A stretch of 62,655 nt of DNA from Chloroflexota bacterium (GTDB lineage Bacteria > Chloroflexota > Anaerolineae > DUEN01). The notes beneath the pieces are model-generated. The model ran no database searches and was not told the DNA's origin. It saw nothing but the letters and a program-made list of their open reading frames with translations. The translations under genes were made by a program, and so were the position numbers. Numbering within the stretch: the stretch's first letter is position 1; the number at the start of each line of letters is the position of its first letter. The stretch lies in contig JAADGJ010000074.1 of NCBI GenBank assembly GCA_013152435.1, positions 1 to 62,655 of the forward strand, in the 5' to 3' direction. Positions 1 to 62,655 of the stretch are shown here, piece by piece.

Positions 1-113
1 CAAGCGCATGGTATCAGTTCCCGGCCGGTTCATCGCAACGCGCTCATAGCCCCTCCTCCCTCCAGGGTGATCTCGAAGTCGCCGCAAGCCCATTCACCAA
101 TCCGCACTCAACC

Positions 114-144
114 GTGGTAGGGCGACACATGCGTCGCCTTCCAC
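114..144. repeat. Imperfect GTAGGGGCGAC-type palindrome
   Basis: A GTGG...CCAC-bounded palindrome whose core reads TAGGGCGAC on the left and GTCGCC on the right around ACATGC. It is a degraded relative of the perfect palindrome at 10449-10478 and of the terminal repeats at 52809-52913. It has no coding content and probably belongs to a dispersed repeat family. Confidence 0.5.
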
Positions 145-208
145 AGTTCCATGCGGTACCACCGCCGCTGCCAGGCCTCAGAGATGCCGAAAAGGCCCAG
201 TTTTTAAC

Positions 209-467
209 AGAGCGTGTTTGAAAATTTACCGGCAAGATGTCTGAGGGGTCTCCCTCAACGACCAGCTCCACAGGGGGGGAGTGGAGGGGACCTCCCCTCC
301 ACGGAAATCCCACTTTTCCGGCCTGTACCTGCCTTTCTCAGCCCTTCCCGAAGGACTCGGGCCGAGGCCAGGCAGGTCGAGGGCAAAAGAAAGGCTTCTT
401 CCGGAGGGGCTCCGCCCCTCTGGGCCTCCCCACAGCAGAAGCAACGGCACTGTTCAGACACACCCTA
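209..467. repeat. Structured GC-rich non-coding repeat, MITE-like
   Basis: The segment begins with GTGTTTGAAAA (214-224) and ends with the inverted, two-mismatch copy GTGTCTGAACA (read on the minus strand, 461-451). Between them lie two strong hairpins, GTGGAGGGG/CCCCTCCAC near 281-304 and GAGGGGC/GCCCCTC near 404-421. Similar hairpins built from GGAGGGGC and GCCCCTCC occur at about 51217-51520 and 55890-56091. The short reading frames across it match no family I recognise and look like chance frames of GC-rich DNA. It is probably a miniature non-autonomous element or a structured intergenic repeat. Confidence 0.4.
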
Positions 468-493
468 ACAGGGACACGACGGCGCCGTGTCCG

Positions 494-904
494 CTACGAT
501 CGATGCTCCGCCGATGATGAATGCCCGGATGCTCTCTTACGGTTGAGGTTCGTCATCAATGAGGAGAAGCTCAGAATAGCCACCCAACTGCCATCATTGA
601 GGTCTATCAGAGGGGTAAAGCCAACTCATCCTGATCGCTGGTTAAGGGTGGTGGCTGGAAGGAAGAGGTCAAACGTGGTCACCCGGCCGTCCGCGTTGGC
701 ATCCCCTGCCCGCAATACACTATTCCTGGCGTCCTCGACGCCTCTCTGCGGTTTTTGGGTTCTCCAGATGTCACTCGCCAGACCGGTCAGGCTGTGGGGA
801 CCGCGGACGAACACGGTGTAGGTAGTGAGGACAAGGTCGGGGAAGACGAACACGCCGTTCTCGTCGGCTGAACCCTCAGCCATGAACCTTAGTAAACCGA
901 CCAC
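494..904 (-). pseudogene. Decayed dockerin/SD-repeat-like C-terminal fragment
   Basis: Reading from a GTG at 904, the frame gives a short beta-rich segment (ENGVFVFPDL, TTYTVFVRG) like the end of a carboxypeptidase-regulatory fold. It then reads GDANADGRVTTFDL, which is the dockerin/calcium-loop signature. A TGA at 628-626 interrupts the frame. The same frame continues with IDLNDGSWVAILSFSSLM, which matches the second calcium-loop repeat (D-N-D-G pattern), and stops at 496-494. Secreted proteins that end in such paired repeats are common in this kind of organism. The stop in the middle of the paired repeat, the lack of an upstream domain and the lack of an RBS mark it as a relic rather than a working gene. 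Confidence 0.55.
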
Positions 905-1031
905 AAGACGTGCGTTTCCTCATAAAAATATACCACAGCATATCCACCAAGTCAATGTTGTCATCTGAAAAGCGATACGCCTTTTCGCGTGGGAGCGATC
1001 GCCGGGAGGCTTTTCGTGCATTCCCAACGAA

Positions 1032-1060
1032 TTGCCCGGCGGTGTGGCCTCAAGTATAAT
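1032..1060 (+). promoter_or_regulatory. Sigma-70-type promoter before the lipoate ligase gene
   Basis: TTGCCC at 1032-1037 and TATAAT at 1055-1060 are separated by 17 bp. Transcription would start near 1067, leaving a leader of about 48 nt before the ATG at 1115. The -10 hexamer is a perfect consensus and the -35 matches at its first three positions. Confidence 0.6.
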
Positions 1061-1114
1061 TCAGTGAGCGAACGCCACAAAGAGCATTCTCCTAAAGGAG
1101 GCCAAAGCCCCCTA

Positions 1115-1981
1115 ATGATGACGATCCTGAACCTCCCGCCCGCCACGTGGCGGCTGATCATCCACGGCGCGGCCGACGGCGCCACCAACATGGCCATCGA
1201 CGAGGCCATCGCCCGGGCGGTGGCGCAGGGAGAGGCCCCGCCCACGCTGCGCTTTTACATGTGGGAGCCCCCCTGCATCTCCCTGGGGCGACACCAGAAG
1301 CTGCGAGACATCGATCTGGAAGCCTGCGCGGCGCGTGGGTATGACGTGGTGCGCCGCCCCACCGGCGGACGCGCCATCCTGCACACGGACGAGCTGACCT
1401 ACTCCGTCGCCGCGCCGGACTCCGATCCGCGGGTGGCGGGCGCGGTCATGGACGCGTATCACCGGCTGAGCCAGGGGCTGGTGGCCGGGCTGCGCATCCT
1501 GGGCATCCCCGCCGACGAGGCGCCCGGCACCAACCGGGCGGGGGCGGACGTCTCCGCCGCTTGCTTCGAGATCCCATCAGCCTACGAGATCTGCGTGGAC
1601 GGCCGCAAGATCATGGGAAGCGCCCAATACCGCTCCGGCCGCATGGTGCTGCAACACGGGTCGCTCCCCCTGTACGGGGATCTCACCCGCATCGTCGACT
1701 GCCTGGCCGTGCCCAGCGAGACCCGTCGCGAGGCGCTTCGCACCCTGCTCCGACGACGCGCCCTGACCGTGGAGGCCGTCCTGGGACGCACGCCCACCTT
1801 CCGGGAGGTGGCCCAGGCCCTGGCTCAGGGATTCGCTCAGGCGCTTCGCCTGCGCCTGGAGCCGGGGGACCTGCTTCCCCTGGAACGGGAGCTGGCGGCC
1901 GATCTGCGCGCCAGCCGATACGCCAATCCCGAATGGACCGGCCGCGTGGGAGCCCCTGAACGGCCGGCCGAGACGAGATGA
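1115..1981 (+). CDS. lplA: Lipoate-protein ligase A family (BPL/LplA)
   Basis: Member of the biotin/lipoate A/B ligase fold, which activates lipoate (or octanoate) and attaches it to a lysine of E2 or GcvH proteins. The 288-residue product carries the family landmarks: NMAIDEA near the N-terminus, [14 protein letters not shown] (the RRxTGGxAV ligand loop), and a KIMGSAQ segment with the catalytic lysine in GRKI. An AAAGGAGG ribosome-binding site at 1094-1102 selects the ATG at 1115 (or the ATG directly after it) over an upstream in-frame ATG at 989, which would precede the predicted promoter. The stop overlaps the next gene (ATGA), so the two are probably co-translated. Octanoyltransferase activity (LipM type) is an alternative I cannot exclude. 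Confidence 0.88.
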
Positions 1982-2271
1982 CGATGGTCATTGGAGTGCT
2001 CACCCTGGAGCTACGCCTGCCGGGGAACGGCTCGCTAAAGGGGAAACGCGGCATCCTGAAGCCGCTGATGGCCCGCCTGCGCCGGGACTTCAACGTCTCC
2101 GTGTCCGAAGTGGACGCACAGGACGTGTGGCAACGAGCCGTGGTGGGAGTGGCCTGCGTCTCGCCCAGCGCCGACTACGCCCACGGGCTGCTCACGGAGG
2201 TCGCCCAGGCGGTGGAGTCATGGCGCATGGATCTGGAGGTCGTGGACTTCTACATCGAGCTGATCCACTAG
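1978..2271 (+). CDS. DUF503 (YlxP-like) small protein
   Basis: A 97-residue protein of the DUF503/YlxP family. It has the typical opening [19 protein letters not shown] followed by [20 protein letters not shown] and a [12 protein letters not shown] strand. Members have a ferredoxin-like alpha/beta fold. In Firmicutes the gene sits in the nusA-infB-rbfA neighbourhood, and a ribosome-related role has been proposed. Here it overlaps the lipoate-ligase gene by four bases and has no other plus-strand partner, so its usual neighbourhood is not kept. The biochemical function is unknown. Confidence 0.85.
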
Positions 2272-3683
2272 CGCGAGGAGGAACGCCCACGCCGGAAAGC
2301 GGAGAAGGCGCGGGCTCCCGGGGAACGGTTCAGGGATCTCCATCGAAAAGCGCTCACCCCGCCGCCGTGGCCTCCGGAGCGTACCGGGCGACCATCTCCG
2401 GGGTCAACGCGTTGGCCCGGGCGATCTCGCCGTAGAAACGGCCGCTGGGACGCACGCTCCCCGGTGGCCACATCCAGCTCGATCAGCCCGAAACGCAAAC
2501 CCCATCCCTCCGCCCACTCGAAGTTATCCACCAGCGTCCAGTGGAAGTACCCGCGGATGTCGACGCCCTCGCGCAACGCGCGATGCATCTGCGGCAGATA
2601 CGTGGCCAGCAAGAGAGGCCGCACGCGATCGGCGGCGTCGGGGATCCCATTCTCCGTCACATAGATGGGCTTGCCCAGCCGCGCCGCCCGCTTGAGCACA
2701 CGATAGAATCCCCGAGGCGACAGCGCGGCATACGGCTCGCCATCCGCCTTGATGTCCGACAGTGGCGCGCCCGGAGGGAGCAGGTACCGGGCCAGCGCCT
2801 GAGTCGGCCGCCTCGGATCGAAGCGCACCCGATAGTGCACGTAGTAGTTGACGCCGATGAAGTCCTGGCTATCCACCAGAGGGCCATGGACCAGCCCGGT
2901 GCCGACCGGGAAGCGGATCTTCCCATCGTGTGGGGCATACAGGGAGACGGCGTTGAAGACGTGGTCCTGCAACGCGGTCATCGCCCGGTCCAGGGCGGAG
3001 CCCGGATCGGCGGGTTCGAAGAGGGCGATGTGATGCGCCAGGCCGACCTGAGCCCGGCCGTCCATCTGATGGATCACCCGATACGCGGCCGCGTGGGCGC
3101 GCAGCATGTGGTTCAGGACCCTCAGCCCCCGCAGAGGATCGTGGCGGCCGGGCGGGAACTCCCCCAGGAGATAGCCGAACGCGATGTAGATGTTGGGCTC
3201 GTTGATGGTGCACCACAGCCGCACCAGATCGCCCAGCTCCCCGACGACGTACCGAACATATCGCCGGAATCGATCGATGATGCGGGAATTCTCCCAGCCT
3301 CCGCTGCGGGCCACCCATAGGGGATCCGTGAAGTGATGGAGCGTGACCATCGGCTCCATCCCCCGGTCCCGCATGGCCTGCAGGATCTCCCGATAGCGGG
3401 CAACAGCCCGGCGGTCGTACGTCCCCTCGTCAGGCTCGATGCGGCTCCACTCGATGGACAGGCGATGGGCATTCTGCCCCATCTCGGCCGCCCGGTCCAG
3501 GTCCGCCTCCGCCCCACCGGGCTCCCACCAGCCGCACGCCCGGCCGGAGCGATCGCCGCGCCAGATACGACCGGGCTGCTCCTCCCACGCCCACCACTGA
3601 TTGTTGCGGTTGTCCCCCTCCACCTGATGGGCCGCGGTGGCCGTGCCCCACAGGAAACCGTCCGGGAAGGAAAGCGTCTTCAT
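2268..3683 (-). CDS. GH1 beta-glucosidase, frameshifted near the C-terminus
   Basis: Glycoside hydrolase family 1 enzyme that hydrolyses beta-glucosides or beta-galactosides with retention of configuration. It opens with FPDGFLWGTATAAHQVEG. The acid/base Glu is in TINEPN (E162), the nucleophile is in YVTENG (E344), and the aglycone region reads YFHWTLVDNFEW. After FGLIELDVATGE the frame leaves the family. Removing one base from the CCCC run at 2459-2462 restores RPSGRFYGEIARAN and a natural stop at 2356-2354, giving the usual length of about 442 residues. As written the protein has an unrelated tail ending at 2268. All catalytic residues lie upstream of the shift. It ends against the DUF503 gene and starts 19 bp after the deaminase gene, so both may share a transcript. 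Confidence 0.88.
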   Translation of the reverse strand: MKTLSFPDGFLWGTATAAHQVEGDNRNNQWWAWEEQPGRIWRGDRSGRACGWWEPGGAEADLDRAAEMGQNAHRLSIEWSRIEPDEGTYDRRAVARYREILQAMRDRGMEPMVTLHHFTDPLWVARSGGWENSRIIDRFRRYVRYVVGELGDLVRLWCTINEPNIYIAFGYLLGEFPPGRHDPLRGLRVLNHMLRAHAAAYRVIHQMDGRAQVGLAHHIALFEPADPGSALDRAMTALQDHVFNAVSLYAPHDGKIRFPVGTGLVHGPLVDSQDFIGVNYYVHYRVRFDPRRPTQALARYLLPPGAPLSDIKADGEPYAALSPRGFYRVLKRAARLGKPIYVTENGIPDAADRVRPLLLATYLPQMHRALREGVDIRGYFHWTLVDNFEWAEGWGLRFGLIELDVATGERASQRPFLRRDRPGQRVDPGDGRPVRSGGHGGGVSAFRWRSLNRSPGARAFSAFRRGRSSSR

Positions 3684-3701
3684 GGAGGTCCCCTTCGCCC
3701 G

Positions 3702-4193
3702 TCACTCGGACGCCGGAGGATCTGCCGATCCCTCGACGCCCGCGTCCTCGATCTCCGGCCTCTTCGGCGGCGGCCACGGGAAGTGCTGCAATCCCACGCC
3801 CGCCTCCGCCAGAAATACCCGCGAGTACTCATCGGGATAGTTCCCTGCGTAGACGACGCGCACGATCCCCGCGTTGATGATCATCTTGGCGCAGGTCAGG
3901 CAGGGCTGATGGGTGACGTATATGGTGCCCCCCTTGACGCTGACGCCATGGAGCGCCGCCTGGATGATGGCGTTCTGCTCCGCGTGGAGGGTGCGCACGC
4001 AATGCCCATCGACCATCAGATGCCCCACGTCGTCGCAATGAGGCAGCCCTGCCGGGGCACCGTTGTACCCCGTCGTCAGGATCCGCCGATCCTTGACGAT
4101 GATCGCGCCCACGTGCGCTCGATCGCACGTGCTCCGCTTTGCCACCTGAAAAGCGATCCCCATGAAATACTCATCCCAGGAAGGACGGAACAT
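3702..4193 (-). CDS. dCMP/cytidine deaminase family protein
   Basis: Zinc-dependent deoxycytidylate deaminase-like protein (ComEB/dCMP deaminase group) that would convert dCMP to dUMP for thymidylate synthesis. The zinc site is complete: HAEQNAI supplies the His and the catalytic Glu, and PCLTC supplies the two Cys. The [19 protein letters not shown] start and [15 protein letters not shown] segment are characteristic of the dCMP branch. I place the start at the ATG at 4193 ([10 protein letters not shown]) because AAAGGAGT lies about nine bases upstream; an earlier in-frame ATG at 4250 lacks such a site. The product is 163 residues, normal for the family. It lies immediately upstream of the GH1 gene on the same strand. 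Confidence 0.88.
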
Positions 4194-4442
4194 AAGCGAC
4201 ACTCCTTTCGACAGGCCCATCACCCGGCGATTCGCCGGCATGGACGACATGCGGGGAGGACGAGATCGTCTCGGCCCCGCCTGCCGCGGGGCCGCTCAAC
4301 AAAAATAGGGGCGGCGTACCCATGGGACACCCACCCCTTGTCATGCGCTTCCTGACTCTTCCCCCGACGGACGCATTCGCGATCGCTCACAGCCTAGGTC
4401 GCGCCCACATATGCGGCGCAAGGCGCCCTCGCATCTTCCCTC

Positions 4443-4823
4443 TTACACCGCGCCAGGCGGTCGATAGAGCCCCCGCTTGATCAACTTCTCCACCTCGACC
4501 TGGCACTGGACGCAGAGGGTGGCGTCGGGCTTCACCTCCAGGCGTTCAGGGGGGATAGGCTGACCACATCGCTCACAGATGCCATACTGTCCTTTCTCGA
4601 TCGCCCGCAACGCGGCCTCGATCGACTTCAGCTTGGCCTCCAACGCGGCCAACAGCGCCGCACTCTTCTCCCGTTCGATCAGGTCGGGGTCGCCCTCTTC
4701 GGCGTCGATATCCACCTCGCCCTTGAGCGACTCCTGCAGCATCTCGATATCTGCCAGCACCTGATCGCGTTCCGCCTCCAGCCGTTCTCTCTCTCGTTGT
4801 GTCACTTCCTCTCTGCTCGGCAT
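4443..4823 (-). CDS. DksA/TraR C4 zinc-finger protein
   Basis: A 126-residue DksA/TraR-family protein. The first 80 or so residues are charged and predicted to form an alpha-helical hairpin (EERERLEAERDQVLADIEML and following). A four-cysteine zinc finger (CERCGQPIP ... CVQC) follows, and then a short tail. Family members insert the coiled-coil hairpin into the RNA polymerase secondary channel and modulate initiation, in some species together with ppGpp. The acidic residues expected near the hairpin tip cannot be assigned with confidence from sequence alone. A 249-bp gap separates it from the deaminase gene, so it is probably transcribed separately. Confidence 0.85.
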   Translation of the reverse strand: MPSREEVTQRERERLEAERDQVLADIEMLQESLKGEVDIDAEEGDPDLIEREKSAALLAALEAKLKSIEAALRAIEKGQYGICERCGQPIPPERLEVKPDATLCVQCQVEVEKLIKRGLYRPPGAV

Positions 4824-4858
4824 CTTTCACCTCGCCGGCCCACCACCGGTTGGGTTCT

Positions 4859-4877
4859 TGCAGACGTCACGTCTGCA
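4859..4877. repeat. 19-bp perfect palindrome TGCAGACGT-C-ACGTCTGCA
   Basis: Two nine-base arms are perfectly complementary around a single central C. It lies 36 bp upstream of the DksA-like gene start, in the spacer to ruvB. It could be an operator for the minus-strand gene or one more short dispersed palindrome. The rest of the 314-bp spacer (4824-5137) shows only the ruvB promoter. Confidence 0.5.
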
Positions 4878-5113
4878 GGTATACCAATTTGGATCTGTTA
4901 TCCACCATACATCAAACGGGGAAAACTCCCATCTCAACCCGATTTCGACCTTCGGATGCACACCCTTGAAATTGTACCCCCTTATACCAGCTTTTCTTTT
5001 GGAAGTCAAGACATTCTGCGCGATGCCAGCCCACAGACACAGATTTGACGAACATCCGCCCCGGCAGGATGCACGTCCCCTCCCATGAGCGTTTTTCCCT
5101 CCGCGCCCGCATC

Positions 5114-5122
5114 TGGTATAAT
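5114..5122 (+). promoter_or_regulatory. Extended -10 promoter of ruvB
   Basis: The sequence TGGTATAAT is an extended -10 element (TGn plus perfect TATAAT at 5117-5122). There is no good -35, as expected for extended -10 promoters. The predicted start site near 5129 leaves a very short leader before the ATG at 5138. Confidence 0.55.
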
Positions 5123-5137
5123 GCCGTGGGGGAACAA

Positions 5138-6181
5138 ATGAGCGAACGCATGATCTCACCGGATGCAAAGTCGGAGGAGCGGGCCCTGGACGCCGCGCTC
5201 CGCCCCAAACGGCTGGACGATCTGGAGGGCCAGGATCGCCTGCGGGATAACCTGCGCATCCTGATCGAGGCGGCGCGGGCCCGCGGCGAGGTCCTGGACC
5301 ATATCCTGCTGTACGGGCCGCCGGGCCTGGGCAAGACGACGCTGGCGCACATCATCGCCAACGAGATGGGCACCAACATCAAGGTCACGGCCGGCCCCGC
5401 CATCGAGCGCGCCGGCGATCTGGCCGCCATCCTGACGAACCTGCGCCAGGGCGACATCCTCTTCATCGACGAGGTGCACCGGCTGGGCCGGGCGGTGGAG
5501 GAAGTCCTCTATCCCGCCATGGAGGACTTCGCCCTCGACATCGTGATCGGCAAGGGGCCCTCCGCCCGCTCCATCCGGCTGAAGCTGCCGCGCTTCACGG
5601 TCATCGGGGCGACGACGCGCCTGGCGCTGCTCACCGCCCCGCTGCGGGCGCGATTCGGCGCCGTGTATCGCTTCGACTTCTACGATCAGGCCGCGCTGGA
5701 GTCCATCGTGCGGCGGGCCGCCCGGCTGCTGGGCGTCCCCATCACCGACGACGGGGCGGCCGAGATCGCGCGACGCGCCCGGGGGACGCCGCGCGTGGCG
5801 CTGCGGCTGTTCCGCCGCGTGCGTGACTACGCGGAGGTACGGGCCGACGGAGAGGTCACCGCCGAGGTGGCCGATCAGGCGCTGCGCCTTCTGGAGGTGG
5901 ATGAGCTGGGGCTGGACTTCCTGGACCACAAGGTGCTGGAGGCGCTGATCCACAAGTTCGGCGGGGGCCCGGTGGGGCTGGAGACGATCGCGGCCGCCAT
6001 CAGCGAGGAGCCGGATACCATCATGGACGTGGTGGAGCCGTACCTGCTGCAACTGGGCTTCCTGGATCGAACCCCGCGCGGTCGCGTGGCAACTCGCCGG
6101 GCCTACGAGCATCTGGGTGTGCCGTTCCCGGAACGACCCGAACAGCCCAGCCTGTTCAACGAGGGGGACACACCGCCATGA
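5138..6181 (+). CDS. ruvB: Holliday junction branch migration ATPase RuvB
   Basis: AAA+ motor that, with RuvA, drives branch migration of Holliday junctions during recombinational repair. The product is 347 residues. It has the MISP start typical of RuvB, Walker [10 protein letters not shown] (about residues 60-68), Walker B DEVH (111-114), an IGATTR sensor-1 segment, an arginine-finger region [10 protein letters not shown], and the C-terminal winged helix ([20 protein letters not shown]). I chose the ATG at 5138 because an upstream in-frame ATG at 5045 would precede the promoter. The stop overlaps the next gene by ATGA. RuvA and RuvC are not in the window. Confidence 0.97.
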
Positions 6182-6879
6182 GACCCAAGATCGGCGTCAC
6201 CGCACGTTCCCTGGAGCCCGCCTCGCTGGAGCGGCTGCGCTGGTACATGGAGAGCGTCCGCCTGGCGGGCGGCGATCCGGTGGTGCTGGCCCCCGACGGC
6301 CCACACCCCCATCAGGAGGCGATCGACGGGCTGCTGCTGTCCGGCGGAGGCGACGTCCACCCACGATACTACGGCCAGCCCATGGCGGGCGCGGAGGCCG
6401 ATGGCGTCGACGAGGCTCGGGACGAGATGGAGATCGAGCTCACCCGGGCGGCGCTGCGAGACGACCGGCCCATCCTCGCCATCTGCCGGGGGATCCAGCT
6501 CCTGAACGTCGCCATGGGCGGCGCGCTGATCCAGGACCTGGGCGAGGGGCACCGCACCCCCAAGGGCGCCTACAAACATCACCTGATCTGGGTAGAGCCG
6601 GGGACGCTCATGGCGGCGACGTTGGGGGCCTCCGGCCAGGTGGCCGTGAACACCTACCATCATCAGGGCATCCGGGCCGACATGCTGGCGCCGGGGCTGA
6701 TCGCATCGGCCCGAGCCCTGCCCGAGGAATGGCTGATCGAGGGGGTGGAGAGCCCCGACCACCGTTTCGTCCTGGGCGTGCAATGGCACCCCGAGCGGCA
6801 CCGGGAGGTGCCCCACCTCCATCGGCGCCTGTTTCAGGCGCTGGTACGAGCGGCAGCCGATCGGGCATCGAGATCCTGA
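6178..6879 (+). CDS. Class I glutamine amidotransferase-like hydrolase (peptidase C26, PuuD-like)
   Basis: Gamma-glutamyl hydrolase of the peptidase C26/PuuD type. The catalytic Cys lies in [15 protein letters not shown] and the catalytic His in GVQWHPE; the [11 protein letters not shown] turn and NTYHHQGI segment complete the family pattern. Relatives cleave gamma-glutamyl-GABA in putrescine breakdown or similar gamma-glutamyl amides. Because no puu genes are nearby, the real substrate is open. At 233 residues it has the normal length. It overlaps ruvB by four bases and is followed after 33 bp by a small membrane protein, so it belongs to the same run of genes. Confidence 0.88.
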
Positions 6880-6912
6880 CGGGAACGCTATCCTGAAAGA
6901 ACGAGGCGACAC

Positions 6913-7245
6913 ATGGGATCACTGTCCTTCCTGGGACCCTTCCTGATCAACCTGCCCCTCCTGCTGGCCTATCTGGTCGGCATGGGCGCAGGCGCTATCC
7001 TGATCTCCCGAGGCCGATTGGCGGCCGGCATACTGGCCCTGATCGGCTTCGCGCTGTTGGAGCTGCGCGCGCTGTTGGGAGCCATCATCGCTTTGTCGCC
7101 CATCTATCTCTCCCGCATGATGCCGGCCTTTCAGATCGGCCAATGGCTGGCCGGGATCACCTTCGTCACGAACCTGATGGCCGCGCTGGCGATCTGCCTC
7201 ATCGCCGTGGCGCTGGTCCGCGCGGCCGAACGCTCTGAGACGTGA
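6913..7245 (+). CDS. Small three-helix membrane protein, unknown function
   Basis: A 110-residue protein with three hydrophobic stretches, at about residues 7-31 (PFLINLPLLLAYLVGMGAGAI and on), 37-63 and 78-101, connected by short loops and ending in a charged tail RAAERSET. I recognise no named family. Its stop overlaps the GTG start of queA (GTGA), which indicates translational coupling within the ruvB-queA run. Codon use looks like that of its neighbours. Confidence 0.7.
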   Translation: MGSLSFLGPFLINLPLLLAYLVGMGAGAILISRGRLAAGILALIGFALLELRALLGAIIALSPIYLSRMMPAFQIGQWLAGITFVTNLMAALAICLIAVALVRAAERSET

Positions 7246-8264
7246 GAACCGCGGATTTCGATTACGAGCTACCGCCTGAGCTGATCGCACAGACGCCGGT
7301 AGAGCCCCGAGATAGCTCCCGCCTGCTGGTCGTGCACCGGGAGACGGGCGATCTCGAACACCGCATCTTCCGGGATCTGGTGGAGTACCTGCGGCCCGGC
7401 GATCTGCTGGTGTGCAACGAGAGCCGGGTGATCCCGGCCCGATTGCACGGACGCAAGCCCACCGGCGGCCGCGTCGAGGTCTTCCTGCTCACCCGCCGGG
7501 ACGACCGCACATGGGAGACGCTGGTGCGCGGCAAGGGGCTGCGCCCGGGCACGCGCATTCACATCGAGGACGCGGCCGGGCGGGAGGCGGCCGTGGCGCA
7601 TATCCTCGCCGAGACGGAGGACGGGGGGCGCGTCGTCGAGTTCGACCGCCCTGTCGACGCGCTGCTGCCGCAGGTCGGGGAGATCCCCCTGCCGCCCTAC
7701 ATCCACGAGCCGCTACAGGACCCCGAACGCTACCAGACGGTGTACGCCCGCATCGCCGGCTCCGTGGCCGCCCCCACGGCCGGGCTCCACTTCACGCCGG
7801 AGCTGATCGATCGCCTGCAGGCGAAAGGGGTCCGCTTCGCCTTCGTGACGTTGCACGTAGGACTGGGGACCTTCCGGCCGGTGAAGACGGAACACGTCGA
7901 GGAACACAAGATGCACGCCGAGTGGGGGCAGATCACAGCCGAAGTGGTGGAACAGGTGCGGGAGACGCGAGCGGCGGGCGGGCGATGCGTGGCCGTGGGG
8001 ACGACGTCGGTGCGGATATTGGAGACGGCTGCTCGCGAGGGCGAGCTGGCCCCCTTCTCCGGATGGACCGACCTCTTCATCAAGCCGGGGTTCCCCTTTC
8101 GGGTCGTGGACGCCCTGATCACCAACTTCCACCTCCCCCGCTCCACGCTGCTCATGCTGGTGAGCGCCTTCGCCGGCCGGGAGCTCATCCTGCGGGCCTA
8201 TCGGGAAGCCATCCGTCTGCGCTACCGCTTCTACTCGTTCGGCGACGCGATGTTGATCCTATGA
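7242..8264 (+). CDS. queA: S-adenosylmethionine:tRNA ribosyltransferase-isomerase QueA
   Basis: QueA transfers and isomerises the ribosyl moiety of SAM onto preQ1 in tRNA, giving epoxyqueuosine at position 34 of GUN-anticodon tRNAs. The 340-residue protein matches the family from end to end: FDYELPPELIAQTPVEPRDSSRLLV, LLVCNESRVIPARL, the GSVAAPTAGLHFT segment and the final TNFHLPRSTLLMLVSAFAG. The start is a GTG overlapping the stop of the preceding membrane-protein gene. A transglycosylase homologue follows 81 bp downstream, consistent with a queuosine gene group; the preQ1 synthesis genes are not in the window. Confidence 0.96.
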   Translation: MRTADFDYELPPELIAQTPVEPRDSSRLLVVHRETGDLEHRIFRDLVEYLRPGDLLVCNESRVIPARLHGRKPTGGRVEVFLLTRRDDRTWETLVRGKGLRPGTRIHIEDAAGREAAVAHILAETEDGGRVVEFDRPVDALLPQVGEIPLPPYIHEPLQDPERYQTVYARIAGSVAAPTAGLHFTPELIDRLQAKGVRFAFVTLHVGLGTFRPVKTEHVEEHKMHAEWGQITAEVVEQVRETRAAGGRCVAVGTTSVRILETAAREGELAPFSGWTDLFIKPGFPFRVVDALITNFHLPRSTLLMLVSAFAGRELILRAYREAIRLRYRFYSFGDAMLIL

Positions 8265-8345
8265 CGAAGAGAAAAGACAAGGGAACAGAGCCCCTTTATT
8301 CATCGTCGATCGTCCATCGCTTTTCATCGCTCGCCCTTCGTCAAA

Positions 8346-9470
8346 ATGAGAGCTTTTAGCGTGACCCGTACCCGATCCAATCTCCAACTCCCGCACGGTC
8401 TCCTGCAACTCCCCGCCTTCCTGCCCGACGCCACCCAGGGCGTCGTCCGATCGGTGGACAGCACGGATCTGGAGCGATGCCAGGTCCAGGCCGTGGTGAT
8501 GAACATCTTCCACCTGATGCAGCGCCCCGGCACCTCCACTATCCGGGCGTTGGGCGGGCTCCACGCCATGTCCGGATGGCGGCGCCCCATCGTGACCGAC
8601 TCAGGCGGGTTCCAGGCGTACTCCATGATCCGACAGAACCCGAACTACGGCCGCCTGACGGACCAGGGGATCGTCTTCCGGCCCGAAGGCGCCTCCCGCC
8701 GGTTCCATCTCACGCCCGAGAAGAGCATCCAGCTGCAGCTCCGCTACGGCGCCGATGTGGTCATCTGCCTCGACGATTGCACCCATGTGGATGATCCGCC
8801 GGAGGCACAGCGGGAGTCGGTCCGGCGCACCATCGACTGGGCCCGGCGGTGCAAGGCCGAGTTCCAGCACCTGATCGAGCAGAAGGGGCTGAGCGAGGAT
8901 CAGCGCCCCCTGATCTTCGCGGTGATCCAGGGGGGCGGCTCCCGGGAGCTGCGCAAGCGATGCGCCGAGGCGCTGTTGGAGATCGGCTTCGACGGGTTCG
9001 GCTACGGCGGCTGGCCCCTGGATGCGGAGGGAAACCTGTTGGTCGACCTGATCGGGTACACCCGGGAGCTGATCCCCTCCGACTTTCCCATGCACGCGCT
9101 GGGCGTGGGGCATCCCCCCAGCGTGGTGACGTGCGTCCGGCTGGGATACGACCTGTTCGACAGCGCCATGCCCACCCGGGACGCGCGCCACGGCCGGCTA
9201 TACACCTTCGCGACCGACCCGGCCGCCGGGCTGACGGGCCCATGGTTCGCCTATCTCTACATCGGCGACAACAAGCACATCAAGAGCGCCGATCCCATCT
9301 CCCCATTCTGTGACTGCTTGTGTTGCACCCGATACTCCCGGGGATACCTGCATCACCTGTTCAAGATCAACGACAGCTCGTTCCTGCGGCTGGCGACGAT
9401 CCACAACCTTCGCTTCATGACCCAGCTCATGGAACGCCTGCGCGTGGAGCAAGATGACCACGAATCCTGA
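8346..9470 (+). CDS. tRNA-guanine transglycosylase family protein with divergent substrate loop
   Basis: Member of the TGT (queuine/archaeosine transglycosylase) family, which exchanges a guanine in tRNA for a 7-deazaguanine base. Catalytic and zinc residues are intact: TDSGGFQ, the nucleophile Asp in DLFDSAMPTRDARHG, zinc ligands in CDCLCC (CxCxxC) and the His of TIHNL. D in CLDDC and Q in IQGGG, which contact the base, are also kept. The loop that normally reads GGLAVGE is here GYGGWPLD, and the usual Met of the MGVG segment is Leu (HALGVG). The base pocket is therefore changed. It follows queA, so it may be the working Tgt, but a paralogue with another base or another nucleic acid as target is possible. 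No clear RBS precedes the ATG at 8346. It overlaps the next gene by 17 nt. Confidence 0.85.
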   Translation: MRAFSVTRTRSNLQLPHGLLQLPAFLPDATQGVVRSVDSTDLERCQVQAVVMNIFHLMQRPGTSTIRALGGLHAMSGWRRPIVTDSGGFQAYSMIRQNPNYGRLTDQGIVFRPEGASRRFHLTPEKSIQLQLRYGADVVICLDDCTHVDDPPEAQRESVRRTIDWARRCKAEFQHLIEQKGLSEDQRPLIFAVIQGGGSRELRKRCAEALLEIGFDGFGYGGWPLDAEGNLLVDLIGYTRELIPSDFPMHALGVGHPPSVVTCVRLGYDLFDSAMPTRDARHGRLYTFATDPAAGLTGPWFAYLYIGDNKHIKSADPISPFCDCLCCTRYSRGYLHHLFKINDSSFLRLATIHNLRFMTQLMERLRVEQDDHES

Positions 9471-10269
9471 GGAGACGCTGGATCGGCTGGTCGAGCGGGT
9501 GCTGGCCAGCGCCAGGTACAGGCAGATCGCGCCGGACTTCGTTCGCCACGTGGGCGCTCGTGAGCTGGCCCGGCGGCGCAATCTGAAGGAAGCGGTCAAG
9601 GCGACCAAGAGCAAGCTGCATCAGGTGGCCGGGGCCTATCTGGCGGGAACGCCTCACTACGACGAATGGCTGCGCACCTTGCGGACGGCCGCCGAAGCCG
9701 GGGAGGCGGCCCTGCGACGGGCCTGCGTGGAGATCATGCGACACCACGCGTCTACACGGGAGCGGCTGCCCATCCTGGACGAATTCTACGCGACCACGCT
9801 GGCCGAGATCGCCCCCGTCCGTTCCGTGCTGGATGTGGCCTGCGGGCTGAACCCTCTGGCGATCCCGTGGATGCCACTGGTCGAGGGCGCCACGTACATC
9901 GCCTACGACATCTACCGGGATATGGCCGACTTCCTGAACGAGTTCCTGACGATGATGCCTGTGAAGGGCCGAGCACACGCGGGCGACGTCCTGCAGGTCC
10001 CCCTCGATCGGCATGTGGACGTGGCCCTCGTGCTGAAGACCATCCCCTGCCTGGAGCAGGTGGATCGAGAGTCCGGGGCCAGGCTCCTGGAGGCGCTGGC
10101 CGCGGACCACATCCTGGTCTCGTTTCCGGTCCGCAGCCTGGGAGGGCGGGACAAGGGGATGCTCGATCACTATGAGGTCGCCTTCCGGGCGCTCACGGCC
10201 GGGAGGCCGTGGACTATCCGCCGGTTCGAGTTCGCCACCGAGCTGGCCTTCCTGATCTCTCGACGATGA
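9454..10269 (+). CDS. FmrO/Rmt-family 16S rRNA (guanine-N7) methyltransferase
   Basis: This SAM-dependent methyltransferase matches the FmrO family (ArmA, RmtA-H, Sgm, GrmA, KgmB), which methylates N7 of G1405 in 16S rRNA and blocks 4,6-disubstituted 2-deoxystreptamine aminoglycosides. Visible family segments are the N-terminal helical domain (EAVKATKSKLHQVAGAYL), ERLPILDEFY, the SAM motif VLDVACGLNPLAIPWMP, LVLKTIPCLEQ, and SFPVRSLGGRDKGM near the C-terminus. At 271 residues it has the usual length. GTGGAG about six bases before the ATG is a reasonable RBS, and the ATG lies inside the end of the transglycosylase gene, so the two are coupled. Whether it gives resistance, or serves ordinary ribosome maturation in this lineage, cannot be told from sequence. 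Confidence 0.85.
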   Translation: MTTNPEETLDRLVERVLASARYRQIAPDFVRHVGARELARRRNLKEAVKATKSKLHQVAGAYLAGTPHYDEWLRTLRTAAEAGEAALRRACVEIMRHHASTRERLPILDEFYATTLAEIAPVRSVLDVACGLNPLAIPWMPLVEGATYIAYDIYRDMADFLNEFLTMMPVKGRAHAGDVLQVPLDRHVDVALVLKTIPCLEQVDRESGARLLEALAADHILVSFPVRSLGGRDKGMLDHYEVAFRALTAGRPWTIRRFEFATELAFLISRR

Positions 10270-10448
10270 GACGGCCGATGGAAGGAGCGATAGCCTCGAC
10301 GCAGGCCAAAGCAGAGGCGATGCACATGGCAATGTTGAAATCCGTGAAACAGCCCAGGGAGGGCAGATATAGAAATCTGCCCTCCGCCCATCGGGCGGCT
10401 CGGCCTGGTTCAGGCACATAAGGCCGAGCGAGGCAGGTAAAGGGTTGC

Positions 10449-10478
10449 CGTAAGGGCGACCGGCCGGTCGCCCTTACG
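10449..10478. repeat. 30-bp perfect palindrome of the GTAGGGGCGAC family
   Basis: The left arm CGTAAGGGCGACCGG is followed directly by its exact reverse complement, with no spacer. The core AAGGGCGAC is shared, with variation, with the repeats at 114-144 and 52809-52913. It is probably a copy of a dispersed palindromic repeat. Confidence 0.7.
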
Positions 10479-10549
10479 GGGCTGCGCCCCTCAAAGCCTC
10501 TCCATAGTAATCCACCGAGAAGGATACATTTACCGCGGGAAGGAGCCGT

Positions 10550-10578
10550 TTCGACGGGATCGGAGACTGTGGTAAAAT
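10550..10578 (+). promoter_or_regulatory. Promoter of the glcDEF genes
   Basis: TTCGAC at 10550-10555, a 17-bp spacer and TAAAAT at 10573-10578 with a TG two bases upstream (extended -10). The predicted start near 10585 gives a leader of about 57 nt to the ATG at 10642. Confidence 0.5.
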
Positions 10579-10641
10579 GCTGCGGGGTTCCAGCATCCCC
10601 CTCGGACGATGCGTCGGATCGTTCCCCACCAGGAGGTAGCG

Positions 10642-12087
10642 ATGCCCCTCTCACGCGATGGTCTGATCGCCGCGCTGCAGGAGGCGATGGGCCCTGATGC
10701 CGTGCTGCACCGACCCTACGACCTCATGCTCTACGAATACGACGGCTACGTCGAGCGGGCGACGCCGGACGTGGTCGTGCTTCCCAGGACGACGGAACAG
10801 GTGGTCACGGCCGTGCGCCTGGCCAACGAGGCGGGCATGCCCTTCGTGGCCCGCGGCGCCGGCACCGGGCTCTCCGGCGGCGCCATCCCCACCAGCGGCG
10901 GCATGGTCATCAGCCTGGCCCGCATGAAGAAGATCCTCCACATCGACCCGGTGAACATGCGCGCTGTGGTCCAGGCAGGCGTCGTCAACAGCGACCTCGG
11001 CGAGGCGGTGGCGCCCCACGGCCTCCAATACCTGCCCGATCCCTCCTCCCAGCGCGCCTGCACCATCGGCGGAAACGTGGCCGAGAACAGCGGCGGCCCC
11101 CATTGCCTGGCCTACGGGGTCACCCTGAACCACGTCCTCGGCGTGAAGATGGTGCTCCCCAACGGCGAGGTCGTCACCCTGGGCAGCGCCGCCCTGGACG
11201 CGCCCGGCTACGACCTGCTCGGCCTCGTCGTCGGCAGCGAGGGCACCCTGGGCATCGTCACCGAGGTTACCGTGCGGCTCGCCCCGCTACAGGAGGATGT
11301 GCGCACCCTGTTGGCCGTGTTCGACGACCTGCAATCGGCCTCGCGCGCCGTCTCCGCCATCATCGCCGCGGGCATCATCCCGGCCGCGCTGGAGATGATG
11401 GACCAGCTCGCCCTGCAGGCGATCGAGGCGTACGTCCACGTGGGCTACCCCCTCGACGCCGCGGCCGTGCTCCTGATCGAGGTGGAGGGGCTGAGCGAGG
11501 GCCTGGACGAGCAGGTGGAGCAGATCGAGGAGATCTGTCGAGCAGAGGGAGCGCGCAGCGTGCGTCGGGCCCAGACGGCCGAGGAGCGGGAGCTCCTGTG
11601 GAAGGGCCGCAAGAGCGCGTTCGGGGCCATCGGCCGCCTGTCCAAGTCCTACTTCACCCAGGACGGCGTGGTTCCCCGGACCCGGCTGCCCGACGTATTG
11701 AAGGAGGTGCAGGCCATCGGCCAACGGCTAGGGCTGCGCATCCTCAACGTGTTCCACGCCGGCGATGGCAACCTGCACCCTCTGATCCTCTTCGACCCCG
11801 ATGATCCGGACGAGGTGGCCCGCACGTGGAAGGCCACCGACGAGATGATGGCCGCTTTCGTCAAGGCCGGCGGCTCCATCACCGGTGAGCACGGGATCGG
11901 CATGGAGAAACGGGACTATATGCCGATGCTGTTCAGCGAACGGGAGCTGGATCTGATGCAAGATCTGCGACATATCTTCGATCCGGCCGAGCGGAGCAAC
12001 CCCGGCAAGGTGCTGCCGACCGGCCGGGCCATGACCGGAGAGGCCACCCCGCTGCACAAATCCCGCCCATGGAGCCCGACATCATGA
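10642..12087 (+). CDS. glcD: Glycolate/D-lactate oxidase FAD subunit GlcD
   Basis: FAD-linked oxidase of the GlcD/D-lactate dehydrogenase family, the flavin-carrying subunit that oxidises 2-hydroxyacids such as glycolate to glyoxylate. The PP-loop FAD domain is clear (FVARGAGTGLSGGAIP, IGGNVAENSGGPHCLAYG, GSEGTLGIVTEVTVRL). The C-terminal part has NVFHAGDGNLHPLILFD and ends with GEHGIGMEKR and a NPGKVLPT tail. AGGAGGT at 10631-10637 selects the ATG at 10642; an earlier in-frame ATG at 10609 has no such site. The product is about 481 residues, normal for GlcD. The stop overlaps glcE. The exact 2-hydroxyacid substrate cannot be fixed from sequence. Confidence 0.93.
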   Translation: MPLSRDGLIAALQEAMGPDAVLHRPYDLMLYEYDGYVERATPDVVVLPRTTEQVVTAVRLANEAGMPFVARGAGTGLSGGAIPTSGGMVISLARMKKILHIDPVNMRAVVQAGVVNSDLGEAVAPHGLQYLPDPSSQRACTIGGNVAENSGGPHCLAYGVTLNHVLGVKMVLPNGEVVTLGSAALDAPGYDLLGLVVGSEGTLGIVTEVTVRLAPLQEDVRTLLAVFDDLQSASRAVSAIIAAGIIPAALEMMDQLALQAIEAYVHVGYPLDAAAVLLIEVEGLSEGLDEQVEQIEEICRAEGARSVRRAQTAEERELLWKGRKSAFGAIGRLSKSYFTQDGVVPRTRLPDVLKEVQAIGQRLGLRILNVFHAGDGNLHPLILFDPDDPDEVARTWKATDEMMAAFVKAGGSITGEHGIGMEKRDYMPMLFSERELDLMQDLRHIFDPAERSNPGKVLPTGRAMTGEATPLHKSRPWSPTS

Positions 12088-13376
12088 CGGACCTGTCCTG
12101 GCTGAAGGAGCGGCTGCCGAGCGAGGACGTCGGCGACACTCCGAATCTTCGCGCCGAGTACGCCCTCGACGATGCGACGCCAGCCGTGGTCGTCCGACCG
12201 GGTGAGGCGCAGGCCATCGCCGACACGCTGCGCTGGGCGTCCGACCAGCGGCTGGCGGTGGTGCCCTGGGGCGGAGGCACACAACAGGCCGCCATGCCCG
12301 CCCCCACGCGCTACGATGTGGCGCTATGCACCACCCGTCTGAATCGCGTGCTCGACTACGAGCCGGCCGAGCTGGTGATCACCGTGGAGGCCGGGATCAC
12401 CCTGGCCGCGCTGTCCGAGGTGCTGGCGCCTCAGGGGCAATTCCTGCCCATCACGGTGGCCACGCCGGAGCGGGCCACCATCGGCGGGCTCATCGCCACC
12501 AACGCGGCCGGCCCCGAGCGGCTGCGCTACGGGTCCACCCGCGACATGGTGCTGGGCGTGACCGTGGCCCTGGCCGACGGCTCGCTGATTCGCGGGGGCG
12601 GGCGCGTTGTGAAGAACGTGGCCGGTTACGATCTCACCCGGCTGTTCAACGGCTCATGGGGAACGCTGGGGGTCATCACCGCCGCCTCGCTCCGACTCTA
12701 CCCCATCCCCCCCGTCCGGCGGACGGTGGCGGTACGCTGCACCTCCTGGGCGGAGGCCCAAACGATCGCCCTCCGGCTTCACAGCTCACGGTTGGGCCCC
12801 CAGGGGCTCACCATCGCACCGATCGGCACGGAGGAGGCCGGCGTCCCTCCGGTGGACCTCTTCGTGCGCTTCGGTGGGCCACCGGCCACGGTCGAGCGTC
12901 AGATCGCCGAGACCCAGGCGATGGCATCCGCCGAGGGTGCTCAGGCGGATCGCATTCTGGAGGGCGATCAGGAGGAAACGCTCTGGAGACACCTGGCAGA
13001 TCCCTCGCTCCACGCGCCGGGCGTCCACCTCCAGGCCAACGTCTTGCCCTCCCGCGTGGTCGAGGCGGTGCGTACGCTGACGACGGTGGCCGAGGTGCAC
13101 GGCTGGCCGAGTCGCTCATGGGCTCACGTCGGCGCAGGCACAGTGCTGACGGTTTGGGACGCGCCGCCGGATCCATCCCTGGCTGGGGCGGTGCATTCGG
13201 CGCGTGAGCGGATCACGACGATGGGCGGCTGGCTCTTCGTCCGGCAGGCCCCGCGCCGATCGCCCTCCCTGGACTACTGGGGCACAACCACCGAGGGGGC
13301 GTTGCCGTTGATGCGAGGGATCAAAGCGAAGCTGGATCCCGCCGGCATCCTGAATCCCGGCCGATTCATCGTCTGA
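12084..13376 (+). CDS. glcE: Glycolate oxidase FAD-binding subunit GlcE
   Basis: Second FAD-binding subunit of the GlcDEF complex. It shares the PP-loop flavin fold (VVPWGGGTQQ, ERATIGGLIATNAAGPERLRYG, RVVKNVAGYDLTRLFNGSWGTLGVI), and the C-terminus has the GlcE/GlcD-type KAKLDPAGILNPGRF. The start is taken as the ATG at 12084 that overlaps the glcD stop (ATGA); an ATG 15 bases earlier would also work. The product is about 430 residues, somewhat longer than the E. coli protein but in range. glcF follows after 44 bp, so all three subunits are likely made from one transcript. Confidence 0.9.
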   Translation: MTDLSWLKERLPSEDVGDTPNLRAEYALDDATPAVVVRPGEAQAIADTLRWASDQRLAVVPWGGGTQQAAMPAPTRYDVALCTTRLNRVLDYEPAELVITVEAGITLAALSEVLAPQGQFLPITVATPERATIGGLIATNAAGPERLRYGSTRDMVLGVTVALADGSLIRGGGRVVKNVAGYDLTRLFNGSWGTLGVITAASLRLYPIPPVRRTVAVRCTSWAEAQTIALRLHSSRLGPQGLTIAPIGTEEAGVPPVDLFVRFGGPPATVERQIAETQAMASAEGAQADRILEGDQEETLWRHLADPSLHAPGVHLQANVLPSRVVEAVRTLTTVAEVHGWPSRSWAHVGAGTVLTVWDAPPDPSLAGAVHSARERITTMGGWLFVRQAPRRSPSLDYWGTTTEGALPLMRGIKAKLDPAGILNPGRFIV

Positions 13377-13420
13377 ACCCGCATATCGCTTCTCATAACG
13401 CATCGCTGGATGGAGATCCT

Positions 13421-14737
13421 ATGCCCGAGTCGCTCATGGCGTTAGGCAATTACCTGCCCGGAGAGGCGCCCAGCCTGGACGGGCTCGACAAATGCACTCA
13501 CTGCGGCCTGTGCCTGAACCAGTGCCCGACCTATCGCGTGCTCAGCCTGGAGATGGACTCCCCGCGTGGCCGCATCTATCAGATGAAGGCCGTGGCCGAT
13601 GGGCGCCTGACGATCTCGCCCGACTTCGCCCTGCACATCAACCAATGCCTGGACTGCCGAGCATGCACGACCGCCTGTCCATCCGGCGTGCCCTATGGCA
13701 GCCTGCTGGAGAGGGCCCGCGGCCAGGTGGAGCGGGCGCTGCCCCGCTCCCGATGGGAACGTGGGCTGCGTCGCCTGATCTTCGACCATCTCTTCCCCTA
13801 CCCAACGCGTCTGAGGCTGGTGGCGACGGCGCTGCGGTTCTATCAACGCAGCGCCCTCTCCCGGCTGTTCCACTGGCTGGGCCAGCGCGGCCTGATCCCC
13901 CAGGCGCTGCTGTATGCGGAGAGCCTGGCGCCGACCCTCTCATCTCAATTCTTCAGCCCCAGGGAAGCCTCCCACACACCCGCCCAGGGGGAGCAGAAAA
14001 GGCGGGTCGCCCTCTTCTATGGGTGCGTCATGCCGCTGGTCTATCCGGATACCCACCGGGCGACCGTCCGCGTGCTCGCCCGCAACGGCTGCGCGGTGGA
14101 GGTGCCGGAGGGACAATGCTGCTGTGGCGCGTTACACATCCACGCCGGCGAGCGGGAGGCCGCCCGCCGGCTGGCCCGGCAGAACATCGCCGCCTTCGCC
14201 GACGCCGAGGTGATCGTCGTCAACGCGGCGGGATGTGGCGCGGCCATGAAGGAGTATCCGGAGCTGTTCGACGATCCCGCCGAGCGTGCCCAGGCCGAGG
14301 CGTTCGCGGCCAAGGTGCGAGACGTGACCGAGTTCCTGACGGAGATCTCGTTCGAGCCGCCGAAGGGCCGCGTGAAGGCCCGGGTCACATACCACGACCC
14401 CTGTCATCTGGTCCATGCCCAGGGCATCCGGGAGCAGCCACGGCAGATCCTGCGCAGCATCCCGGGCCTGGAGTTCGTGGAGATGCGGGCGTCCGATCGA
14501 TGCTGCGGCAGTGCCGGGATCTACAACCTGACCCACCCGGAGCTATCGCAGCAGGTGTTGGCGGAGAAGCTGGAGACGATTCGGGAGGTCGAGCCGGAGG
14601 TGGTGGTCAGCGCGAACATCGGCTGTATGCTACAGATCGAGGCCGGGCTGCGCAAAGAGGGTGCCCCGATCCGGGTCATGCACGTCGTCGATCTCCTGGA
14701 TGCGGCGTACGCCGCGTCGGATGGGCAGAAAGGCTGA
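13421..14737 (+). CDS. glcF: Glycolate oxidase iron-sulfur subunit GlcF
   Basis: Iron-sulfur subunit that takes electrons from GlcD/E towards the quinone pool. Two ferredoxin-type CxxCxxCxxxCP motifs lie at residues 25-36 and 76-87, each binding a 4Fe-4S cluster. Two CCG domains follow, with QCCCGALHIHAG and DRCCGSAGIYNL as the cysteine-rich signatures and a typical YHDPCHLVHAQG strand. The 438-residue length fits. GATGGAGATC just upstream of the ATG provides a ribosome-binding site. It is the last gene of the glc run and is followed by a convergent toxin-antitoxin pair. Confidence 0.93.
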   Translation: MPESLMALGNYLPGEAPSLDGLDKCTHCGLCLNQCPTYRVLSLEMDSPRGRIYQMKAVADGRLTISPDFALHINQCLDCRACTTACPSGVPYGSLLERARGQVERALPRSRWERGLRRLIFDHLFPYPTRLRLVATALRFYQRSALSRLFHWLGQRGLIPQALLYAESLAPTLSSQFFSPREASHTPAQGEQKRRVALFYGCVMPLVYPDTHRATVRVLARNGCAVEVPEGQCCCGALHIHAGEREAARRLARQNIAAFADAEVIVVNAAGCGAAMKEYPELFDDPAERAQAEAFAAKVRDVTEFLTEISFEPPKGRVKARVTYHDPCHLVHAQGIREQPRQILRSIPGLEFVEMRASDRCCGSAGIYNLTHPELSQQVLAEKLETIREVEPEVVVSANIGCMLQIEAGLRKEGAPIRVMHVVDLLDAAYAASDGQKG

Positions 14738-14783
14738 TCACGCCACCCCGCAGAGGGGATCCAGGGACACCAGGACAGTGGGG

Positions 14784-15182
14784 TCAAGGCAAGCAGACGA
14801 AGCCTTGCTCAACGAAGTGACGATCAAAAGCAAACGCGGTGCGAATTCCCAAACGGTGCATGAGTTCAAAACTGGTGCAATCCACCAGGCTAAAGCTACG
14901 TCGTCCGGCAGCAAGAAGCGTCCCGAGAGCGACCGCGTGGACCTCTGGGGGCACCCAATGGACGTCGAAAAGGGGAACGATCCCCCGCTGAAACTCCCGA
15001 ACGGCAGACATCCCAAGCCGTCTCTGGATAAGCGCTATGCTCTCCAGTAGCACATAGTTAGAACAAATGAGACGAGTGGACTCCCGAAGTAGCCGGCCCC
15101 AAACGTCCTTAGCCTGTTCGTGATTCGCGTCATCGGCGTCGAGTAGAGCATACAGAGCGGACGTGTCTACAAAAACGGTCAT
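14784..15182 (-). CDS. PIN-domain toxin, VapC-like
   Basis: PIN-domain ribonuclease of the VapC type, 132 residues. The acidic active-site positions are visible: D6 in FVDTSAL, E47 in VLLESIAL, D100 in LVDCTSFELM and a final Asp in AFAFDRHF. Free toxins of this class cleave RNA (often initiator tRNA or rRNA) and stop growth. The start overlaps the stop of the antitoxin gene (ATGA), the standard arrangement. It ends 46 bp from the convergent glcF gene. I am confident of the family but not of the RNA target. Confidence 0.9.
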   Translation of the reverse strand: MTVFVDTSALYALLDADDANHEQAKDVWGRLLRESTRLICSNYVLLESIALIQRRLGMSAVREFQRGIVPLFDVHWVPPEVHAVALGTLLAAGRRSFSLVDCTSFELMHRLGIRTAFAFDRHFVEQGFVCLP

Positions 15183-15427
15183 TCGCTATAGGCCTCGGCC
15201 AAATACTCGTCATGCCGCTCGGAGACATCCGATTTTCCAGAATGGAACTTGCCGACAACGGCGAGAGCCCTCTGGCGTTGCTCTTCCATGGAAACCGGAC
15301 CTACCGTCCGCAACCAGTAATCCACTGCCCGACGGATCAGTTCAGCCATCGACACGTTTTCCTTAAGGGCTAATTCCTTTAGTGCCCTCGATTGTTCCTC
15401 TGTCAACTGGACCTGAGTCCGAATCAC
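15179..15427 (-). CDS. Ribbon-helix-helix antitoxin (CopG/VapB-like)
   Basis: Short antitoxin that would neutralise the PIN toxin encoded downstream and repress the promoter. I start it at the GTG at 15427 (VIRTQVQLTEEQ) because GGAGGAG lies just upstream and this is the standard opening of such RHH proteins; an ATG at 15448 is in frame but has a poorer site. Residues 3-8 form the DNA-binding strand, and RALKELALKENVSMAELIRRAVDYWL is the helix-turn-helix part, with the remaining 40 residues as a flexible toxin-binding tail. The length is about 82 residues. It overlaps the toxin gene by four bases. Confidence 0.85.
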   Translation of the reverse strand: MIRTQVQLTEEQSRALKELALKENVSMAELIRRAVDYWLRTVGPVSMEEQRQRALAVVGKFHSGKSDVSERHDEYLAEAYSE

Positions 15428-15447
15428 CTTTCTCCTCCATGCACTCA

Positions 15448-15495
15448 TGACATCACTTTTGACATCATGATAACACCACATCTTTCGACTGTCAA
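15448..15495 (-). promoter_or_regulatory. Promoter and likely autoregulatory operator of the toxin-antitoxin pair
   Basis: On the minus strand TTGACA (15495-15490) is followed after exactly 17 bp by TATCAT (15472-15467), close to consensus. Overlapping the -10 and the start site, TGACATCA is present twice in direct orientation (15448-15455 and 15460-15467, a 12-bp period), and TCATGA palindromes flank the pair. A spacing of about one helix turn is what RHH antitoxin dimers bind, so this is probably the operator. Confidence 0.75.
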
Positions 15496-15642
15496 TCTCT
15501 TCTGCCGGTGATATATTCCTCTCGTGTGGAAATAGGACAGGTACAAGGCGGAAAAGAGGATATCCTAGCGGAGGGAGATCCCTCCACATCTCCCCTGAGG
15601 GCTCGCGATAGGGCTGGCGAGATCTCCACCGTTTCGGATACA

Positions 15643-16791
15643 CTACTGGGTCCTCAACAACAGATCCTCTAGCGCCCTGGTGACGGCTTGCGCCATTCGA
15701 TCCGCCGTGAATCGCTCTTCCACCCGGGCCCGGGCGGCCTGGCCCATGACCTCCCGCCGTGTGGAGTCTTGCAGCAGGGCACCCGCCGCATCGGCCATAC
15801 GCCCCTCGTCGCCCGGCGGGATCAGTATCCCCGTCTCGCCATCCGCCACGATCTCCGGCAACGCACCGTGGGCAAAGGCCACCACGGGCCTGCCCATCGC
15901 CATCGCCTCCAGATTCACCAGGCCAAACGGCTCCGGATCGCCCGGGTGCACGAACACGTCCATCGCCGCCAGAGCCGGACGCACGTCCTCCAAATGCCCA
16001 GTGAAGACGAGACGGTCCCGCAGATCCAGCTCGGCGGTCAGGCGCTCCAGACGCCTAGGATAGTCATCCTGCACTTCGAACGGGGAGCCGCCGACGATCA
16101 CACCCCATACATCCGGCATATCCTGACGGATCCGGGCCAGCACGCGCAGAAACCGATCCTGTCCCTTCCAGGGGCGCAGCCTCCCCACCATGCCCACCAA
16201 CGATGCGCTCAAGGGAATGCCATAGGCAGCTCGGAACGCCTCCCCGTCCAGACTGGGATCGAATCGTTCCACCTCGATCCCGTTGTACACGACCACGACC
16301 TTCCCCGGGCAGGGGAGATGAGCGGCGGTGGCACGAGAGTTGGCGATGACCCGGGTCGCCGTCGCGCAAAGCAGGCGCTTGCCCAGCCCATCGGCCCAGA
16401 GACGCCTGGGGCGGGATTCCGAGAGCCAGAAGTCACGCATGTGCCACACGAACGGGCACCGGGCCAGGCGAGCGGCGAGGGAGGCGTAGAGGGCGGAACG
16501 GACCGTGTTGGCGATGAGTAGAGCGGCGTCGATCTCCTGGGCCAGCCGGGCGATCGCCAGGGCGCCGATCAGCCAGTTCAACGGGGCGCGGGGGGAACGA
16601 CGCAGACGGGGCATGGGAGCCTGATGCACCGGGACGCCCAAGGCGATGGCCTGTTCGGCCAAAGGGCCTCCGGCACAAGCCAGATGGGGCTTCCAGCGGG
16701 TACGATCCAGATGCTTGAGGAGGAGCAACAGGCTGCGCTCGGCGCCGCCCAGCGCGAGCGCATGGTCGAGGAAGAGCACTTTCAAGGTCAC
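15643..16791 (-). CDS. GT4-family glycosyltransferase
   Basis: A 382-residue GT-B glycosyltransferase of family GT4, probably transferring a sugar from a nucleotide-sugar donor to a growing polysaccharide. The N-terminal domain opens with VLFLDHALALGGAERSLL and the C-terminal donor domain has GMVGRLRPWKGQDRFL. The EX7E-type motif is EPFGLVNLE, followed by PVVAFAHGALPEIV. It overlaps the upstream glycosyltransferase gene by four bases and is the last gene of the minus-strand polysaccharide operon. Donor and acceptor are unknown. Confidence 0.9.
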   Translation of the reverse strand: MTLKVLFLDHALALGGAERSLLLLLKHLDRTRWKPHLACAGGPLAEQAIALGVPVHQAPMPRLRRSPRAPLNWLIGALAIARLAQEIDAALLIANTVRSALYASLAARLARCPFVWHMRDFWLSESRPRRLWADGLGKRLLCATATRVIANSRATAAHLPCPGKVVVVYNGIEVERFDPSLDGEAFRAAYGIPLSASLVGMVGRLRPWKGQDRFLRVLARIRQDMPDVWGVIVGGSPFEVQDDYPRRLERLTAELDLRDRLVFTGHLEDVRPALAAMDVFVHPGDPEPFGLVNLEAMAMGRPVVAFAHGALPEIVADGETGILIPPGDEGRMADAAGALLQDSTRREVMGQAARARVEERFTADRMAQAVTRALEDLLLRTQ

Positions 16792-17858
16792 GAGGGTGTC
16801 TCCAATGCTCGGAGTATCCCCTTCGCCGCCCGATCCCAGTTCATCTCCTCCTCCACCCAGCGGCGGCCCGCCTGCCCCATCCGACGCCGCAGGGCCGCAT
16901 CCCCCAGGAGATCTCGCAGAGTTCGCGTCAGCGCCTCAGGATCGTCCGGGGGCACCAGGAGGCCGGTCTCGCCCTCCCGAACGGCCTCCACAGCACCGCC
17001 GCTGCGCCCGGCCACCACGGGGAGTCCACTGGCGCTGGCCTCCAGATACACGATGCCGAACCCCTCCATGCTGGCCGCCTCTCGCTCCTCACGAGCGGGC
17101 ATCACGAACACGTGGGCGCTGCGATACAGATCGGGCAGCCTCTCATCGGGGACGCGGCCGAGGAACTCCACCGCATGGGCCACGCCCAGATCACGCGCGA
17201 TCCGCTCCAGGCGTGGGCGATCCGGGCCATCACCAGCCACACGATAGCGCAACCCCGGGAACTCGGCCAGCAGGGCGGGCAACACCCGCAATACCATGTC
17301 GATCCCTTTGCGCGGGACCAGACGCCCCACGGTCAGGAGGACGAAGGGGGACTCCGGGGGAGAGGGTGGGGGCCGGAAGCGGGTGGGATCGGTGCCGGGA
17401 TACACCACCACCGGGCGGGGCAACCCCAATCGCCGCAAAAGCTCAGCATTGGCCCGGGTGATGGTGACCAGGGGGCGAGAGCGCCCCAACAGCCAGTTGA
17501 AGAGGGGACGATGCCAGCGGCGCTGCGCGGCCAGATAGTCGTTCCCGTACGCGATCGCCCCATACCGTCCCCGCGCCACGAGGGCGGCGGGCACGAGCAG
17601 CCGGGGATGGGCATGCCCCACCAGCACACGGTCGGGGCGCAGCGCGCCCAGGGAGCGGGCGAAGGCCCACGGGGTCGACGAGGGAAGGACTACCCTCCGA
17701 AAGGGCTCCTCCGCATCCGGAGACGCCCCCACCGGGGTCACCACGATCAGCTCGTGCCTCTTCGCCAGACGACAGGCGATCTCATAGAGATACGTCTGTA
17801 CCCCGCCTACGCCCGGCGGGAAGTCCAACGTGAGCAGAGCGATGCGCATCGCAGTCAC
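16788..17858 (-). CDS. GT4-family glycosyltransferase
   Basis: A 356-residue GT-B glycosyltransferase with the N-terminal glycine-rich LTLDFPPGVGGVQTYLYE loop, typical of mannosyl- and glucosyltransferases of GT4. The donor-domain strand reads LLTVGRLVPRKGIDMVL, and the EX7E-type catalytic motif is EGFGIVYLE. The sequence differs clearly from its neighbour, so the pair is not a recent duplication. Both ends overlap neighbouring genes by a few bases, showing tight coupling in the operon. The sugar specificity cannot be predicted. Confidence 0.9.
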   Translation of the reverse strand: MTAMRIALLTLDFPPGVGGVQTYLYEIACRLAKRHELIVVTPVGASPDAEEPFRRVVLPSSTPWAFARSLGALRPDRVLVGHAHPRLLVPAALVARGRYGAIAYGNDYLAAQRRWHRPLFNWLLGRSRPLVTITRANAELLRRLGLPRPVVVYPGTDPTRFRPPPSPPESPFVLLTVGRLVPRKGIDMVLRVLPALLAEFPGLRYRVAGDGPDRPRLERIARDLGVAHAVEFLGRVPDERLPDLYRSAHVFVMPAREEREAASMEGFGIVYLEASASGLPVVAGRSGGAVEAVREGETGLLVPPDDPEALTRTLRDLLGDAALRRRMGQAGRRWVEEEMNWDRAAKGILRALETPS

Positions 17859-19540
17859 CCCAAATATCCCAGATCCCTCAACTGCCGCTCGATCTGCTCC
17901 ATCTCCTCATCCGTATACGCCTGCTCCGCGCTCCGCCCGCCGAGGGTCGCCTCTCGCGCCACCGGCCTCCGCCGGGGTTCCGCATCCTCAGAGAAGAGAT
18001 CCAGCAACACCCAGCCGTCCGCCTCCTCCGGCACCGGCGCCCCCAGCAGGTGCAACACCGTCGGGGCGATGTCCATCAGGCCCGCGTCCATCCGCTGCCC
18101 GGCCGGGATCCCTGGCCCCCGGGCGATGAACAGCCCATCGAGAGCGTGGGTGCCGCTGCGCACCGGGTCAGCGAAGGGCATCCCGGTCCCCATCTCGGCC
18201 ATCACCTCCGTCCGATAGTCATCCATGACGACCGTAAGCTCCGGGGCATCCCGCAGGAAGGGGCCGCCATAGATCTCCTCCTTGCGGTACAATCGTACGG
18301 GCATCGGGTCCCCCGTCGTGGGATCGGAGATGTGGCGCAGTCCATCCTCGATCTCCGCCAGCAGACGTTCTGCCTCTTCCCCGGGCTCCACGATCCCCTC
18401 CGGATCACGCCCGCGCAGGTTCAGGTAGAGGCTGGCCTCGTCGGGGCAATAGGCCCGGGTGCGCCCCCAATCCACAGGGAGGTGGTTCAACCGCACCAGG
18501 CCACGCCGCTTTGCGCGCACGTACTCATCGCGCAGGAAGTTGGAGAGGGCGCGCTTCTTGAGCGGATCGGCCAGGCGACGGAAGGTGGGCGATGCCTGAT
18601 TCAGCCAGAAGAGCGGGGCGGCGAGCTTCCCCATTAGACGCGTGCGCCAGCCCACTTTCCCCACCGGCTTCTCGCTCTTCAACACCAGGTATCCCCGCTC
18701 CCGCAGCCACTCGTTGAGATAGAAGACGCGATAGGCAGGGCCAAAGCCATGATCGGAGACGATGAACACCCAGTCATCGTGATCCAACAGATCCAACAGA
18801 CGCCCCACCTGCTCATCCGCATCACGGTAGACCTGCAACAGGGCCTCGCCGAAGCGGGCGGCCAGGGCGGGATCGTGCCGGGGATGCTCAGGATCTATAT
18901 GCCGCCAGAACTGATGGCTGGCCTGGTCCAGCGGAGTCAGCACCACCAGGGCCACCCGCCAGGTGTAGCGGTGGAGCAGATGGAAGGCCACGTCCCCATG
19001 CATACGGAGGAAGCGAAGCTGCCCCTCCAATATCTCGGCGTCATCGTCCTGGCCGAGGGGCTTGGAGCTGACGAACTCGAAGGGGCGCCCCAGGAAACGA
19101 TCCACCTCCCGACTGAGCTCAGGAGGATGGGTATACACGAGATTCCCCCGGTTCAGCGGGGCAGGCCAGCCGGAGAGGAGGAAGCCCTCGACCGGGCGGG
19201 GAGGGAACGTGCCTGGCACGTGGACGATGCCCGTGGAAATCCCTCGCCGGCTCAGCAGTTCCCAAAAGGGAGGAGCCTGACAGTAGGAGAAATTAGCGAA
19301 GGTGTAGTCGTACGTCCCCGAGAGGCGCTGGCTGAAGCCGAAGACGCCGATCTTGGCCGGGTTCATCCCGGTGGCGAAGCAATACCAGGCGGGGACGGAA
19401 CGCGGCGGGATCACGCTCCACAACGTCCCGCTGGTCCCCTCCTCCATCAATCGGGCCAGATGGGGGAGATGAGCACGCCAGCGATGCACCAAATGAGGCG
19501 ACGCGCCATCCAAGCCGATGATCAGAACCCGCTCACCCAT
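17855..19540 (-). CDS. Type I phosphodiesterase/nucleotide pyrophosphatase-like hydrolase
   Basis: Alkaline-phosphatase-superfamily protein of the phosphodiesterase/nucleotide pyrophosphatase type (PF01663-like). It has the metal-binding IGLDGASPHL start, a nucleophile-type region PPRSVPAWYCFATGMNP, VLTPLDQASHQFW, and the metal-binding VSDHGFGP. There is no signal peptide, so it probably acts in the cytoplasm. I use the ATG at 19540 (MGERVLIIG) because AAGGGAG lies just upstream; a longer form starting at 19612 would overlap the glycosyltransferase gene much more. The product is about 561 residues. In similar clusters such proteins are thought to act on polysaccharide intermediates, but the substrate is unknown. 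Confidence 0.85.
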   Translation of the reverse strand: MGERVLIIGLDGASPHLVHRWRAHLPHLARLMEEGTSGTLWSVIPPRSVPAWYCFATGMNPAKIGVFGFSQRLSGTYDYTFANFSYCQAPPFWELLSRRGISTGIVHVPGTFPPRPVEGFLLSGWPAPLNRGNLVYTHPPELSREVDRFLGRPFEFVSSKPLGQDDDAEILEGQLRFLRMHGDVAFHLLHRYTWRVALVVLTPLDQASHQFWRHIDPEHPRHDPALAARFGEALLQVYRDADEQVGRLLDLLDHDDWVFIVSDHGFGPAYRVFYLNEWLRERGYLVLKSEKPVGKVGWRTRLMGKLAAPLFWLNQASPTFRRLADPLKKRALSNFLRDEYVRAKRRGLVRLNHLPVDWGRTRAYCPDEASLYLNLRGRDPEGIVEPGEEAERLLAEIEDGLRHISDPTTGDPMPVRLYRKEEIYGGPFLRDAPELTVVMDDYRTEVMAEMGTGMPFADPVRSGTHALDGLFIARGPGIPAGQRMDAGLMDIAPTVLHLLGAPVPEEADGWVLLDLFSEDAEPRRRPVAREATLGGRSAEQAYTDEEMEQIERQLRDLGYLG

Positions 19541-20501
19541 GTGCACTCCCTTGCAAGCCGTCTGCAAGTGCCCCGCGATAAAGCCGGGCGGCCCGAAGCT
19601 GGCCCAGCGCATCGGCCACGTCGCTGAGGACGATGACGCCAGCCACCGCCCCGGGCATCTGCAGCAGATGGGGGAAGAAGAGCAGCGTCCGTTTGATCAG
19701 ACGCAACAGGATACGCCCCACGGTAGGCGCCCTCGCATGTTTGGCCTCGAAATAATACGCGCCGATGCCCCGTCGAACGGAGGCCCGCCATTGGGCGCGG
19801 AGCGTGTACTCCCGAAAGTGCTCCACCTTCAACGGCAGATACAGCAGGAGATGGCCGCGCTGAGCGACACGGAGCTTGAGATCCACATCCTCGCCGGCGG
19901 CCACCGGGAAGCGCTCGTCAAACCCGCCCACATCCAAGAGGACATCCCGGCGGTAGGCGACGTTGTTGGTCCCCAGCCCCGGCACATCGCGCCCGGCCTC
20001 CTCCCTCGCCGCCCGCGCCCCCCACCGTCGCAGTCGCCGCAGGTGCTCGGCGCGGGCGACCGCGTTGGTGCGGATCAACGCCTCGGGCGGGTCCTGGTAT
20101 CCTCCCACGCCTGCCACGCCCGGGTGTCGCCGGAACCCGTCGTGCAGGCGCCGCAGCCAATCGGAGGGGACCACACAATCATCGTCGGTGAAGGCGACGA
20201 CCTCTCCCGTGGCGACCTCGATCCCCCGATTCCGGGCCGCGGCCGGCCCCCGGTTCATCTCCCGGCGGATGTAGCGCACCTGAGGGAACTCTCGCCGCAC
20301 CATCTCCGCCGTGTCATCGGTGGATCCGTCATCCACGACGATGACCTCGTGCTCCAGGCCGTCCTGCCGGATCACCGCGCTCAGGCAGCGCCGCAACGAC
20401 TCACTTCGATTGTAGGTCGGGATCACAACGGAGAAGACAGGAGAACCTGCCACGGTTCCGCCACTCCCCTTCCAAAGCCCCTCAAGGGGCCGAATGTCCA
20501 C
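19533..20501 (-). CDS. GT2-family glycosyltransferase
   Basis: GT-A fold glycosyltransferase of family 2. The nucleotide-binding part reads FSVVIPTYNRSESL and VIVVDDGSTDDT, the metal-binding DXD-type motif is FTDDDCVVP, and the acceptor-side motif is GEDVDLKLRVAQRG (ED). A hydrophobic C-terminal segment (LLFFPHLLQMPGAVAGVIVL) may attach it to the membrane. A GTG at 20453, 16 codons in, is an alternative start with AAGGGGAG upstream and would avoid most of the overlap with the flippase gene. Normal length for the family. The acceptor is unknown. Confidence 0.88.
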   Translation of the reverse strand: MDIRPLEGLWKGSGGTVAGSPVFSVVIPTYNRSESLRRCLSAVIRQDGLEHEVIVVDDGSTDDTAEMVRREFPQVRYIRREMNRGPAAARNRGIEVATGEVVAFTDDDCVVPSDWLRRLHDGFRRHPGVAGVGGYQDPPEALIRTNAVARAEHLRRLRRWGARAAREEAGRDVPGLGTNNVAYRRDVLLDVGGFDERFPVAAGEDVDLKLRVAQRGHLLLYLPLKVEHFREYTLRAQWRASVRRGIGAYYFEAKHARAPTVGRILLRLIKRTLLFFPHLLQMPGAVAGVIVLSDVADALGQLRAARLYRGALADGLQGSAHG

Positions 20502-21996
20502 TTCCTAATTTGAGGGATCGATAGAGGAGATGCCAGCCCGCCCTCAGCTGCTCCCGCTCCGTGAGCCAGAGCAGGCCGCCGTACAGGACGCTGACCGAGA
20601 CGCATTTGAAGGCCAGCCGTCCCCACAGCGACCAATCCCTCCCCACGTCTACCCCCATCAAGGTCGCCGGGGCGATGAGCGCCACCGCCACCGTCGGCCA
20701 TAGCCACATCGCCCTCCAGGAATAGTCCACCAGATGTCGGGTTTGGGCGAACAGCAGGACCAACCCCACCAGCACCATCAGGTCGGCGGCCAGCGCCACC
20801 CCCTCGATGCCCCACCATCTCCCTAACACGACGACCGCGGGGACGAAGACGGCGAGCTGCACGGCTCGCGCCCGGGTGACGCGACCCGGGTGCCCGGCCG
20901 CCACCAGCAGGTTGCCGGCCACCACCGTGAGCGGATCCGCCAGCGTATACACCAGCATGAGCTGGAAAGTGGTCAACATCGGCAACCATCGCTCCCCGAT
21001 CAGCAGACGGATCAGCTCCGGAGCCGCCAGGATGAACATCAGGCCGAACCCAAACCCCGCCCGAATCATCAGACTGGTCACGCGAAAGAAAGCCTGGGAC
21101 AGGCGAAGACGGTCGCTCTGCAATCGGGCGAAGGTCGGGAAGAAGACGGAGGCCAGGGGGTTGGCGATGATGCGCCGGGGATAGCGGGCGAACTCATAAG
21201 CCCGTGAGTAGTACCCCAGCGGCGTCTTCCCCAGCGCCGTGCCGATCCAGAAATCGTCAAAACGATCGAGCAGGTAGGAGAGATTGGTTCCCCACCAGAC
21301 CCGGATGCCAAAGCGCCAGAACCAGCGGAGCGCCTCTCCATCCCAACCCAGCCGGGGCGTCGGCGCAACGGGAAGGATCCAGCACACCGCCGAGCGGGCG
21401 ATCTGCCCACCGGCCTGCTCCAGGATCAGGCTCCAAGCCCCCCAGCCATACCATGCGGCGAGGGGGGCCGCGATCGTCATCGTGACGGAGCTCACCACAT
21501 CGGCCAGGGCCAGCCGGCGAAAGTCCAGATCACGGCTCAGAAACGTCTCCTGATACGCGTTCAGCCCCTTAATGAGGCTGACGCCGACGAGCGCCCACAG
21601 GATATACACCAGCGACGGCATCCCGGGATAGGCACGGGCGAGCACGGGGGCCAGGGCCGCCAACGTCATCAGGCTCCCGAGCAGCAAAGCCATCTGCAGG
21701 GTGAAGTAGGTCGAGACGACCCGGTCATCCACCTCCCGGCGATGGATCATCGCCCGGCCGAGCCCCAGCGCCCGGAGCCTGTCGGCCAGCTGGACGTAGA
21801 ACAGCGCCAGCGTCACGACGCCGAAATGTTCGGGCAGAAGCAGCCGGGCCAGGAGCACCGCCCGCGTGAGCCCCAGCGTCAACGTGATCGCGGACGCCCC
21901 GACGCTGTAAAACGACCCCCTCACGGCCCGAGCCGCGATCGATAAGCCCTCCGGCGGAGCGCCGCCCGGGGCGTCTACCCCATTACAAGCAGACAT
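20482..21996 (-). CDS. Polysaccharide flippase (Wzx/MOP superfamily)
   Basis: An integral membrane protein of about 504 residues with 12-14 hydrophobic segments, belonging to the polysaccharide transporter (Wzx/RfbX-like) branch of the MOP superfamily. These proteins flip undecaprenyl-linked oligosaccharides across the membrane. The arrangement VRGSFYSVGASAITLTLGLTRAVLLARLL followed by LPEHFGVVTLALFYVQL is the standard first part. It is the first gene of the operon, directly behind a strong promoter at 22051-22023, and I start it at the ATG at 21996 because the earlier ATG at 22044 lies upstream of the expected transcript start. The polymer it exports is not identifiable. Confidence 0.9.
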   Translation of the reverse strand: MSACNGVDAPGGAPPEGLSIAARAVRGSFYSVGASAITLTLGLTRAVLLARLLLPEHFGVVTLALFYVQLADRLRALGLGRAMIHRREVDDRVVSTYFTLQMALLLGSLMTLAALAPVLARAYPGMPSLVYILWALVGVSLIKGLNAYQETFLSRDLDFRRLALADVVSSVTMTIAAPLAAWYGWGAWSLILEQAGGQIARSAVCWILPVAPTPRLGWDGEALRWFWRFGIRVWWGTNLSYLLDRFDDFWIGTALGKTPLGYYSRAYEFARYPRRIIANPLASVFFPTFARLQSDRLRLSQAFFRVTSLMIRAGFGFGLMFILAAPELIRLLIGERWLPMLTTFQLMLVYTLADPLTVVAGNLLVAAGHPGRVTRARAVQLAVFVPAVVVLGRWWGIEGVALAADLMVLVGLVLLFAQTRHLVDYSWRAMWLWPTVAVALIAPATLMGVDVGRDWSLWGRLAFKCVSVSVLYGGLLWLTEREQLRAGWHLLYRSLKLGSGHSAP

Positions 21997-22019
21997 ACTC
22001 CCCCATCCATTCCCCCAAC

Positions 22020-22051
22020 GCGAGTATATACTCGCCGCCGCCATTTGTCAC
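22020..22051 (-). promoter_or_regulatory. Promoter of the polysaccharide operon, overlapped by a 16-bp palindrome
   Basis: On the minus strand GTGACA (22051-22046) is followed after 17 bp by TATACT (22028-22023). The -10 lies inside the perfect palindrome GCGAGTATATACTCGC (22020-22035), a likely site for a dimeric regulator that would block polymerase. The leader is about 20 nt. Confidence 0.65.
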
Positions 22052-22145
22052 ATCTGCTTCTTCCTATGACCGTTCAGCGCCATTCGCGGGGCCAGACGGC
22101 CGGCCACAGAACGATGCTCGAGTACACTACCTATCCGAAATTCCT

Positions 22146-22174
22146 TTGACTTCCCATTGGACTTGGGCTATAAT
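22146..22174 (+). promoter_or_regulatory. Promoter before yvcK
   Basis: TTGACT (22146-22151), 17 bp, TATAAT (22169-22174): nearly perfect sigma-70 consensus. Transcription would start near 22181 and gives an unusually long leader of about 330 nt if YvcK starts at 22511. A short reading frame (22189-22518) fills this leader. Confidence 0.75.
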
Positions 22175-22188
22175 CGCCTCTTGGGGGG

Positions 22189-22518
22189 ATGACCAGCATG
22201 CATGAGGGAACACAACCATATGTCAGATCGCATCGGGAATGGGTTCATCCCGGCATGCAGGTCACACGTCGGACGGCGCCCCGATTTGAGGAAGTGGCCA
22301 CGCTCGATCTCGGGCTGGCCGCATTGTTTGATCAGGCTCCGTCATCCTTGCACCTTCGACAACCGATCTTACAGCGTCAAATCGCCAAGGAGCGCGTGAT
22401 TCACACGATCCCGTCCGGTCATGCCGCCACCGTCGACGCCATCCCGCGGCCGTGCCAGCAACATCCACGGCTCGCACGCGCGCCGATCGCCTGGTCCAAC
22501 GGTGGGTACCGTGAGTGA
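22189..22518 (+). CDS. Possible leader ORF upstream of yvcK
   Basis: A 109-codon frame begins with ATG right after TTGGGGGG, eight bases downstream of the predicted transcript start, and its stop overlaps the GTG proposed for YvcK (GTGAGTGA). The protein (arginine- and histidine-rich, no membrane or signal segment) matches no family I recognise. It could be a real small protein translated in coupling with YvcK, a regulatory leader peptide, or only a chance frame in a structured leader. Position and RBS speak for translation; lack of homology memory speaks against a conserved function. Confidence 0.3.
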
Positions 22519-23566
22519 GCATCACCATCACGGGGATGGGCCTAAGGTCGTCGCACTCGGCGGCGGGACAGGCCTATCCACCCTGCTGCGAGGATTGAAA
22601 GCGCACACGGACCACATCACGGCCATCGTAACCGTGGCCGATGACGGTGGAAGTTCCGGCCGCCTGCGAGAGGAATTGGGCGTATTGCCGCCGGGGGACT
22701 TCCGCAACTGCATCGCCGCCCTGGCCGACGATGAAGCGCTCATGACGAAGCTGTTCCAGTATCGCTTCGGCGAGGGCATGGGGCTCGGCGGGCACAGCTT
22801 TGGGAATCTGTTCATCGCCGCCATGACCGCGGTGACCGGCAGCTTCGACCGGGCCCTGTTGGAGTCCAGCCGGGTGTTGGCCGTGCGCGGGCGGGTGCTC
22901 CCATCCACGTTGAAAAGCGTGGTCCTGTGCGCAGATGTGCGTGAGGAGATCCCCGGCCAGGAGCCACGCTGGAGGCGGGTTTGGGGGGAGTCTCACATCC
23001 CCAAACAGGCCCATGGGCACATCATCGAACGTGTGTTCCTGCAGCCGGAGGATCCGCCCGCTTACCCGGAATCGGTACGGGCCATCCTGGAGGCCGACCT
23101 CATCGTGGCCGGGCCGGGAAGCCTGTTCACCAGCGTGCTGCCCAACCTGCTGGTCACGGACATCGCCCAGGCGATACGAGCCTCCCAGGCCGTCCGGGTA
23201 TACGTTTGCAATGTGGCCACCCAACGCGGCGAGACGGATGGCTTCGACGTACATGAACACGTGCAGGCGCTGCAATCCCATGTCGGCCGGGACCTGTTCC
23301 CCCTGGTACTGGCGAACAACGACTTCGCCACATCGCGCTCCATCGGCAAGGGCGTGTCCTGGGTACGCCCGCCCTCCCAGGAGGACATGGCCGTCGGGGG
23401 ATACCGCGTGGTAACGGCCAGCCTCATCGATCCAGAACGACCCTGGCGGCACCATCCCGGCAAGCTGGCGCAACATCTGCTGGCGCTCTACCGGGAAGAG
23501 ACCGCCGCTAGAGAGGAGATGCCCCTGGACGCCGGAGACCTCTCCTCCTCGTCGTTCTTCCACTGA
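22511..23566 (+). CDS. yvcK: YvcK/CofD-like UDP-GlcNAc-binding protein (gluconeogenesis factor)
   Basis: Member of the YvcK branch of the CofD family, which binds UDP-sugars and is needed in Bacillus and relatives for growth on gluconeogenic carbon and for cell-wall synthesis. Visible landmarks are [63 protein letters not shown] and the late [17 protein letters not shown] set the start at the GTG at 22511, which gives the short variable N-terminus usual here; an in-frame ATG at 22421 is possible. The usual partners RapZ and WhiA are absent. Here it sits upstream of gap and pgk, which fits a link to central carbon flux. Confidence 0.9.
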
Positions 23567-23640
23567 GCTAGCGAGGAGAAAGGACGCTCCAGGCGCACTC
23601 CCCTCTGCTACGACAAACTCGCTTCAATGCAATACGGTAA

Positions 23641-24666
<1,026 letters not shown>

Positions 24667-24705
24667 TCACGAGCCCGTAATCGGCTCACCCGGGTAGGAT
24701 ACCGT

Positions 24706-24760
24706 GAGCTGGAAGCTGGGAGAAGATGCTGGTGTCCGGCCAGCCTCCAGCTTCCAGCTC
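24706..24760 (+). terminator. Compound hairpin between gap and pgk
   Basis: GAGCTGGAAGCTGG (24706-24719) and its exact complement CCAGCTTCCAGCTC (24747-24760) enclose a second small hairpin, GCTGG/CCAGC (24728-24732 and 24740-24744). A short T-rich run TTTACGTTT follows. It may partly end gap transcripts, or stabilise their 3' ends after processing, and so set the gap:pgk ratio. Confidence 0.6.
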
Positions 24761-24789
24761 TTTACGTTTCACAGATGAGAGAGGGTCCC

Positions 24790-25965
24790 ATGAACAAGAA
24801 GACCGTACGCGATATCGACGTCAAGGGGAAACGAGTGCTGGTGCGAGTGGATTTTAACGTCCCGCTGTCGGACGGCAAGGTGGCCGACGACACACGCATC
24901 CGGGCCGCCCTTCCCACCATCCAGTACCTGATCGACCAGGGGGCCAAGGTCATCCTGATGTCCCACCTGGGCCGCCCCAAGGGCCAGGTGAAGCCGGAGT
25001 TCAGCCTGAAGCCCGTGGCCGAGCACCTGAGCCAGCTCCTGGGGAAGCCGGTGAAGATGGCCCCCGACTGCGTCGGCCCGGAGGTGGAGGCGATGGCGGC
25101 CGAGCTACAGCCGGGCGACGTGCTCCTGCTGGAGAACACCCGCTTCCATCCGGAGGAGCGGAAGAACGATCCCGCCTTCGCCCAGCAACTGGCCAAGCTC
25201 GGGGATATTTATGTCAACGACGCCTTCGGCAGCGCCCATCGCGCCCACGCGTCCACGGAGGGGGTCGCCCACTACCTGCCGGCCGTGGCAGGCTTCCTCA
25301 TGGAGAAGGAGCTGAACTTCCTGGGCAAGGCGCTGGAGGCTCCGGAGCGACCGTTCATCGCCATCCTGGGCGGCGCCAAGATCTCCGATAAGATCGGCGT
25401 CATCCAGAACCTGTTGGGGAAGGTGGACGCCCTGCTGATCGGCGGGGGCATGGCCAACACCTTCCTGCAGGCCCAGGGGTATGACATGGCCGAATCCCTG
25501 GTGGAGGAGGACAGCCTGGACACGGCGAAGCAGCTCCTCCAGGAGGGCGAGGGGAAGATCTTCCTGCCCGTCGATCTCGTGGTGGCGGACGCCTTCGACG
25601 CGAACGCCAACCACAAGGTCGTGCCGGTGGACGAGGTCCCGGCCGGCTGGCGAGCGCTGGACATCGGGCCGGCCACCGTTGCCCACTTCAGCAACCGGCT
25701 GGCGGGCGCCAAGACCGTGGTCTGGAACGGCCCCATGGGCGTATTCGAGTTCCCGGCCTTCGCCAAGGGGACCGTCGCCATCGCCCAGGCGCTGGCCGAT
25801 CTGAAGGACGCGGTGACCATCATCGGCGGCGGCGACTCGGTGGCTGCCGTCAAGCAGGCGGGGCTGGCCGATAAGATCACGCACATCTCCACCGGAGGCG
25901 GCGCCAGCCTGGAGTTCCTGGAGGGGAAGACGCTGCCGGGCGTGGCCGCCCTGCTGGATAAGTAG
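24790..25965 (+). CDS. pgk: Phosphoglycerate kinase
   Basis: Glycolytic kinase that makes ATP from 1,3-bisphosphoglycerate, 391 residues from the ATG at 24790, which is preceded by GAGAGGG (an ATG 15 bases earlier lacks one). The substrate-binding start [34 protein letters not shown], the nucleotide loop [10 protein letters not shown] and the C-terminal GGGDSVAAV are all present. It is followed by a strong hairpin terminator. gap, pgk and yvcK on one strand form a central-metabolism group. Confidence 0.97.
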
Positions 25966-25983
25966 CCTGTCCACTCACGTGCG

Positions 25984-26020
25984 CAGGCCCTGACCGAGGA
26001 TGGTCAGGGCCTGTTTCTAT
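25984..26020 (+). terminator. Rho-independent terminator after pgk
   Basis: A perfect 12-bp stem, CAGGCCCTGACC / GGTCAGGGCCTG, with a six-base loop, is followed by TTTCTAT. Confidence 0.8.
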
Positions 26021-26060
26021 CTCGCAAGCAGGCCTTGGGAGCGGCAGAGGAGGCGAGGCA

Positions 26061-26933
26061 ATGGGCATATTGACGGGCAAGACGGCGGTGATCACGGGCA
26101 GCACCCGGGGGCTGGGCCTGGCCATCGCCCGGGCCTACGCACGAGAGGGAGCGGCCGTGGTCATCTCCTCCCGCTCAGCCGAGGCGGTGGATCGAGCCGT
26201 CACGCGCCTGCGGGCGGAGGCCAGGCGGGTCACCGGCCTGCCATGCGACGTAGGGGACATGGAGCAGGTGCAGACGTTGGCCGCGCACGCCGAGGAGACC
26301 TTCGGCGGGTTTGACATCTGGGTGAACAACGCGGGCGTCGCCGCCCCATACGGTCCCACCGCCCACATCCCGTCTGAAGGCTTCCTGCGGGTCTACCAGA
26401 CCAACATCCTCGGCGTCTACCACGGATCCATGGTCGCCATACGACGATTCCTGGCCCAGGGGCACGGGAAACTGATCAATGTGCTCGGGCGTGGAGCCCG
26501 TCGGCCGGTGCCCATGCAGAACGCGTACGCCGCCAGCAAAGCCTGGGTTCGAAGCTTCACGCTGGCCCTGGCTCGCGAGTACAGGGAGAGCGGCGTCGGC
26601 ATCTACGCGTTCAGCCCAGGGCTCATGGACACCGACCTGTTGCGGCGCGTGGAGGCCGTCGCCGGATACGAGGGGCGCCTCCAGCCGCTAAAGACGGTGA
26701 TGCGGCTATGGGCGAACCCACCGGAGGTACCCGCCCGCAAGGCGGTATGGCTGGCATCGGACGCCACCGACGGCCGCACGGGGCTGGAGGTCCGCATACT
26801 GGGCCCCGCAGGCATGGCCCGGGGCGTCGTTCGGGACCTTCTGCGCAGGCTCTTGCGCCGCCCGGCGCCGCCCTTCGATCTGGAGATCACGACGATTCCC
26901 CCGGCCATCCCTGAGATCGACCGGCCCGGTTGA
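26061..26933 (+). CDS. Short-chain dehydrogenase/reductase (SDR)
   Basis: Classical SDR oxidoreductase, 290 residues. The cofactor loop is TGSTRGLG (residues 12-19), NNAG follows at about 89-92, and the catalytic YxxxK is YAASK. The usual catalytic Ser position (INVLGRGARR) reads LGRGA, so the Ser of the Ser-Tyr-Lys triad is not obvious. The roughly 50-residue C-terminal extension rich in Arg and Pro (LLRRLLRRPAPPF) is longer than in most SDRs. The aldo/keto reductase gene follows at once, so the two reductases may act together on a carbonyl compound. Substrate unknown. Confidence 0.88.
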   Translation: MGILTGKTAVITGSTRGLGLAIARAYAREGAAVVISSRSAEAVDRAVTRLRAEARRVTGLPCDVGDMEQVQTLAAHAEETFGGFDIWVNNAGVAAPYGPTAHIPSEGFLRVYQTNILGVYHGSMVAIRRFLAQGHGKLINVLGRGARRPVPMQNAYAASKAWVRSFTLALAREYRESGVGIYAFSPGLMDTDLLRRVEAVAGYEGRLQPLKTVMRLWANPPEVPARKAVWLASDATDGRTGLEVRILGPAGMARGVVRDLLRRLLRRPAPPFDLEITTIPPAIPEIDRPG

Positions 26934-26978
26934 GGCTTGGCCGGCAAGGGCATGGCTCACCGAAGAAGAGGAGTCCAT

Positions 26979-27956
26979 ATGGAGCGAGAAGACGCACGAT
27001 CCGACGCCCCTCATTCGGAGCGGATCCCCCTGGGGCCCACCGATCTGCGCATCAGCCCTATCGGCATCGGCACCTGGGCCTGGGGCGATCGGATATGGTG
27101 GGGTTACGGACGCGGCTACACCGATGCGGACCTGCGAGCGGCGTTCCAAGCCAGCCTGGAGGCCGGGATCCACTTCTTCGACACCGCCGAAGTCTATGGA
27201 CTCGGCCGCTCGGAGCGGCTCCTGGGGCGATTCATCCGGGAAGCCGGCCGCCCCGTCGTGGTGGCCACCAAGTTCTTCCCCTTCCCCTGGCGTCTGGGAC
27301 GTCGTAGCCTGCTCCGGGCGCTGCGCGGCAGCCTGAAACGCCTGGGAATGCAGCAGGTCGACCTATACCAGATCCACTGGCCGTTTCCCCCCGTGCCCAT
27401 CGAGACCTGGATGGACGCGCTGGCCGACGCGGTGGAGGCAGGGCTGGTGCGCGCCGTAGGCGTCTCCAATTACAGCGTGGAGCAGATGCAGAAGGCACAC
27501 GAGGCGTTGGCCCGGCGCGGCGTGCCGCTCGCCTCGAACCAGGTGGAGTACAGCCTGTTGCAGCGAGGCCCGGAGCGCAACGGGCTGATGGCGCTCTGCC
27601 GGGAGCTGAAGGTCACGCTGATCGCCTACAGCCCGCTGGGGATGGGGCTGCTGACCGGGAAATACACGCCGGAGCGTCCACCGGCAGGGCTGCGCGGCCG
27701 CCGACTGGGGCGCCAACGGCTGATCCAGGCCCAGCCGCTCGTCGGCCTGCTGCGGGAGATCGGACAGGCGCATGGGGGCAAGACGCCAGCCCAGGTCGCC
27801 CTGAACTGGGTCATCTGCAAGGGGGCGGTGCCCATCCCCGGCGCCAAGAACGCCCGTCAGGCCGAAGACAACGCGGCGGCCGCCGGGTGGCGGCTGACGG
27901 AGGAGGAGATCGTCGCTCTGGACGAGGCCAGCGATCGGATCGCTGCCGGCCGATAG
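26979..27956 (+). CDS. Aldo/keto reductase
   Basis: NAD(P)H-dependent aldo/keto reductase with a TIM-barrel fold, about 325 residues. The catalytic tetrad is visible: Asp and Tyr in FFDTAEVYG, Lys in VVVATKFFPF, His in LYQIHWPFP. The cofactor end has IPGAKNARQAEDNAAA. It resembles the plant-type/YajO-like branch (IGIGTWAWGD, GVSNYSVEQM). AGAGGAG five bases before the ATG at 26979 decides the start. It sits 45 bp after the SDR gene, so co-transcription is likely. Substrate unknown. Confidence 0.9.
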   Translation: MEREDARSDAPHSERIPLGPTDLRISPIGIGTWAWGDRIWWGYGRGYTDADLRAAFQASLEAGIHFFDTAEVYGLGRSERLLGRFIREAGRPVVVATKFFPFPWRLGRRSLLRALRGSLKRLGMQQVDLYQIHWPFPPVPIETWMDALADAVEAGLVRAVGVSNYSVEQMQKAHEALARRGVPLASNQVEYSLLQRGPERNGLMALCRELKVTLIAYSPLGMGLLTGKYTPERPPAGLRGRRLGRQRLIQAQPLVGLLREIGQAHGGKTPAQVALNWVICKGAVPIPGAKNARQAEDNAAAAGWRLTEEEIVALDEASDRIAAGR

Positions 27957-27973
27957 CCCCGGTGGCGCCCGGC

Positions 27974-30901
27974 TCAGGTCAACGCCTCGCCCAGCTTGAC
28001 CGCCTGGAAGACCCGCAGCCGGGAGAGCAGCCCCACGACCACGCCGGTGGTCAGCGTCGAGACGGCGATCAGGGCGGCGACCGCATATCCCGTATCGCGC
28101 CAGGCGACGATGACGGCGAAAGGCGGGATCAGATCCGCCTCCGTGTGGCCGATCTGCAGGAAGGGGATGAAGAGATGGCTGGTCACCAGCCCCAACACGG
28201 CGCCGCCCAGGATGCCGAGGCTGGTGAGCAAGATCTGCTCCCCCGCCAGGGAGGCGGCCACCTGCCCCGCCGAAAGGCCGATGGCCCGCATGATGCCGAG
28301 TTGAATGAAACGCTGGCGATATACCAGGAAGGCGTGTAAGCCCAGCGCCAGCATGCTCAGGAGCGTCGTGATGACGAATCCCAGGGAGAGGAAGCCGAAC
28401 AAGCCGATGCGCTCCGGACGCGCCCGCTCTTCGGCGATCTGCTGGCGAGCGTCATCCATCTCCAGGATCCGGAACCCGACCTCCTCCAGCTGCCCGACCA
28501 GCGTGGGCGCATCCACCCCCTGATCGACGGACAGCCAGACGTAGTACGGCACCGGCCCACCCAACTGATCGAAGATGTACTCCAGGTTGGCGATGAAAAA
28601 CTCCCCCTCACCCGGGTAAGCCGTGGGGAACAGATCCACCACTCCCACGATCGTGAACAGGAGGGGCTGGTTGCTGCCAGCGATCAGCCCCCGCAAATGC
28701 AACGCGTCGCCGATACGCAACCCTGTTTGGGACAGGAACTCCGATCGCACCAGGATCCCCGACGGGTCCACAGCCAGCGCGTTCATCAAAGCACCCAGCG
28801 AGGTAGGGGCGAAATCCCGTCGGAAGTAGGCGACGCGAGGGAAGTCAAGGCGATCGATCCCGTACAAACGCCCGGTGACCATCTCCCCGCCCACGCGGGT
28901 GGTCGCCTTGAACACGCCCACCCGGGCGGCCGCCCGCACCGCGGGGGCGCGCAGATGCTCGGAGACGGGAAGGATGGCCCAACTCGGGAGCTCCTCCAAT
29001 CCCCCCGCATCCGAGGCGGCTCCGGACGGGCCTCCCGAGGTCACGCTGACGCTCCGGCCGATCACTCCCGCCGCCTCCGCCAATGCGACGTCCGCCCCGA
29101 CCTGATAGTACGTGCGGGCCACTAGATTCTCATCCAGCGTGCGGGCGACGGAGGCGGTGAACGTCCCCAGACCGACGGTCAGGACCAGCAGCATGATCAG
29201 GGCGGCGTAGTGCCGGCTGCTCCGGGCCAGATTGCGCACGGCCAGAAGCGTCGCCACGCCGGGCACCCGGGCGACCAGGATCCCCAATAGCCGCATGGCC
29301 GGCGGAAAGAGGCGTACATACACCCGCGCCCCGGCCAGGAGAAAGATCGCCGGGGCCAGGAAGAGGATCGGGTTCTCCCAGGGATCCCCACCCTCTCCAA
29401 ACTGGAGCTGCGCGATGCGCCCCTGCCCCCGAAGCAGATAATATCCGTAGCCCGCCGCGGAGAGCAGCGCCAGGTCGCTCAGCACCTGCCACCACGAGGG
29501 CCGATCGTCTGATCGGCCGACCGCCTGCTTGGCGATGACGATGGTGAAGTGGGCAGCTCTCCACGCCGGCGTCATGGTGGCCCCCAGGGCCAAGACCAAC
29601 GCTCCCACGGCGAACGTGAGGCTCTCCCGCGTCACGGCCACGACCAAGGGAACAGATCGCTCGAAGGCAAGGAATCCCCGCGTGCCCCCCACCGCCTGAG
29701 CCGCCCACCGTCCCAAGGGAAGCCCCAACAGCAACGCCAGAACCCCCAACGTGATGCCTTGAAGAAGGTACGTCACGACAATCTGAGCGCCGGTACTCCC
29801 CCGGCTCTTCAGGATGGAGATCTCCAACCGCTGGCGCTCCACCATGTTGTCCGCGATCAGCACGATAAAGAGGAGCACCAAACCCACAATGGGCAGGGTG
29901 AGCAGCAGGATCAACAGGGACTGCGTGGAAACCGCACGCTGATACCGTCGCAGCGCCGACACGGGCGAGAGGGTCAGCCGGGTGCCCGGGAGCAATGTGT
30001 CCACACGCGTCTCCACCGAAGCCACCCGCCGGAGAAAGGCCTCCACATCCTCCGCCCGCACGCTCCCGCCGTCGAGGACCTGGTACCAGCCCACGTCGAA
30101 CAGGGGCTGGGGGATGCTCCCGCCCACCGAGCGGATGTACGCATCTCGGGAGACCAGCAACACACGGTCGAAGGACTCCGGTGGGATATACCAGAAGGGG
30201 GCATCGGGATCATAAGCCTGCCAGACGCCAGCGATCCGCACGGGGATCGTGATAGCGGAACGCTCCGAGCCGGAAGGGGAGATGCCGCCGGGATCGAAGA
30301 GCACGTACGTCTCCCCCACCTGAAGCCCCAGGTCCGTGGCCAGGGTGGGGCTGATCAGCACATCCAGATAACGCCCGGTGCCGTCGTCCTGCGGCTCCTG
30401 TCCCTCCGCCAGGACGAGATGCGGCCCCAGATCCGTGATGAAGCCCAAGGCGACGTGGCTCAGCGGTTGATCGCCGCGCGAATACGCCCCATCCTCTGAG
30501 GGGAAGAGCTGAAAGAGGTCACTCTTGACGTAGTGCATCCGGACCCGGACCGGAAGCTCGAGGTCCGAGGACAATCCCGTCTCCAGATATTGATCCAGTG
30601 CCCAATAGTGATCCCAGACAGGGAAGTCCTCTCGTTCACCCGTGTAGTGGAAGAAGAAGGCGAAAGCCGGCCGGCGCCCCGTCTGCACCGTCTGCAGCTC
30701 TCGCCGCAGCAGCGACTGATGGATCGCATCCGTGTACATGGGGATGGCGGAGACCAAAGCGACCGCCACCACCCATCCCAGCAACAGGGCAAACGCCAGG
30801 GCGGGCTCGTGCAGCAATCGCTGATGGGCCAGCTTCCACAATCCCAGGAGCCGTCGGATCGGATTCAGCAACGCGGTGAGATACCTCCGGGTACACGGCA
30901 A
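27974..30901 (-). CDS. FtsX-like ABC transporter permease with two FtsX domains
   Basis: A very large (up to 975 residues) membrane protein of the MacB/FtsX permease type. An N-terminal helix (about residues 37-55), a large extracellular region, a first set of three helices (residues 325-460, SLLILLLTLPIVGLVLLFIVLI and on), a second extracellular region, and a final set of helices (GFLSLGFVITTLLSMLALGL and on) make up the doubled architecture also seen in lipoprotein exporters and lipid translocators. The start is uncertain: I give the longest frame (TTG at 30901), but a TTG at 30871 has GGAGGT upstream. No ABC ATPase gene lies beside it, so its partner must be encoded elsewhere. It ends just after the convergent aldo/keto reductase gene. 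Confidence 0.82.
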   Translation of the reverse strand: MPCTRRYLTALLNPIRRLLGLWKLAHQRLLHEPALAFALLLGWVVAVALVSAIPMYTDAIHQSLLRRELQTVQTGRRPAFAFFFHYTGEREDFPVWDHYWALDQYLETGLSSDLELPVRVRMHYVKSDLFQLFPSEDGAYSRGDQPLSHVALGFITDLGPHLVLAEGQEPQDDGTGRYLDVLISPTLATDLGLQVGETYVLFDPGGISPSGSERSAITIPVRIAGVWQAYDPDAPFWYIPPESFDRVLLVSRDAYIRSVGGSIPQPLFDVGWYQVLDGGSVRAEDVEAFLRRVASVETRVDTLLPGTRLTLSPVSALRRYQRAVSTQSLLILLLTLPIVGLVLLFIVLIADNMVERQRLEISILKSRGSTGAQIVVTYLLQGITLGVLALLLGLPLGRWAAQAVGGTRGFLAFERSVPLVVAVTRESLTFAVGALVLALGATMTPAWRAAHFTIVIAKQAVGRSDDRPSWWQVLSDLALLSAAGYGYYLLRGQGRIAQLQFGEGGDPWENPILFLAPAIFLLAGARVYVRLFPPAMRLLGILVARVPGVATLLAVRNLARSSRHYAALIMLLVLTVGLGTFTASVARTLDENLVARTYYQVGADVALAEAAGVIGRSVSVTSGGPSGAASDAGGLEELPSWAILPVSEHLRAPAVRAAARVGVFKATTRVGGEMVTGRLYGIDRLDFPRVAYFRRDFAPTSLGALMNALAVDPSGILVRSEFLSQTGLRIGDALHLRGLIAGSNQPLLFTIVGVVDLFPTAYPGEGEFFIANLEYIFDQLGGPVPYYVWLSVDQGVDAPTLVGQLEEVGFRILEMDDARQQIAEERARPERIGLFGFLSLGFVITTLLSMLALGLHAFLVYRQRFIQLGIMRAIGLSAGQVAASLAGEQILLTSLGILGGAVLGLVTSHLFIPFLQIGHTEADLIPPFAVIVAWRDTGYAVAALIAVSTLTTGVVVGLLSRLRVFQAVKLGEALT

Positions 30902-30978
30902 CGTTCCACAACGGCACAGGCTGAGCGTGAAGGCTCAGCCCGTGACCGGATCGTCCAAGTCTGGCACAACGCCTCGCG

Positions 30979-31806
30979 TTACGCCTTGATCGCCCCCGAT
31001 GTCAGGCCGGCGATGAAGTAGCGCATGGTGAACAGGAACAGGATGATCAGGGGGATCGACGCGATGACGAATCCGGCGAACATCGGCCCCCAACTCTCCA
31101 GCCCTCCGTAATGGCTGCTGAAGCTGACGATCCCCACAGAGATCGTCCAGCGGCGGCCGTCCGGGATCGTCACCAACGGCCAGACGTAGTCATTCCACGT
31201 GCCGAGGATGTTCATGATGGCGATCGTCACCAGGATAGGCTTCGATAGGGGCAGGACGATGTGCAGGAAGAGCTGCAACGTGGAAGCCCCATCCAGGCGG
31301 GCGGATTCGAAGAGCTCCTCCGGCAGTGAGGCGATGAAGCTGCGCAGGATGAAGATGGCGAAGATCTGGCCGCCGGAGATGTACGGCAGGATCAGGGCCC
31401 AGTACGTGTTCAACAATCCGAAGCTCTTGATCAGGAGAAAGGCGGGCACCAGCGTCAGCACGCCCGGGATCATCAACAGCGAGAGGATAGCGAAGAACAG
31501 GAACTCTCGCCCGGGGAAGGAGAACCGGGCGAACACAAAGGCGGAGATGCTGGAGATGGCCACCACACCGGCCACGGACACGCCCGAAACCAGGGTGCTA
31601 TTGGCCAAGTACACGCTGATCCGGCCCCACGCATCCCGATAATTGGCCAGCGTCGGCGGCCAGGCAACCCCCCAGAAATTGTGAATGAATTGGGGCGACG
31701 TCTTGAAAGAGGTGATCACCATGAAGATGAACGGATAAAAGGTGAGAATGGCAAGGAACCCCAGGACGAGATGAATCGGCAGGTCATGCCTCAACGTGCG
31801 GCTCAT
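30979..31806 (-). CDS. Carbohydrate ABC transporter permease (MalG/UgpE type)
   Basis: Inner-membrane permease of a CUT1-type sugar uptake system, 275 residues with six transmembrane segments. The ATPase-docking EAA loop reads EELFESARLDGASTLQLF and LPLSKP. The N-terminus (LVLGFLAILTFYPFIFMVITSFK) and the C-terminus (LFTMRYFIAGLTSGAIKA) are characteristic of MalG-like subunits. It is third in the binding protein - MalF - MalG order with an 18-bp gap. The sugar is unknown. Confidence 0.93.
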   Translation of the reverse strand: MSRTLRHDLPIHLVLGFLAILTFYPFIFMVITSFKTSPQFIHNFWGVAWPPTLANYRDAWGRISVYLANSTLVSGVSVAGVVAISSISAFVFARFSFPGREFLFFAILSLLMIPGVLTLVPAFLLIKSFGLLNTYWALILPYISGGQIFAIFILRSFIASLPEELFESARLDGASTLQLFLHIVLPLSKPILVTIAIMNILGTWNDYVWPLVTIPDGRRWTISVGIVSFSSHYGGLESWGPMFAGFVIASIPLIILFLFTMRYFIAGLTSGAIKA

Positions 31807-31824
31807 GGACGCTCTCCTTGTAGG

Positions 31825-32781
31825 TTACACACCCGTGAACTCCACGCTCGACTTCAGGTATCGGGTATTCAGGTAGGTCAGGATCAGGGTCACGATGAAC
31901 AGCATGGTGCCGATGGCACAGGCATATCCCATCTTATTATAGTACATGGCATTCCGATAAAGATACAGCCCTGGCACCATGGTGGACACTCCCGGGCCGC
32001 CGTTGGTCATCACCATGATGGTGGTGAATCCCTGAAACGATCCGATCACCGTCAGGATCACGATCAGCTTGACCTGGGACATCACGAGCGGCAGCTCCAC
32101 GTGCCAGAAGCGCTTCCAGGTGGACGCGCCGTCGATGGCCGCCGCATCCAGCAACTCCATAGGGATAGCCTGGAATCCGGCCAGATAGATCAGCGTCGAG
32201 ATGCCCGCCACCCACGGGAACCCGATGAACATGATCGCATAGAGGGCCAGATCGAAGTCCCCCAGCCACGGCCGGGCCAACGACCCCAGTCCGATCGATC
32301 TCAGGATCTGGTTCAGCAGGCCGATGTTGGGGTTGTAGATGAAGCGCCAGATCATCAGGGTGACCATGCCCGGCACCACCATGGGCACGACGAACAGCAC
32401 GCGATAGAAATAAGCCAGCCGGAGATCACGCAGATGGAAGATCAACGCCCCAGCCATCAGTGGGAAGGTGAGGTTGATGGCCAGCGCCACCAATGTGAGC
32501 TTCACCATGTTGCCTAGGGACAACCAGATGGTTGGATCGTGGATCATCAGGTTGAAATTGCTCAGGCCGGAGAAGCGCTTGAAGTTCGCCCCATTCCAGT
32601 CGAAGAAGCTGTGGTACAGGGCCGACGCGGCGGGGTAATAATTGAAGAGCAAGATCAGCGTGAACGTGGGCAGTAGCAACAGATAGCATTCCTTGCACCG
32701 GGCCGCATGCCGCAGGGTGACCGCGATCTTCGACGGGGAAACGGCGGCGGGTCTTGCACGTTGGGCCGTCAACTGTGTCAT
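31825..32781 (-). CDS. Sugar ABC transporter permease (MalF/UgpA type)
   Basis: CUT1-type permease partner, about 318 residues with six transmembrane segments. The EAA loop is MELLDAAAIDGASTWKRFWHVELPL. The ATG at 32781 is chosen for the GAGAGGAG immediately upstream; a longer frame from 32838 would begin within the preceding spacer. The N-terminal LLLLPTFTLILLFNYYPAASALYHSFF is typical. It lies between the binding-protein gene and the second permease gene. No ATP-binding subunit is in the window, so a shared MsmX/MalK-like ATPase encoded elsewhere probably energises it. Confidence 0.93.
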   Translation of the reverse strand: MTQLTAQRARPAAVSPSKIAVTLRHAARCKECYLLLLPTFTLILLFNYYPAASALYHSFFDWNGANFKRFSGLSNFNLMIHDPTIWLSLGNMVKLTLVALAINLTFPLMAGALIFHLRDLRLAYFYRVLFVVPMVVPGMVTLMIWRFIYNPNIGLLNQILRSIGLGSLARPWLGDFDLALYAIMFIGFPWVAGISTLIYLAGFQAIPMELLDAAAIDGASTWKRFWHVELPLVMSQVKLIVILTVIGSFQGFTTIMVMTNGGPGVSTMVPGLYLYRNAMYYNKMGYACAIGTMLFIVTLILTYLNTRYLKSSVEFTGV

Positions 32782-32856
32782 CTCTCCTCTCCCATGATAG
32801 CGAGTCAGGGGGAGCCGGCTCCCCCTGACTCGTCTCATCGTGCAGGGTGCTAAGGA

Positions 32857-34392
32857 TCAGCTTCCCTCTGCCCAGTCCGGATGCTCGGCCAGGAGCTGAT
32901 CGGCTGCCCGCTCCATCTCCTGCTGCACCTGATCCGTCATCTGCTCGGCGTCGATCTGGTCCGCCAGGAACTGCTGCAGGAGGTTCCACAGCGTGTCCAC
33001 AAACTCGCGGGTCAACATGCTGTCGAACGGCTCGATCCGCTCCGTGCCGTACTTGACCATCATGTCCGTGTACACGGAGAGCGTCGGATCGGCACCCGTG
33101 GTGTCCACCGTGCCGGGGGCGAATCCGCCATGATCGTTCAGCAGCGCGATCAGGTTCTTGGGAGCCGTGATGAAGCGCATCCAGTCGATGGTCTCATCCA
33201 GCACGCCGCGCTCCTCGGCCACGCTGGCGATGGCGTACTGGAAGACGCCACCCACGCCCGCCATGGCCGGGAAGTCCACGCCGCCGAACTCGGACGTCTC
33301 CTCGGTGATCTTGGGGATCTTGGGGAAGATGCCCCACTCGAACTCGATGAGCGGGTCGTTGCGGACCGGCTTGTTCATCCAGCTGCCCATCCAGGCCACG
33401 GCGGCCTCTCCGGTGGCCCACAGCCGGTACACATCATCGGGCGGTACGGCCCAGAACCCGTCAGGCCAGTAGTTGGACCACCCCTTGATGATCCGGAGCA
33501 TCTCCTTCCATTCGGGATCCTTGGCGCCATAGCGTCCGGCCTTGATGGCACGCACCATCACCGGCGGAGGCAGGTTCTCACCGGGCTTCCAGGTTCGCGA
33601 GACGGTCTTGTTCGCCCCTTCCTCACCCCACTTAATATACCCCATCTTGCGATCATACATCACATCCTGGACCTCGCGAGTGCTCCAGCTCCCATAGAGC
33701 TGCACCCCACCCGCCAGATCCATGCTGATGGACATGGGGATATGACCCGCCTCCTTCAGGGCCTGCTGGACCTGCTCGTACTCGGCCCAGGTCTCCGGCA
33801 CATCGGCGCCGATCTCCTCGAACATGTTCTTGTTGTAGAAGAAGCCCGTGCCGACGATGTCGCCTGTGATCATGTAGATGTGGCCATCGGGCGCCGTGCC
33901 GCTGGCGATGACGGGCGGCTGGAAGATATCGATCCAGCGCTTGTTGCCGTCGACGTAGGGATTCGGCTGTTCCAGATACGGATCGAGGTTGACGAACCAC
34001 CCCTTCTGGTAGTCACGGGCGATGTACCCTCGCTGATACCAGACGATCTCGGGGGAGGTCCCGCCCGACATCTGGGTGACGAGCCACTCCTCATAGCCGG
34101 TGGGGATCTGCGGGATGAACTCGATATCGACGTCGGGGTGGGCCTCCTCGTAGGCCTTCTCCATGTCCCACATCTTCTGGGGCGGATCCCAGCGGTCCGT
34201 CTCCAACCGCTCGCGAGGCGTCAGGCCCTGCGCATACATACGAACCTTCTTCTTCGCCGTGGTCTGCTGGGGCGCTTCCGCGCCCGGGGCGGTGGAGGGC
34301 GCCATGGGCGCGCAGGCGGCCACCAGGGCCCCGGCGGCTCCTACACCCGCCGCCTTGAGGAACGCTCTACGAGACAAACGCTTTGCTTCCAT
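32857..34392 (-). CDS. Sugar-binding lipoprotein of the ABC importer
   Basis: Extracellular solute-binding protein (family 1), 511 residues. The N-terminus is a Tat signal (LSRRAFLKAAG) that runs into a lipobox (ALVAAC), so the mature lipoprotein begins at Cys27 and is probably exported folded. A Pro/Ala/Thr spacer follows. The typical binding-protein features are FFYNKNMFEEIGADVPETWAEY and GEAAVAWMGSWM. AAGGAGAG precedes the ATG. It heads the minus-strand sugar uptake operon. The ligand is not predictable, though the GH1 glucosidase in the window would fit an oligosaccharide. Confidence 0.93.
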   Translation of the reverse strand: MEAKRLSRRAFLKAAGVGAAGALVAACAPMAPSTAPGAEAPQQTTAKKKVRMYAQGLTPRERLETDRWDPPQKMWDMEKAYEEAHPDVDIEFIPQIPTGYEEWLVTQMSGGTSPEIVWYQRGYIARDYQKGWFVNLDPYLEQPNPYVDGNKRWIDIFQPPVIASGTAPDGHIYMITGDIVGTGFFYNKNMFEEIGADVPETWAEYEQVQQALKEAGHIPMSISMDLAGGVQLYGSWSTREVQDVMYDRKMGYIKWGEEGANKTVSRTWKPGENLPPPVMVRAIKAGRYGAKDPEWKEMLRIIKGWSNYWPDGFWAVPPDDVYRLWATGEAAVAWMGSWMNKPVRNDPLIEFEWGIFPKIPKITEETSEFGGVDFPAMAGVGGVFQYAIASVAEERGVLDETIDWMRFITAPKNLIALLNDHGGFAPGTVDTTGADPTLSVYTDMMVKYGTERIEPFDSMLTREFVDTLWNLLQQFLADQIDAEQMTDQVQQEMERAADQLLAEHPDWAEGS

Positions 34393-34860
34393 CTCTCCAC
34401 TCTCCTTGGAATAGAAGATTCTGAGAAATGAACACGGACACGCGCTTCAGGATAGGATCGCGTCCAGGCTATCACCTCCCCTCCTTGCTCACAGGATCCT
34501 CCACGACGAAACGGACCGTTGGTTGACCATCGACGTAATGGATACGCTCAGAATGGCACGATGAGGACCTATCAAGCGGACATGGTCAGCGGGAACCCAT
34601 CTTCCTCCCGTTGACGAACAGAGGCGCTTCATGCCGCCCCAGTGGGAAAGAGGGCAATGCCGGCCACGCCGGATATCCACACTTCACTTGCGGATGGGCC
34701 GCCCCCCTTGTATACTTCACCGTGACGGCAGGTAAATCACGCAAAGAGGAATCGACCACGCACACAACGCGCGACACCCCATTCATGATACCATGCCGCC
34801 CACGAAAGGGGATACGATTTTGCCCAATACCGGCCAAAAACCGGCAAGGAACAGGACACC
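34393..34860. other. Divergent intergenic region, 468 bp
   Basis: Spacer between the minus-strand sugar operon and the plus-strand regulator. A plus-strand promoter is listed separately at 34688-34716. On the minus side the leader has several purine-rich runs (GGAGGGGAGG) but no promoter I can call. A small inverted repeat, CCGGC/GCCGG, lies near 34659. No gene is supported; short frames here have no family match. Confidence 0.5.
34688..34716 (+). promoter_or_regulatory. Promoter of the HTH-receiver regulator
   Basis: TTGCGG (34688-34693), 17 bp, TATACT (34711-34716). The start near 34723 gives a leader of about 138 nt. Confidence 0.5.
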
Positions 34861-36087
34861 TTGAATCGGGAGCAGTTTACCGCCGCGTTGCGCACAGCGC
34901 TTATGCAACTCGATGATCTGCAAAGCCTGCGCCGCAGCCCTCTCCTCACGATCCTCGCGGGCGATCGCAACGCGGCCAATCCCGTGAGCCTGCAAAGACT
35001 CCTGTTCAAGGAGATCGAGTCCCTGAAGCACGCCCCCGGGGTCCGCCCATCTCGCATGTATGAGATCCTGTACTATCGCTACGTGGAGCAAATCAGCCAA
35101 AAAGAGGTGGCCTACCAGCTCGGGATCAGCGTGCGCCAGCTTCGTCGCGAACAGGCGAACGCGATCGAATACCTGGCAGACCACCTGTGGAATCGGTACA
35201 ACCTGACTGAACGATCGTCTGAGGCTACACGAGAGGAAATCGCACCGTCGCCCTCCTCCGCCCAGGGGACGGGCTTGAACGAGGAGATCGCCTGGCTGCG
35301 CGACGGCTTTCGATCGGAGGCGAGTGTTCTCTCCGCCGAGCTGGCCGAAGCCCTCCGGGACGCCGCTATCCTGGCGAAACGATACGGGGTGACCCTGCGG
35401 CAAGCTCCGATCCCCGCCTTGCCCAAAGTGGCCGTGCCCCCCATGGCGCTGCGGCAGGCTCTGCTCACGGCTCTGACCGCCGTCATCCCCCCGACCACCG
35501 GGCTCTCCCTGGACATTCAGGTCGCATCATCGGAGACAGGGGCGACCATCACGCTTCAACAGGCGGCCATCCCCTCCAAGAGCCCCCCACAACCCAGCTA
35601 CGATCTGGCATCCCTGGATGTCGTCTCCACGCTGATCGCCCCCTTCGGCGGCCACGTGATCGCATCCGACATCCCGCCGCTGCGTGTCCAGATCGTTGTC
35701 CCCAAGGTGGGCAGCATCCCCGTGCTGGTGGTCGACGATAACCCGGACGCCCGTCAGCTTCTGGAACGCTACGCAGCCAACTCCCGCTTTCGCGTGATCG
35801 CCACGGCGGATTGTGCGCAAGTGGTGGCCCTCGCCCGGAAATTCGGGGTGCACGCCATCGTCCTGGACGTGATGATGCCCGGGGTGGATGGATGGGACAT
35901 CCTGGCCCAGCTGCGTCACCATCCGGACACCCAGAACATACCCATCATCGTCTGTACCATACTGCCGCAAGAGGAGCTGGCCAATCTGCTGGGAGCCACG
36001 GCCTTCATTCAGAAGCCCGTCAGCCAGCAGGCATTTCTGGAGGCTCTGGAGCGCGTGACGGCCACGCCGGAGCGAGGGAACGGCTGA
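34861..36087 (+). CDS. HTH - degenerate HATPase - receiver regulator
   Basis: A 408-residue regulator with an unusual order of domains. Residues 60-105 (YYRYVEQISQKEVAYQLGISVRQLRRE) form a sigma-region-4-like helix-turn-helix. Residues 150-280 resemble the DHp/HATPase core of histidine kinases (ALRQALLTALTAVIP ... GGHVIA), but the N-box asparagines are missing. Residues 287-400 are a receiver with DD in VLVVDDNPD, phosphoacceptor Asp in IVLDVMMPG and Lys in FIQKPVS. It probably binds DNA in response to phosphorylation. The TTG start has AAGGA ten bases upstream. Its 3' end overlaps the convergent kinase gene by 68 bp. Confidence 0.8.
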   Translation: MNREQFTAALRTALMQLDDLQSLRRSPLLTILAGDRNAANPVSLQRLLFKEIESLKHAPGVRPSRMYEILYYRYVEQISQKEVAYQLGISVRQLRREQANAIEYLADHLWNRYNLTERSSEATREEIAPSPSSAQGTGLNEEIAWLRDGFRSEASVLSAELAEALRDAAILAKRYGVTLRQAPIPALPKVAVPPMALRQALLTALTAVIPPTTGLSLDIQVASSETGATITLQQAAIPSKSPPQPSYDLASLDVVSTLIAPFGGHVIASDIPPLRVQIVVPKVGSIPVLVVDDNPDARQLLERYAANSRFRVIATADCAQVVALARKFGVHAIVLDVMMPGVDGWDILAQLRHHPDTQNIPIIVCTILPQEELANLLGATAFIQKPVSQQAFLEALERVTATPERGNG

Positions 36088-38269
36088 GCCCCATCGCGCA
36101 CATGAGGATATCCCGAGCGGACAATCCACCGGTCAGCTCGACCCGCAGACGACTCGCCACAACGGGTTCCCCCCACGGATCACGAGCGGACACGATCACC
36201 ACCGGGATGTGTCGAATCCGAGGGTCGGCGTTCTTCTCCTCCAGGACCTGATAGCCATCCCGGTCGGGCAGCCCCAGATCCAGGAACACGGCATCCGGCT
36301 GGCGCTCCCGCATCAGCGCCAGCGCATTCGCCCCATCGCCGGCGCGCAACGTCCGATATCCCCGGCCGGCGGAGGCGAGCTGACGTGCGATCAGGCGCGC
36401 CATGGTCTGGTCGTCCTCGACGATCAGGATGCTGCCACGCATGGGCGCCACCCGCTCGGCCGCGGCCAGAAGAGCCGCCCGGGTGACCGGCTTGACCAGA
36501 TAGTCGACCACGCTCAGACGCTCGCACGCCTCCATCTTCCCCGGTATGTAGCAACTCACGACCACCGTGCGGTCCGGCAGATCCACCAATCGCCGGATCA
36601 ACCCCCGGGTCTCCATTACCCGGGCATCGTTGATCAGAAGCACTTCCGGCGGATCCTCCACCAGCTCTCGCTCCGCCTCCTCCAGATCCCGCACGGCGAC
36701 GACATCCACTCCCTCGAAGAGGACGGGGGCCTGTCGGGAGAGCACCGGGTCCCGCTCCACGATCAGGAACCGGGGCTTCGGCTTGGGCAACTCCACCTGC
36801 GAACGCCGGAGGCGAGACTCATGAGCCGCATATGGGTTCACCCACCGTTTTGCCCCTGACAACACACGGCCGTTGGAGGGCTCATCTGGCCTCAATGGCA
36901 GGGAGAAGAAGAACGTGGTCCCCACCCCGGGCTCGCTCTCCAGCCACATCTTCCCGCCGTGCAGCTCCACCAGCCGTCTGCTGATGCTCAGCCCCAGACC
37001 GCTGCCGTCATGCGGCCTCTTGGTCGAGCCATCCAGTTGCTGGAAGGGCTCGAAGATGCGGTCCTGATCCTCCGGGCGGATCCCCGGTCCCGTATCCCGC
37101 ACACGGATCACGACGTAGTCCTGATCCATCGTCACGCCGACGGTGACGCCGCCCGTCTCGGTGAAGCGCCCCGCGTTGCTGAGGAGGTTCAGGATCACCT
37201 GACGAGCGCGCAGTCGATCGCAATACACCGCCGGCAGGCTCGACGGCAGGTCCACATCGAGATAAAGCCCCTTTGCGCGATAGAGCGGCGCCACCGCCTG
37301 GGCAGCCTCATCGATGATGCAGGAGAGGTCCGTCCACTCCCGGCTCAAGCTGAAGCGCCCCGCCTCGATCTGGCTCAAATCCAGCACATCGTTGATCAAT
37401 TGGGCCAGGTGCTGCGCGTTCCGATAGATCACCCCGATGTCCGACAGCAGGGCCTTGGGCAGCCGGGACCCATAAGTCGAAGGGGAATGGGCGATCATCT
37501 CGCTGAAGCCGATGATCATGTTGAGCGGGGTGCGCAGCTCATGGCTGACGTTGGCGACGAACTCCTCCTTGGCCCGTCGGGCCTCCTCGGCCTCCATCCG
37601 GCTGGCCCGCAGTAGCTCGTACAGGCGGCTCAGTTGGGCATACGCCTCGGCCAGGTCCTCGTTGGCCTGATTCAAGGCCAATCTGTGCTCGCGAGCCTCC
37701 TCCAACAGGGTGTGCGCCCGCTGATAGTACACGAACAGTCGCTCGAGGATCATCAACCGGGGGGCCTCGCTGATCCATCCCAACGCCCACGTGACCCCAA
37801 TCAGAAAGATCACGGCCACACTTTCCGTTGTGACCACATGCAGCGGGACTCCCAGCGGCCGCAGCAGGAGGGCGGCGATCATGGGGATGCCCACCAGTAC
37901 ACCCGCCCGCCATCCCAGAGCAAAGGTCGCCAAACTGACCGGCAGGAGGAACAAAGTGGCAGCCCCCGGCCCCGGCCACCAGAGCGTCGCCAGCCAGGTG
38001 GCTATCGCGACGCCTGCAACCAGCCCCACGATGCCCAGGCGGACGTTGATGCGAGAGAAGCCATAGCCAGCGATCAGGGCAGCGAACAAGAGCAATGCGA
38101 TCGGGGTCACCTGGTGGGGTTGTAAGAGCCAGCGATCCAGAGCGATGGGGAAGACTCCGCAGAGGGAGAGGAGCGCCCAAAGCCTCCAGAAGCTTTCATC
38201 CTTCAAATACTCCCACTCACGCTCTATCCGGCTGGCGGCATAACCATCGGAGGATCGAAACCATTTCAT
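36020..38269 (-). CDS. Membrane-bound hybrid histidine kinase with two receiver-like domains
   Basis: About 749 residues from the ATG at 38269 (GGAG seven bases upstream). The N-terminal 170 residues hold about six transmembrane helices, followed by a coiled coil, a HisKA domain with H243 in ANVSHELRTP, and a complete HATPase (NLLSNAGRF, DTGPGIRPEDQ, GSGLGLSISRRL). Two receiver folds follow. The second is normal (VEDD, VFLDLGLP). In the first the acidic pair reads ERD and the phosphoacceptor position is Asn (LLINDARV), although the Lys (YLVKPVT) is kept, so it looks like a pseudo-receiver. The gene is convergent with the receiver regulator and is a likely partner for it. Signal unknown. Confidence 0.88.
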   Translation of the reverse strand: MKWFRSSDGYAASRIEREWEYLKDESFWRLWALLSLCGVFPIALDRWLLQPHQVTPIALLLFAALIAGYGFSRINVRLGIVGLVAGVAIATWLATLWWPGPGAATLFLLPVSLATFALGWRAGVLVGIPMIAALLLRPLGVPLHVVTTESVAVIFLIGVTWALGWISEAPRLMILERLFVYYQRAHTLLEEAREHRLALNQANEDLAEAYAQLSRLYELLRASRMEAEEARRAKEEFVANVSHELRTPLNMIIGFSEMIAHSPSTYGSRLPKALLSDIGVIYRNAQHLAQLINDVLDLSQIEAGRFSLSREWTDLSCIIDEAAQAVAPLYRAKGLYLDVDLPSSLPAVYCDRLRARQVILNLLSNAGRFTETGGVTVGVTMDQDYVVIRVRDTGPGIRPEDQDRIFEPFQQLDGSTKRPHDGSGLGLSISRRLVELHGGKMWLESEPGVGTTFFFSLPLRPDEPSNGRVLSGAKRWVNPYAAHESRLRRSQVELPKPKPRFLIVERDPVLSRQAPVLFEGVDVVAVRDLEEAERELVEDPPEVLLINDARVMETRGLIRRLVDLPDRTVVVSCYIPGKMEACERLSVVDYLVKPVTRAALLAAAERVAPMRGSILIVEDDQTMARLIARQLASAGRGYRTLRAGDGANALALMRERQPDAVFLDLGLPDRDGYQVLEEKNADPRIRHIPVVIVSARDPWGEPVVASRLRVELTGGLSARDILMCAMGLSRSLAPAWPSRAPEPPEMPAG

Positions 38270-38404
38270 CGCCCCGCTCCATGAGCACGCCTGTTGATCG
38301 CCTGCAGCGATCTGAACCCTTCCCGCCTGAGAAGATTGTACCCAACCAGATGGCAATTGGGAAGTTCCCAAGTCCAGGGCCTTTTCAAAGTCCAGCATTC
38401 ATAC

Positions 38405-38413
38405 ATATTAGCA
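38405..38413 (-). promoter_or_regulatory. Extended -10 promoter of the histidine kinase
   Basis: TGCTAATAT on the minus strand (TGn plus TAATAT at 38410-38405) without a clear -35. It would give a leader of about 130 nt before the ATG at 38269. Confidence 0.35.
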
Positions 38414-38588
38414 CACGTGACACTCACAGGGACAAGGATTGTCTCGCTCCATCTCGATTTCCACCGCTGACCTTGAAAGAGCCCTGTCTCCATCCCCCCG
38501 TCCACCTGAATCAGACCGGGGGAGAGGAGTGAGAAGCTGAGAGGAATTCCCCCCTCCTTTTGGACACACCACCACAGCGGCGATATAT

Positions 38589-38616
38589 TTGACACCGCGG
38601 CCCGGTTGCATACAAT
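38589..38616 (+). promoter_or_regulatory. Strong promoter of the moxR leader
   Basis: Perfect TTGACA at 38589-38594, 16 bp, TACAAT at 38611-38616. It is among the best promoters in the window; the predicted transcript start is near 38623. Confidence 0.75.
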
Positions 38617-38622
38617 GGAGTT

Positions 38623-38712
38623 GTGGAATTCGCGCGATGAGGCTCGTGCCAACGATTGCTCGGCGGTGGATAGCCTCTACCCACGAGAACGGCGAGTGGT
38701 AGGGGCTTTTTT
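38623..38712 (+). ncRNA. Attenuator-like leader RNA or small RNA before moxR
   Basis: A predicted 90-nt transcript starts behind the strong promoter and ends in a hairpin, AGCCTCTACCCAC / GTGGTAGGGGCT (38672-38684 and 38696-38707), followed by six T. Upstream, GAGGCT (38639-38644) can pair with AGCCTC in the 5' arm of that stem, and the overlapping CTCGTG (38643-38648) can pair with CACGAG (38682-38687). Both pairings exclude the terminator. This gives a typical two-state attenuator 44 nt before the moxR start. It may instead be a free small RNA. No known riboswitch core was recognised. Confidence 0.55.
38672..38712 (+). terminator. Rho-independent terminator in the moxR leader
   Basis: A stem of about 12 bp with one mismatch and one bulge, an 11-nt loop, and a T6 run at 38707-38712. 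It lies between promoter and coding region and would stop most transcripts unless opened. Confidence 0.75.
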
Positions 38713-38756
38713 GTTGTGGCCCCGCCATCTCTCATGGGCTTAAGGGAAGTGAAGGG

Positions 38757-39746
38757 ATGTGTGCCTTGACGGATATCACGATGGTAGGAGAGATCGCCCG
38801 AGCTGTGCGGGAAAACGTCAACCGGGTGATCGTCGGCAAGGAAGATGTGATCGATTTGCTCCTGGTGGCGCTCTTCTGCGAGGGCCATGTGCTATTGGAG
38901 GACGTGCCCGGCATCGGGAAAACCACCCTGGCCAAGACCCTGGCTCGTTCGCTGGGATGCACCTTTCAGCGCATCCAGTTCACCCCCGACCTGCTCCCCT
39001 CCGACATCACCGGCGTAAGCGTTTTCAACCAGAAGACCGGTGAGTTCGAATACCGCCCGGGCCCCATCATGGCCCAGATCGTGCTGGCCGATGAGATCAA
39101 CCGGGCCGGGCCGCGCACCCAGTCGGCGCTGCTGGAGGCCATGGAGGAACGCCAGGTAACGGTGGACGGCGTCACCCGCCCCCTGCCCCGCCCGTTCCTG
39201 GTGCTGGCCACCCAGAACCCCGTGGAGCTGGAGGGCACCTTCCCGTTGCCCGAGGCCCAGGTGGATCGATTCCTGCTGCGCGTGGCGCTGGGCTATCCGG
39301 AGCGAGAGGAGGAACGGCAGATCCTGCACCGTTTCCAGACGGACAACCCGCTGGATCACATCGAGCCGGTGGTATCGGCCGAACAGATCCAGGAGGCCGG
39401 CAGGTTATGTCGACAGGTCTACGTGCATCCCGCCCTGGAGGACTACCTGCTCGACCTGGTGCGCGCCTCCCGGACCGATCCCGCCATCACGCTGGGGGCA
39501 AGCCCGCGCGGCAGCCTGGCGCTCCATCGCACAAGCCAGGCGCTGGCCGCCATTCAGGGGCGCGACTACGTAATCCCCGATGACATCAAACGGCTGACGA
39601 TCCCCGTATTGGCCCATCGATTGATCCTCAGCCCGGATGCCCGACTGCGCGGCCGATCGGCTCAGGAGATCATCGGCGAGTTGATCGAGCGCGTGCCCGT
39701 GCCGGTGGAGGAGATCTGGCAGGAGCAGGAGGAAACCGCCTCATGA
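38757..39746 (+). CDS. MoxR-family AAA+ ATPase
   Basis: AAA+ chaperone-like ATPase of the MoxR family, 329 residues. Walker A is DVPGIGKTT (residues 49-57), Walker B is [14 protein letters not shown], sensor 1 is LATQNPVE, and the lid has [16 protein letters not shown]. MoxR proteins typically help mature or activate metal or multi-subunit complexes and are often paired with DUF58, VWA and transglutaminase proteins. Here only a DUF4129 membrane protein follows. AAGGGA nine bases upstream supports the ATG at 38757. Expression is probably controlled by the leader hairpin. Confidence 0.93.
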
Positions 39747-39828
39747 CCCGACGCCTTTCGGGGAGCGAAACGGAGCGCATCCCGCCGCCGAGCGCCACCT
39801 CGCGATCTCAACGTGGACAAGGCCTGGC

Positions 39829-41343
39829 ATGAACTGGCGTCGCTGGCATTGGCTGAACGACATCACGTTGCCGCTCCTGACGGCGATCCTACGGCTCTGT
39901 TGGATGTGGCCGTGGCTGCAGCTCATCCAGCGCTGGCTGACACCATCGTATCAGGGGAACCTGCTATCGCCCTGGCAGATCATCGGGCTTCTGCTGGGCG
40001 GCATGGCGATGACGCGCTGGGTGCTGGGGCGATCCTGGAGCATCGCTCGGGCTCGCGCATGGATCGCCGGCACGGGGATCGGGATCATCTTCGGCCTGCT
40101 GTGGTGGCTGTTCGCTCGCGCAGGATACGCGCTCTGGGACGTGCGCTGGCTGATCGCGCTGGGGCGGATGCTAAGCCACTGGCAGGTGGAGGTGCCCCCA
40201 CCCCTCATCACGCTGCTGGCAGCCGCGTACCTGTGGCTACGCGGCGTGCTGGACGGCCGGCTTCCCCCCACCCACGAGCGCGTGTGGGGTACGTTCGCCT
40301 CCGGCTTCCTGATCCTGGCGCTCCTCCTGCTGGTTGGCTCGTCTGATCCCAACGGATTGCCCGCCGGCACGGAACAATGGATGCTGGCCTTTTTCGCCGT
40401 GGGCATGGCCGCGCTGGCTCTCTCCAGCCTGGAAGTCGCGCGCCAGACCGGTCGAGGGGACGCCGAGAAGCAACCCCGCCTCAGCCGATATTGGCTGGTC
40501 AGCGTCCTCTCCGTCATCGTCGCGCTGCTGGGAGTCGGGCTGCTGTTGAGCGCCCTCGTCACACCGGAGGCCATCGCCCGGGCGTTCGGCTGGTCCTCCG
40601 CCCTGTTGCGGATCCTGGGGATGGTGCTGTACTACACCGTGTTCGCCGTCGCCTACGTGGTCTTCCTGGTCCTGACCCCGCTTATCCACTGGCTCCAGTC
40701 GCTGGTCAGTTCGGCCCCTCGCAACGAGCCATTACAGATGCCCGACTTTCAAAAGCAGCTGGAGGAGATCTCACGGAATCCAGGCCCTACCCTCCCACCT
40801 GCTATCGGCGAGACGGCGCGCTGGTTCGGCGTGATCGGGCTCATCGTGGCGATCGCCCTGGCCTTCGCTCTGGCCCTACGCCGCTTCTGGGGGAACGAGG
40901 CGGAGGAGGTCGAGGAAACGCGTGAACTGATCCTATCGCGGGATCTACTGGGAGAGCAGCTCTCCGCCCTGTGGAGAGGGTGGGTAGACCGCCTTCGCTG
41001 GGCACCCCGGAAGGCGCTGAGCCCATTTCTGCCCCTGGACGGCGAGCCCCAGACGCGCCGCGTGATCCGGGCGCTCTATCAGGCGCTGTTGATGGCCGCC
41101 AAGGAGCGCGGGCTCCCTCGCCTGCGGGGTCAGACACCCGTTGAATACGCGCAGGCGCTCAGCGCGGCGGTGCCGGACTCCGGAGAGCCGCTGAGCGTGA
41201 TCACGCAGGGATACATCCAGGCCCGTTACGACCTGGAGCCGCCCTCCGCAGAGCGGGCGGAAGAGGTCCGGAGGGCCTGGGAGCGATTGCGAGCGACCCT
41301 GGAGGCATGGCACGATGGCACATCTCCAGAATCGGACGCATAG
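39829..41343 (+). CDS. DUF4129-type multi-pass membrane protein
   Basis: A 504-residue protein with about nine hydrophobic segments in the first 330 residues and a cytoplasmic C-terminal region. The end (RRVIRALYQALLMAAKERGLPR ... TPVEYAQAL ... ITQGYIQARYDLEPPSAERAEEVRRAWERL) matches the DUF4129 domain that is often fused to or next to transglutaminase-like proteins in MoxR clusters. The transglutaminase and DUF58 members usually seen are missing here. It follows the MoxR gene by 82 bp. Its function is unknown; a cell-envelope assembly role is likely from context. Confidence 0.78.
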   Translation: MNWRRWHWLNDITLPLLTAILRLCWMWPWLQLIQRWLTPSYQGNLLSPWQIIGLLLGGMAMTRWVLGRSWSIARARAWIAGTGIGIIFGLLWWLFARAGYALWDVRWLIALGRMLSHWQVEVPPPLITLLAAAYLWLRGVLDGRLPPTHERVWGTFASGFLILALLLLVGSSDPNGLPAGTEQWMLAFFAVGMAALALSSLEVARQTGRGDAEKQPRLSRYWLVSVLSVIVALLGVGLLLSALVTPEAIARAFGWSSALLRILGMVLYYTVFAVAYVVFLVLTPLIHWLQSLVSSAPRNEPLQMPDFQKQLEEISRNPGPTLPPAIGETARWFGVIGLIVAIALAFALALRRFWGNEAEEVEETRELILSRDLLGEQLSALWRGWVDRLRWAPRKALSPFLPLDGEPQTRRVIRALYQALLMAAKERGLPRLRGQTPVEYAQALSAAVPDSGEPLSVITQGYIQARYDLEPPSAERAEEVRRAWERLRATLEAWHDGTSPESDA

Positions 41344-41503
41344 CGCTCCCCGCCCGGGCGGGACGCGGACACGATATGCGAAAGACCCCACGAGGATGTG
41401 GGGAAGGACATCACGCGAATAGCCCGACGGCTTCACCGGCCGGACGGAGACCCTGCCGGGGCCGTAAGTCGCCGGATACGCAGACCGATACGAGGAAGAG
41501 AGC

Positions 41504-42364
41504 ATGGCAGCACTGCTGGTCATCGTACAGCTGATCTTTTTGGAGGGCATCCTCTCCCTGGACAACGCAGCCGTTCTGGGGGCGATGGCGGCCTCGCTAC
41601 CGGCCGACCGCTCCGTCCCCTGGCCCAAATGGATGGCCCCGTTTGGCCATCGCCTGGACCGGCTGTTGGGCCCCCAGCGACAGGCAGCCCTGAGGGTGGG
41701 GCTGTTCGGAGCGTACGCCGGGCGGACCCTCATGCTGGTGCTGGCGGCGTGGGTGGTGCAGAACCCCTGGCTGAAGCTGGTTGGCGCCCTGTACCTGCTC
41801 AAGCTGGCAGCGGAACACCTGAGCCAGCCAAGCCATGAGTCCGAGTCCGGCGCCCCCCAGCCGAAGGACGGCCGCTTCTGGCGCGTCGTGCTGTCCATCG
41901 AGCTGGCCGATCTGGCCTTCAGCCTGGACAACGTGGTGGCGGCCGTGGCCCTGTCCCGCCATCTGGCCATCGTGATCCTGGGCGTGGCCATCGGCATCCT
42001 CACCATGCGCTTTGCCGCCGGCATCTTCGCCAACCTGGTCACCCGGGAGCCGATCCTGGCGCCGACGGCGTTCATCCTGATCCTGAACATCAGCGTCGAG
42101 CTGCTGTTGGAGGACTTCGCCGGAGCGCACTTTGGCGACCTCACCAAGTTCGCCATCTCCGCCGGTACCATCGCGCTGGCGCTGCTCTACGCGCACTGGT
42201 CGGTCATGCACGTCATCGATCCGCTACTGCGGGCGGCGAAGTGGGTGCTAGGCCTGGTGAACAAGATCATGGATGGGATCTTCTACCCGTTCAAGCTGGT
42301 GCTGATGGGGATCGCATCCCTCACATCCGGGACGGTCAGCCGCGTCCACCCGCCCGCCGGCTGA
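41504..42364 (+). CDS. TerC-family membrane protein (probable manganese exporter)
   Basis: A 286-residue integral membrane protein of the TerC family with about seven transmembrane helices. Both family signatures with conserved acidic residues are present: ILSLDNAAVLGAM and DLAFSLDNVVAA. Bacterial relatives (Alx, YkoY, MeeF/MeeY) export manganese and help metallate secreted proteins. GAGGAAGAG precedes the ATG. The 160-bp leader contains a CCCCAC/GTGGGG hairpin but no manganese riboswitch core that I can trace. A long GGCCCCGG hairpin follows the gene. Confidence 0.88.
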   Translation: MAALLVIVQLIFLEGILSLDNAAVLGAMAASLPADRSVPWPKWMAPFGHRLDRLLGPQRQAALRVGLFGAYAGRTLMLVLAAWVVQNPWLKLVGALYLLKLAAEHLSQPSHESESGAPQPKDGRFWRVVLSIELADLAFSLDNVVAAVALSRHLAIVILGVAIGILTMRFAAGIFANLVTREPILAPTAFILILNISVELLLEDFAGAHFGDLTKFAISAGTIALALLYAHWSVMHVIDPLLRAAKWVLGLVNKIMDGIFYPFKLVLMGIASLTSGTVSRVHPPAG

Positions 42365-42409
42365 CACCGAGCGCCGAGACACAGCCTGATCCATTCCAAC
42401 GACCCCCAG

Positions 42410-42438
42410 GGCCCCGGAATCTGCGAGATCCCGGGGCC
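42410..42438 (+). terminator. Strong hairpin after terC
   Basis: GGCCCCGG / CCGGGGCC with an inner ATCT-GCG-AGAT stem-loop. No T tract follows, so it may be a Rho-assisted stop or an mRNA 3'-end stabiliser. The rest of the 373-bp gap (42365-42737) holds only the next promoter. Confidence 0.5.
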
Positions 42439-42626
42439 TGATCATGCACCCGACGTGGTGGAAGCCCCGCGGAACGGCCCATGATGCCCACTCCGCTGCG
42501 CCCCTCCATGCAGGTGATACACGGGAGCACCACCCGCCATGACATGGGAATCGCCGTGTCGATTCCGACCCGTTCGCATGCGACAGCGTTTCCACGGAAA
42601 GGGCCCGTTGCCAACGCCGCGCTTGC

Positions 42627-42659
42627 TTGCGCCCACCCACCGCCCTGCTATAATGCAGG
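42627..42659 (+). promoter_or_regulatory. Promoter of the CHAT gene, -10 framed by an inverted repeat
   Basis: TTGCGC (42627-42632), 16 bp, TATAAT (42649-42654) with an upstream TG (extended -10). The -10 is exactly framed by CCTGC and GCAGG (CCTGCTATAATGCAGG, 42644-42659), so a repressor dimer could sit on it. Confidence 0.6.
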
Positions 42660-42737
42660 CCGACGGCACATCTCCCGAGCACTGCCCGAGAAGATCCCCT
42701 TCCGGTGAAATGCCCTTCACCTCACAGGAGTGTGACG

Positions 42738-44579
42738 ATGGACCCAACCATCGCCTTGCTTCAGGCTATCCGGTCGCTTTGGCCACAGCTCCCCGACCTC
42801 ATCGGAGATGATTGGCCTCAATTCAGGAGCCAGCTGGAGGGATATCTGGAGCGGTTGGAGGCCGATCCGGCCCAGGAGTCCATCACCCGGGCGCTGATCC
42901 TGGATCACTTCAGCCAGTATCCCGAGGCACACCAGCGCCTCATCGGGGAGATGGTCGCCTTTCAGAGCCAGCAACTGCCCTCCACATATGGCACCTTAGA
43001 GCGCACCACGCCTGCTCTCACACGCCTGCTCCATCCCACCATCACCCGCTATGCCGAGGTCACCTGCCCGCGCCGGGTATGGGTCCAGACGCCGCGCGTC
43101 CCCGTCGTCGTCCGACTGACGATGCGCCCGCCGGGATACGGCGCAGACATCGTGGAGCTGGCCGCCTATACGGGGATGCCCGTACGCGTGCGCATAGACG
43201 CGCCCGCCTTCGATATCCTCAACTCGGCGGAGCAGGAGACGCTCATCCTACCCAATGCCGATAGCACGCCGGATCTGGCTTTCGATCTACGCCCGCGCGA
43301 CACCGGCTGCACCCGCATCTACCTCGACTTCTTCCAGGCCGGGAACCCCATCGGGACGGTCAGCGTGCCTGTGGAAGTCACGGCTCACGAGATCAGCGCG
43401 CAGGAGGCGTCCAGGTTCGGGAGGGTGCTACGCGCCGAGCCCGATGCGCCCCCTCCTGATCGCATGCTCTACATCGCCTATGAACGATTCCAGGGGCAGC
43501 CAGCGCTGCGATTCGAGCTCAGGCGGGGAAGCGATGCCGGGAGAAGGTTCTACCCCACCCTGCTGGGAAGCGATCCGAAGACCTACATCGAACAGCTATA
43601 CGAGAGGCTTCTCACGGCACACGCGATCGATCCCGCCCGCTCGGCCGGGCCGGAACGCCGACAGGTGCTGCCGCCGGAGGACCCGGAGCAAGTCCTCCGG
43701 ACCCTGGGCCAGAACCTGTGGCGCGAGCTCATCCCGGAGGAGTTGAAACGCGCTTACGCGATCGAGCGCGGAAGCTGGCACGACGAGACCCTGCTCATCG
43801 TCTCCGACGAACCTCATATCCCGTGGGAGCTGATCTGGCCCTATGGACACGGCTGGCAGGACGATGGGCCCTGGTGCATCACCATGCGCCTGGCACGCTG
43901 GCTCCGCCGGGGGCCCCAAGGCGATGGGCACGAGGCCCCGCCCGTCCTCCTCCGCTTCGGCGCCCTGGCCTGTCTGGCCCCCACCGCCCCCGATCTGGCC
44001 GTCGCCCGGGAGGAACGGCGCCTTCTGGCCGAGCTGACGTCACGGTATGCCCTCTCCGACCTGAGCCCGGACCCGCCCACCTGGCCTCAAGTAATCGAGC
44101 TGCTGGAAGCGGGCGGGTACGATTGGATCCACGTGGCCGCCCAGGACCGCTTCCACCCCACCGCCCCCGATGCGGACTCGGCCGTCTGGCTCCAGGACGG
44201 AAGAGCGCTTACGCCGGAGGCCATCGTGGGATCGGACATCGAAGAACGGATCCGCGAACGCAGGCCCGGGTTCGTCTTCAACGCCTGCCACGGCGGACGA
44301 CAGGGCTGGGCCTTGACGCGTCTGGGGGGCTGGGCCAACCGGCTCATCGGCAACGGCGCCGGACTCCTCCTGGCCCCCCTCTGGGAGGCCACCGATGACC
44401 GGGCACTGGACTTCATCCGAGCATTCTACCAGGGCTTGCTCGACGGCGAGACGGTGGCGGAGGCAACGCGCCAGGCCCGGCTGGCCGTGCGCCGCGCCGG
44501 CGATCCCACATGGCTGGCCTACAGCCTGTACGCCCATCCCAACGCGCGAGTGGTGCTCAGCAGCCAACAGGAAACCTGA
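42738..44579 (+). CDS. CHAT-domain protein with catalytic His replaced
   Basis: A 613-residue protein ending in a CHAT (caspase HetF associated with TPRs) fold. The first 100 residues are helical and could be an effector-associated or adaptor domain, and about residues 100-220 look like a beta-sandwich. The CHAT part starts near residue 340 (IPWELIWPYG). The catalytic Cys is present (C517 in FNACHGGR), but the motif that should read HxxxHG is IHVAAQDRF, with Gln469 in place of the catalytic His. It is therefore probably inactive as a protease or uses another residue. The ATG at 42738 has AGGAG seven bases upstream. A secernin-like hydrolase gene follows after 29 bp, probably in one operon. 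Confidence 0.82.
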   Translation: MDPTIALLQAIRSLWPQLPDLIGDDWPQFRSQLEGYLERLEADPAQESITRALILDHFSQYPEAHQRLIGEMVAFQSQQLPSTYGTLERTTPALTRLLHPTITRYAEVTCPRRVWVQTPRVPVVVRLTMRPPGYGADIVELAAYTGMPVRVRIDAPAFDILNSAEQETLILPNADSTPDLAFDLRPRDTGCTRIYLDFFQAGNPIGTVSVPVEVTAHEISAQEASRFGRVLRAEPDAPPPDRMLYIAYERFQGQPALRFELRRGSDAGRRFYPTLLGSDPKTYIEQLYERLLTAHAIDPARSAGPERRQVLPPEDPEQVLRTLGQNLWRELIPEELKRAYAIERGSWHDETLLIVSDEPHIPWELIWPYGHGWQDDGPWCITMRLARWLRRGPQGDGHEAPPVLLRFGALACLAPTAPDLAVAREERRLLAELTSRYALSDLSPDPPTWPQVIELLEAGGYDWIHVAAQDRFHPTAPDADSAVWLQDGRALTPEAIVGSDIEERIRERRPGFVFNACHGGRQGWALTRLGGWANRLIGNGAGLLLAPLWEATDDRALDFIRAFYQGLLDGETVAEATRQARLAVRRAGDPTWLAYSLYAHPNARVVLSSQQET

Positions 44580-44608
44580 TGCGTTCCCGACATCCAAGGA
44601 GGATCACG

Positions 44609-45949
44609 ATGCCATTCAGTTGCGATACGATGGTCGCGCTGCCGAACGCGACAAAGGGAGGACAGACCCTCTTCGCCAAGAACAGCGACCGCCCTCAGGA
44701 GGAGAGCCAGCCCCTCGTCCAGCGGGATCGAGAGGCCCATCCGGGCGGAACCTTCGTTCGATGCCAATTTCTGGAGATCCCCCAGGCGGCCGTCACCTAC
44801 CGACACGTCGGCTCCAGACCTTACTGGTGCTGGGGCTACGAACACGGCTTCAACGAGCACCAGGTCGCCATCGGCAACGAGGCGTTGGCCTCCAAGATCC
44901 CCGTATTCGAGGAGCCGAAACTGCTGGGCATGGACCTGGTACGCCTCGGCCTGGAGCGCGGCCGGACCGCCGCCGAGGCGGTGGAGGTCATAACCGACCT
45001 GATCACCACATACGGACAGGGCCGCTTCCAGGGGGGCGCCGACGTGGGCACTTACGACAACGGATTCCTGGTGGCCGACCCGCATGAGGCATACGTGATC
45101 GAGACCGCAGGCCACGAGTGGGCGGTGAAGCGGGTCGAATCCACGCTCGGCATCAGCAACATCCACTCCATCGGGACGGACTGGGAGCGGCTGTCCCCCT
45201 CGGCCGAGCGCCACGCCATCGAGCAGGGCTGGTGGCAACTGGAGCAGGGACGGCTCCACTTCGCCGAGGCTTACTGCGACTTCTCCAGCAGGCAGTTCGG
45301 AGGCGGCCCCCAGCGCAGAGCCCGCTCCTGCGCGGTGCTGAAGAAGCACCGAGGAGAGATCGACGTCCGCACCATGATGGCCCTGCTGCGCGATCACTCC
45401 AACGGTGAGGATCCGGAGGAGCCCTTCCGAGAGGAGCCCCCTAACGGCATCTCCATCTGCTGGCACTACACCGAGGAGGTCGGCGTGAACACGGCCGCCA
45501 GCCTGGTGGCAGATCTCTGCGCCGACGGGTCCCGGTTGCCCGTCTACTGGTGCAGCTTCTACTCCCCCTGCCTGGGCGTGTTCCTCCCCGTCTTCATCCA
45601 GGGTCAGATCCCGGCAGCCCTGACCATTGGCGACGCGGAGCCCAGCGATAAGAGCCTGTGGTGGCTGTTCCGCAAGCTCGAACGCGCCGTGCGGCAGGAC
45701 CCCAGCGGCGAGGCCGCCGCGGCTGTACGGGCCGTGTGGCGGGGCTTCCAGGACAAGCTGCTGGAGACCGCCTACCAGATCGCCGCGGAGGCCCGGCAGA
45801 TGATCGATGCCGGCCGCGACGAAGAGGCCGCGCAGAAGCTGACCGACTACATGCACCGCAACGTACAGCAGGCACAGTCTACGCTGCAAGACATGCTCAC
45901 CCGAGGTCCGCTGACGGTGGCTAACTCTCGGACCGGGCGATCCACGTGA
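44609..45949 (+). CDS. Secernin-like peptidase C69 family protein
   Basis: Ntn-hydrolase of the C69 dipeptidase/secernin group, about 446 residues. The N-terminal part matches secernin closely: SCDTMVALPNATKGG with Cys5 as the likely catalytic residue, then TLFAKNSDRPQEESQ. VADPHEAYVIETAGHEWAVKRV is the next conserved block. Relatives cleave dipeptides or act in regulated secretion in animals; the bacterial role is unknown. AAGGAGG directly upstream selects the ATG at 44609. The roughly 90-residue C-terminus is a long helix (YMHRNVQQAQSTLQDML). It follows the CHAT gene, so both may belong to one pathway. Confidence 0.85.
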   Translation: MPFSCDTMVALPNATKGGQTLFAKNSDRPQEESQPLVQRDREAHPGGTFVRCQFLEIPQAAVTYRHVGSRPYWCWGYEHGFNEHQVAIGNEALASKIPVFEEPKLLGMDLVRLGLERGRTAAEAVEVITDLITTYGQGRFQGGADVGTYDNGFLVADPHEAYVIETAGHEWAVKRVESTLGISNIHSIGTDWERLSPSAERHAIEQGWWQLEQGRLHFAEAYCDFSSRQFGGGPQRRARSCAVLKKHRGEIDVRTMMALLRDHSNGEDPEEPFREEPPNGISICWHYTEEVGVNTAASLVADLCADGSRLPVYWCSFYSPCLGVFLPVFIQGQIPAALTIGDAEPSDKSLWWLFRKLERAVRQDPSGEAAAAVRAVWRGFQDKLLETAYQIAAEARQMIDAGRDEEAAQKLTDYMHRNVQQAQSTLQDMLTRGPLTVANSRTGRST

Positions 45950-46041
45950 GCTCCAAGCAGGGCGATCCTCCACATCCGCCAGCTCATCTGGCAAAAGCGC
46001 CCACTATTTTCTGAACCGTCCTCGATATCCATGGAAGCGTC

Positions 46042-46749
46042 ATGAGAAAGCCGACGGAGACCGTCACGCTCCATTACTTTGGCCATTGCGCCTTTCTGTG
46101 GGACCTCCCCACCAGCGCGCGGCTCCTGATCGATCCCTTCCGGAACCCGGCGGACCGCACGTGGTTCCTGCGGCCGTCCCCCAAAATCGAATGCGACATC
46201 GTGATGGTCACTCACCCGCACTTTGACCACGACGCCATCGACGAGTTGCCGGGGCGGCCCACCATCCTCCGGCATCCCGTGGAGCTCCGGGGCGAGGGCT
46301 TCCGGATCCGCGGCGTCATGTGGCAGCACGCCCGACACTACGGACAGGAATTCAACCAGGAGAACCTCATCTTCGCCGTCGAAGCGGCCGGGCTGCGCTT
46401 CTGCCACCTGGGCGATGGCCGGCCGGATCCGCCTCCATCCCTCGTCCAGACGATCGGCCCCATCGACATCCTGATGATCCCGGTCGACGATTCGTGCCAC
46501 CTTCTCTCCTTCGAGGAGGTGGATCGGCTCATCCGCCAACTGGATCCGGCCGTGGTGATCCCGACTCACTATCTGATCCCCGGGCTGACCGCCCCGGAAT
46601 CCACGCTGAAGGGCATCGAGCGCTGGCTGGAAGGGCGGACCAACGTGCGCCGAATATCGTCCATCCGGCTGTCCAGAGCCGACCTTCCCGAAACACAGGA
46701 GATCTGGATCTTCGACGCGCACGTCACCGCTTCACCGCCCCCTGATTAG
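46042..46749 (+). CDS. MBL-fold metallo-hydrolase
   Basis: A 235-residue metallo-beta-lactamase-fold hydrolase of the UlaG/UPF0173-like branch. The metal-binding HxHxDH is THPHFDHDAID, a second ligand sits in FCHLGDG, and a late His is in VIPTHYLIPG. There is no signal peptide. It follows the secernin gene by 92 bp and could be the third gene of that group. Substrate unknown. No clear RBS is seen (GAAGCGTC precedes the ATG). Confidence 0.85.
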   Translation: MRKPTETVTLHYFGHCAFLWDLPTSARLLIDPFRNPADRTWFLRPSPKIECDIVMVTHPHFDHDAIDELPGRPTILRHPVELRGEGFRIRGVMWQHARHYGQEFNQENLIFAVEAAGLRFCHLGDGRPDPPPSLVQTIGPIDILMIPVDDSCHLLSFEEVDRLIRQLDPAVVIPTHYLIPGLTAPESTLKGIERWLEGRTNVRRISSIRLSRADLPETQEIWIFDAHVTASPPPD

Positions 46750-46803
46750 GGGACGTGCCCTGATCACCCAGAGGGGATACAACCCCTCCGAGGAAACCCC
46801 GCT

Positions 46804-46832
46804 TTGACGGATCGGGGATACGCATTTACAAT
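46804..46832 (+). promoter_or_regulatory. Promoter of the aroA-aroE genes
   Basis: TTGACG (46804-46809), 17 bp, TACAAT (46827-46832). The start near 46839 leaves a leader of about 120 nt. A GAGGGG/CCCCTC hairpin at 46773-46790 lies just before it and may end the upstream transcript. Confidence 0.7.
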
Positions 46833-46959
46833 ACCGCCGCGGGAGATCGTCCAGAAATAGGGTAACGTTTTGCCCCTCGCGAGGCGGTTTGGAGTGACGC
46901 GAGCCACTCCCCTCTGGCAGCGATTTCCCAATCTCATTGGCCCAACGGAGCGAACACTG

Positions 46960-48270
46960 ATGGCCCAACTGCGTATCCGACCGGGTAACCCGCTGCGCGG
47001 GCGGCTACGTGTACCCGGTGACAAATCCATCTCCAACCGATTCCTCATGCTGGCCGCGCTGGCCGAGGGAGAATCCCGTGCCCGCGGCTGGCTGGCTTCT
47101 GACGATACGTTGGCAACCCTGCGTTGTATGGTCGCCCTGGGAGCGGAGATCGAGCGCCCGGAGGAGAACGAGGTGGTCGTGTGGGGAGGCGGGCTGCATT
47201 CCTTGCGAGAGCCCACCGACATCCTCTACTGCGAGTCCTCGGGCACGACCATGCGGCTCCTGTCCGGTCTGGTGGCCGGACAGCCGTTCACGACCATCCT
47301 TCACGGCTCGGAGCAGCTGCGCCGCCGCCCGATGAAGCGTGTGGTCACCCCCCTACGCCAGATGGGCGCCACCATCCTGGGGCGAGACGACGGCAACTTC
47401 CCCCCGCTGGCGATCCACGGCGGCGATCTGTCGGCGATCGAATACGAGCTGCCGGTCGCCTCCGCCCAGGCGAAATCCGCCATTCTGCTGGCCGGGCTGT
47501 TCGCGGGCGGCACCACGACCGTGCACGAGCCCGCCCCCAGCCGGGATCACACCGAGCGCATGCTGCAGGCCATGGGCGTGTTCATCGCCCGGGACGGACA
47601 ATCCGTGCGGATCACGCCGCCCACCACGCCGCTGGCGCCGCTGACGATGGCCGTCCCCGGCGACATCTCCTCGGCCGCCTTCCTGATCGCGGCGGCGCTG
47701 CTGGTCCCCGGCTCCGACATCACCCTGGAGAACGTCGGGGTGAACCCCACCCGGGCGGGACTGCTGGAGGTCTTACCCCCCATGGGCGCCGAAGTGGAGC
47801 GACTGGACGAGCGGATGTCCGGCGGGGGAGAGCCCGTCGCGGACCTGCGTGTGCGCGCCGCCGAAGGTATGGAGGGCGTCACCGTCGAGGGCGAGCGGGT
47901 GCCCCGCATGATCGACGAGTTCCCCATCCTGGCCGTGCTGGCCACCCAGGCGGAGGGGGAGACCATCGTCCGGGGCGCGTCCGAGCTGCGGGTGAAGGAG
48001 TCGGATCGGGTGGCCACGGTCGTGGAGGAGCTGCGCAAGATGGGGGCGCAGATCGACCCGGCCGAGGACGGGTTCACCGTGCGAGGCCCCACCCCGCTCC
48101 AGGGCGCCACGGTGGACGCGCACGAGGATCACCGGCTGGCGATGGCTCTAGCGGTGGCCGGGCTCATCGCCGAGGGGGAGACGGTGATCGAGGGGGCGGA
48201 GTGCATCGACAAATCGTTCCCGCAGTTCCCCGAATGTCTGGCCGCCCTGGGCGCCAGCGTGGTCGGATAA
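46960..48270 (+). CDS. aroA: 3-phosphoshikimate 1-carboxyvinyltransferase (EPSP synthase)
   Basis: Sixth step of the shikimate pathway: joins PEP to shikimate-3-phosphate. The 436-residue protein shows the phosphate-binding GDKSISNRFLMLAALAEG start, ESSGTTMRLLSG, VPRMIDEFPILAVLATQAEG, RVKESDR-like ELRVKESDRV, and AHEDHRLAMALAVAG. Residue context in the SSGTTMR loop (T-M-R) rather than G-T-A-M-R suggests a class II-like enzyme, but this is only a hint. I use the ATG at 46960 because it has GGAG nine bases upstream; an earlier in-frame start at 46870 adds 30 unrelated residues. aroE follows. Confidence 0.95.
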   Translation: MAQLRIRPGNPLRGRLRVPGDKSISNRFLMLAALAEGESRARGWLASDDTLATLRCMVALGAEIERPEENEVVVWGGGLHSLREPTDILYCESSGTTMRLLSGLVAGQPFTTILHGSEQLRRRPMKRVVTPLRQMGATILGRDDGNFPPLAIHGGDLSAIEYELPVASAQAKSAILLAGLFAGGTTTVHEPAPSRDHTERMLQAMGVFIARDGQSVRITPPTTPLAPLTMAVPGDISSAAFLIAAALLVPGSDITLENVGVNPTRAGLLEVLPPMGAEVERLDERMSGGGEPVADLRVRAAEGMEGVTVEGERVPRMIDEFPILAVLATQAEGETIVRGASELRVKESDRVATVVEELRKMGAQIDPAEDGFTVRGPTPLQGATVDAHEDHRLAMALAVAGLIAEGETVIEGAECIDKSFPQFPECLAALGASVVG

Positions 48271-48301
48271 GCCGCGTGTGACGGGCGCCATGGGAGGCAC
48301 G

Positions 48302-49174
48302 ATGATCGACGGACGCACACGGCTGGTCGGCGTCATGGGCTGGCCGGTGGAGCACTCCCTCAGCCCCCCCATGCAGAACGCGGCGTTCCAGGCACTGGGG
48401 CTGAACTGGTGCTACGTGCCGCTGCCCGTCCCGCCGGATCAGATCGCGGCGGCGCTCCGGGGGCTGCGGGCCCTGGGCTTCGCCGGAGCCAACGTGACCG
48501 TGCCCCACAAACAGGCCGTCATCCCCCACCTGGCCGATCAAACGGACGCGGCGCGGGCGATCGGCGCGGTGAACACCATCTGGGTCGAGGAGGACGGGAC
48601 GCTCCACGGGGATAACACGGACGCCTACGGGTTCCTGGCCGCCCTGCATGAGGTCGATTTCGCCATTCAGGGCTCGCACGCGGCCATCCTGGGCGCCGGG
48701 GGATCCGCCCGGGCCGTGGCCTATGCGCTGGGATCCGCCAAGGCCGAGCGGGTGGGCCTGTGGAATCGCACGCCGGAGCGAGCGGAGGCCATCGCCCGGG
48801 ACATGAGCGCCCTCTTCCCCCAGACGAGGTACGAGGCCCACCGCCTCCCCGACGATCTGCACCTGATCCGAGAGCCCACACACCTCATCGTCAACTGCAC
48901 GCCGGTGGGGATGTGGCCGCACACGGACGCATGTCCATGGCCGGAGGATCTGCCCTTCCCACGCCAGTGTCTGGTCATGGATCTGATCTATCGCCCGGAG
49001 GAGACCCGGCTGTTGGCCCGGGCGAGGGAGGCCGGCTGCACGACGCTCAACGGGATCAGCATGCTGGTCCACCAGGGGGCCGCCTCCTTCCGCCGCTGGA
49101 CGGGCATCGAGCCGTCCGCGGAGGTCATGACCCGGGCACTGCTCGCCGCCCTGCGGCAATCCGCTCGAGAATAG
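48302..49174 (+). CDS. aroE: Shikimate dehydrogenase
   Basis: NADP-dependent reduction of 3-dehydroshikimate to shikimate. Landmarks are VMGWPVEHSLSPPMQNAAF (substrate Ser-x-Ser), GANVTVPHKQAV with the catalytic Lys, DNTDAYGF with the catalytic Asp, LGAGGSARAVAYAL for NADP, and the terminal GISMLVHQGAASFRRW. GGGAGG just upstream of the ATG at 48302 decides the start over a GTG at 48278 and an ATG at 48290. The product is 290 residues. It follows aroA by about 30 bp. Confidence 0.96.
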   Translation: MIDGRTRLVGVMGWPVEHSLSPPMQNAAFQALGLNWCYVPLPVPPDQIAAALRGLRALGFAGANVTVPHKQAVIPHLADQTDAARAIGAVNTIWVEEDGTLHGDNTDAYGFLAALHEVDFAIQGSHAAILGAGGSARAVAYALGSAKAERVGLWNRTPERAEAIARDMSALFPQTRYEAHRLPDDLHLIREPTHLIVNCTPVGMWPHTDACPWPEDLPFPRQCLVMDLIYRPEETRLLARAREAGCTTLNGISMLVHQGAASFRRWTGIEPSAEVMTRALLAALRQSARE

Positions 49175-49175
49175 C

Positions 49176-49832
49176 ATGTCCCAGGCCAACGACCTGCCCC
49201 CCGATCCCAAGCGAGCCGTGGCCTCCGGCTACGACCGCATCGCGGAGCGCTACCTGCGCTGGACCCGGGAGCGCCCCGCCGCGGTCCGGCGGCGATACCT
49301 GGAGCTGCTGATGAGCCGGGTGCCCGCCGGGGGCCGCGTGCTGGACCTGGGCTGCGGCGCCGGCGATCCCATGACCCGGACGCTGGCGCAACGGTACGAC
49401 GTCGTGGGTGTGGACATCTCCGCCCGGCAGCTCGCGCTGGCCCGTCGACGGGTTCCGACCGCCCATCTGGTGCGCGGGGACATCGCCTGGCCCTGTTTCT
49501 CCGCCTCCGCCTTCGACGCCGTCACCGCCTTCTATGCGATCATCCACGTGCCTCGCTCGGAACACCCAGAGCTGCTGGCGGACATCTTCCGCATCCTGCG
49601 TCCCGGGGGGATCTTCCTGGGCACCATGGGGGCACACGATCTGCAGGACCTCTACGAGCCGGACTGGCTCGGGGCGCCCACCTTCTTCAGCCACTTCGAC
49701 GGCGAGACCAACCGACGCCTGGTGGAGGCGGCCGGGTTCCGGATCGAGGTCGCCCAGGTGGAAGGGGAGATGGAGGACGGAGATTATGTCGAATTCTTGT
49801 GGATCATGGCCCAAAAGCCGGCGGAGCCCTAG
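49176..49832 (+). CDS. Class I SAM-dependent methyltransferase
   Basis: A 218-residue methyltransferase with a seven-strand SAM fold. The SAM loop is VLDLGCGAGDPMTRTL, the acidic residue after strand 2 is in VVGVDISARQLALAR, and DIFRILRPGGIFLGTM is the motif after strand 5. It starts one base after the aroE stop, so it is coupled to the shikimate genes. Substrate unknown; the location hints at nothing specific, and it could be a small-molecule methyltransferase of the UbiE/ubiquinone-like superfamily. Confidence 0.9.
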   Translation: MSQANDLPPDPKRAVASGYDRIAERYLRWTRERPAAVRRRYLELLMSRVPAGGRVLDLGCGAGDPMTRTLAQRYDVVGVDISARQLALARRRVPTAHLVRGDIAWPCFSASAFDAVTAFYAIIHVPRSEHPELLADIFRILRPGGIFLGTMGAHDLQDLYEPDWLGAPTFFSHFDGETNRRLVEAAGFRIEVAQVEGEMEDGDYVEFLWIMAQKPAEP

Positions 49833-49992
49833 CGAAAGCGCCCTATCCGTAGGGAGCAACACACAACATATAGAGGTCTCCCACCGCATCAACCACAAGA
49901 TAGCGGGTAGGCGATCCGCCTTACGCGCTGGCCGGTCCGACCCGATGAGCCCCCCTCCCGACGGTCGGCTTCCATCGCTCCCCTGATGCGCC

Positions 49993-51156
49993 ATGAAAGC
50001 CCTCGCCACGCATCCGATGCTCCGCCCGTATCGCGCACTGGCCGCCCGGCTGAGCGCCAGGACCGCCCACTGGCGCTACGACGCCCGGGGCAGCCGGCGG
50101 GACCTGCGCCTGGATTTCCTGCGCGGCCTCTGCCTGGCCGTGATGGTCATCGATCATCTATGGCCCTCCGCACTGCACCTGGTCACCAAGGAGTTCATCG
50201 GCACGGTGACCGGGGCGGAGGGGTTCGTCTTCATCTCCGGCCTGGTGGCGGGGATCGTTTACACCCGCCGACTGCGGGAGCGGGGATGGGGGATGGTCAT
50301 CCTCCGGCTGTGGCGACGCGCCGGGCAACTCTACCTGGCCCACCAGGGGTTCCTGTTGCTCTTCCTGGTCTACCTGACCGTGGCGGGGTTCTGGTCCCCG
50401 CGGGAGATGGGATCTCTGGGAACGGCCATCTGGGACCTCGTCACCCTGCGCTACCAGCCGGCCCTGTTCGACGTGCTCCCCATGTACATCGCGTTCCTGC
50501 TGGTCACGCCGGCCGTCCTGTGGCTGCTGGCCTCCGGCCGCGTCGTGTGGGTGGTGGCGGCCTCCGTCGCCGTTTACCTGTACCAGCTCCTGCACCCTTA
50601 CGCGCTCTCCCTCCCCATCCTCCTGGGCGAGCGCGGCTCCGATCCCGTCTTCCCGTTCGCATCCTGGCAGCTCCTGTTCTTCCTGGGGCTGACCGCCGGC
50701 CATCACCGGGATCAGATCGGTCGGTGGTGGGCGAGGACGCCGCGCTGGCCGTTTTACGGACTCCTGCTCGGCGCCTTCGCCGTCTTCTTCGTCTACCGAC
50801 AATTGCTCAACGTGGGCTACCTGTACCTGGACCGCCCTACCTATCGCTTCTGGTTCGACAAAAGCCTGCTGGGGCCTGGGCGGGTCGCCAACTTCCTGGT
50901 GGTCTTCCTGGTGGCGTTCCTGACGCTGGATCGCCTGTGGGAGCCGCTGGCCCGAACGGTGGGCCACGTGCTGATCCCGCTGGGCCAGCATTCACTCTAC
51001 GTGTATCTTATGCACATCATCCTGACCTATGTGGCGCTGAACATCCCCCGGGCATGGGTGCCCCCGATCGGGCGGAGCGTGCTGGAGATCGGGGCCGTGC
51101 TCCTGCTGTGGGTCATGGTGCGTCGGCGTTTCCTTTTCAGGCTGGTGCCTCGGTGA
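49993..51156 (+). CDS. OpgC-like membrane acyltransferase
   Basis: A 387-residue membrane protein with about ten transmembrane helices and the OpgC family signature RLDFLRGLCLAVMVIDHL followed by GAEGFVFISGLVAG. OpgC attaches succinyl groups to osmoregulated periplasmic glucans in proteobacteria; this lineage would have another acceptor, perhaps cell-surface polysaccharide. The C-terminal LGQHSLYVYLMHIILTYV is typical of acyltransferase-3-like proteins. It separates the methyltransferase from aroC and is not an obvious shikimate-pathway member. Confidence 0.85.
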   Translation: MKALATHPMLRPYRALAARLSARTAHWRYDARGSRRDLRLDFLRGLCLAVMVIDHLWPSALHLVTKEFIGTVTGAEGFVFISGLVAGIVYTRRLRERGWGMVILRLWRRAGQLYLAHQGFLLLFLVYLTVAGFWSPREMGSLGTAIWDLVTLRYQPALFDVLPMYIAFLLVTPAVLWLLASGRVVWVVAASVAVYLYQLLHPYALSLPILLGERGSDPVFPFASWQLLFFLGLTAGHHRDQIGRWWARTPRWPFYGLLLGAFAVFFVYRQLLNVGYLYLDRPTYRFWFDKSLLGPGRVANFLVVFLVAFLTLDRLWEPLARTVGHVLIPLGQHSLYVYLMHIILTYVALNIPRAWVPPIGRSVLEIGAVLLLWVMVRRRFLFRLVPR

Positions 51157-51616
51157 TATACTGGGTGATATACTGTATGGAAAGCGTAAAGAATAAAACC
51201 CTTGGTTTGGCCCTATGGGTAGCGAAGGGCACTGCCCTTCGCTACCCCGCTCTGCATCTCTGGGGTGGCTCGGAGGGGCGGTAGCCCCTCCGAAGAACTC
51301 TATTTTCAGCCCTTCACCTGCCCCGTGGGGCCGGAGGCCACCGGCCAAAGCCCCAACCAGGCAGGGAAAAGGCGAGAAAAAGAGTTTTCCTGCGGAGGGG
51401 CTTCTTCCCCTCCGCACCTCCCCTTTTCAAGTGCGACCGCCCGTGGAGGGAAAAAGCGACAAGCGGGGGCCTCGCTCATGCTGTTCAGTTGATGCGAATA
51501 GGCAGTGCCCTTCGCTACTCACATCAAGATATAGGGGGATGCCATAAAAGAGGCCGTATATATAGGGCCTCAAAGAAAAAGACCAAACTCCAGTAAAACG
51601 TAAACGGGGAAGGAAC
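51157..51616. repeat. Structured GC-rich intergenic repeat region
   Basis: This spacer between the OpgC-like gene and aroC (460 bp) begins with a 12-bp tandem repeat, GTGATATACTGG/T (51151-51174). Then come a perfect 14-bp stem GGGTAGCGAAGGGC / GCCCTTCGCTACCC with a 3-nt loop (51217-51247), a CGGAGGGGC/GCCCCTCCG hairpin (51269-51290), and a GCGGAGGGG/CCCCTCCGC hairpin near 51392-51415. The sequence GCAGTGCCCTTCGCTAC returns at 51502-51518. The region is related to the elements at 209-467 and 55890-56091. No gene is supported. Confidence 0.5.
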
Positions 51617-52798
51617 ATGCTGCGCTTTTTGACGGCCGGGGAGTCCCATGGGCCATACCTGACGGCGATCCTGGAGGGGATGCCGGCGGGGCTCCCGCTC
51701 TCGCCGGATGACATCAACCGTGACATGGCGCGCCGCCAGAAGGGGTACGGCTCCGGCGGCCGCATGAAGATCGAAAAGGACGCGGTGGAGATCGCCGCGG
51801 GGGTGATGAACGGGCGCACCACCGGCGGGCCTATCTCCTTCCGCATCGTCAACCGGGACTACGCCCAGTGGCGGGACCGGGACGTCAAGCCCATGACCGT
51901 GCCCCGGCCGGGGCACGCCGACCTGACCGGGGCCATCAAGTACGGATACCGGGAGCTGCGGCTGGCGCTGGAGCGGGCCAGCGCCCGGGAGACGGCCGCC
52001 CGCGTCGCCGTGGGCGCGGCCTGTCGTCGGCTGCTGGCCGAGTTCGGCATCGTCGTGGGTTCCTATACCCTCGAGATCGGCGGGGTGGACGCCAGGCCGC
52101 CGGAGGACATGCCGTATCCGGAGCGGTTCGCCGCCGCCGAGGGGAACGACGTGCGGGTGGTCCACCCGGACCGGGTGGAGGCCGTGCGCGAGCGCATCCG
52201 CCAGGCGATGGAGGACAGGGACACGCTGGGTGGCGTGATCGAGGTGGTGGCGCTGCACGTGCCGCCGGGGCTGGGCTCTCACGTCCAGTGGGATCGGCGG
52301 CTGGACGCCCGGCTGGCCTGGGCGCTGATGTCCGTGCCCGCCATGAAGGGCGTGGAGATCGGCCCCGCGTTCGAGAACGCCCGGCGGCCGGGCACCCAGG
52401 TGCACGATGAGATCTTCCTGGAGGACGGCCGGCTGGTGCGGCGGACCAACCGCGCCGGCGGCTTCGAGGGGGGGATCACCACGGGCGAGCCCATCGTCGC
52501 CCGCGTGGCCATGAAGCCCATCGCCACCACGCTGAACCCGTTGCGATCGGTGGATCTGGCCACAGGGAAGCCGGCCACGACGAGCTACGAGCGGTCAGAT
52601 TTCTGCGCCGTGCCGAGGGCCGGCGTGGTATTGGAGGCCATGGCCTGCTTCGTCCTGGCCGACGCGCTGCTCGAAAAGCTGGGAGGAGATGGCCTCGAGG
52701 AGATGCAGCCCCGCTTCCAAGCGTTGCGTCAGGCCCGGCTGGAGGACCTTCCCATGGACGGCGAGCCGTGGCGATTTGGGTATACGACCCTGGAGTAG
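51617..52798 (+). CDS. aroC: Chorismate synthase
   Basis: Last step of the shikimate pathway: FMN-dependent elimination of phosphate from EPSP to give chorismate. The 393-residue protein has the family start MLRFLTAGESHGP, RRQKGYGSGGRM, TGGPISF, PRPGHADLTGAIKYG, ERASARETAARVAVGA, the late GGFEGGITTGEPI and RSDFCAVPRAGVV. AAACGGGGAAGGAAC supplies a ribosome-binding site. It lies behind a 460-bp repeat-rich spacer and is probably expressed separately from aroA-aroE. Confidence 0.97.
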   Translation: MLRFLTAGESHGPYLTAILEGMPAGLPLSPDDINRDMARRQKGYGSGGRMKIEKDAVEIAAGVMNGRTTGGPISFRIVNRDYAQWRDRDVKPMTVPRPGHADLTGAIKYGYRELRLALERASARETAARVAVGAACRRLLAEFGIVVGSYTLEIGGVDARPPEDMPYPERFAAAEGNDVRVVHPDRVEAVRERIRQAMEDRDTLGGVIEVVALHVPPGLGSHVQWDRRLDARLAWALMSVPAMKGVEIGPAFENARRPGTQVHDEIFLEDGRLVRRTNRAGGFEGGITTGEPIVARVAMKPIATTLNPLRSVDLATGKPATTSYERSDFCAVPRAGVVLEAMACFVLADALLEKLGGDGLEEMQPRFQALRQARLEDLPMDGEPWRFGYTTLE

Positions 52799-52808
52799 CT
52801 GACAGCAG

Positions 52809-52913
52809 GTAGGGGCGACGCATCCTCAGAGATCTCGCTGAGACAGGCGCCAGTGTCTCCGATGTAGGGAATTCGCGTCATACAGCCGGCGTCATAGGAT
52901 GCGTCGCCCCTAC
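52809..52913. mobile_element. MITE-like element with 18-bp perfect terminal inverted repeats
   Basis: GTAGGGGCGACGCATCCT (52809-52826) and its exact reverse complement (52896-52913) enclose a 69-bp centre without coding content. The GTAGGGGCGAC ends are shared with palindromes elsewhere in the window, which suggests a mobile or formerly mobile repeat. No clear target duplication flanks it. It lies between the convergent ends of aroC and the NTPase gene and could also form a long stem that ends both transcripts. Confidence 0.65.
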
Positions 52914-52997
52914 TACTTGAAAAGGCCAGACTTCAGGAGAGATCAAAGAGGTAGTGATGAGGGCGTTGACGGTCGCCTCCCTGTGAAGGTGCTGCGC

Positions 52998-55667
52998 TTA
53001 CGGAGCGTCCTCCCCCGACAGTTTCTGGAGCACCTCCACAGCCGGCGCCAAGAGTTCCTCATCCGGTTCCTGGCCCGCCGCCCGGCAGGCCTCAAGATAG
53101 TCGCGAGTCATGTACGCCATGCGGCGGACGAACGCCGCTGGAAGGCGCACGAAGAAAGGTGCAAGTATGCGTACCGCTTGCTCGTAGGCTCTCAGCGCCT
53201 CCTTCGACCGATCCAACTCGGAGAGGCGATCTCCTAAGTTATTGAGACTGGTGGCTAAGTAAGGCAAGAAGGCGTCCGGATTCCGACAAGCCAGATCCCG
53301 ATACCGCTCGACAGCTTCCTCCGTGGCCCGTAAGGCCGCCTCCCGCCGCCCCAACTCGGAAAGCCTGTTGCCCAAGTTGTTGAGACTCATAGCCAGGTCC
53401 GGCAAGAAGGCGTCCGGATTCCGACGAGCCAGATCCCGTCTGATCTTGACGGCTTCCTCCGTGGCCTGTAAGGCCGCCTCCCGCCGCCCTAGCGCCGAGA
53501 GGGCTACCCCCAAATTGCTTCGCCACCTCGCCTGTTCAGCCTCATCACGGGTTACGGCCAGGAAGGCCTGATACAGTCCGACCAACATCTCCCGGTGGGC
53601 CAGGGTGCGCTCGGGATGGTCAGGCAGGTTGGCGCGCCAGGTTTCCATCCAGTCGCGGGCTGCTTCCGGATTGTGCGCGTCCAGTTCCCTAGCCGTTTCC
53701 TCCAGCCAAGCGGCCAGCGTCCCGGCCACGGCTCGCGCGGCCTCCGGATACGCGTCACACAGGCGAGGCAACACCTCTCGGGCAGTGATCAGGGGCCATA
53801 ACAATGGCACAATGTCCTGTGCCCCTACAGCGAGAATCTCAGGTGGTCGAGAGGATACCTTCAAGCGCTGGAAAACCGCCTCCATCTTCCCAGGTGTGGG
53901 CAAGATCGCGCGGGTGAGCGCGGCCAGATCCTTGCATCGCGCCAACACGAAGTCCGCCAGAGGGTCCGGGGCGACAGGCGAGAGCAGGGAGGACGGCCAG
54001 AAACGCTCCTCTGCGGGGAGAGAGGGGACGATATAAGGCACCTGCTGCGCCAGCCAGGGGAGATCCAGCGTCTCCCTCCGCGGGTGACGCACGCCAACCG
54101 GTGGACATCGCTCCCAAAACGCGGCCACTTCCTCGGGCGTGAAGAAGGGACGGCCCAGGGTAGCTGCAACCAGGGCCTGTTCTACGCGCGCCTGGGCCAT
54201 CTGCACCAGGTGGCCATCCAGGCTCCCCCGGGCGATTTGGTCCAAGATGCGGGCCCACTTGTCCCGCTCCCAGTCCCACACATTCTGATAAATGGCTTCT
54301 TCGTCCCGGCTGTCAAGCACCCTGTGCCCCTGTGCAGCCAGGAATGCCAGCAGGATCAAGGCCAGAGGACGACGAGGCAGCGCGTCGTCCTCATACTCTA
54401 CCCGGGGCACATCCTCTCCCACGGCCAGGCGCCTGCGAAACGCGTTCACGGCCACGTCGAAGAGCTCCCGGCGCTCGGCTTCCTTGAGGGAAGGGATGGA
54501 TCGAGGGGCCATGTCCTCGACCAAGAGGCTGCACAGGTGCTCGACACCCCGGATACTCCACTGACGCAGGTCCTCGTAGAACGGGCTACGTCTGGTAGGG
54601 TCCTCTGGCGACGTGGGGGCCTGACGGGTGAGGAAGACCAGCGCCAGGGGGGCCTCCCGCCCCTTCACGGCCACCACCGCGTCCAGCAGGGCCTCCAGAT
54701 GACCAAAGGGACGCATCTCCGCGTAGTCCACGATGAGGAGTGTGGGGCGCTCCGGGTCGGCCCATACCTGTATATGCTCCTCGCTCCACCCCTGAGGGGA
54801 GCGAGGCAGGAAGCCCACCCGCCAGCCGCTTTTCTGCAAAGTCATGCCCACCTCCAACAGGAGACGGGTCTTGCCCGCGCCGCCAGCGCCGTGGAGCCAC
54901 TGCAGCCTTACCCGGGCCTCCTCCCGATCCAAGCCTTGGGCCCAGGTCACCAGATTGTCATGAAGGGAGTGAAACTTTTCCCCGATGAGAGGAATGAGAT
55001 GATACAGGTACTGGGCCTTGAGCTCGTGGAGGGTAAAGCGAGCCTCAGGCTCGACCTGTTCAATTCTCACCACGGGATCGAGAGCGTCCCAGGCCCTCGC
55101 CCTGGGGGATCGCGCTTGCTCTTCGAGCTGTTGCTGCAGCGCAGTCAGCGCCCCGTCGAGGTGATCCAATCGCTCCAGCGTTACCTGCTGGAAACCCAGA
55201 TCTCGAATCTCCGGATACCTCAGAAGGGTCTCATAGTATGTGCGCACCAGATGTTTGATAGCAAGGAGCGCCCCCTCTTCCACCAGTTGCAAGCGCTTTT
55301 CCCCCGCCTTGAGGGTTGCTTCAGCGGCTTTCCGGGGGTCGAAGTTCAGGTCCGCCAGCGCTCGTTCGTCCAGGCCGTGATCCTGCAGCAAAAAGAGGGC
55401 TTCGATGTAGGCATGTTGCGCCAGATCGCGACCGGAGGAAGACATCTCCCTTTCCAGGAAACATGCCCAGTCCTCACACGCCTTCTCCAGGGCTCGGCAA
55501 GCCTGCGCGTCAGCGGAGACGTCGGAGAGCCAATCTTCATAGATCTGATACAGGGTCTGGGCCACGTCCAGCCCGCCCAGCACCTCCCTCAGGATGGGCA
55601 CGCGTCGGGCGGCAACGACAAAAACGGTCAGACCAATGGTGTGGATGCCCCTGCGCCTCGAGGACAC
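52998..55667 (-). CDS. STAND-like P-loop NTPase with C-terminal TPRs
   Basis: About 889 residues. The first 240 are helical and match no domain I recognise. Then comes a P-loop NTPase: Walker A HGAGGAGKTR (about residues 259-268), Walker B LLIVDYAE, sensor LVFLTRQ, and a helical lid region. The C-terminus (about 730-870) has Nephrocystin-like TPRs, including two 46-residue repeats that are nearly identical (GRREAAL..ATEEAV ... NNLG.RLSEL). This order is that of STAND signalling ATPases, which switch on effectors upon binding a trigger; several are anti-phage sensors. No effector domain is obvious. GGAGGG five bases before the GTG at 55667 sets the start; a TTG at 55679 is less likely. Confidence 0.78.
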   Translation of the reverse strand: MSSRRRGIHTIGLTVFVVAARRVPILREVLGGLDVAQTLYQIYEDWLSDVSADAQACRALEKACEDWACFLEREMSSSGRDLAQHAYIEALFLLQDHGLDERALADLNFDPRKAAEATLKAGEKRLQLVEEGALLAIKHLVRTYYETLLRYPEIRDLGFQQVTLERLDHLDGALTALQQQLEEQARSPRARAWDALDPVVRIEQVEPEARFTLHELKAQYLYHLIPLIGEKFHSLHDNLVTWAQGLDREEARVRLQWLHGAGGAGKTRLLLEVGMTLQKSGWRVGFLPRSPQGWSEEHIQVWADPERPTLLIVDYAEMRPFGHLEALLDAVVAVKGREAPLALVFLTRQAPTSPEDPTRRSPFYEDLRQWSIRGVEHLCSLLVEDMAPRSIPSLKEAERRELFDVAVNAFRRRLAVGEDVPRVEYEDDALPRRPLALILLAFLAAQGHRVLDSRDEEAIYQNVWDWERDKWARILDQIARGSLDGHLVQMAQARVEQALVAATLGRPFFTPEEVAAFWERCPPVGVRHPRRETLDLPWLAQQVPYIVPSLPAEERFWPSSLLSPVAPDPLADFVLARCKDLAALTRAILPTPGKMEAVFQRLKVSSRPPEILAVGAQDIVPLLWPLITAREVLPRLCDAYPEAARAVAGTLAAWLEETARELDAHNPEAARDWMETWRANLPDHPERTLAHREMLVGLYQAFLAVTRDEAEQARWRSNLGVALSALGRREAALQATEEAVKIRRDLARRNPDAFLPDLAMSLNNLGNRLSELGRREAALRATEEAVERYRDLACRNPDAFLPYLATSLNNLGDRLSELDRSKEALRAYEQAVRILAPFFVRLPAAFVRRMAYMTRDYLEACRAAGQEPDEELLAPAVEVLQKLSGEDAP
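53214..53489 (-). repeat. Tandem 138-bp DNA repeat inside the NTPase gene
   Basis: Two consecutive 138-bp units (53489-53352 and 53351-53214) encode nearly identical 46-residue TPRs, and the DNA itself is highly similar. This indicates a recent duplication and possible length variation by slippage. Confidence 0.7.
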
Positions 55668-56210
55668 GGTTCCCTCCAATGCGGAAACGCGGGCGAGAAA
55701 CTATACGGATCTTGCCTGCCCCATTTTACTACGACAGCGGCCATCGACGCAACGGCCGGCCAGCGACAAGGGCTCGCGGGCATCCCTGACCAAGGTACGC
55801 CATATCCCCGGCAAATTCCCATACCTGGCGGCCCGAACTTTTTGTATAATATTCTTAAGGTAGATCCCGGCCGGGCGACCCGCCCACGGAGGGATCCTAC
55901 CCTTGGAGGCTTACGTCGGAGGGGCTCCCCTCCACGCTTCCCTCCTCAGGGACAAGCGCCCCTGAAGAGAGAAAAGCTCGAGGCCCGAGGCAGACGGCGG
56001 AGGAAGGGCGACGACGCGCACACCCCCTCCCCAAAACCCGGGCATGGCGCTCCAGTCCCCGCAGCAACGCTCCAAAGAGTGCGTTTGAACACCCAACCAA
56101 AGATGGGCTACCCGAAAAATCGAACAGTACATGAATAGCCGCGGAGGCCTCTCCACGGCCCATATCCCCTGGGGAGAGCGCCTCGAAGGCGGACATCAGG
56201 AGGTATTGTC
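55668..56210. other. Divergent intergenic region, 543 bp, with repeat
   Basis: Between the NTPase gene and the giant surface-protein gene. A TATAAT at 55845-55850 is the best plus-strand promoter element. From about 55890 to 56091 the sequence contains a GGAGGGGCTCCCCTCC palindrome and ends with GTGCGTTTGAACAC, related to the ends of the 209-467 element. No gene is convincing here. Confidence 0.5.
55845..55850 (+). promoter_or_regulatory. Candidate -10 element for the giant surface-protein gene
   Basis: A perfect TATAAT in an AT-rich patch, without a convincing -35. The leader would be about 350 nt and includes the GC-rich repeat. Confidence 0.35.
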
Positions 56211-59200
56211 ATGCACATGGAGAAGCTGCTCCGCTCCCCCCTGTTCCTCCTTTTCATCGTCCTCGTCGTCCTGGGGATCACGCTCGTTCCGCCCCTACCC
56301 TCATGGGGTGTAAGCGATGCCGCACGGGCCGCGGGGATCTCCACCCCTTATGCGATCAGCCAGGGCCAGTGGACAAAGGTCGATCTCGGCACCCTCATCA
56401 GCGACTTTCGCGCCATATGGGGGACATCCCCTAGCGACATCTACGTCGTAGGAAGCCGCTACACCATCCTGCATTACGACGGGACCTCATGGAGCCGGGT
56501 TGGACCCAATAACCTCTCTTACTATCTATACGACGTTTGGGGCTCCGCCTCTAACGATGTGTATGTCCTGGGCGAATATGGAGAGGTATATCACTACAAT
56601 GGCAGCACGTGGTCCAACTTCCAGCTGACGCAGGCAGGTAGCTCACTGGGGCTGAGCCGGGCATATAGCATTTGGGGAACAGGACCGGATAACATCTTCA
56701 TCGTCGGAGGCAATGACTCAGGAACCGCCAGCACTGAGGGACGTATCTTTCACTATGACGGCAGCACCTGGTCACTCCAATTCGTCGTCTCAAGCCTGGG
56801 ATACCTCTGGTTCAACCACGTATGGGGCCTATCTCCCACGGAGGTCTATGCTCTGACGAACACGGGGGAAATCTACCGCTATGACGGCACCCTATGGCAA
56901 CCCATGTCCTCTCCCACGACATCCGCGCTCTTCGGCATGTGGGGGACCTCATCGAGCAACCTCTACATCGTCGGAGAAAGCGGAAGAGCATACCACTACG
57001 ATGGCTCCTCCTGGAGTCCTCTCACCCTTCCCCTGAACCGATCGACCGACTACATCTACGGCATTTGGGGCACCTCTGCCACAGATATCTACGCCGTAGG
57101 AGACAGCGGGTCTATCGTCCACTATGACGGAAGCACCTGGTCATCCATGAACAGCGGGGTTACCAATGGGCTGCGGGATGTATGGGGCACGAGCAGCATT
57201 GTGTACGCGGTGGGCAATGAAACAACGATCCTGTACCACACAGCCTCTGCCGCCACTCCTACCCCGACATCCACGCCCACGTCCACATCCACACCCACGC
57301 CTACCCCGACGAGCACGCCGACGGCAACCCCTACACCTACAACCGAATATATCGTGGTCACCGACACCCCTACGCCTACGCCGACCCCCACGCCCACGAC
57401 CACACGTGAATATCACTTTGAGGGAGCGGTGAAGGACTCTGCCGGCAATCCCTTGATAGGCGTGCTCATCCGGCTCCTCGCGCGCACCACCGAGGAGGAG
57501 GCCTGGAATGCCATCCAGGAAGTGTATACCGATCGGCAGGGACTGTACGCCCTCTACCGGCAGGAGGTTGCAGGCTATCGCGACTATCGCGTCGTCGAGG
57601 TGGACCCGCCCGGCTACGTGTCCACGGGGGCGGAGGCAGCTCCCGGCGGCACGGTCATCGATTACAACACCATCGAGTTCCTCAATCCGCCCTCCGGCTA
57701 TTACCGGGGCAACGTCTTCTATGATGCCAAAGCGCCCCCCACCCCCACCCCGACGCCTACGCCCGGCATCCCTATCCTGACCATGGGCGTCTCCGGGGAA
57801 GCCCAGAAAACATGCCCATCATCCGACGAATGGCGGGTTCAGAACATTATCCTTTCCGTCAACGAGGTCTCGGACTGGCAGGTCTCCTCGATCACGTTCA
57901 ACGCGTCGGGTACGGGAAATGAAAAGGACGATATCCAGGAAGCGCATCTCTATTACGGCAACCGCCTCTTAGGCACGGCCAGATACGACAGGGATAATGG
58001 CTCCATCTCGTTCAGCTTCGGGTTGCACATCCCCAAGGGCGGGACGGTGCGCCTGCGGCTGACCTACAAGCTCGATCCGGACAAGATGACCTGGGATGCC
58101 CGCAGCAAGACCTTCCAGGTGACCACGAGCGTGAAGCAGCTAGGAGCTATCCCCCTTGATCCACCCACCGACAAGTACGAGAAGCTGCCGCCCAATCCCA
58201 TCGTGGGGCCGGAACACGAGATCGCCCGAGTGTGGAATGTCTCCCTGAAGCCGGAGAAGGGATTTGGCACCATTCAAGGAGGGATCGACGCGGACGTCAC
58301 CGTGGATGGCCACACACTGGAAGTCTGCCCTGACACCTACCGAGAGAACGTGCGCGTCACCAAAGAGCTGACCATCCTGGCGCAATCCCCCCTCACTTCC
58401 CTCATCGAGGCCGCCCAACCTGACGCGCACGCGGTGGAGATCACCCGAAACAACACCACCATCCATGGATTCGTCATCTATGGCGCCACCGGCGAGGGCA
58501 AGGCAAGCATCGCCGCCCATCCCACCAACGGCGTCTCGAACCTCACCAACGTCCAAATCCTCAAAAACCGCCTGGAAGGCAACGATTACGGGCTCTTCTT
58601 CAAGGACGTGGCCAACAGCCTTGTGCGCGACAATATCCTGCAGAATAACCGGGCCTACGGCGCCTACCTTGGCCCCAACATCCTGACCAATGACGAGGAG
58701 CAGCGGATCCGCTTCGAGAGGAACAAAGTCTCACACAATGGCGGAGGGATCTTCCTTGACGGCGTTTTCGACGCCCTGATCACCGACAACACGGTGGAGA
58801 AAAATCGAGCGCGTGCGTCGCTCACCCAGGCCGAACAGCAACTGCCCCTCGGCCATGGCGTCTATCTGCGTGATTCACACATGGTGCACCTGCGGAATAA
58901 CAAGATCGGCCACCACTCCGGACATGGCATCGTGGTCGAAGGGGGCGGGAGCCAGACGACCTCCAATGTGCTGGAGGGGGATGCGATCTACGATAGCGGA
59001 GGATACGGCATCTATGTCAAGAACGCGAAATACACCCGGATCATCAACCCGATATTGATATCTAACGCTGGGGACGCCATCTATATCGAAGGCGGCGAGG
59101 GCACTCGCATCTCCCAAGAGGATAACGACCGAGGAAAGGATTGCTCCATTGATCTTACGGACGCCATCACGGCATCCGCCCGCGCCATCGTGGTGACGGG

Positions 59201-62200
59201 CGGCGCGCGGGATACCCGGGTAGTGGGATGCACTCTCGCCCTGCGGGATACGGACACGGGCATCTACGGAGAGAACGCCACGAACCTGACCGCGCGCGCC
59301 AATCTCATCTTCTACGGCACCTACGGCGTGTATCTCAAGAACGTCACCGGCTTCCTCATGTTGGAGAAAAACGCCCTCCAAGACCAGAAGGAGGAGGCTT
59401 TGCGTTGCGAGGATTCCCGTGATCTGGACATCCGCCAGGGGAACGAGTTCTTCCTCCCGGGCAAAGCAGCCCTGGCTTTCTACCGCTGCACCACGACCCG
59501 TCGGGACGATCAGAACCGAGTCTGGAATAATATCATCGACGGGCGCGCACGCACCAAGCAAGGCATCTACATAGAGGATAGTTCATCCCTGTGGGTGGGG
59601 GAGAATACGATGAGGAACCTCGTCGAAACGGGCGTGGCCATCGCCAACGCTCAGGGGATCGAGGTCGCGCGCAACACCATCGCCGATGTTCAGCAGAACG
59701 GCGTGATCGTCTCCTCGGCCCAGGATGTGGACATCCGGGAGAACACCTTGACCAACATCTCGCAAGACGCCGTGGCCATCACCTCATCCCAAGACGTGCA
59801 GGTCCAAAAGAACACGATCAATGGCGTCGGACGTACAGGCGTGCGCGCGGTGTCCTCCAGCAAAGTGATCCTGCAAGAGAACACGATCCAGTACTCGGCC
59901 GCCCAATCTGGCATCCGCCCGAGCGCCTCCTCGCTTCCTATCAACGGCATGTACCTGGTCAACCTCTCGGACAGCCGCATCGTCACCAACACGGTGAGGA
60001 ACATGGTCGGCCGGGGCATCATGGCCCGCGGCGGGCAGAATATGGTGGTGAGCGGCAATACGATCCAGGGGAACAACGGCGGCCTCCTGTTGTGGGAGAG
60101 CCCCGCCCAGGTGCGAGGCAACACGGTGAAGGACAACCGTGGCTATGGGATCTTCCTCTACAAAAGCGAGAAGACCACGGTGGCGGGCAATACGGTGGGC
60201 CCCACGGCCCTCGGCATGGCCCAGGACCCCGCCGTGCGACGGGGGGTGAATACCACGGGTGGGCACGGCATCCTCCAGTTCTGGGGCAAGGAGAACCGCA
60301 TTGAGGGGAACGAGGTCACCTACAGCGCCGGCACCGGGATCTATCTGGAGTGCTACGGCCAGACCATGGACAAAGTCGGCTGCGAGCGAACGGCCATCCT
60401 CAAGAACGAGGTGGCGGCCAACACCGGCCACGGTATCCTCATCTCCTATGGAGATCACGTGAACGTCAAGGGCAACCTCATCGCCAACAACAGCGGCGAT
60501 GGGATCTATCTGCATCATGCCATCGCTGCCACCGTCGCCCAGGCCGACGACGAAACCCCCAACCGCATCCGCGAGGTACGAAACGGCATCGCGGTCATCG
60601 GCGGCGGTGGCCATCACATCTGGTCGAACCAGGTGAGCAAGCCCCGCGAGCATGGCATCACGCTGGTGAACACCACCAAGAACACGGTGTGGAACAACGA
60701 GATCTCCGACGCCGCCAAGGATGGCATCCATCTGGAGAAGGCGCCGCGCAATACGGGCTGGGACGGGAGTTCCGGCATCGAACTGAATCGCGTCACCAAG
60801 AGCGGGCGCTATGGCATCTATCTGGACGAGTCCCCGGAGAACAGAATTGGGGCGAACACCGTCGAGGACAGCCCATACGATGGGATCTACCTGCGGCTCT
60901 CCCACAAGAGCCGCGTGCAGGGCAATAAGGTGTATCGCAGCGGGCGCTACGGCATCCACTTCCAGGAAACCCATCAGAGCGAGATATCCAAGAACATCGT
61001 ACAGGAGCAAGGGGAACACGGCATCGTGCTGGATAGCGGCTCCCAGCGCAATGTGTTGAAAGAAAACCTGGTGGGTATGGACAAGGGCAACGGCGGCGAT
61101 GGGCTGCGCCTGGCCTACGCGCACAAGAACGAGATCCTCAACAACCAGTTCCAGTTCAACAAGGGCCACGGCGTCTCTCTCTTCGTGGCCGAGGGCAATA
61201 AGATCGAGAACAACACCTTTGTGGAGAATGAGGGAGACGGCGTCTACAGCGACGGTTCCCGCCAAACACAGATCCTGAACAACCGCTTCGAGGATAACAA
61301 GGGCAACGCGATCGCCCTGAAGAACAGCACGGTAGATCGTCGAGCCAGGCGTACGGTGGTGCGGGGGAACCGGGCAACACAAAACTACGACTTCGGCTGG
61401 GGCAAAAACGGCATCCTGGTAGACACGGCCAACTACATCGAGATCCTCAGCAACATCGTGACCAACCATCCCGAGTACGGGATCTACATCAATCGCACGG
61501 ATCACACCACGGTCCTGGGCAACCGTCTGTTGAACAACTGCGGCGGCATCTACATCCAGAATAGCCAGTTCCTGGCCGGCACCATGGGCAACAACACCAT
61601 CAACAACAGCTGGTGCCTGTTCACAGGCATTCACCTGAAGAACGCCAGTCCCCGCATCGAGGGCAACCAGATCTCTGGTAACGCCGGGGACGGCATCATC
61701 GCAGAGGAGGGGTCGAACCCGGAGATCGTGAACAACGCGATCACAAACAACGGCCGCGACGGCATCCGCACCATGAGTGGGTCCCAGCCCACGGTGCGGG
61801 ACAATACCTTCAACGGGAACGCGGCGTTCGGCCTGCGCAACGAGGACACCTCGGTGACCGTGGACGCTCGCGGCAACTGGTGGGGCGACGCCAGCGGCCC
61901 GAGCGGCGAGGGGCCCGGCTCAGGCGATGCGGTGAGCGCAGGCGTGGACTTCACGGGCTGGCTCCCCACCCCCGCCGGCCTCACGGCCCGGGCCGAGCCG
62001 GCGGAATTGTGGGCGCCGCCGAGTGGCCAGGTGGTAGCGCACGTGTACCTGCAAACGCTGACCGCTCTCCCCGCTGCCGTCACGGTGACGGTGGGTGACG
62101 AGCAAGGCTGGACGCCCGCGGGCTACAGCTTCCGGACGACCATCACCGAGACCGCGGGAATGGCGTTGCCCATCACCATCACCGTGCCCGCGAACGCGGC

Positions 62201-62579
62201 GCCAGGCACGGTGAACACGGTGCGGGTGACCGCCACGTCCGAAGGCGATCCCTCTCAGGAGGCGACAACCACGTTCCAGGTGCAGGTGACGGCGCCGGTG
62301 CAGTGGGCCTCTATCCTTGGTCCCACCATGCTGGACCTCGGCGAGACGGCCACCTTCACCGCCCTCGTGATGCCGCAGGACGCGGCGGAACTCCTGTTCC
62401 TGTGGCAACCCGATCCCGCCGAGGGCCAGGGCGAGAGCTCCGCCACCTTCACCTGGGACACCCCCGGGCTCCACACGGTGACCCTGGAGGTGGAACAGTT
62501 CGGGCAGACCTTCCAGGTCAAGAAGTTGGTGGCCGTAGGGAGGGGATGGCAGGTATACCTACCGATGATGACGAGGTAA
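56211..62579 (+). CDS. Giant secreted protein: seven-blade propeller, CnaB-like domain, parallel beta-helix
   Basis: 2122 residues. AGGAGG seven bases upstream sets the ATG. A signal peptide or anchor occupies residues 6-33. Seven repeats of about 45 residues follow (patterns such as WGTS..DIYAVGDSG and HYDGSTWS), a probable seven-bladed propeller to about residue 345. A Thr/Pro linker, a CarboxypepD_reg/CnaB-like domain (about 395-505), a second TP linker and a beta-sandwich come next. From about 690 to 1890 there is a very long right-handed parallel beta-helix of PbH1/NosD-type coils (GI-Y/N-x-I and N-N/T patterns). Two Ig-like segments follow. The end, WQVYLPMMTR, resembles the YLPxxxR tail common on secreted Chloroflexota proteins. 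No Asp/Arg polysaccharide-lyase site was located, so enzyme activity is unproven; adhesion or glycan binding is as likely. Confidence 0.88.
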   Translation: MHMEKLLRSPLFLLFIVLVVLGITLVPPLPSWGVSDAARAAGISTPYAISQGQWTKVDLGTLISDFRAIWGTSPSDIYVVGSRYTILHYDGTSWSRVGPNNLSYYLYDVWGSASNDVYVLGEYGEVYHYNGSTWSNFQLTQAGSSLGLSRAYSIWGTGPDNIFIVGGNDSGTASTEGRIFHYDGSTWSLQFVVSSLGYLWFNHVWGLSPTEVYALTNTGEIYRYDGTLWQPMSSPTTSALFGMWGTSSSNLYIVGESGRAYHYDGSSWSPLTLPLNRSTDYIYGIWGTSATDIYAVGDSGSIVHYDGSTWSSMNSGVTNGLRDVWGTSSIVYAVGNETTILYHTASAATPTPTSTPTSTSTPTPTPTSTPTATPTPTTEYIVVTDTPTPTPTPTPTTTREYHFEGAVKDSAGNPLIGVLIRLLARTTEEEAWNAIQEVYTDRQGLYALYRQEVAGYRDYRVVEVDPPGYVSTGAEAAPGGTVIDYNTIEFLNPPSGYYRGNVFYDAKAPPTPTPTPTPGIPILTMGVSGEAQKTCPSSDEWRVQNIILSVNEVSDWQVSSITFNASGTGNEKDDIQEAHLYYGNRLLGTARYDRDNGSISFSFGLHIPKGGTVRLRLTYKLDPDKMTWDARSKTFQVTTSVKQLGAIPLDPPTDKYEKLPPNPIVGPEHEIARVWNVSLKPEKGFGTIQGGIDADVTVDGHTLEVCPDTYRENVRVTKELTILAQSPLTSLIEAAQPDAHAVEITRNNTTIHGFVIYGATGEGKASIAAHPTNGVSNLTNVQILKNRLEGNDYGLFFKDVANSLVRDNILQNNRAYGAYLGPNILTNDEEQRIRFERNKVSHNGGGIFLDGVFDALITDNTVEKNRARASLTQAEQQLPLGHGVYLRDSHMVHLRNNKIGHHSGHGIVVEGGGSQTTSNVLEGDAIYDSGGYGIYVKNAKYTRIINPILISNAGDAIYIEGGEGTRISQEDNDRGKDCSIDLTDAITASARAIVVTGGARDTRVVGCTLALRDTDTGIYGENATNLTARANLIFYGTYGVYLKNVTGFLMLEKNALQDQKEEALRCEDSRDLDIRQGNEFFLPGKAALAFYRCTTTRRDDQNRVWNNIIDGRARTKQGIYIEDSSSLWVGENTMRNLVETGVAIANAQGIEVARNTIADVQQNGVIVSSAQDVDIRENTLTNISQDAVAITSSQDVQVQKNTINGVGRTGVRAVSSSKVILQENTIQYSAAQSGIRPSASSLPINGMYLVNLSDSRIVTNTVRNMVGRGIMARGGQNMVVSGNTIQGNNGGLLLWESPAQVRGNTVKDNRGYGIFLYKSEKTTVAGNTVGPTALGMAQDPAVRRGVNTTGGHGILQFWGKENRIEGNEVTYSAGTGIYLECYGQTMDKVGCERTAILKNEVAANTGHGILISYGDHVNVKGNLIANNSGDGIYLHHAIAATVAQADDETPNRIREVRNGIAVIGGGGHHIWSNQVSKPREHGITLVNTTKNTVWNNEISDAAKDGIHLEKAPRNTGWDGSSGIELNRVTKSGRYGIYLDESPENRIGANTVEDSPYDGIYLRLSHKSRVQGNKVYRSGRYGIHFQETHQSEISKNIVQEQGEHGIVLDSGSQRNVLKENLVGMDKGNGGDGLRLAYAHKNEILNNQFQFNKGHGVSLFVAEGNKIENNTFVENEGDGVYSDGSRQTQILNNRFEDNKGNAIALKNSTVDRRARRTVVRGNRATQNYDFGWGKNGILVDTANYIEILSNIVTNHPEYGIYINRTDHTTVLGNRLLNNCGGIYIQNSQFLAGTMGNNTINNSWCLFTGIHLKNASPRIEGNQISGNAGDGIIAEEGSNPEIVNNAITNNGRDGIRTMSGSQPTVRDNTFNGNAAFGLRNEDTSVTVDARGNWWGDASGPSGEGPGSGDAVSAGVDFTGWLPTPAGLTARAEPAELWAPPSGQVVAHVYLQTLTALPAAVTVTVGDEQGWTPAGYSFRTTITETAGMALPITITVPANAAPGTVNTVRVTATSEGDPSQEATTTFQVQVTAPVQWASILGPTMLDLGETATFTALVMPQDAAELLFLWQPDPAEGQGESSATFTWDTPGLHTVTLEVEQFGQTFQVKKLVAVGRGWQVYLPMMTR

Positions 62580-62618
62580 AGGCGGAAACGGGATGGGAGC
62601 GTGCTTCTGCGCCCCCAG

Positions 62619-62655
62619 GGAGGCCCGGAGGGGGATCCTCCGGGCCTCCGCTTTT
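62619..62655 (+). terminator. Rho-independent terminator after the giant gene
   Basis: A perfect 13-bp stem, GGAGGCCCGGAGG / CCTCCGGGCCTCC (62619-62631 and 62637-62649), with a 5-nt loop, is followed by GCTTTT up to the window edge. Confidence 0.85.

Follow-up and report, generated by a model that had tools for sequence, protein, structure and literature searches.

Among the systems described so far, parallels include the beta-helix adhesins PfbA (PMC3718772) and EtpA (PMC10284417), surface or secreted beta-helix proteins that bind host molecules; these belong to other organisms and secretion routes, and are likened to the protein reported here by description, not by sequence kinship. In terms of the fold of its beta-helix, the nearest solved structures are the polysaccharide enzymes AlgE4 (2pyg) and AlgG (4nk6), together with phage tailspikes and NosD (7o0y, PF05048). 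Surface proteins of uncultured Anaerolineae have hardly been studied.

The window (the whole stretch of 62,655 nucleotides that was analysed) constitutes an entire contig (C74) of a Chloroflexota genome of 5.0 Mb in 149 contigs. A preliminary description had recognised near its end a 2122-residue surface protein, the largest gene of the window, composed of a seven-blade propeller, two Thr/Pro linkers, a CnaB-like domain, a beta-sandwich, a beta-helix of about 1200 residues and an Ig-like end. This observation is confirmed in nearly all points, while the interpretation attached to it is partly supported. The gene is a single unbroken open reading frame of 2122 codons (56211-62579, + strand, from ATG at 56211 to TAA at 62579), the longest in the window, and is provided with its own ribosome-binding site 7 nt 5' of the ATG. 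The terminator ascribed to it is present as a G+C-rich hairpin of 13-14 pairs, located about 35 bases 3' of the stop codon and followed by CTTTT; the hairpin is missing from the consensus scan because the contig end cuts the T-run, and since the window is the entire contig, the remainder of the T-run and everything downstream are missing. The structured RNA leader that had also been proposed was rejected, as the upstream leader folds no better than shuffled sequences (z 0.4 to -1.4) and gave no credible match in Rfam. The protein, from a phylum that has received little study, combines known modules in a new order together with one domain without a family name (Table 1), and is on balance probably a cell-surface adhesin or carbohydrate-capture protein in which a propeller head is borne on a beta-helix stalk.

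Table 1. Features of the 2122-residue gene and its divergent neighbour, with positions in the window.
Feature	Position	Strand	Basis
STAND NTPase and TPR protein, divergent neighbour, possible regulator	52998..55679	-	context
Ribosome-binding site AGGAGG	56198..56203	+	sequence
N-terminal export signal, residues 1 to ~40 (strongly hydrophobic 11-27)	56211..56330	+	sequence
Seven-bladed beta-propeller, residues 53-345	56367..57245	+	repeats, predicted structure
Thr/Pro-rich linker 1, residues ~346-394	57246..57392	+	sequence
CnaB/prealbumin-like domain, residues 397-507, weak assignment	57399..57731	+	weak Pfam match, paralogue
Thr/Pro linker 2, residues 508-518	57732..57764	+	sequence
Beta-sandwich-like domain, residues 520-680	57768..58250	+	conservation, predicted strands
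Right-handed parallel beta-helix, residues 684 to ~1910, ~50 coils of ~23 residues	58260..61940	+	profiles, model covering 518-1717
Better-conserved helix stretch, residues 1493-1717, including loop APRNTGWDGS	60687..61361	+	identity to G124
Ig-like domain, residues 1925-2030	61983..62300	+	inferred from sequence character alone
PKD domain, residues 2038-2095	62322..62495	+	Pfam, above cut-off
Putative YLP-box sorting motif GWQVYLPMMTR with stop codon	62544..62579	+	NF050076
Rho-independent terminator-like hairpin, T-run interrupted at contig end	62617..62655	+	z -3.3

The hydrophobic N-terminus is followed by seven repeats of the form WGTSxxDIYxVGxxGxIxHYDGxxW, and the propeller named in the preliminary description is borne out by the predicted structure. 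In this model (AlphaFold2, two sequences; pLDDT about 90), six four-stranded blades and a seventh, which is closed by the N-terminal strand, are arranged round an axis. The nearest solved structures are likewise seven-bladed propellers, the best being the designed v13WRAP-T (Z 31.7); sequence identity to them is only about 8-12%, hence the fold is uninformative on function. Both main Thr/Pro linkers are found in the sequence. The CnaB-like assignment stands in part: the domain matches CarboxypepD_reg of Pfam weakly (E 0.0014), its scores lie below the curated cut-offs (19.4 vs 32.3 for PF13620 and 14.9 vs 29.7 for PF17210) and its model has a pLDDT under 50, but a paralogue in the same genome (on contig C82) has clear SdrD_B/SpaA matches above cut-off at the corresponding place. 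Of 298 genomes queried with the CnaB-like part and the sandwich, 65 gave matches, almost always across the CnaB-like part, and by this measure domains of this kind are common in the class. The beta-sandwich is similarly upheld in its predicted content, which is chiefly strands, but with moderate model confidence and without a match to any Pfam family; the domain is conserved in three further genomes belonging to the class.

The beta-helix dominates the chain. Pfam Beta_helix (PF13229) matches it in 11 stretches (E 3.5e-124; 410.6 bits against a cut-off of 25.9), TIGR03804 scores 216.8 bits against a cut-off of 19.45, and between about residues 690 and 1900 the sequence has a clear period of 23 residues. 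Structure prediction, which had been proposed as a check in the preliminary description, was run on residues 518-1717 and gave a parallel beta-helix with a pLDDT of 80-95 over most coils. The count of about 50 coils is approximate, being derived from a hand-made register with scoring of our own design; with the rise of 4.8 A per coil typical of beta-helices, a helix of this size would form a rod about 24 nm long. A direct search of the whole chain against PDB sequences found nothing at E 0.01. The helix model matches AlgE4 (Z 33.2), NosD (Z 32.6), phage tailspikes and AlgG (Z 28.8), and a three-sequence profile detects NosD (E 2e-9) and AlgG (E 4e-8).

The agreement with NosD in Pfam, NCBIfam and fold could be read as indicating a NosD-like protein for metal delivery or one associated with an ABC transporter. 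Nevertheless, the TIGR04247 score of 201.7 bits falls short of the cut-off (300), the protein is three times longer than NosD and carries foreign domains, and no nosF-, nosY- or nosL-like gene is seen among the ten neighbours scanned, which lie on one side as the contig ends downstream. Such a role is very improbable.

The likeness to AlgE4, AlgG and other polysaccharide enzymes raises another alternative, namely that the beta-helix itself acts on carbohydrates as a lyase, epimerase or hydrolase, the active site lying in coils 1493-1717, and that the propeller and CnaB-like domains are accessory to it. It is within this stretch that the AlgG profile match falls, and the stretch is the best conserved part of the helix: it shares about 48% identity with the relative in G124, compared with about 31% for the preceding coils and 25-35% for most coils, and includes a conserved loop (Table 1). 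Against an enzyme, neither the mannuronan C-5 epimerase motif DPHD nor DxHD occurs anywhere in the chain (Y-LRL stands at the DPHD position of AlgG), the GH28-type polygalacturonase motifs NTDG and RIK are absent from it, and the NCBIfam AlgG score is 21 of 700 bits, far below the cut-off. Other beta-helix lyases and hydrolases (PL1, PL6, PL9, GH110 and others) share the fold; none of their families is matched in Pfam or NCBIfam. In comparison with AlgE4 and AlgG, the helix is about three times longer and is combined with other domains. Also against an enzyme, NosD, an equally close fold, is not a carbohydrate enzyme of the lyase, epimerase or hydrolase kind. A catalytic helix is unlikely, though it remains a reading with some weight.

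One feature of the coils may bear on carbohydrate recognition. In 17 of 35 coils the first strand has an aromatic residue or His at its outward position, compared with 8% overall, and for 11 of the 17 the same holds in the relative; this column could be a sugar-binding track. It is partly an ordinary beta-helix feature, since other helices encoded by the same genome have values between 0.09 and 0.46. The sheer length of the helix and the size of the protein would also fit a self-assembling filament or sheath subunit of stacked beta-helices; however, the sequence holds no pointer to end-to-end assembly and the helix is flanked at both ends by other domains, which makes a filament improbable.

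Three genomes of the same class (G124, G052 and G148) carry the sandwich and the helix start. A search of named genomes with the single sequence returned no relative, while an alignment recovered two, the Anaerolineae MAG G124 and the Chloroflexota MAG G052. Across 400 genomes of the phylum, a profile of the sandwich and helix start was matched over its whole length only in the source genome, and four others matched the helix start only. The protein of G124 (L045, Anaerolineae bacterium MAG JALWHQ010000099.1) has the same domain order, i.e. propeller, Thr/Pro linker, CnaB-like domain, sandwich and beta-helix, and is 55% identical across the sandwich and the start of the helix, or 40% across the sandwich and helix together; it differs in a diverged propeller and is cut by a contig end before its C-terminus. 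In G052 the sandwich and helix are preceded by a carbohydrate-binding module (CBM96), and the helix goes out of frame near the contig end. In G148 they are preceded by DUF11 and further N-terminal repeats or domains, and the helix has roughly half the length (16 of the counted coil motifs, compared with 34 here). Conversely, propeller paralogues occur in the source genome on contigs C82, C77 and C97, the last of which joins the propeller, Thr/Pro linker and CnaB-like domains to a metalloprotease-like module with the zinc-protease motif HELGHALG and ends in SWLPMVRR. The reading frame of this C97 paralogue (L041:2720-7080) is broken between its halves, near the CnaB-like domain, perhaps by a frameshift or an assembly fault; a near-identical stretch stands at the end of C77. 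As judged from the sequences of three relatives, head and rear modules are swapped around shared linkers.

Exchange of head and rear, variable helix length and poor conservation of most coils fit the expectation for a spacer bearing a binding head. In the proposed arrangement, the protein would be exported to the cell surface with the seven-bladed propeller as an exchangeable binding head, the two Thr/Pro linkers would lend flexibility, the rigid beta-helix would serve as a stalk carrying the head away from the cell, and the C-terminal Ig-like domains and YLP-box would sit at the cell end, presumably as the anchored side. Such a protein would probably serve to adhere to carbohydrates or surfaces, or to capture them, sugars being the candidate ligand. 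Counted against a head on a spacer is the conservation of coils 1493-1717, which is better than a plain spacer needs. Of the three functions offered in the preliminary description (adhesin, filament or glycan-processing machine), the adhesin, here with a stalk, is the best supported, while glycan processing is weakened by the missing DPHD motif and the variable helix length. No propeller head is known to us in PfbA or EtpA. If the proposal is correct, head exchange among relatives would show how these bacteria alter their attachment targets.

The placement at the surface had been part of the preliminary description, and the N-terminal hydrophobic signal and Thr/Pro linkers support it, as does a C-terminal YLP-box that the description did not mention. 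The Ig-like end is retained, with a PKD domain above the Pfam cut-off (Table 1). The last 11 residues score 16 bits with NCBIfam NF050076 (sort_motif_YLP), just above its cut-off of 15; the score is marginal and the model short, and their role in sorting is putative. Similar C-terminal endings are carried by many exported proteins of the same genome. In 150 genomes of the class, a DNA pattern comprising the tag and the stop codon was counted 483 times, compared with 126 times for the reversed pattern. Among 20 sampled open reading frames ending in the tag, most have a strongly hydrophobic signal at their start; those that do not are either short or truncated where the stretch ends. The protein resembles other YLP-box proteins in combining a motif above cut-off with an export signal; the tag alone is common, whereas the remaining chain varies from protein to protein. 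The tag was initially considered a new discovery, a claim withdrawn as it is already in NCBIfam; a literature search on the tag, or on such proteins in Chloroflexi, found nothing useful. The putative tag is now tied to a testable protein. Within the class, YLP-box endings (YLPxxxR and stop) abound in some genomes, such as G024 with 48 occurrences and 0 of the control pattern, and are almost missing from others; example reading frames from a class-wide sample are L060-L079.

The divergent neighbour is a possible regulator (Table 1), the N-terminal ~200 residues of which belong to no family. In G124 and G052, the two relatives whose upstream gene is visible, the divergent position is occupied instead by a BTAD-AAA-TPR regulator, as it is beside the C77 and C82 paralogues. 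The source genome has about a dozen strong BTAD genes, and at least six of them adjoin a gene for an exported protein. Five of the six proteins have a YLP-like end; the sixth (C77) is truncated where its contig stops. This association suggests local control of surface proteins by the adjoining BTAD regulators. A more speculative proposal, and a rather doubtful one, is that the sandwich together with coils 1493-1717 makes up a so far undescribed unit for binding or processing carbohydrates, combined with varied recognition heads in a set of Chloroflexota surface proteins under neighbouring BTAD/STAND-TPR regulators. With regard to defence, PADLOC gave no match for the 2122-residue protein or the STAND-TPR neighbour.

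BTAD-AAA-TPR (SARP-like) genes adjoin exported propeller, beta-helix or peptidase genes on C77, C82, C10, C67, C135 and C95, divergently in five cases; the loci concerned in the source genome (G000) are L043, L042, L053, L049, L052 and L050/L051, and L038 and L039 are listed alongside them. An open reading frame on C95 (L050:4196-12451), at 2751 residues, exceeds the 2122-residue protein in size; it carries an export signal and stretches of beta-helix. Elsewhere in the window, aromatic-biosynthesis genes for EPSP synthase, shikimate dehydrogenase, a methyltransferase and chorismate synthase lie together (46870-52798), and a protein with a CHAT protease domain at its C-terminus is encoded at 42705-44579 (+ strand).
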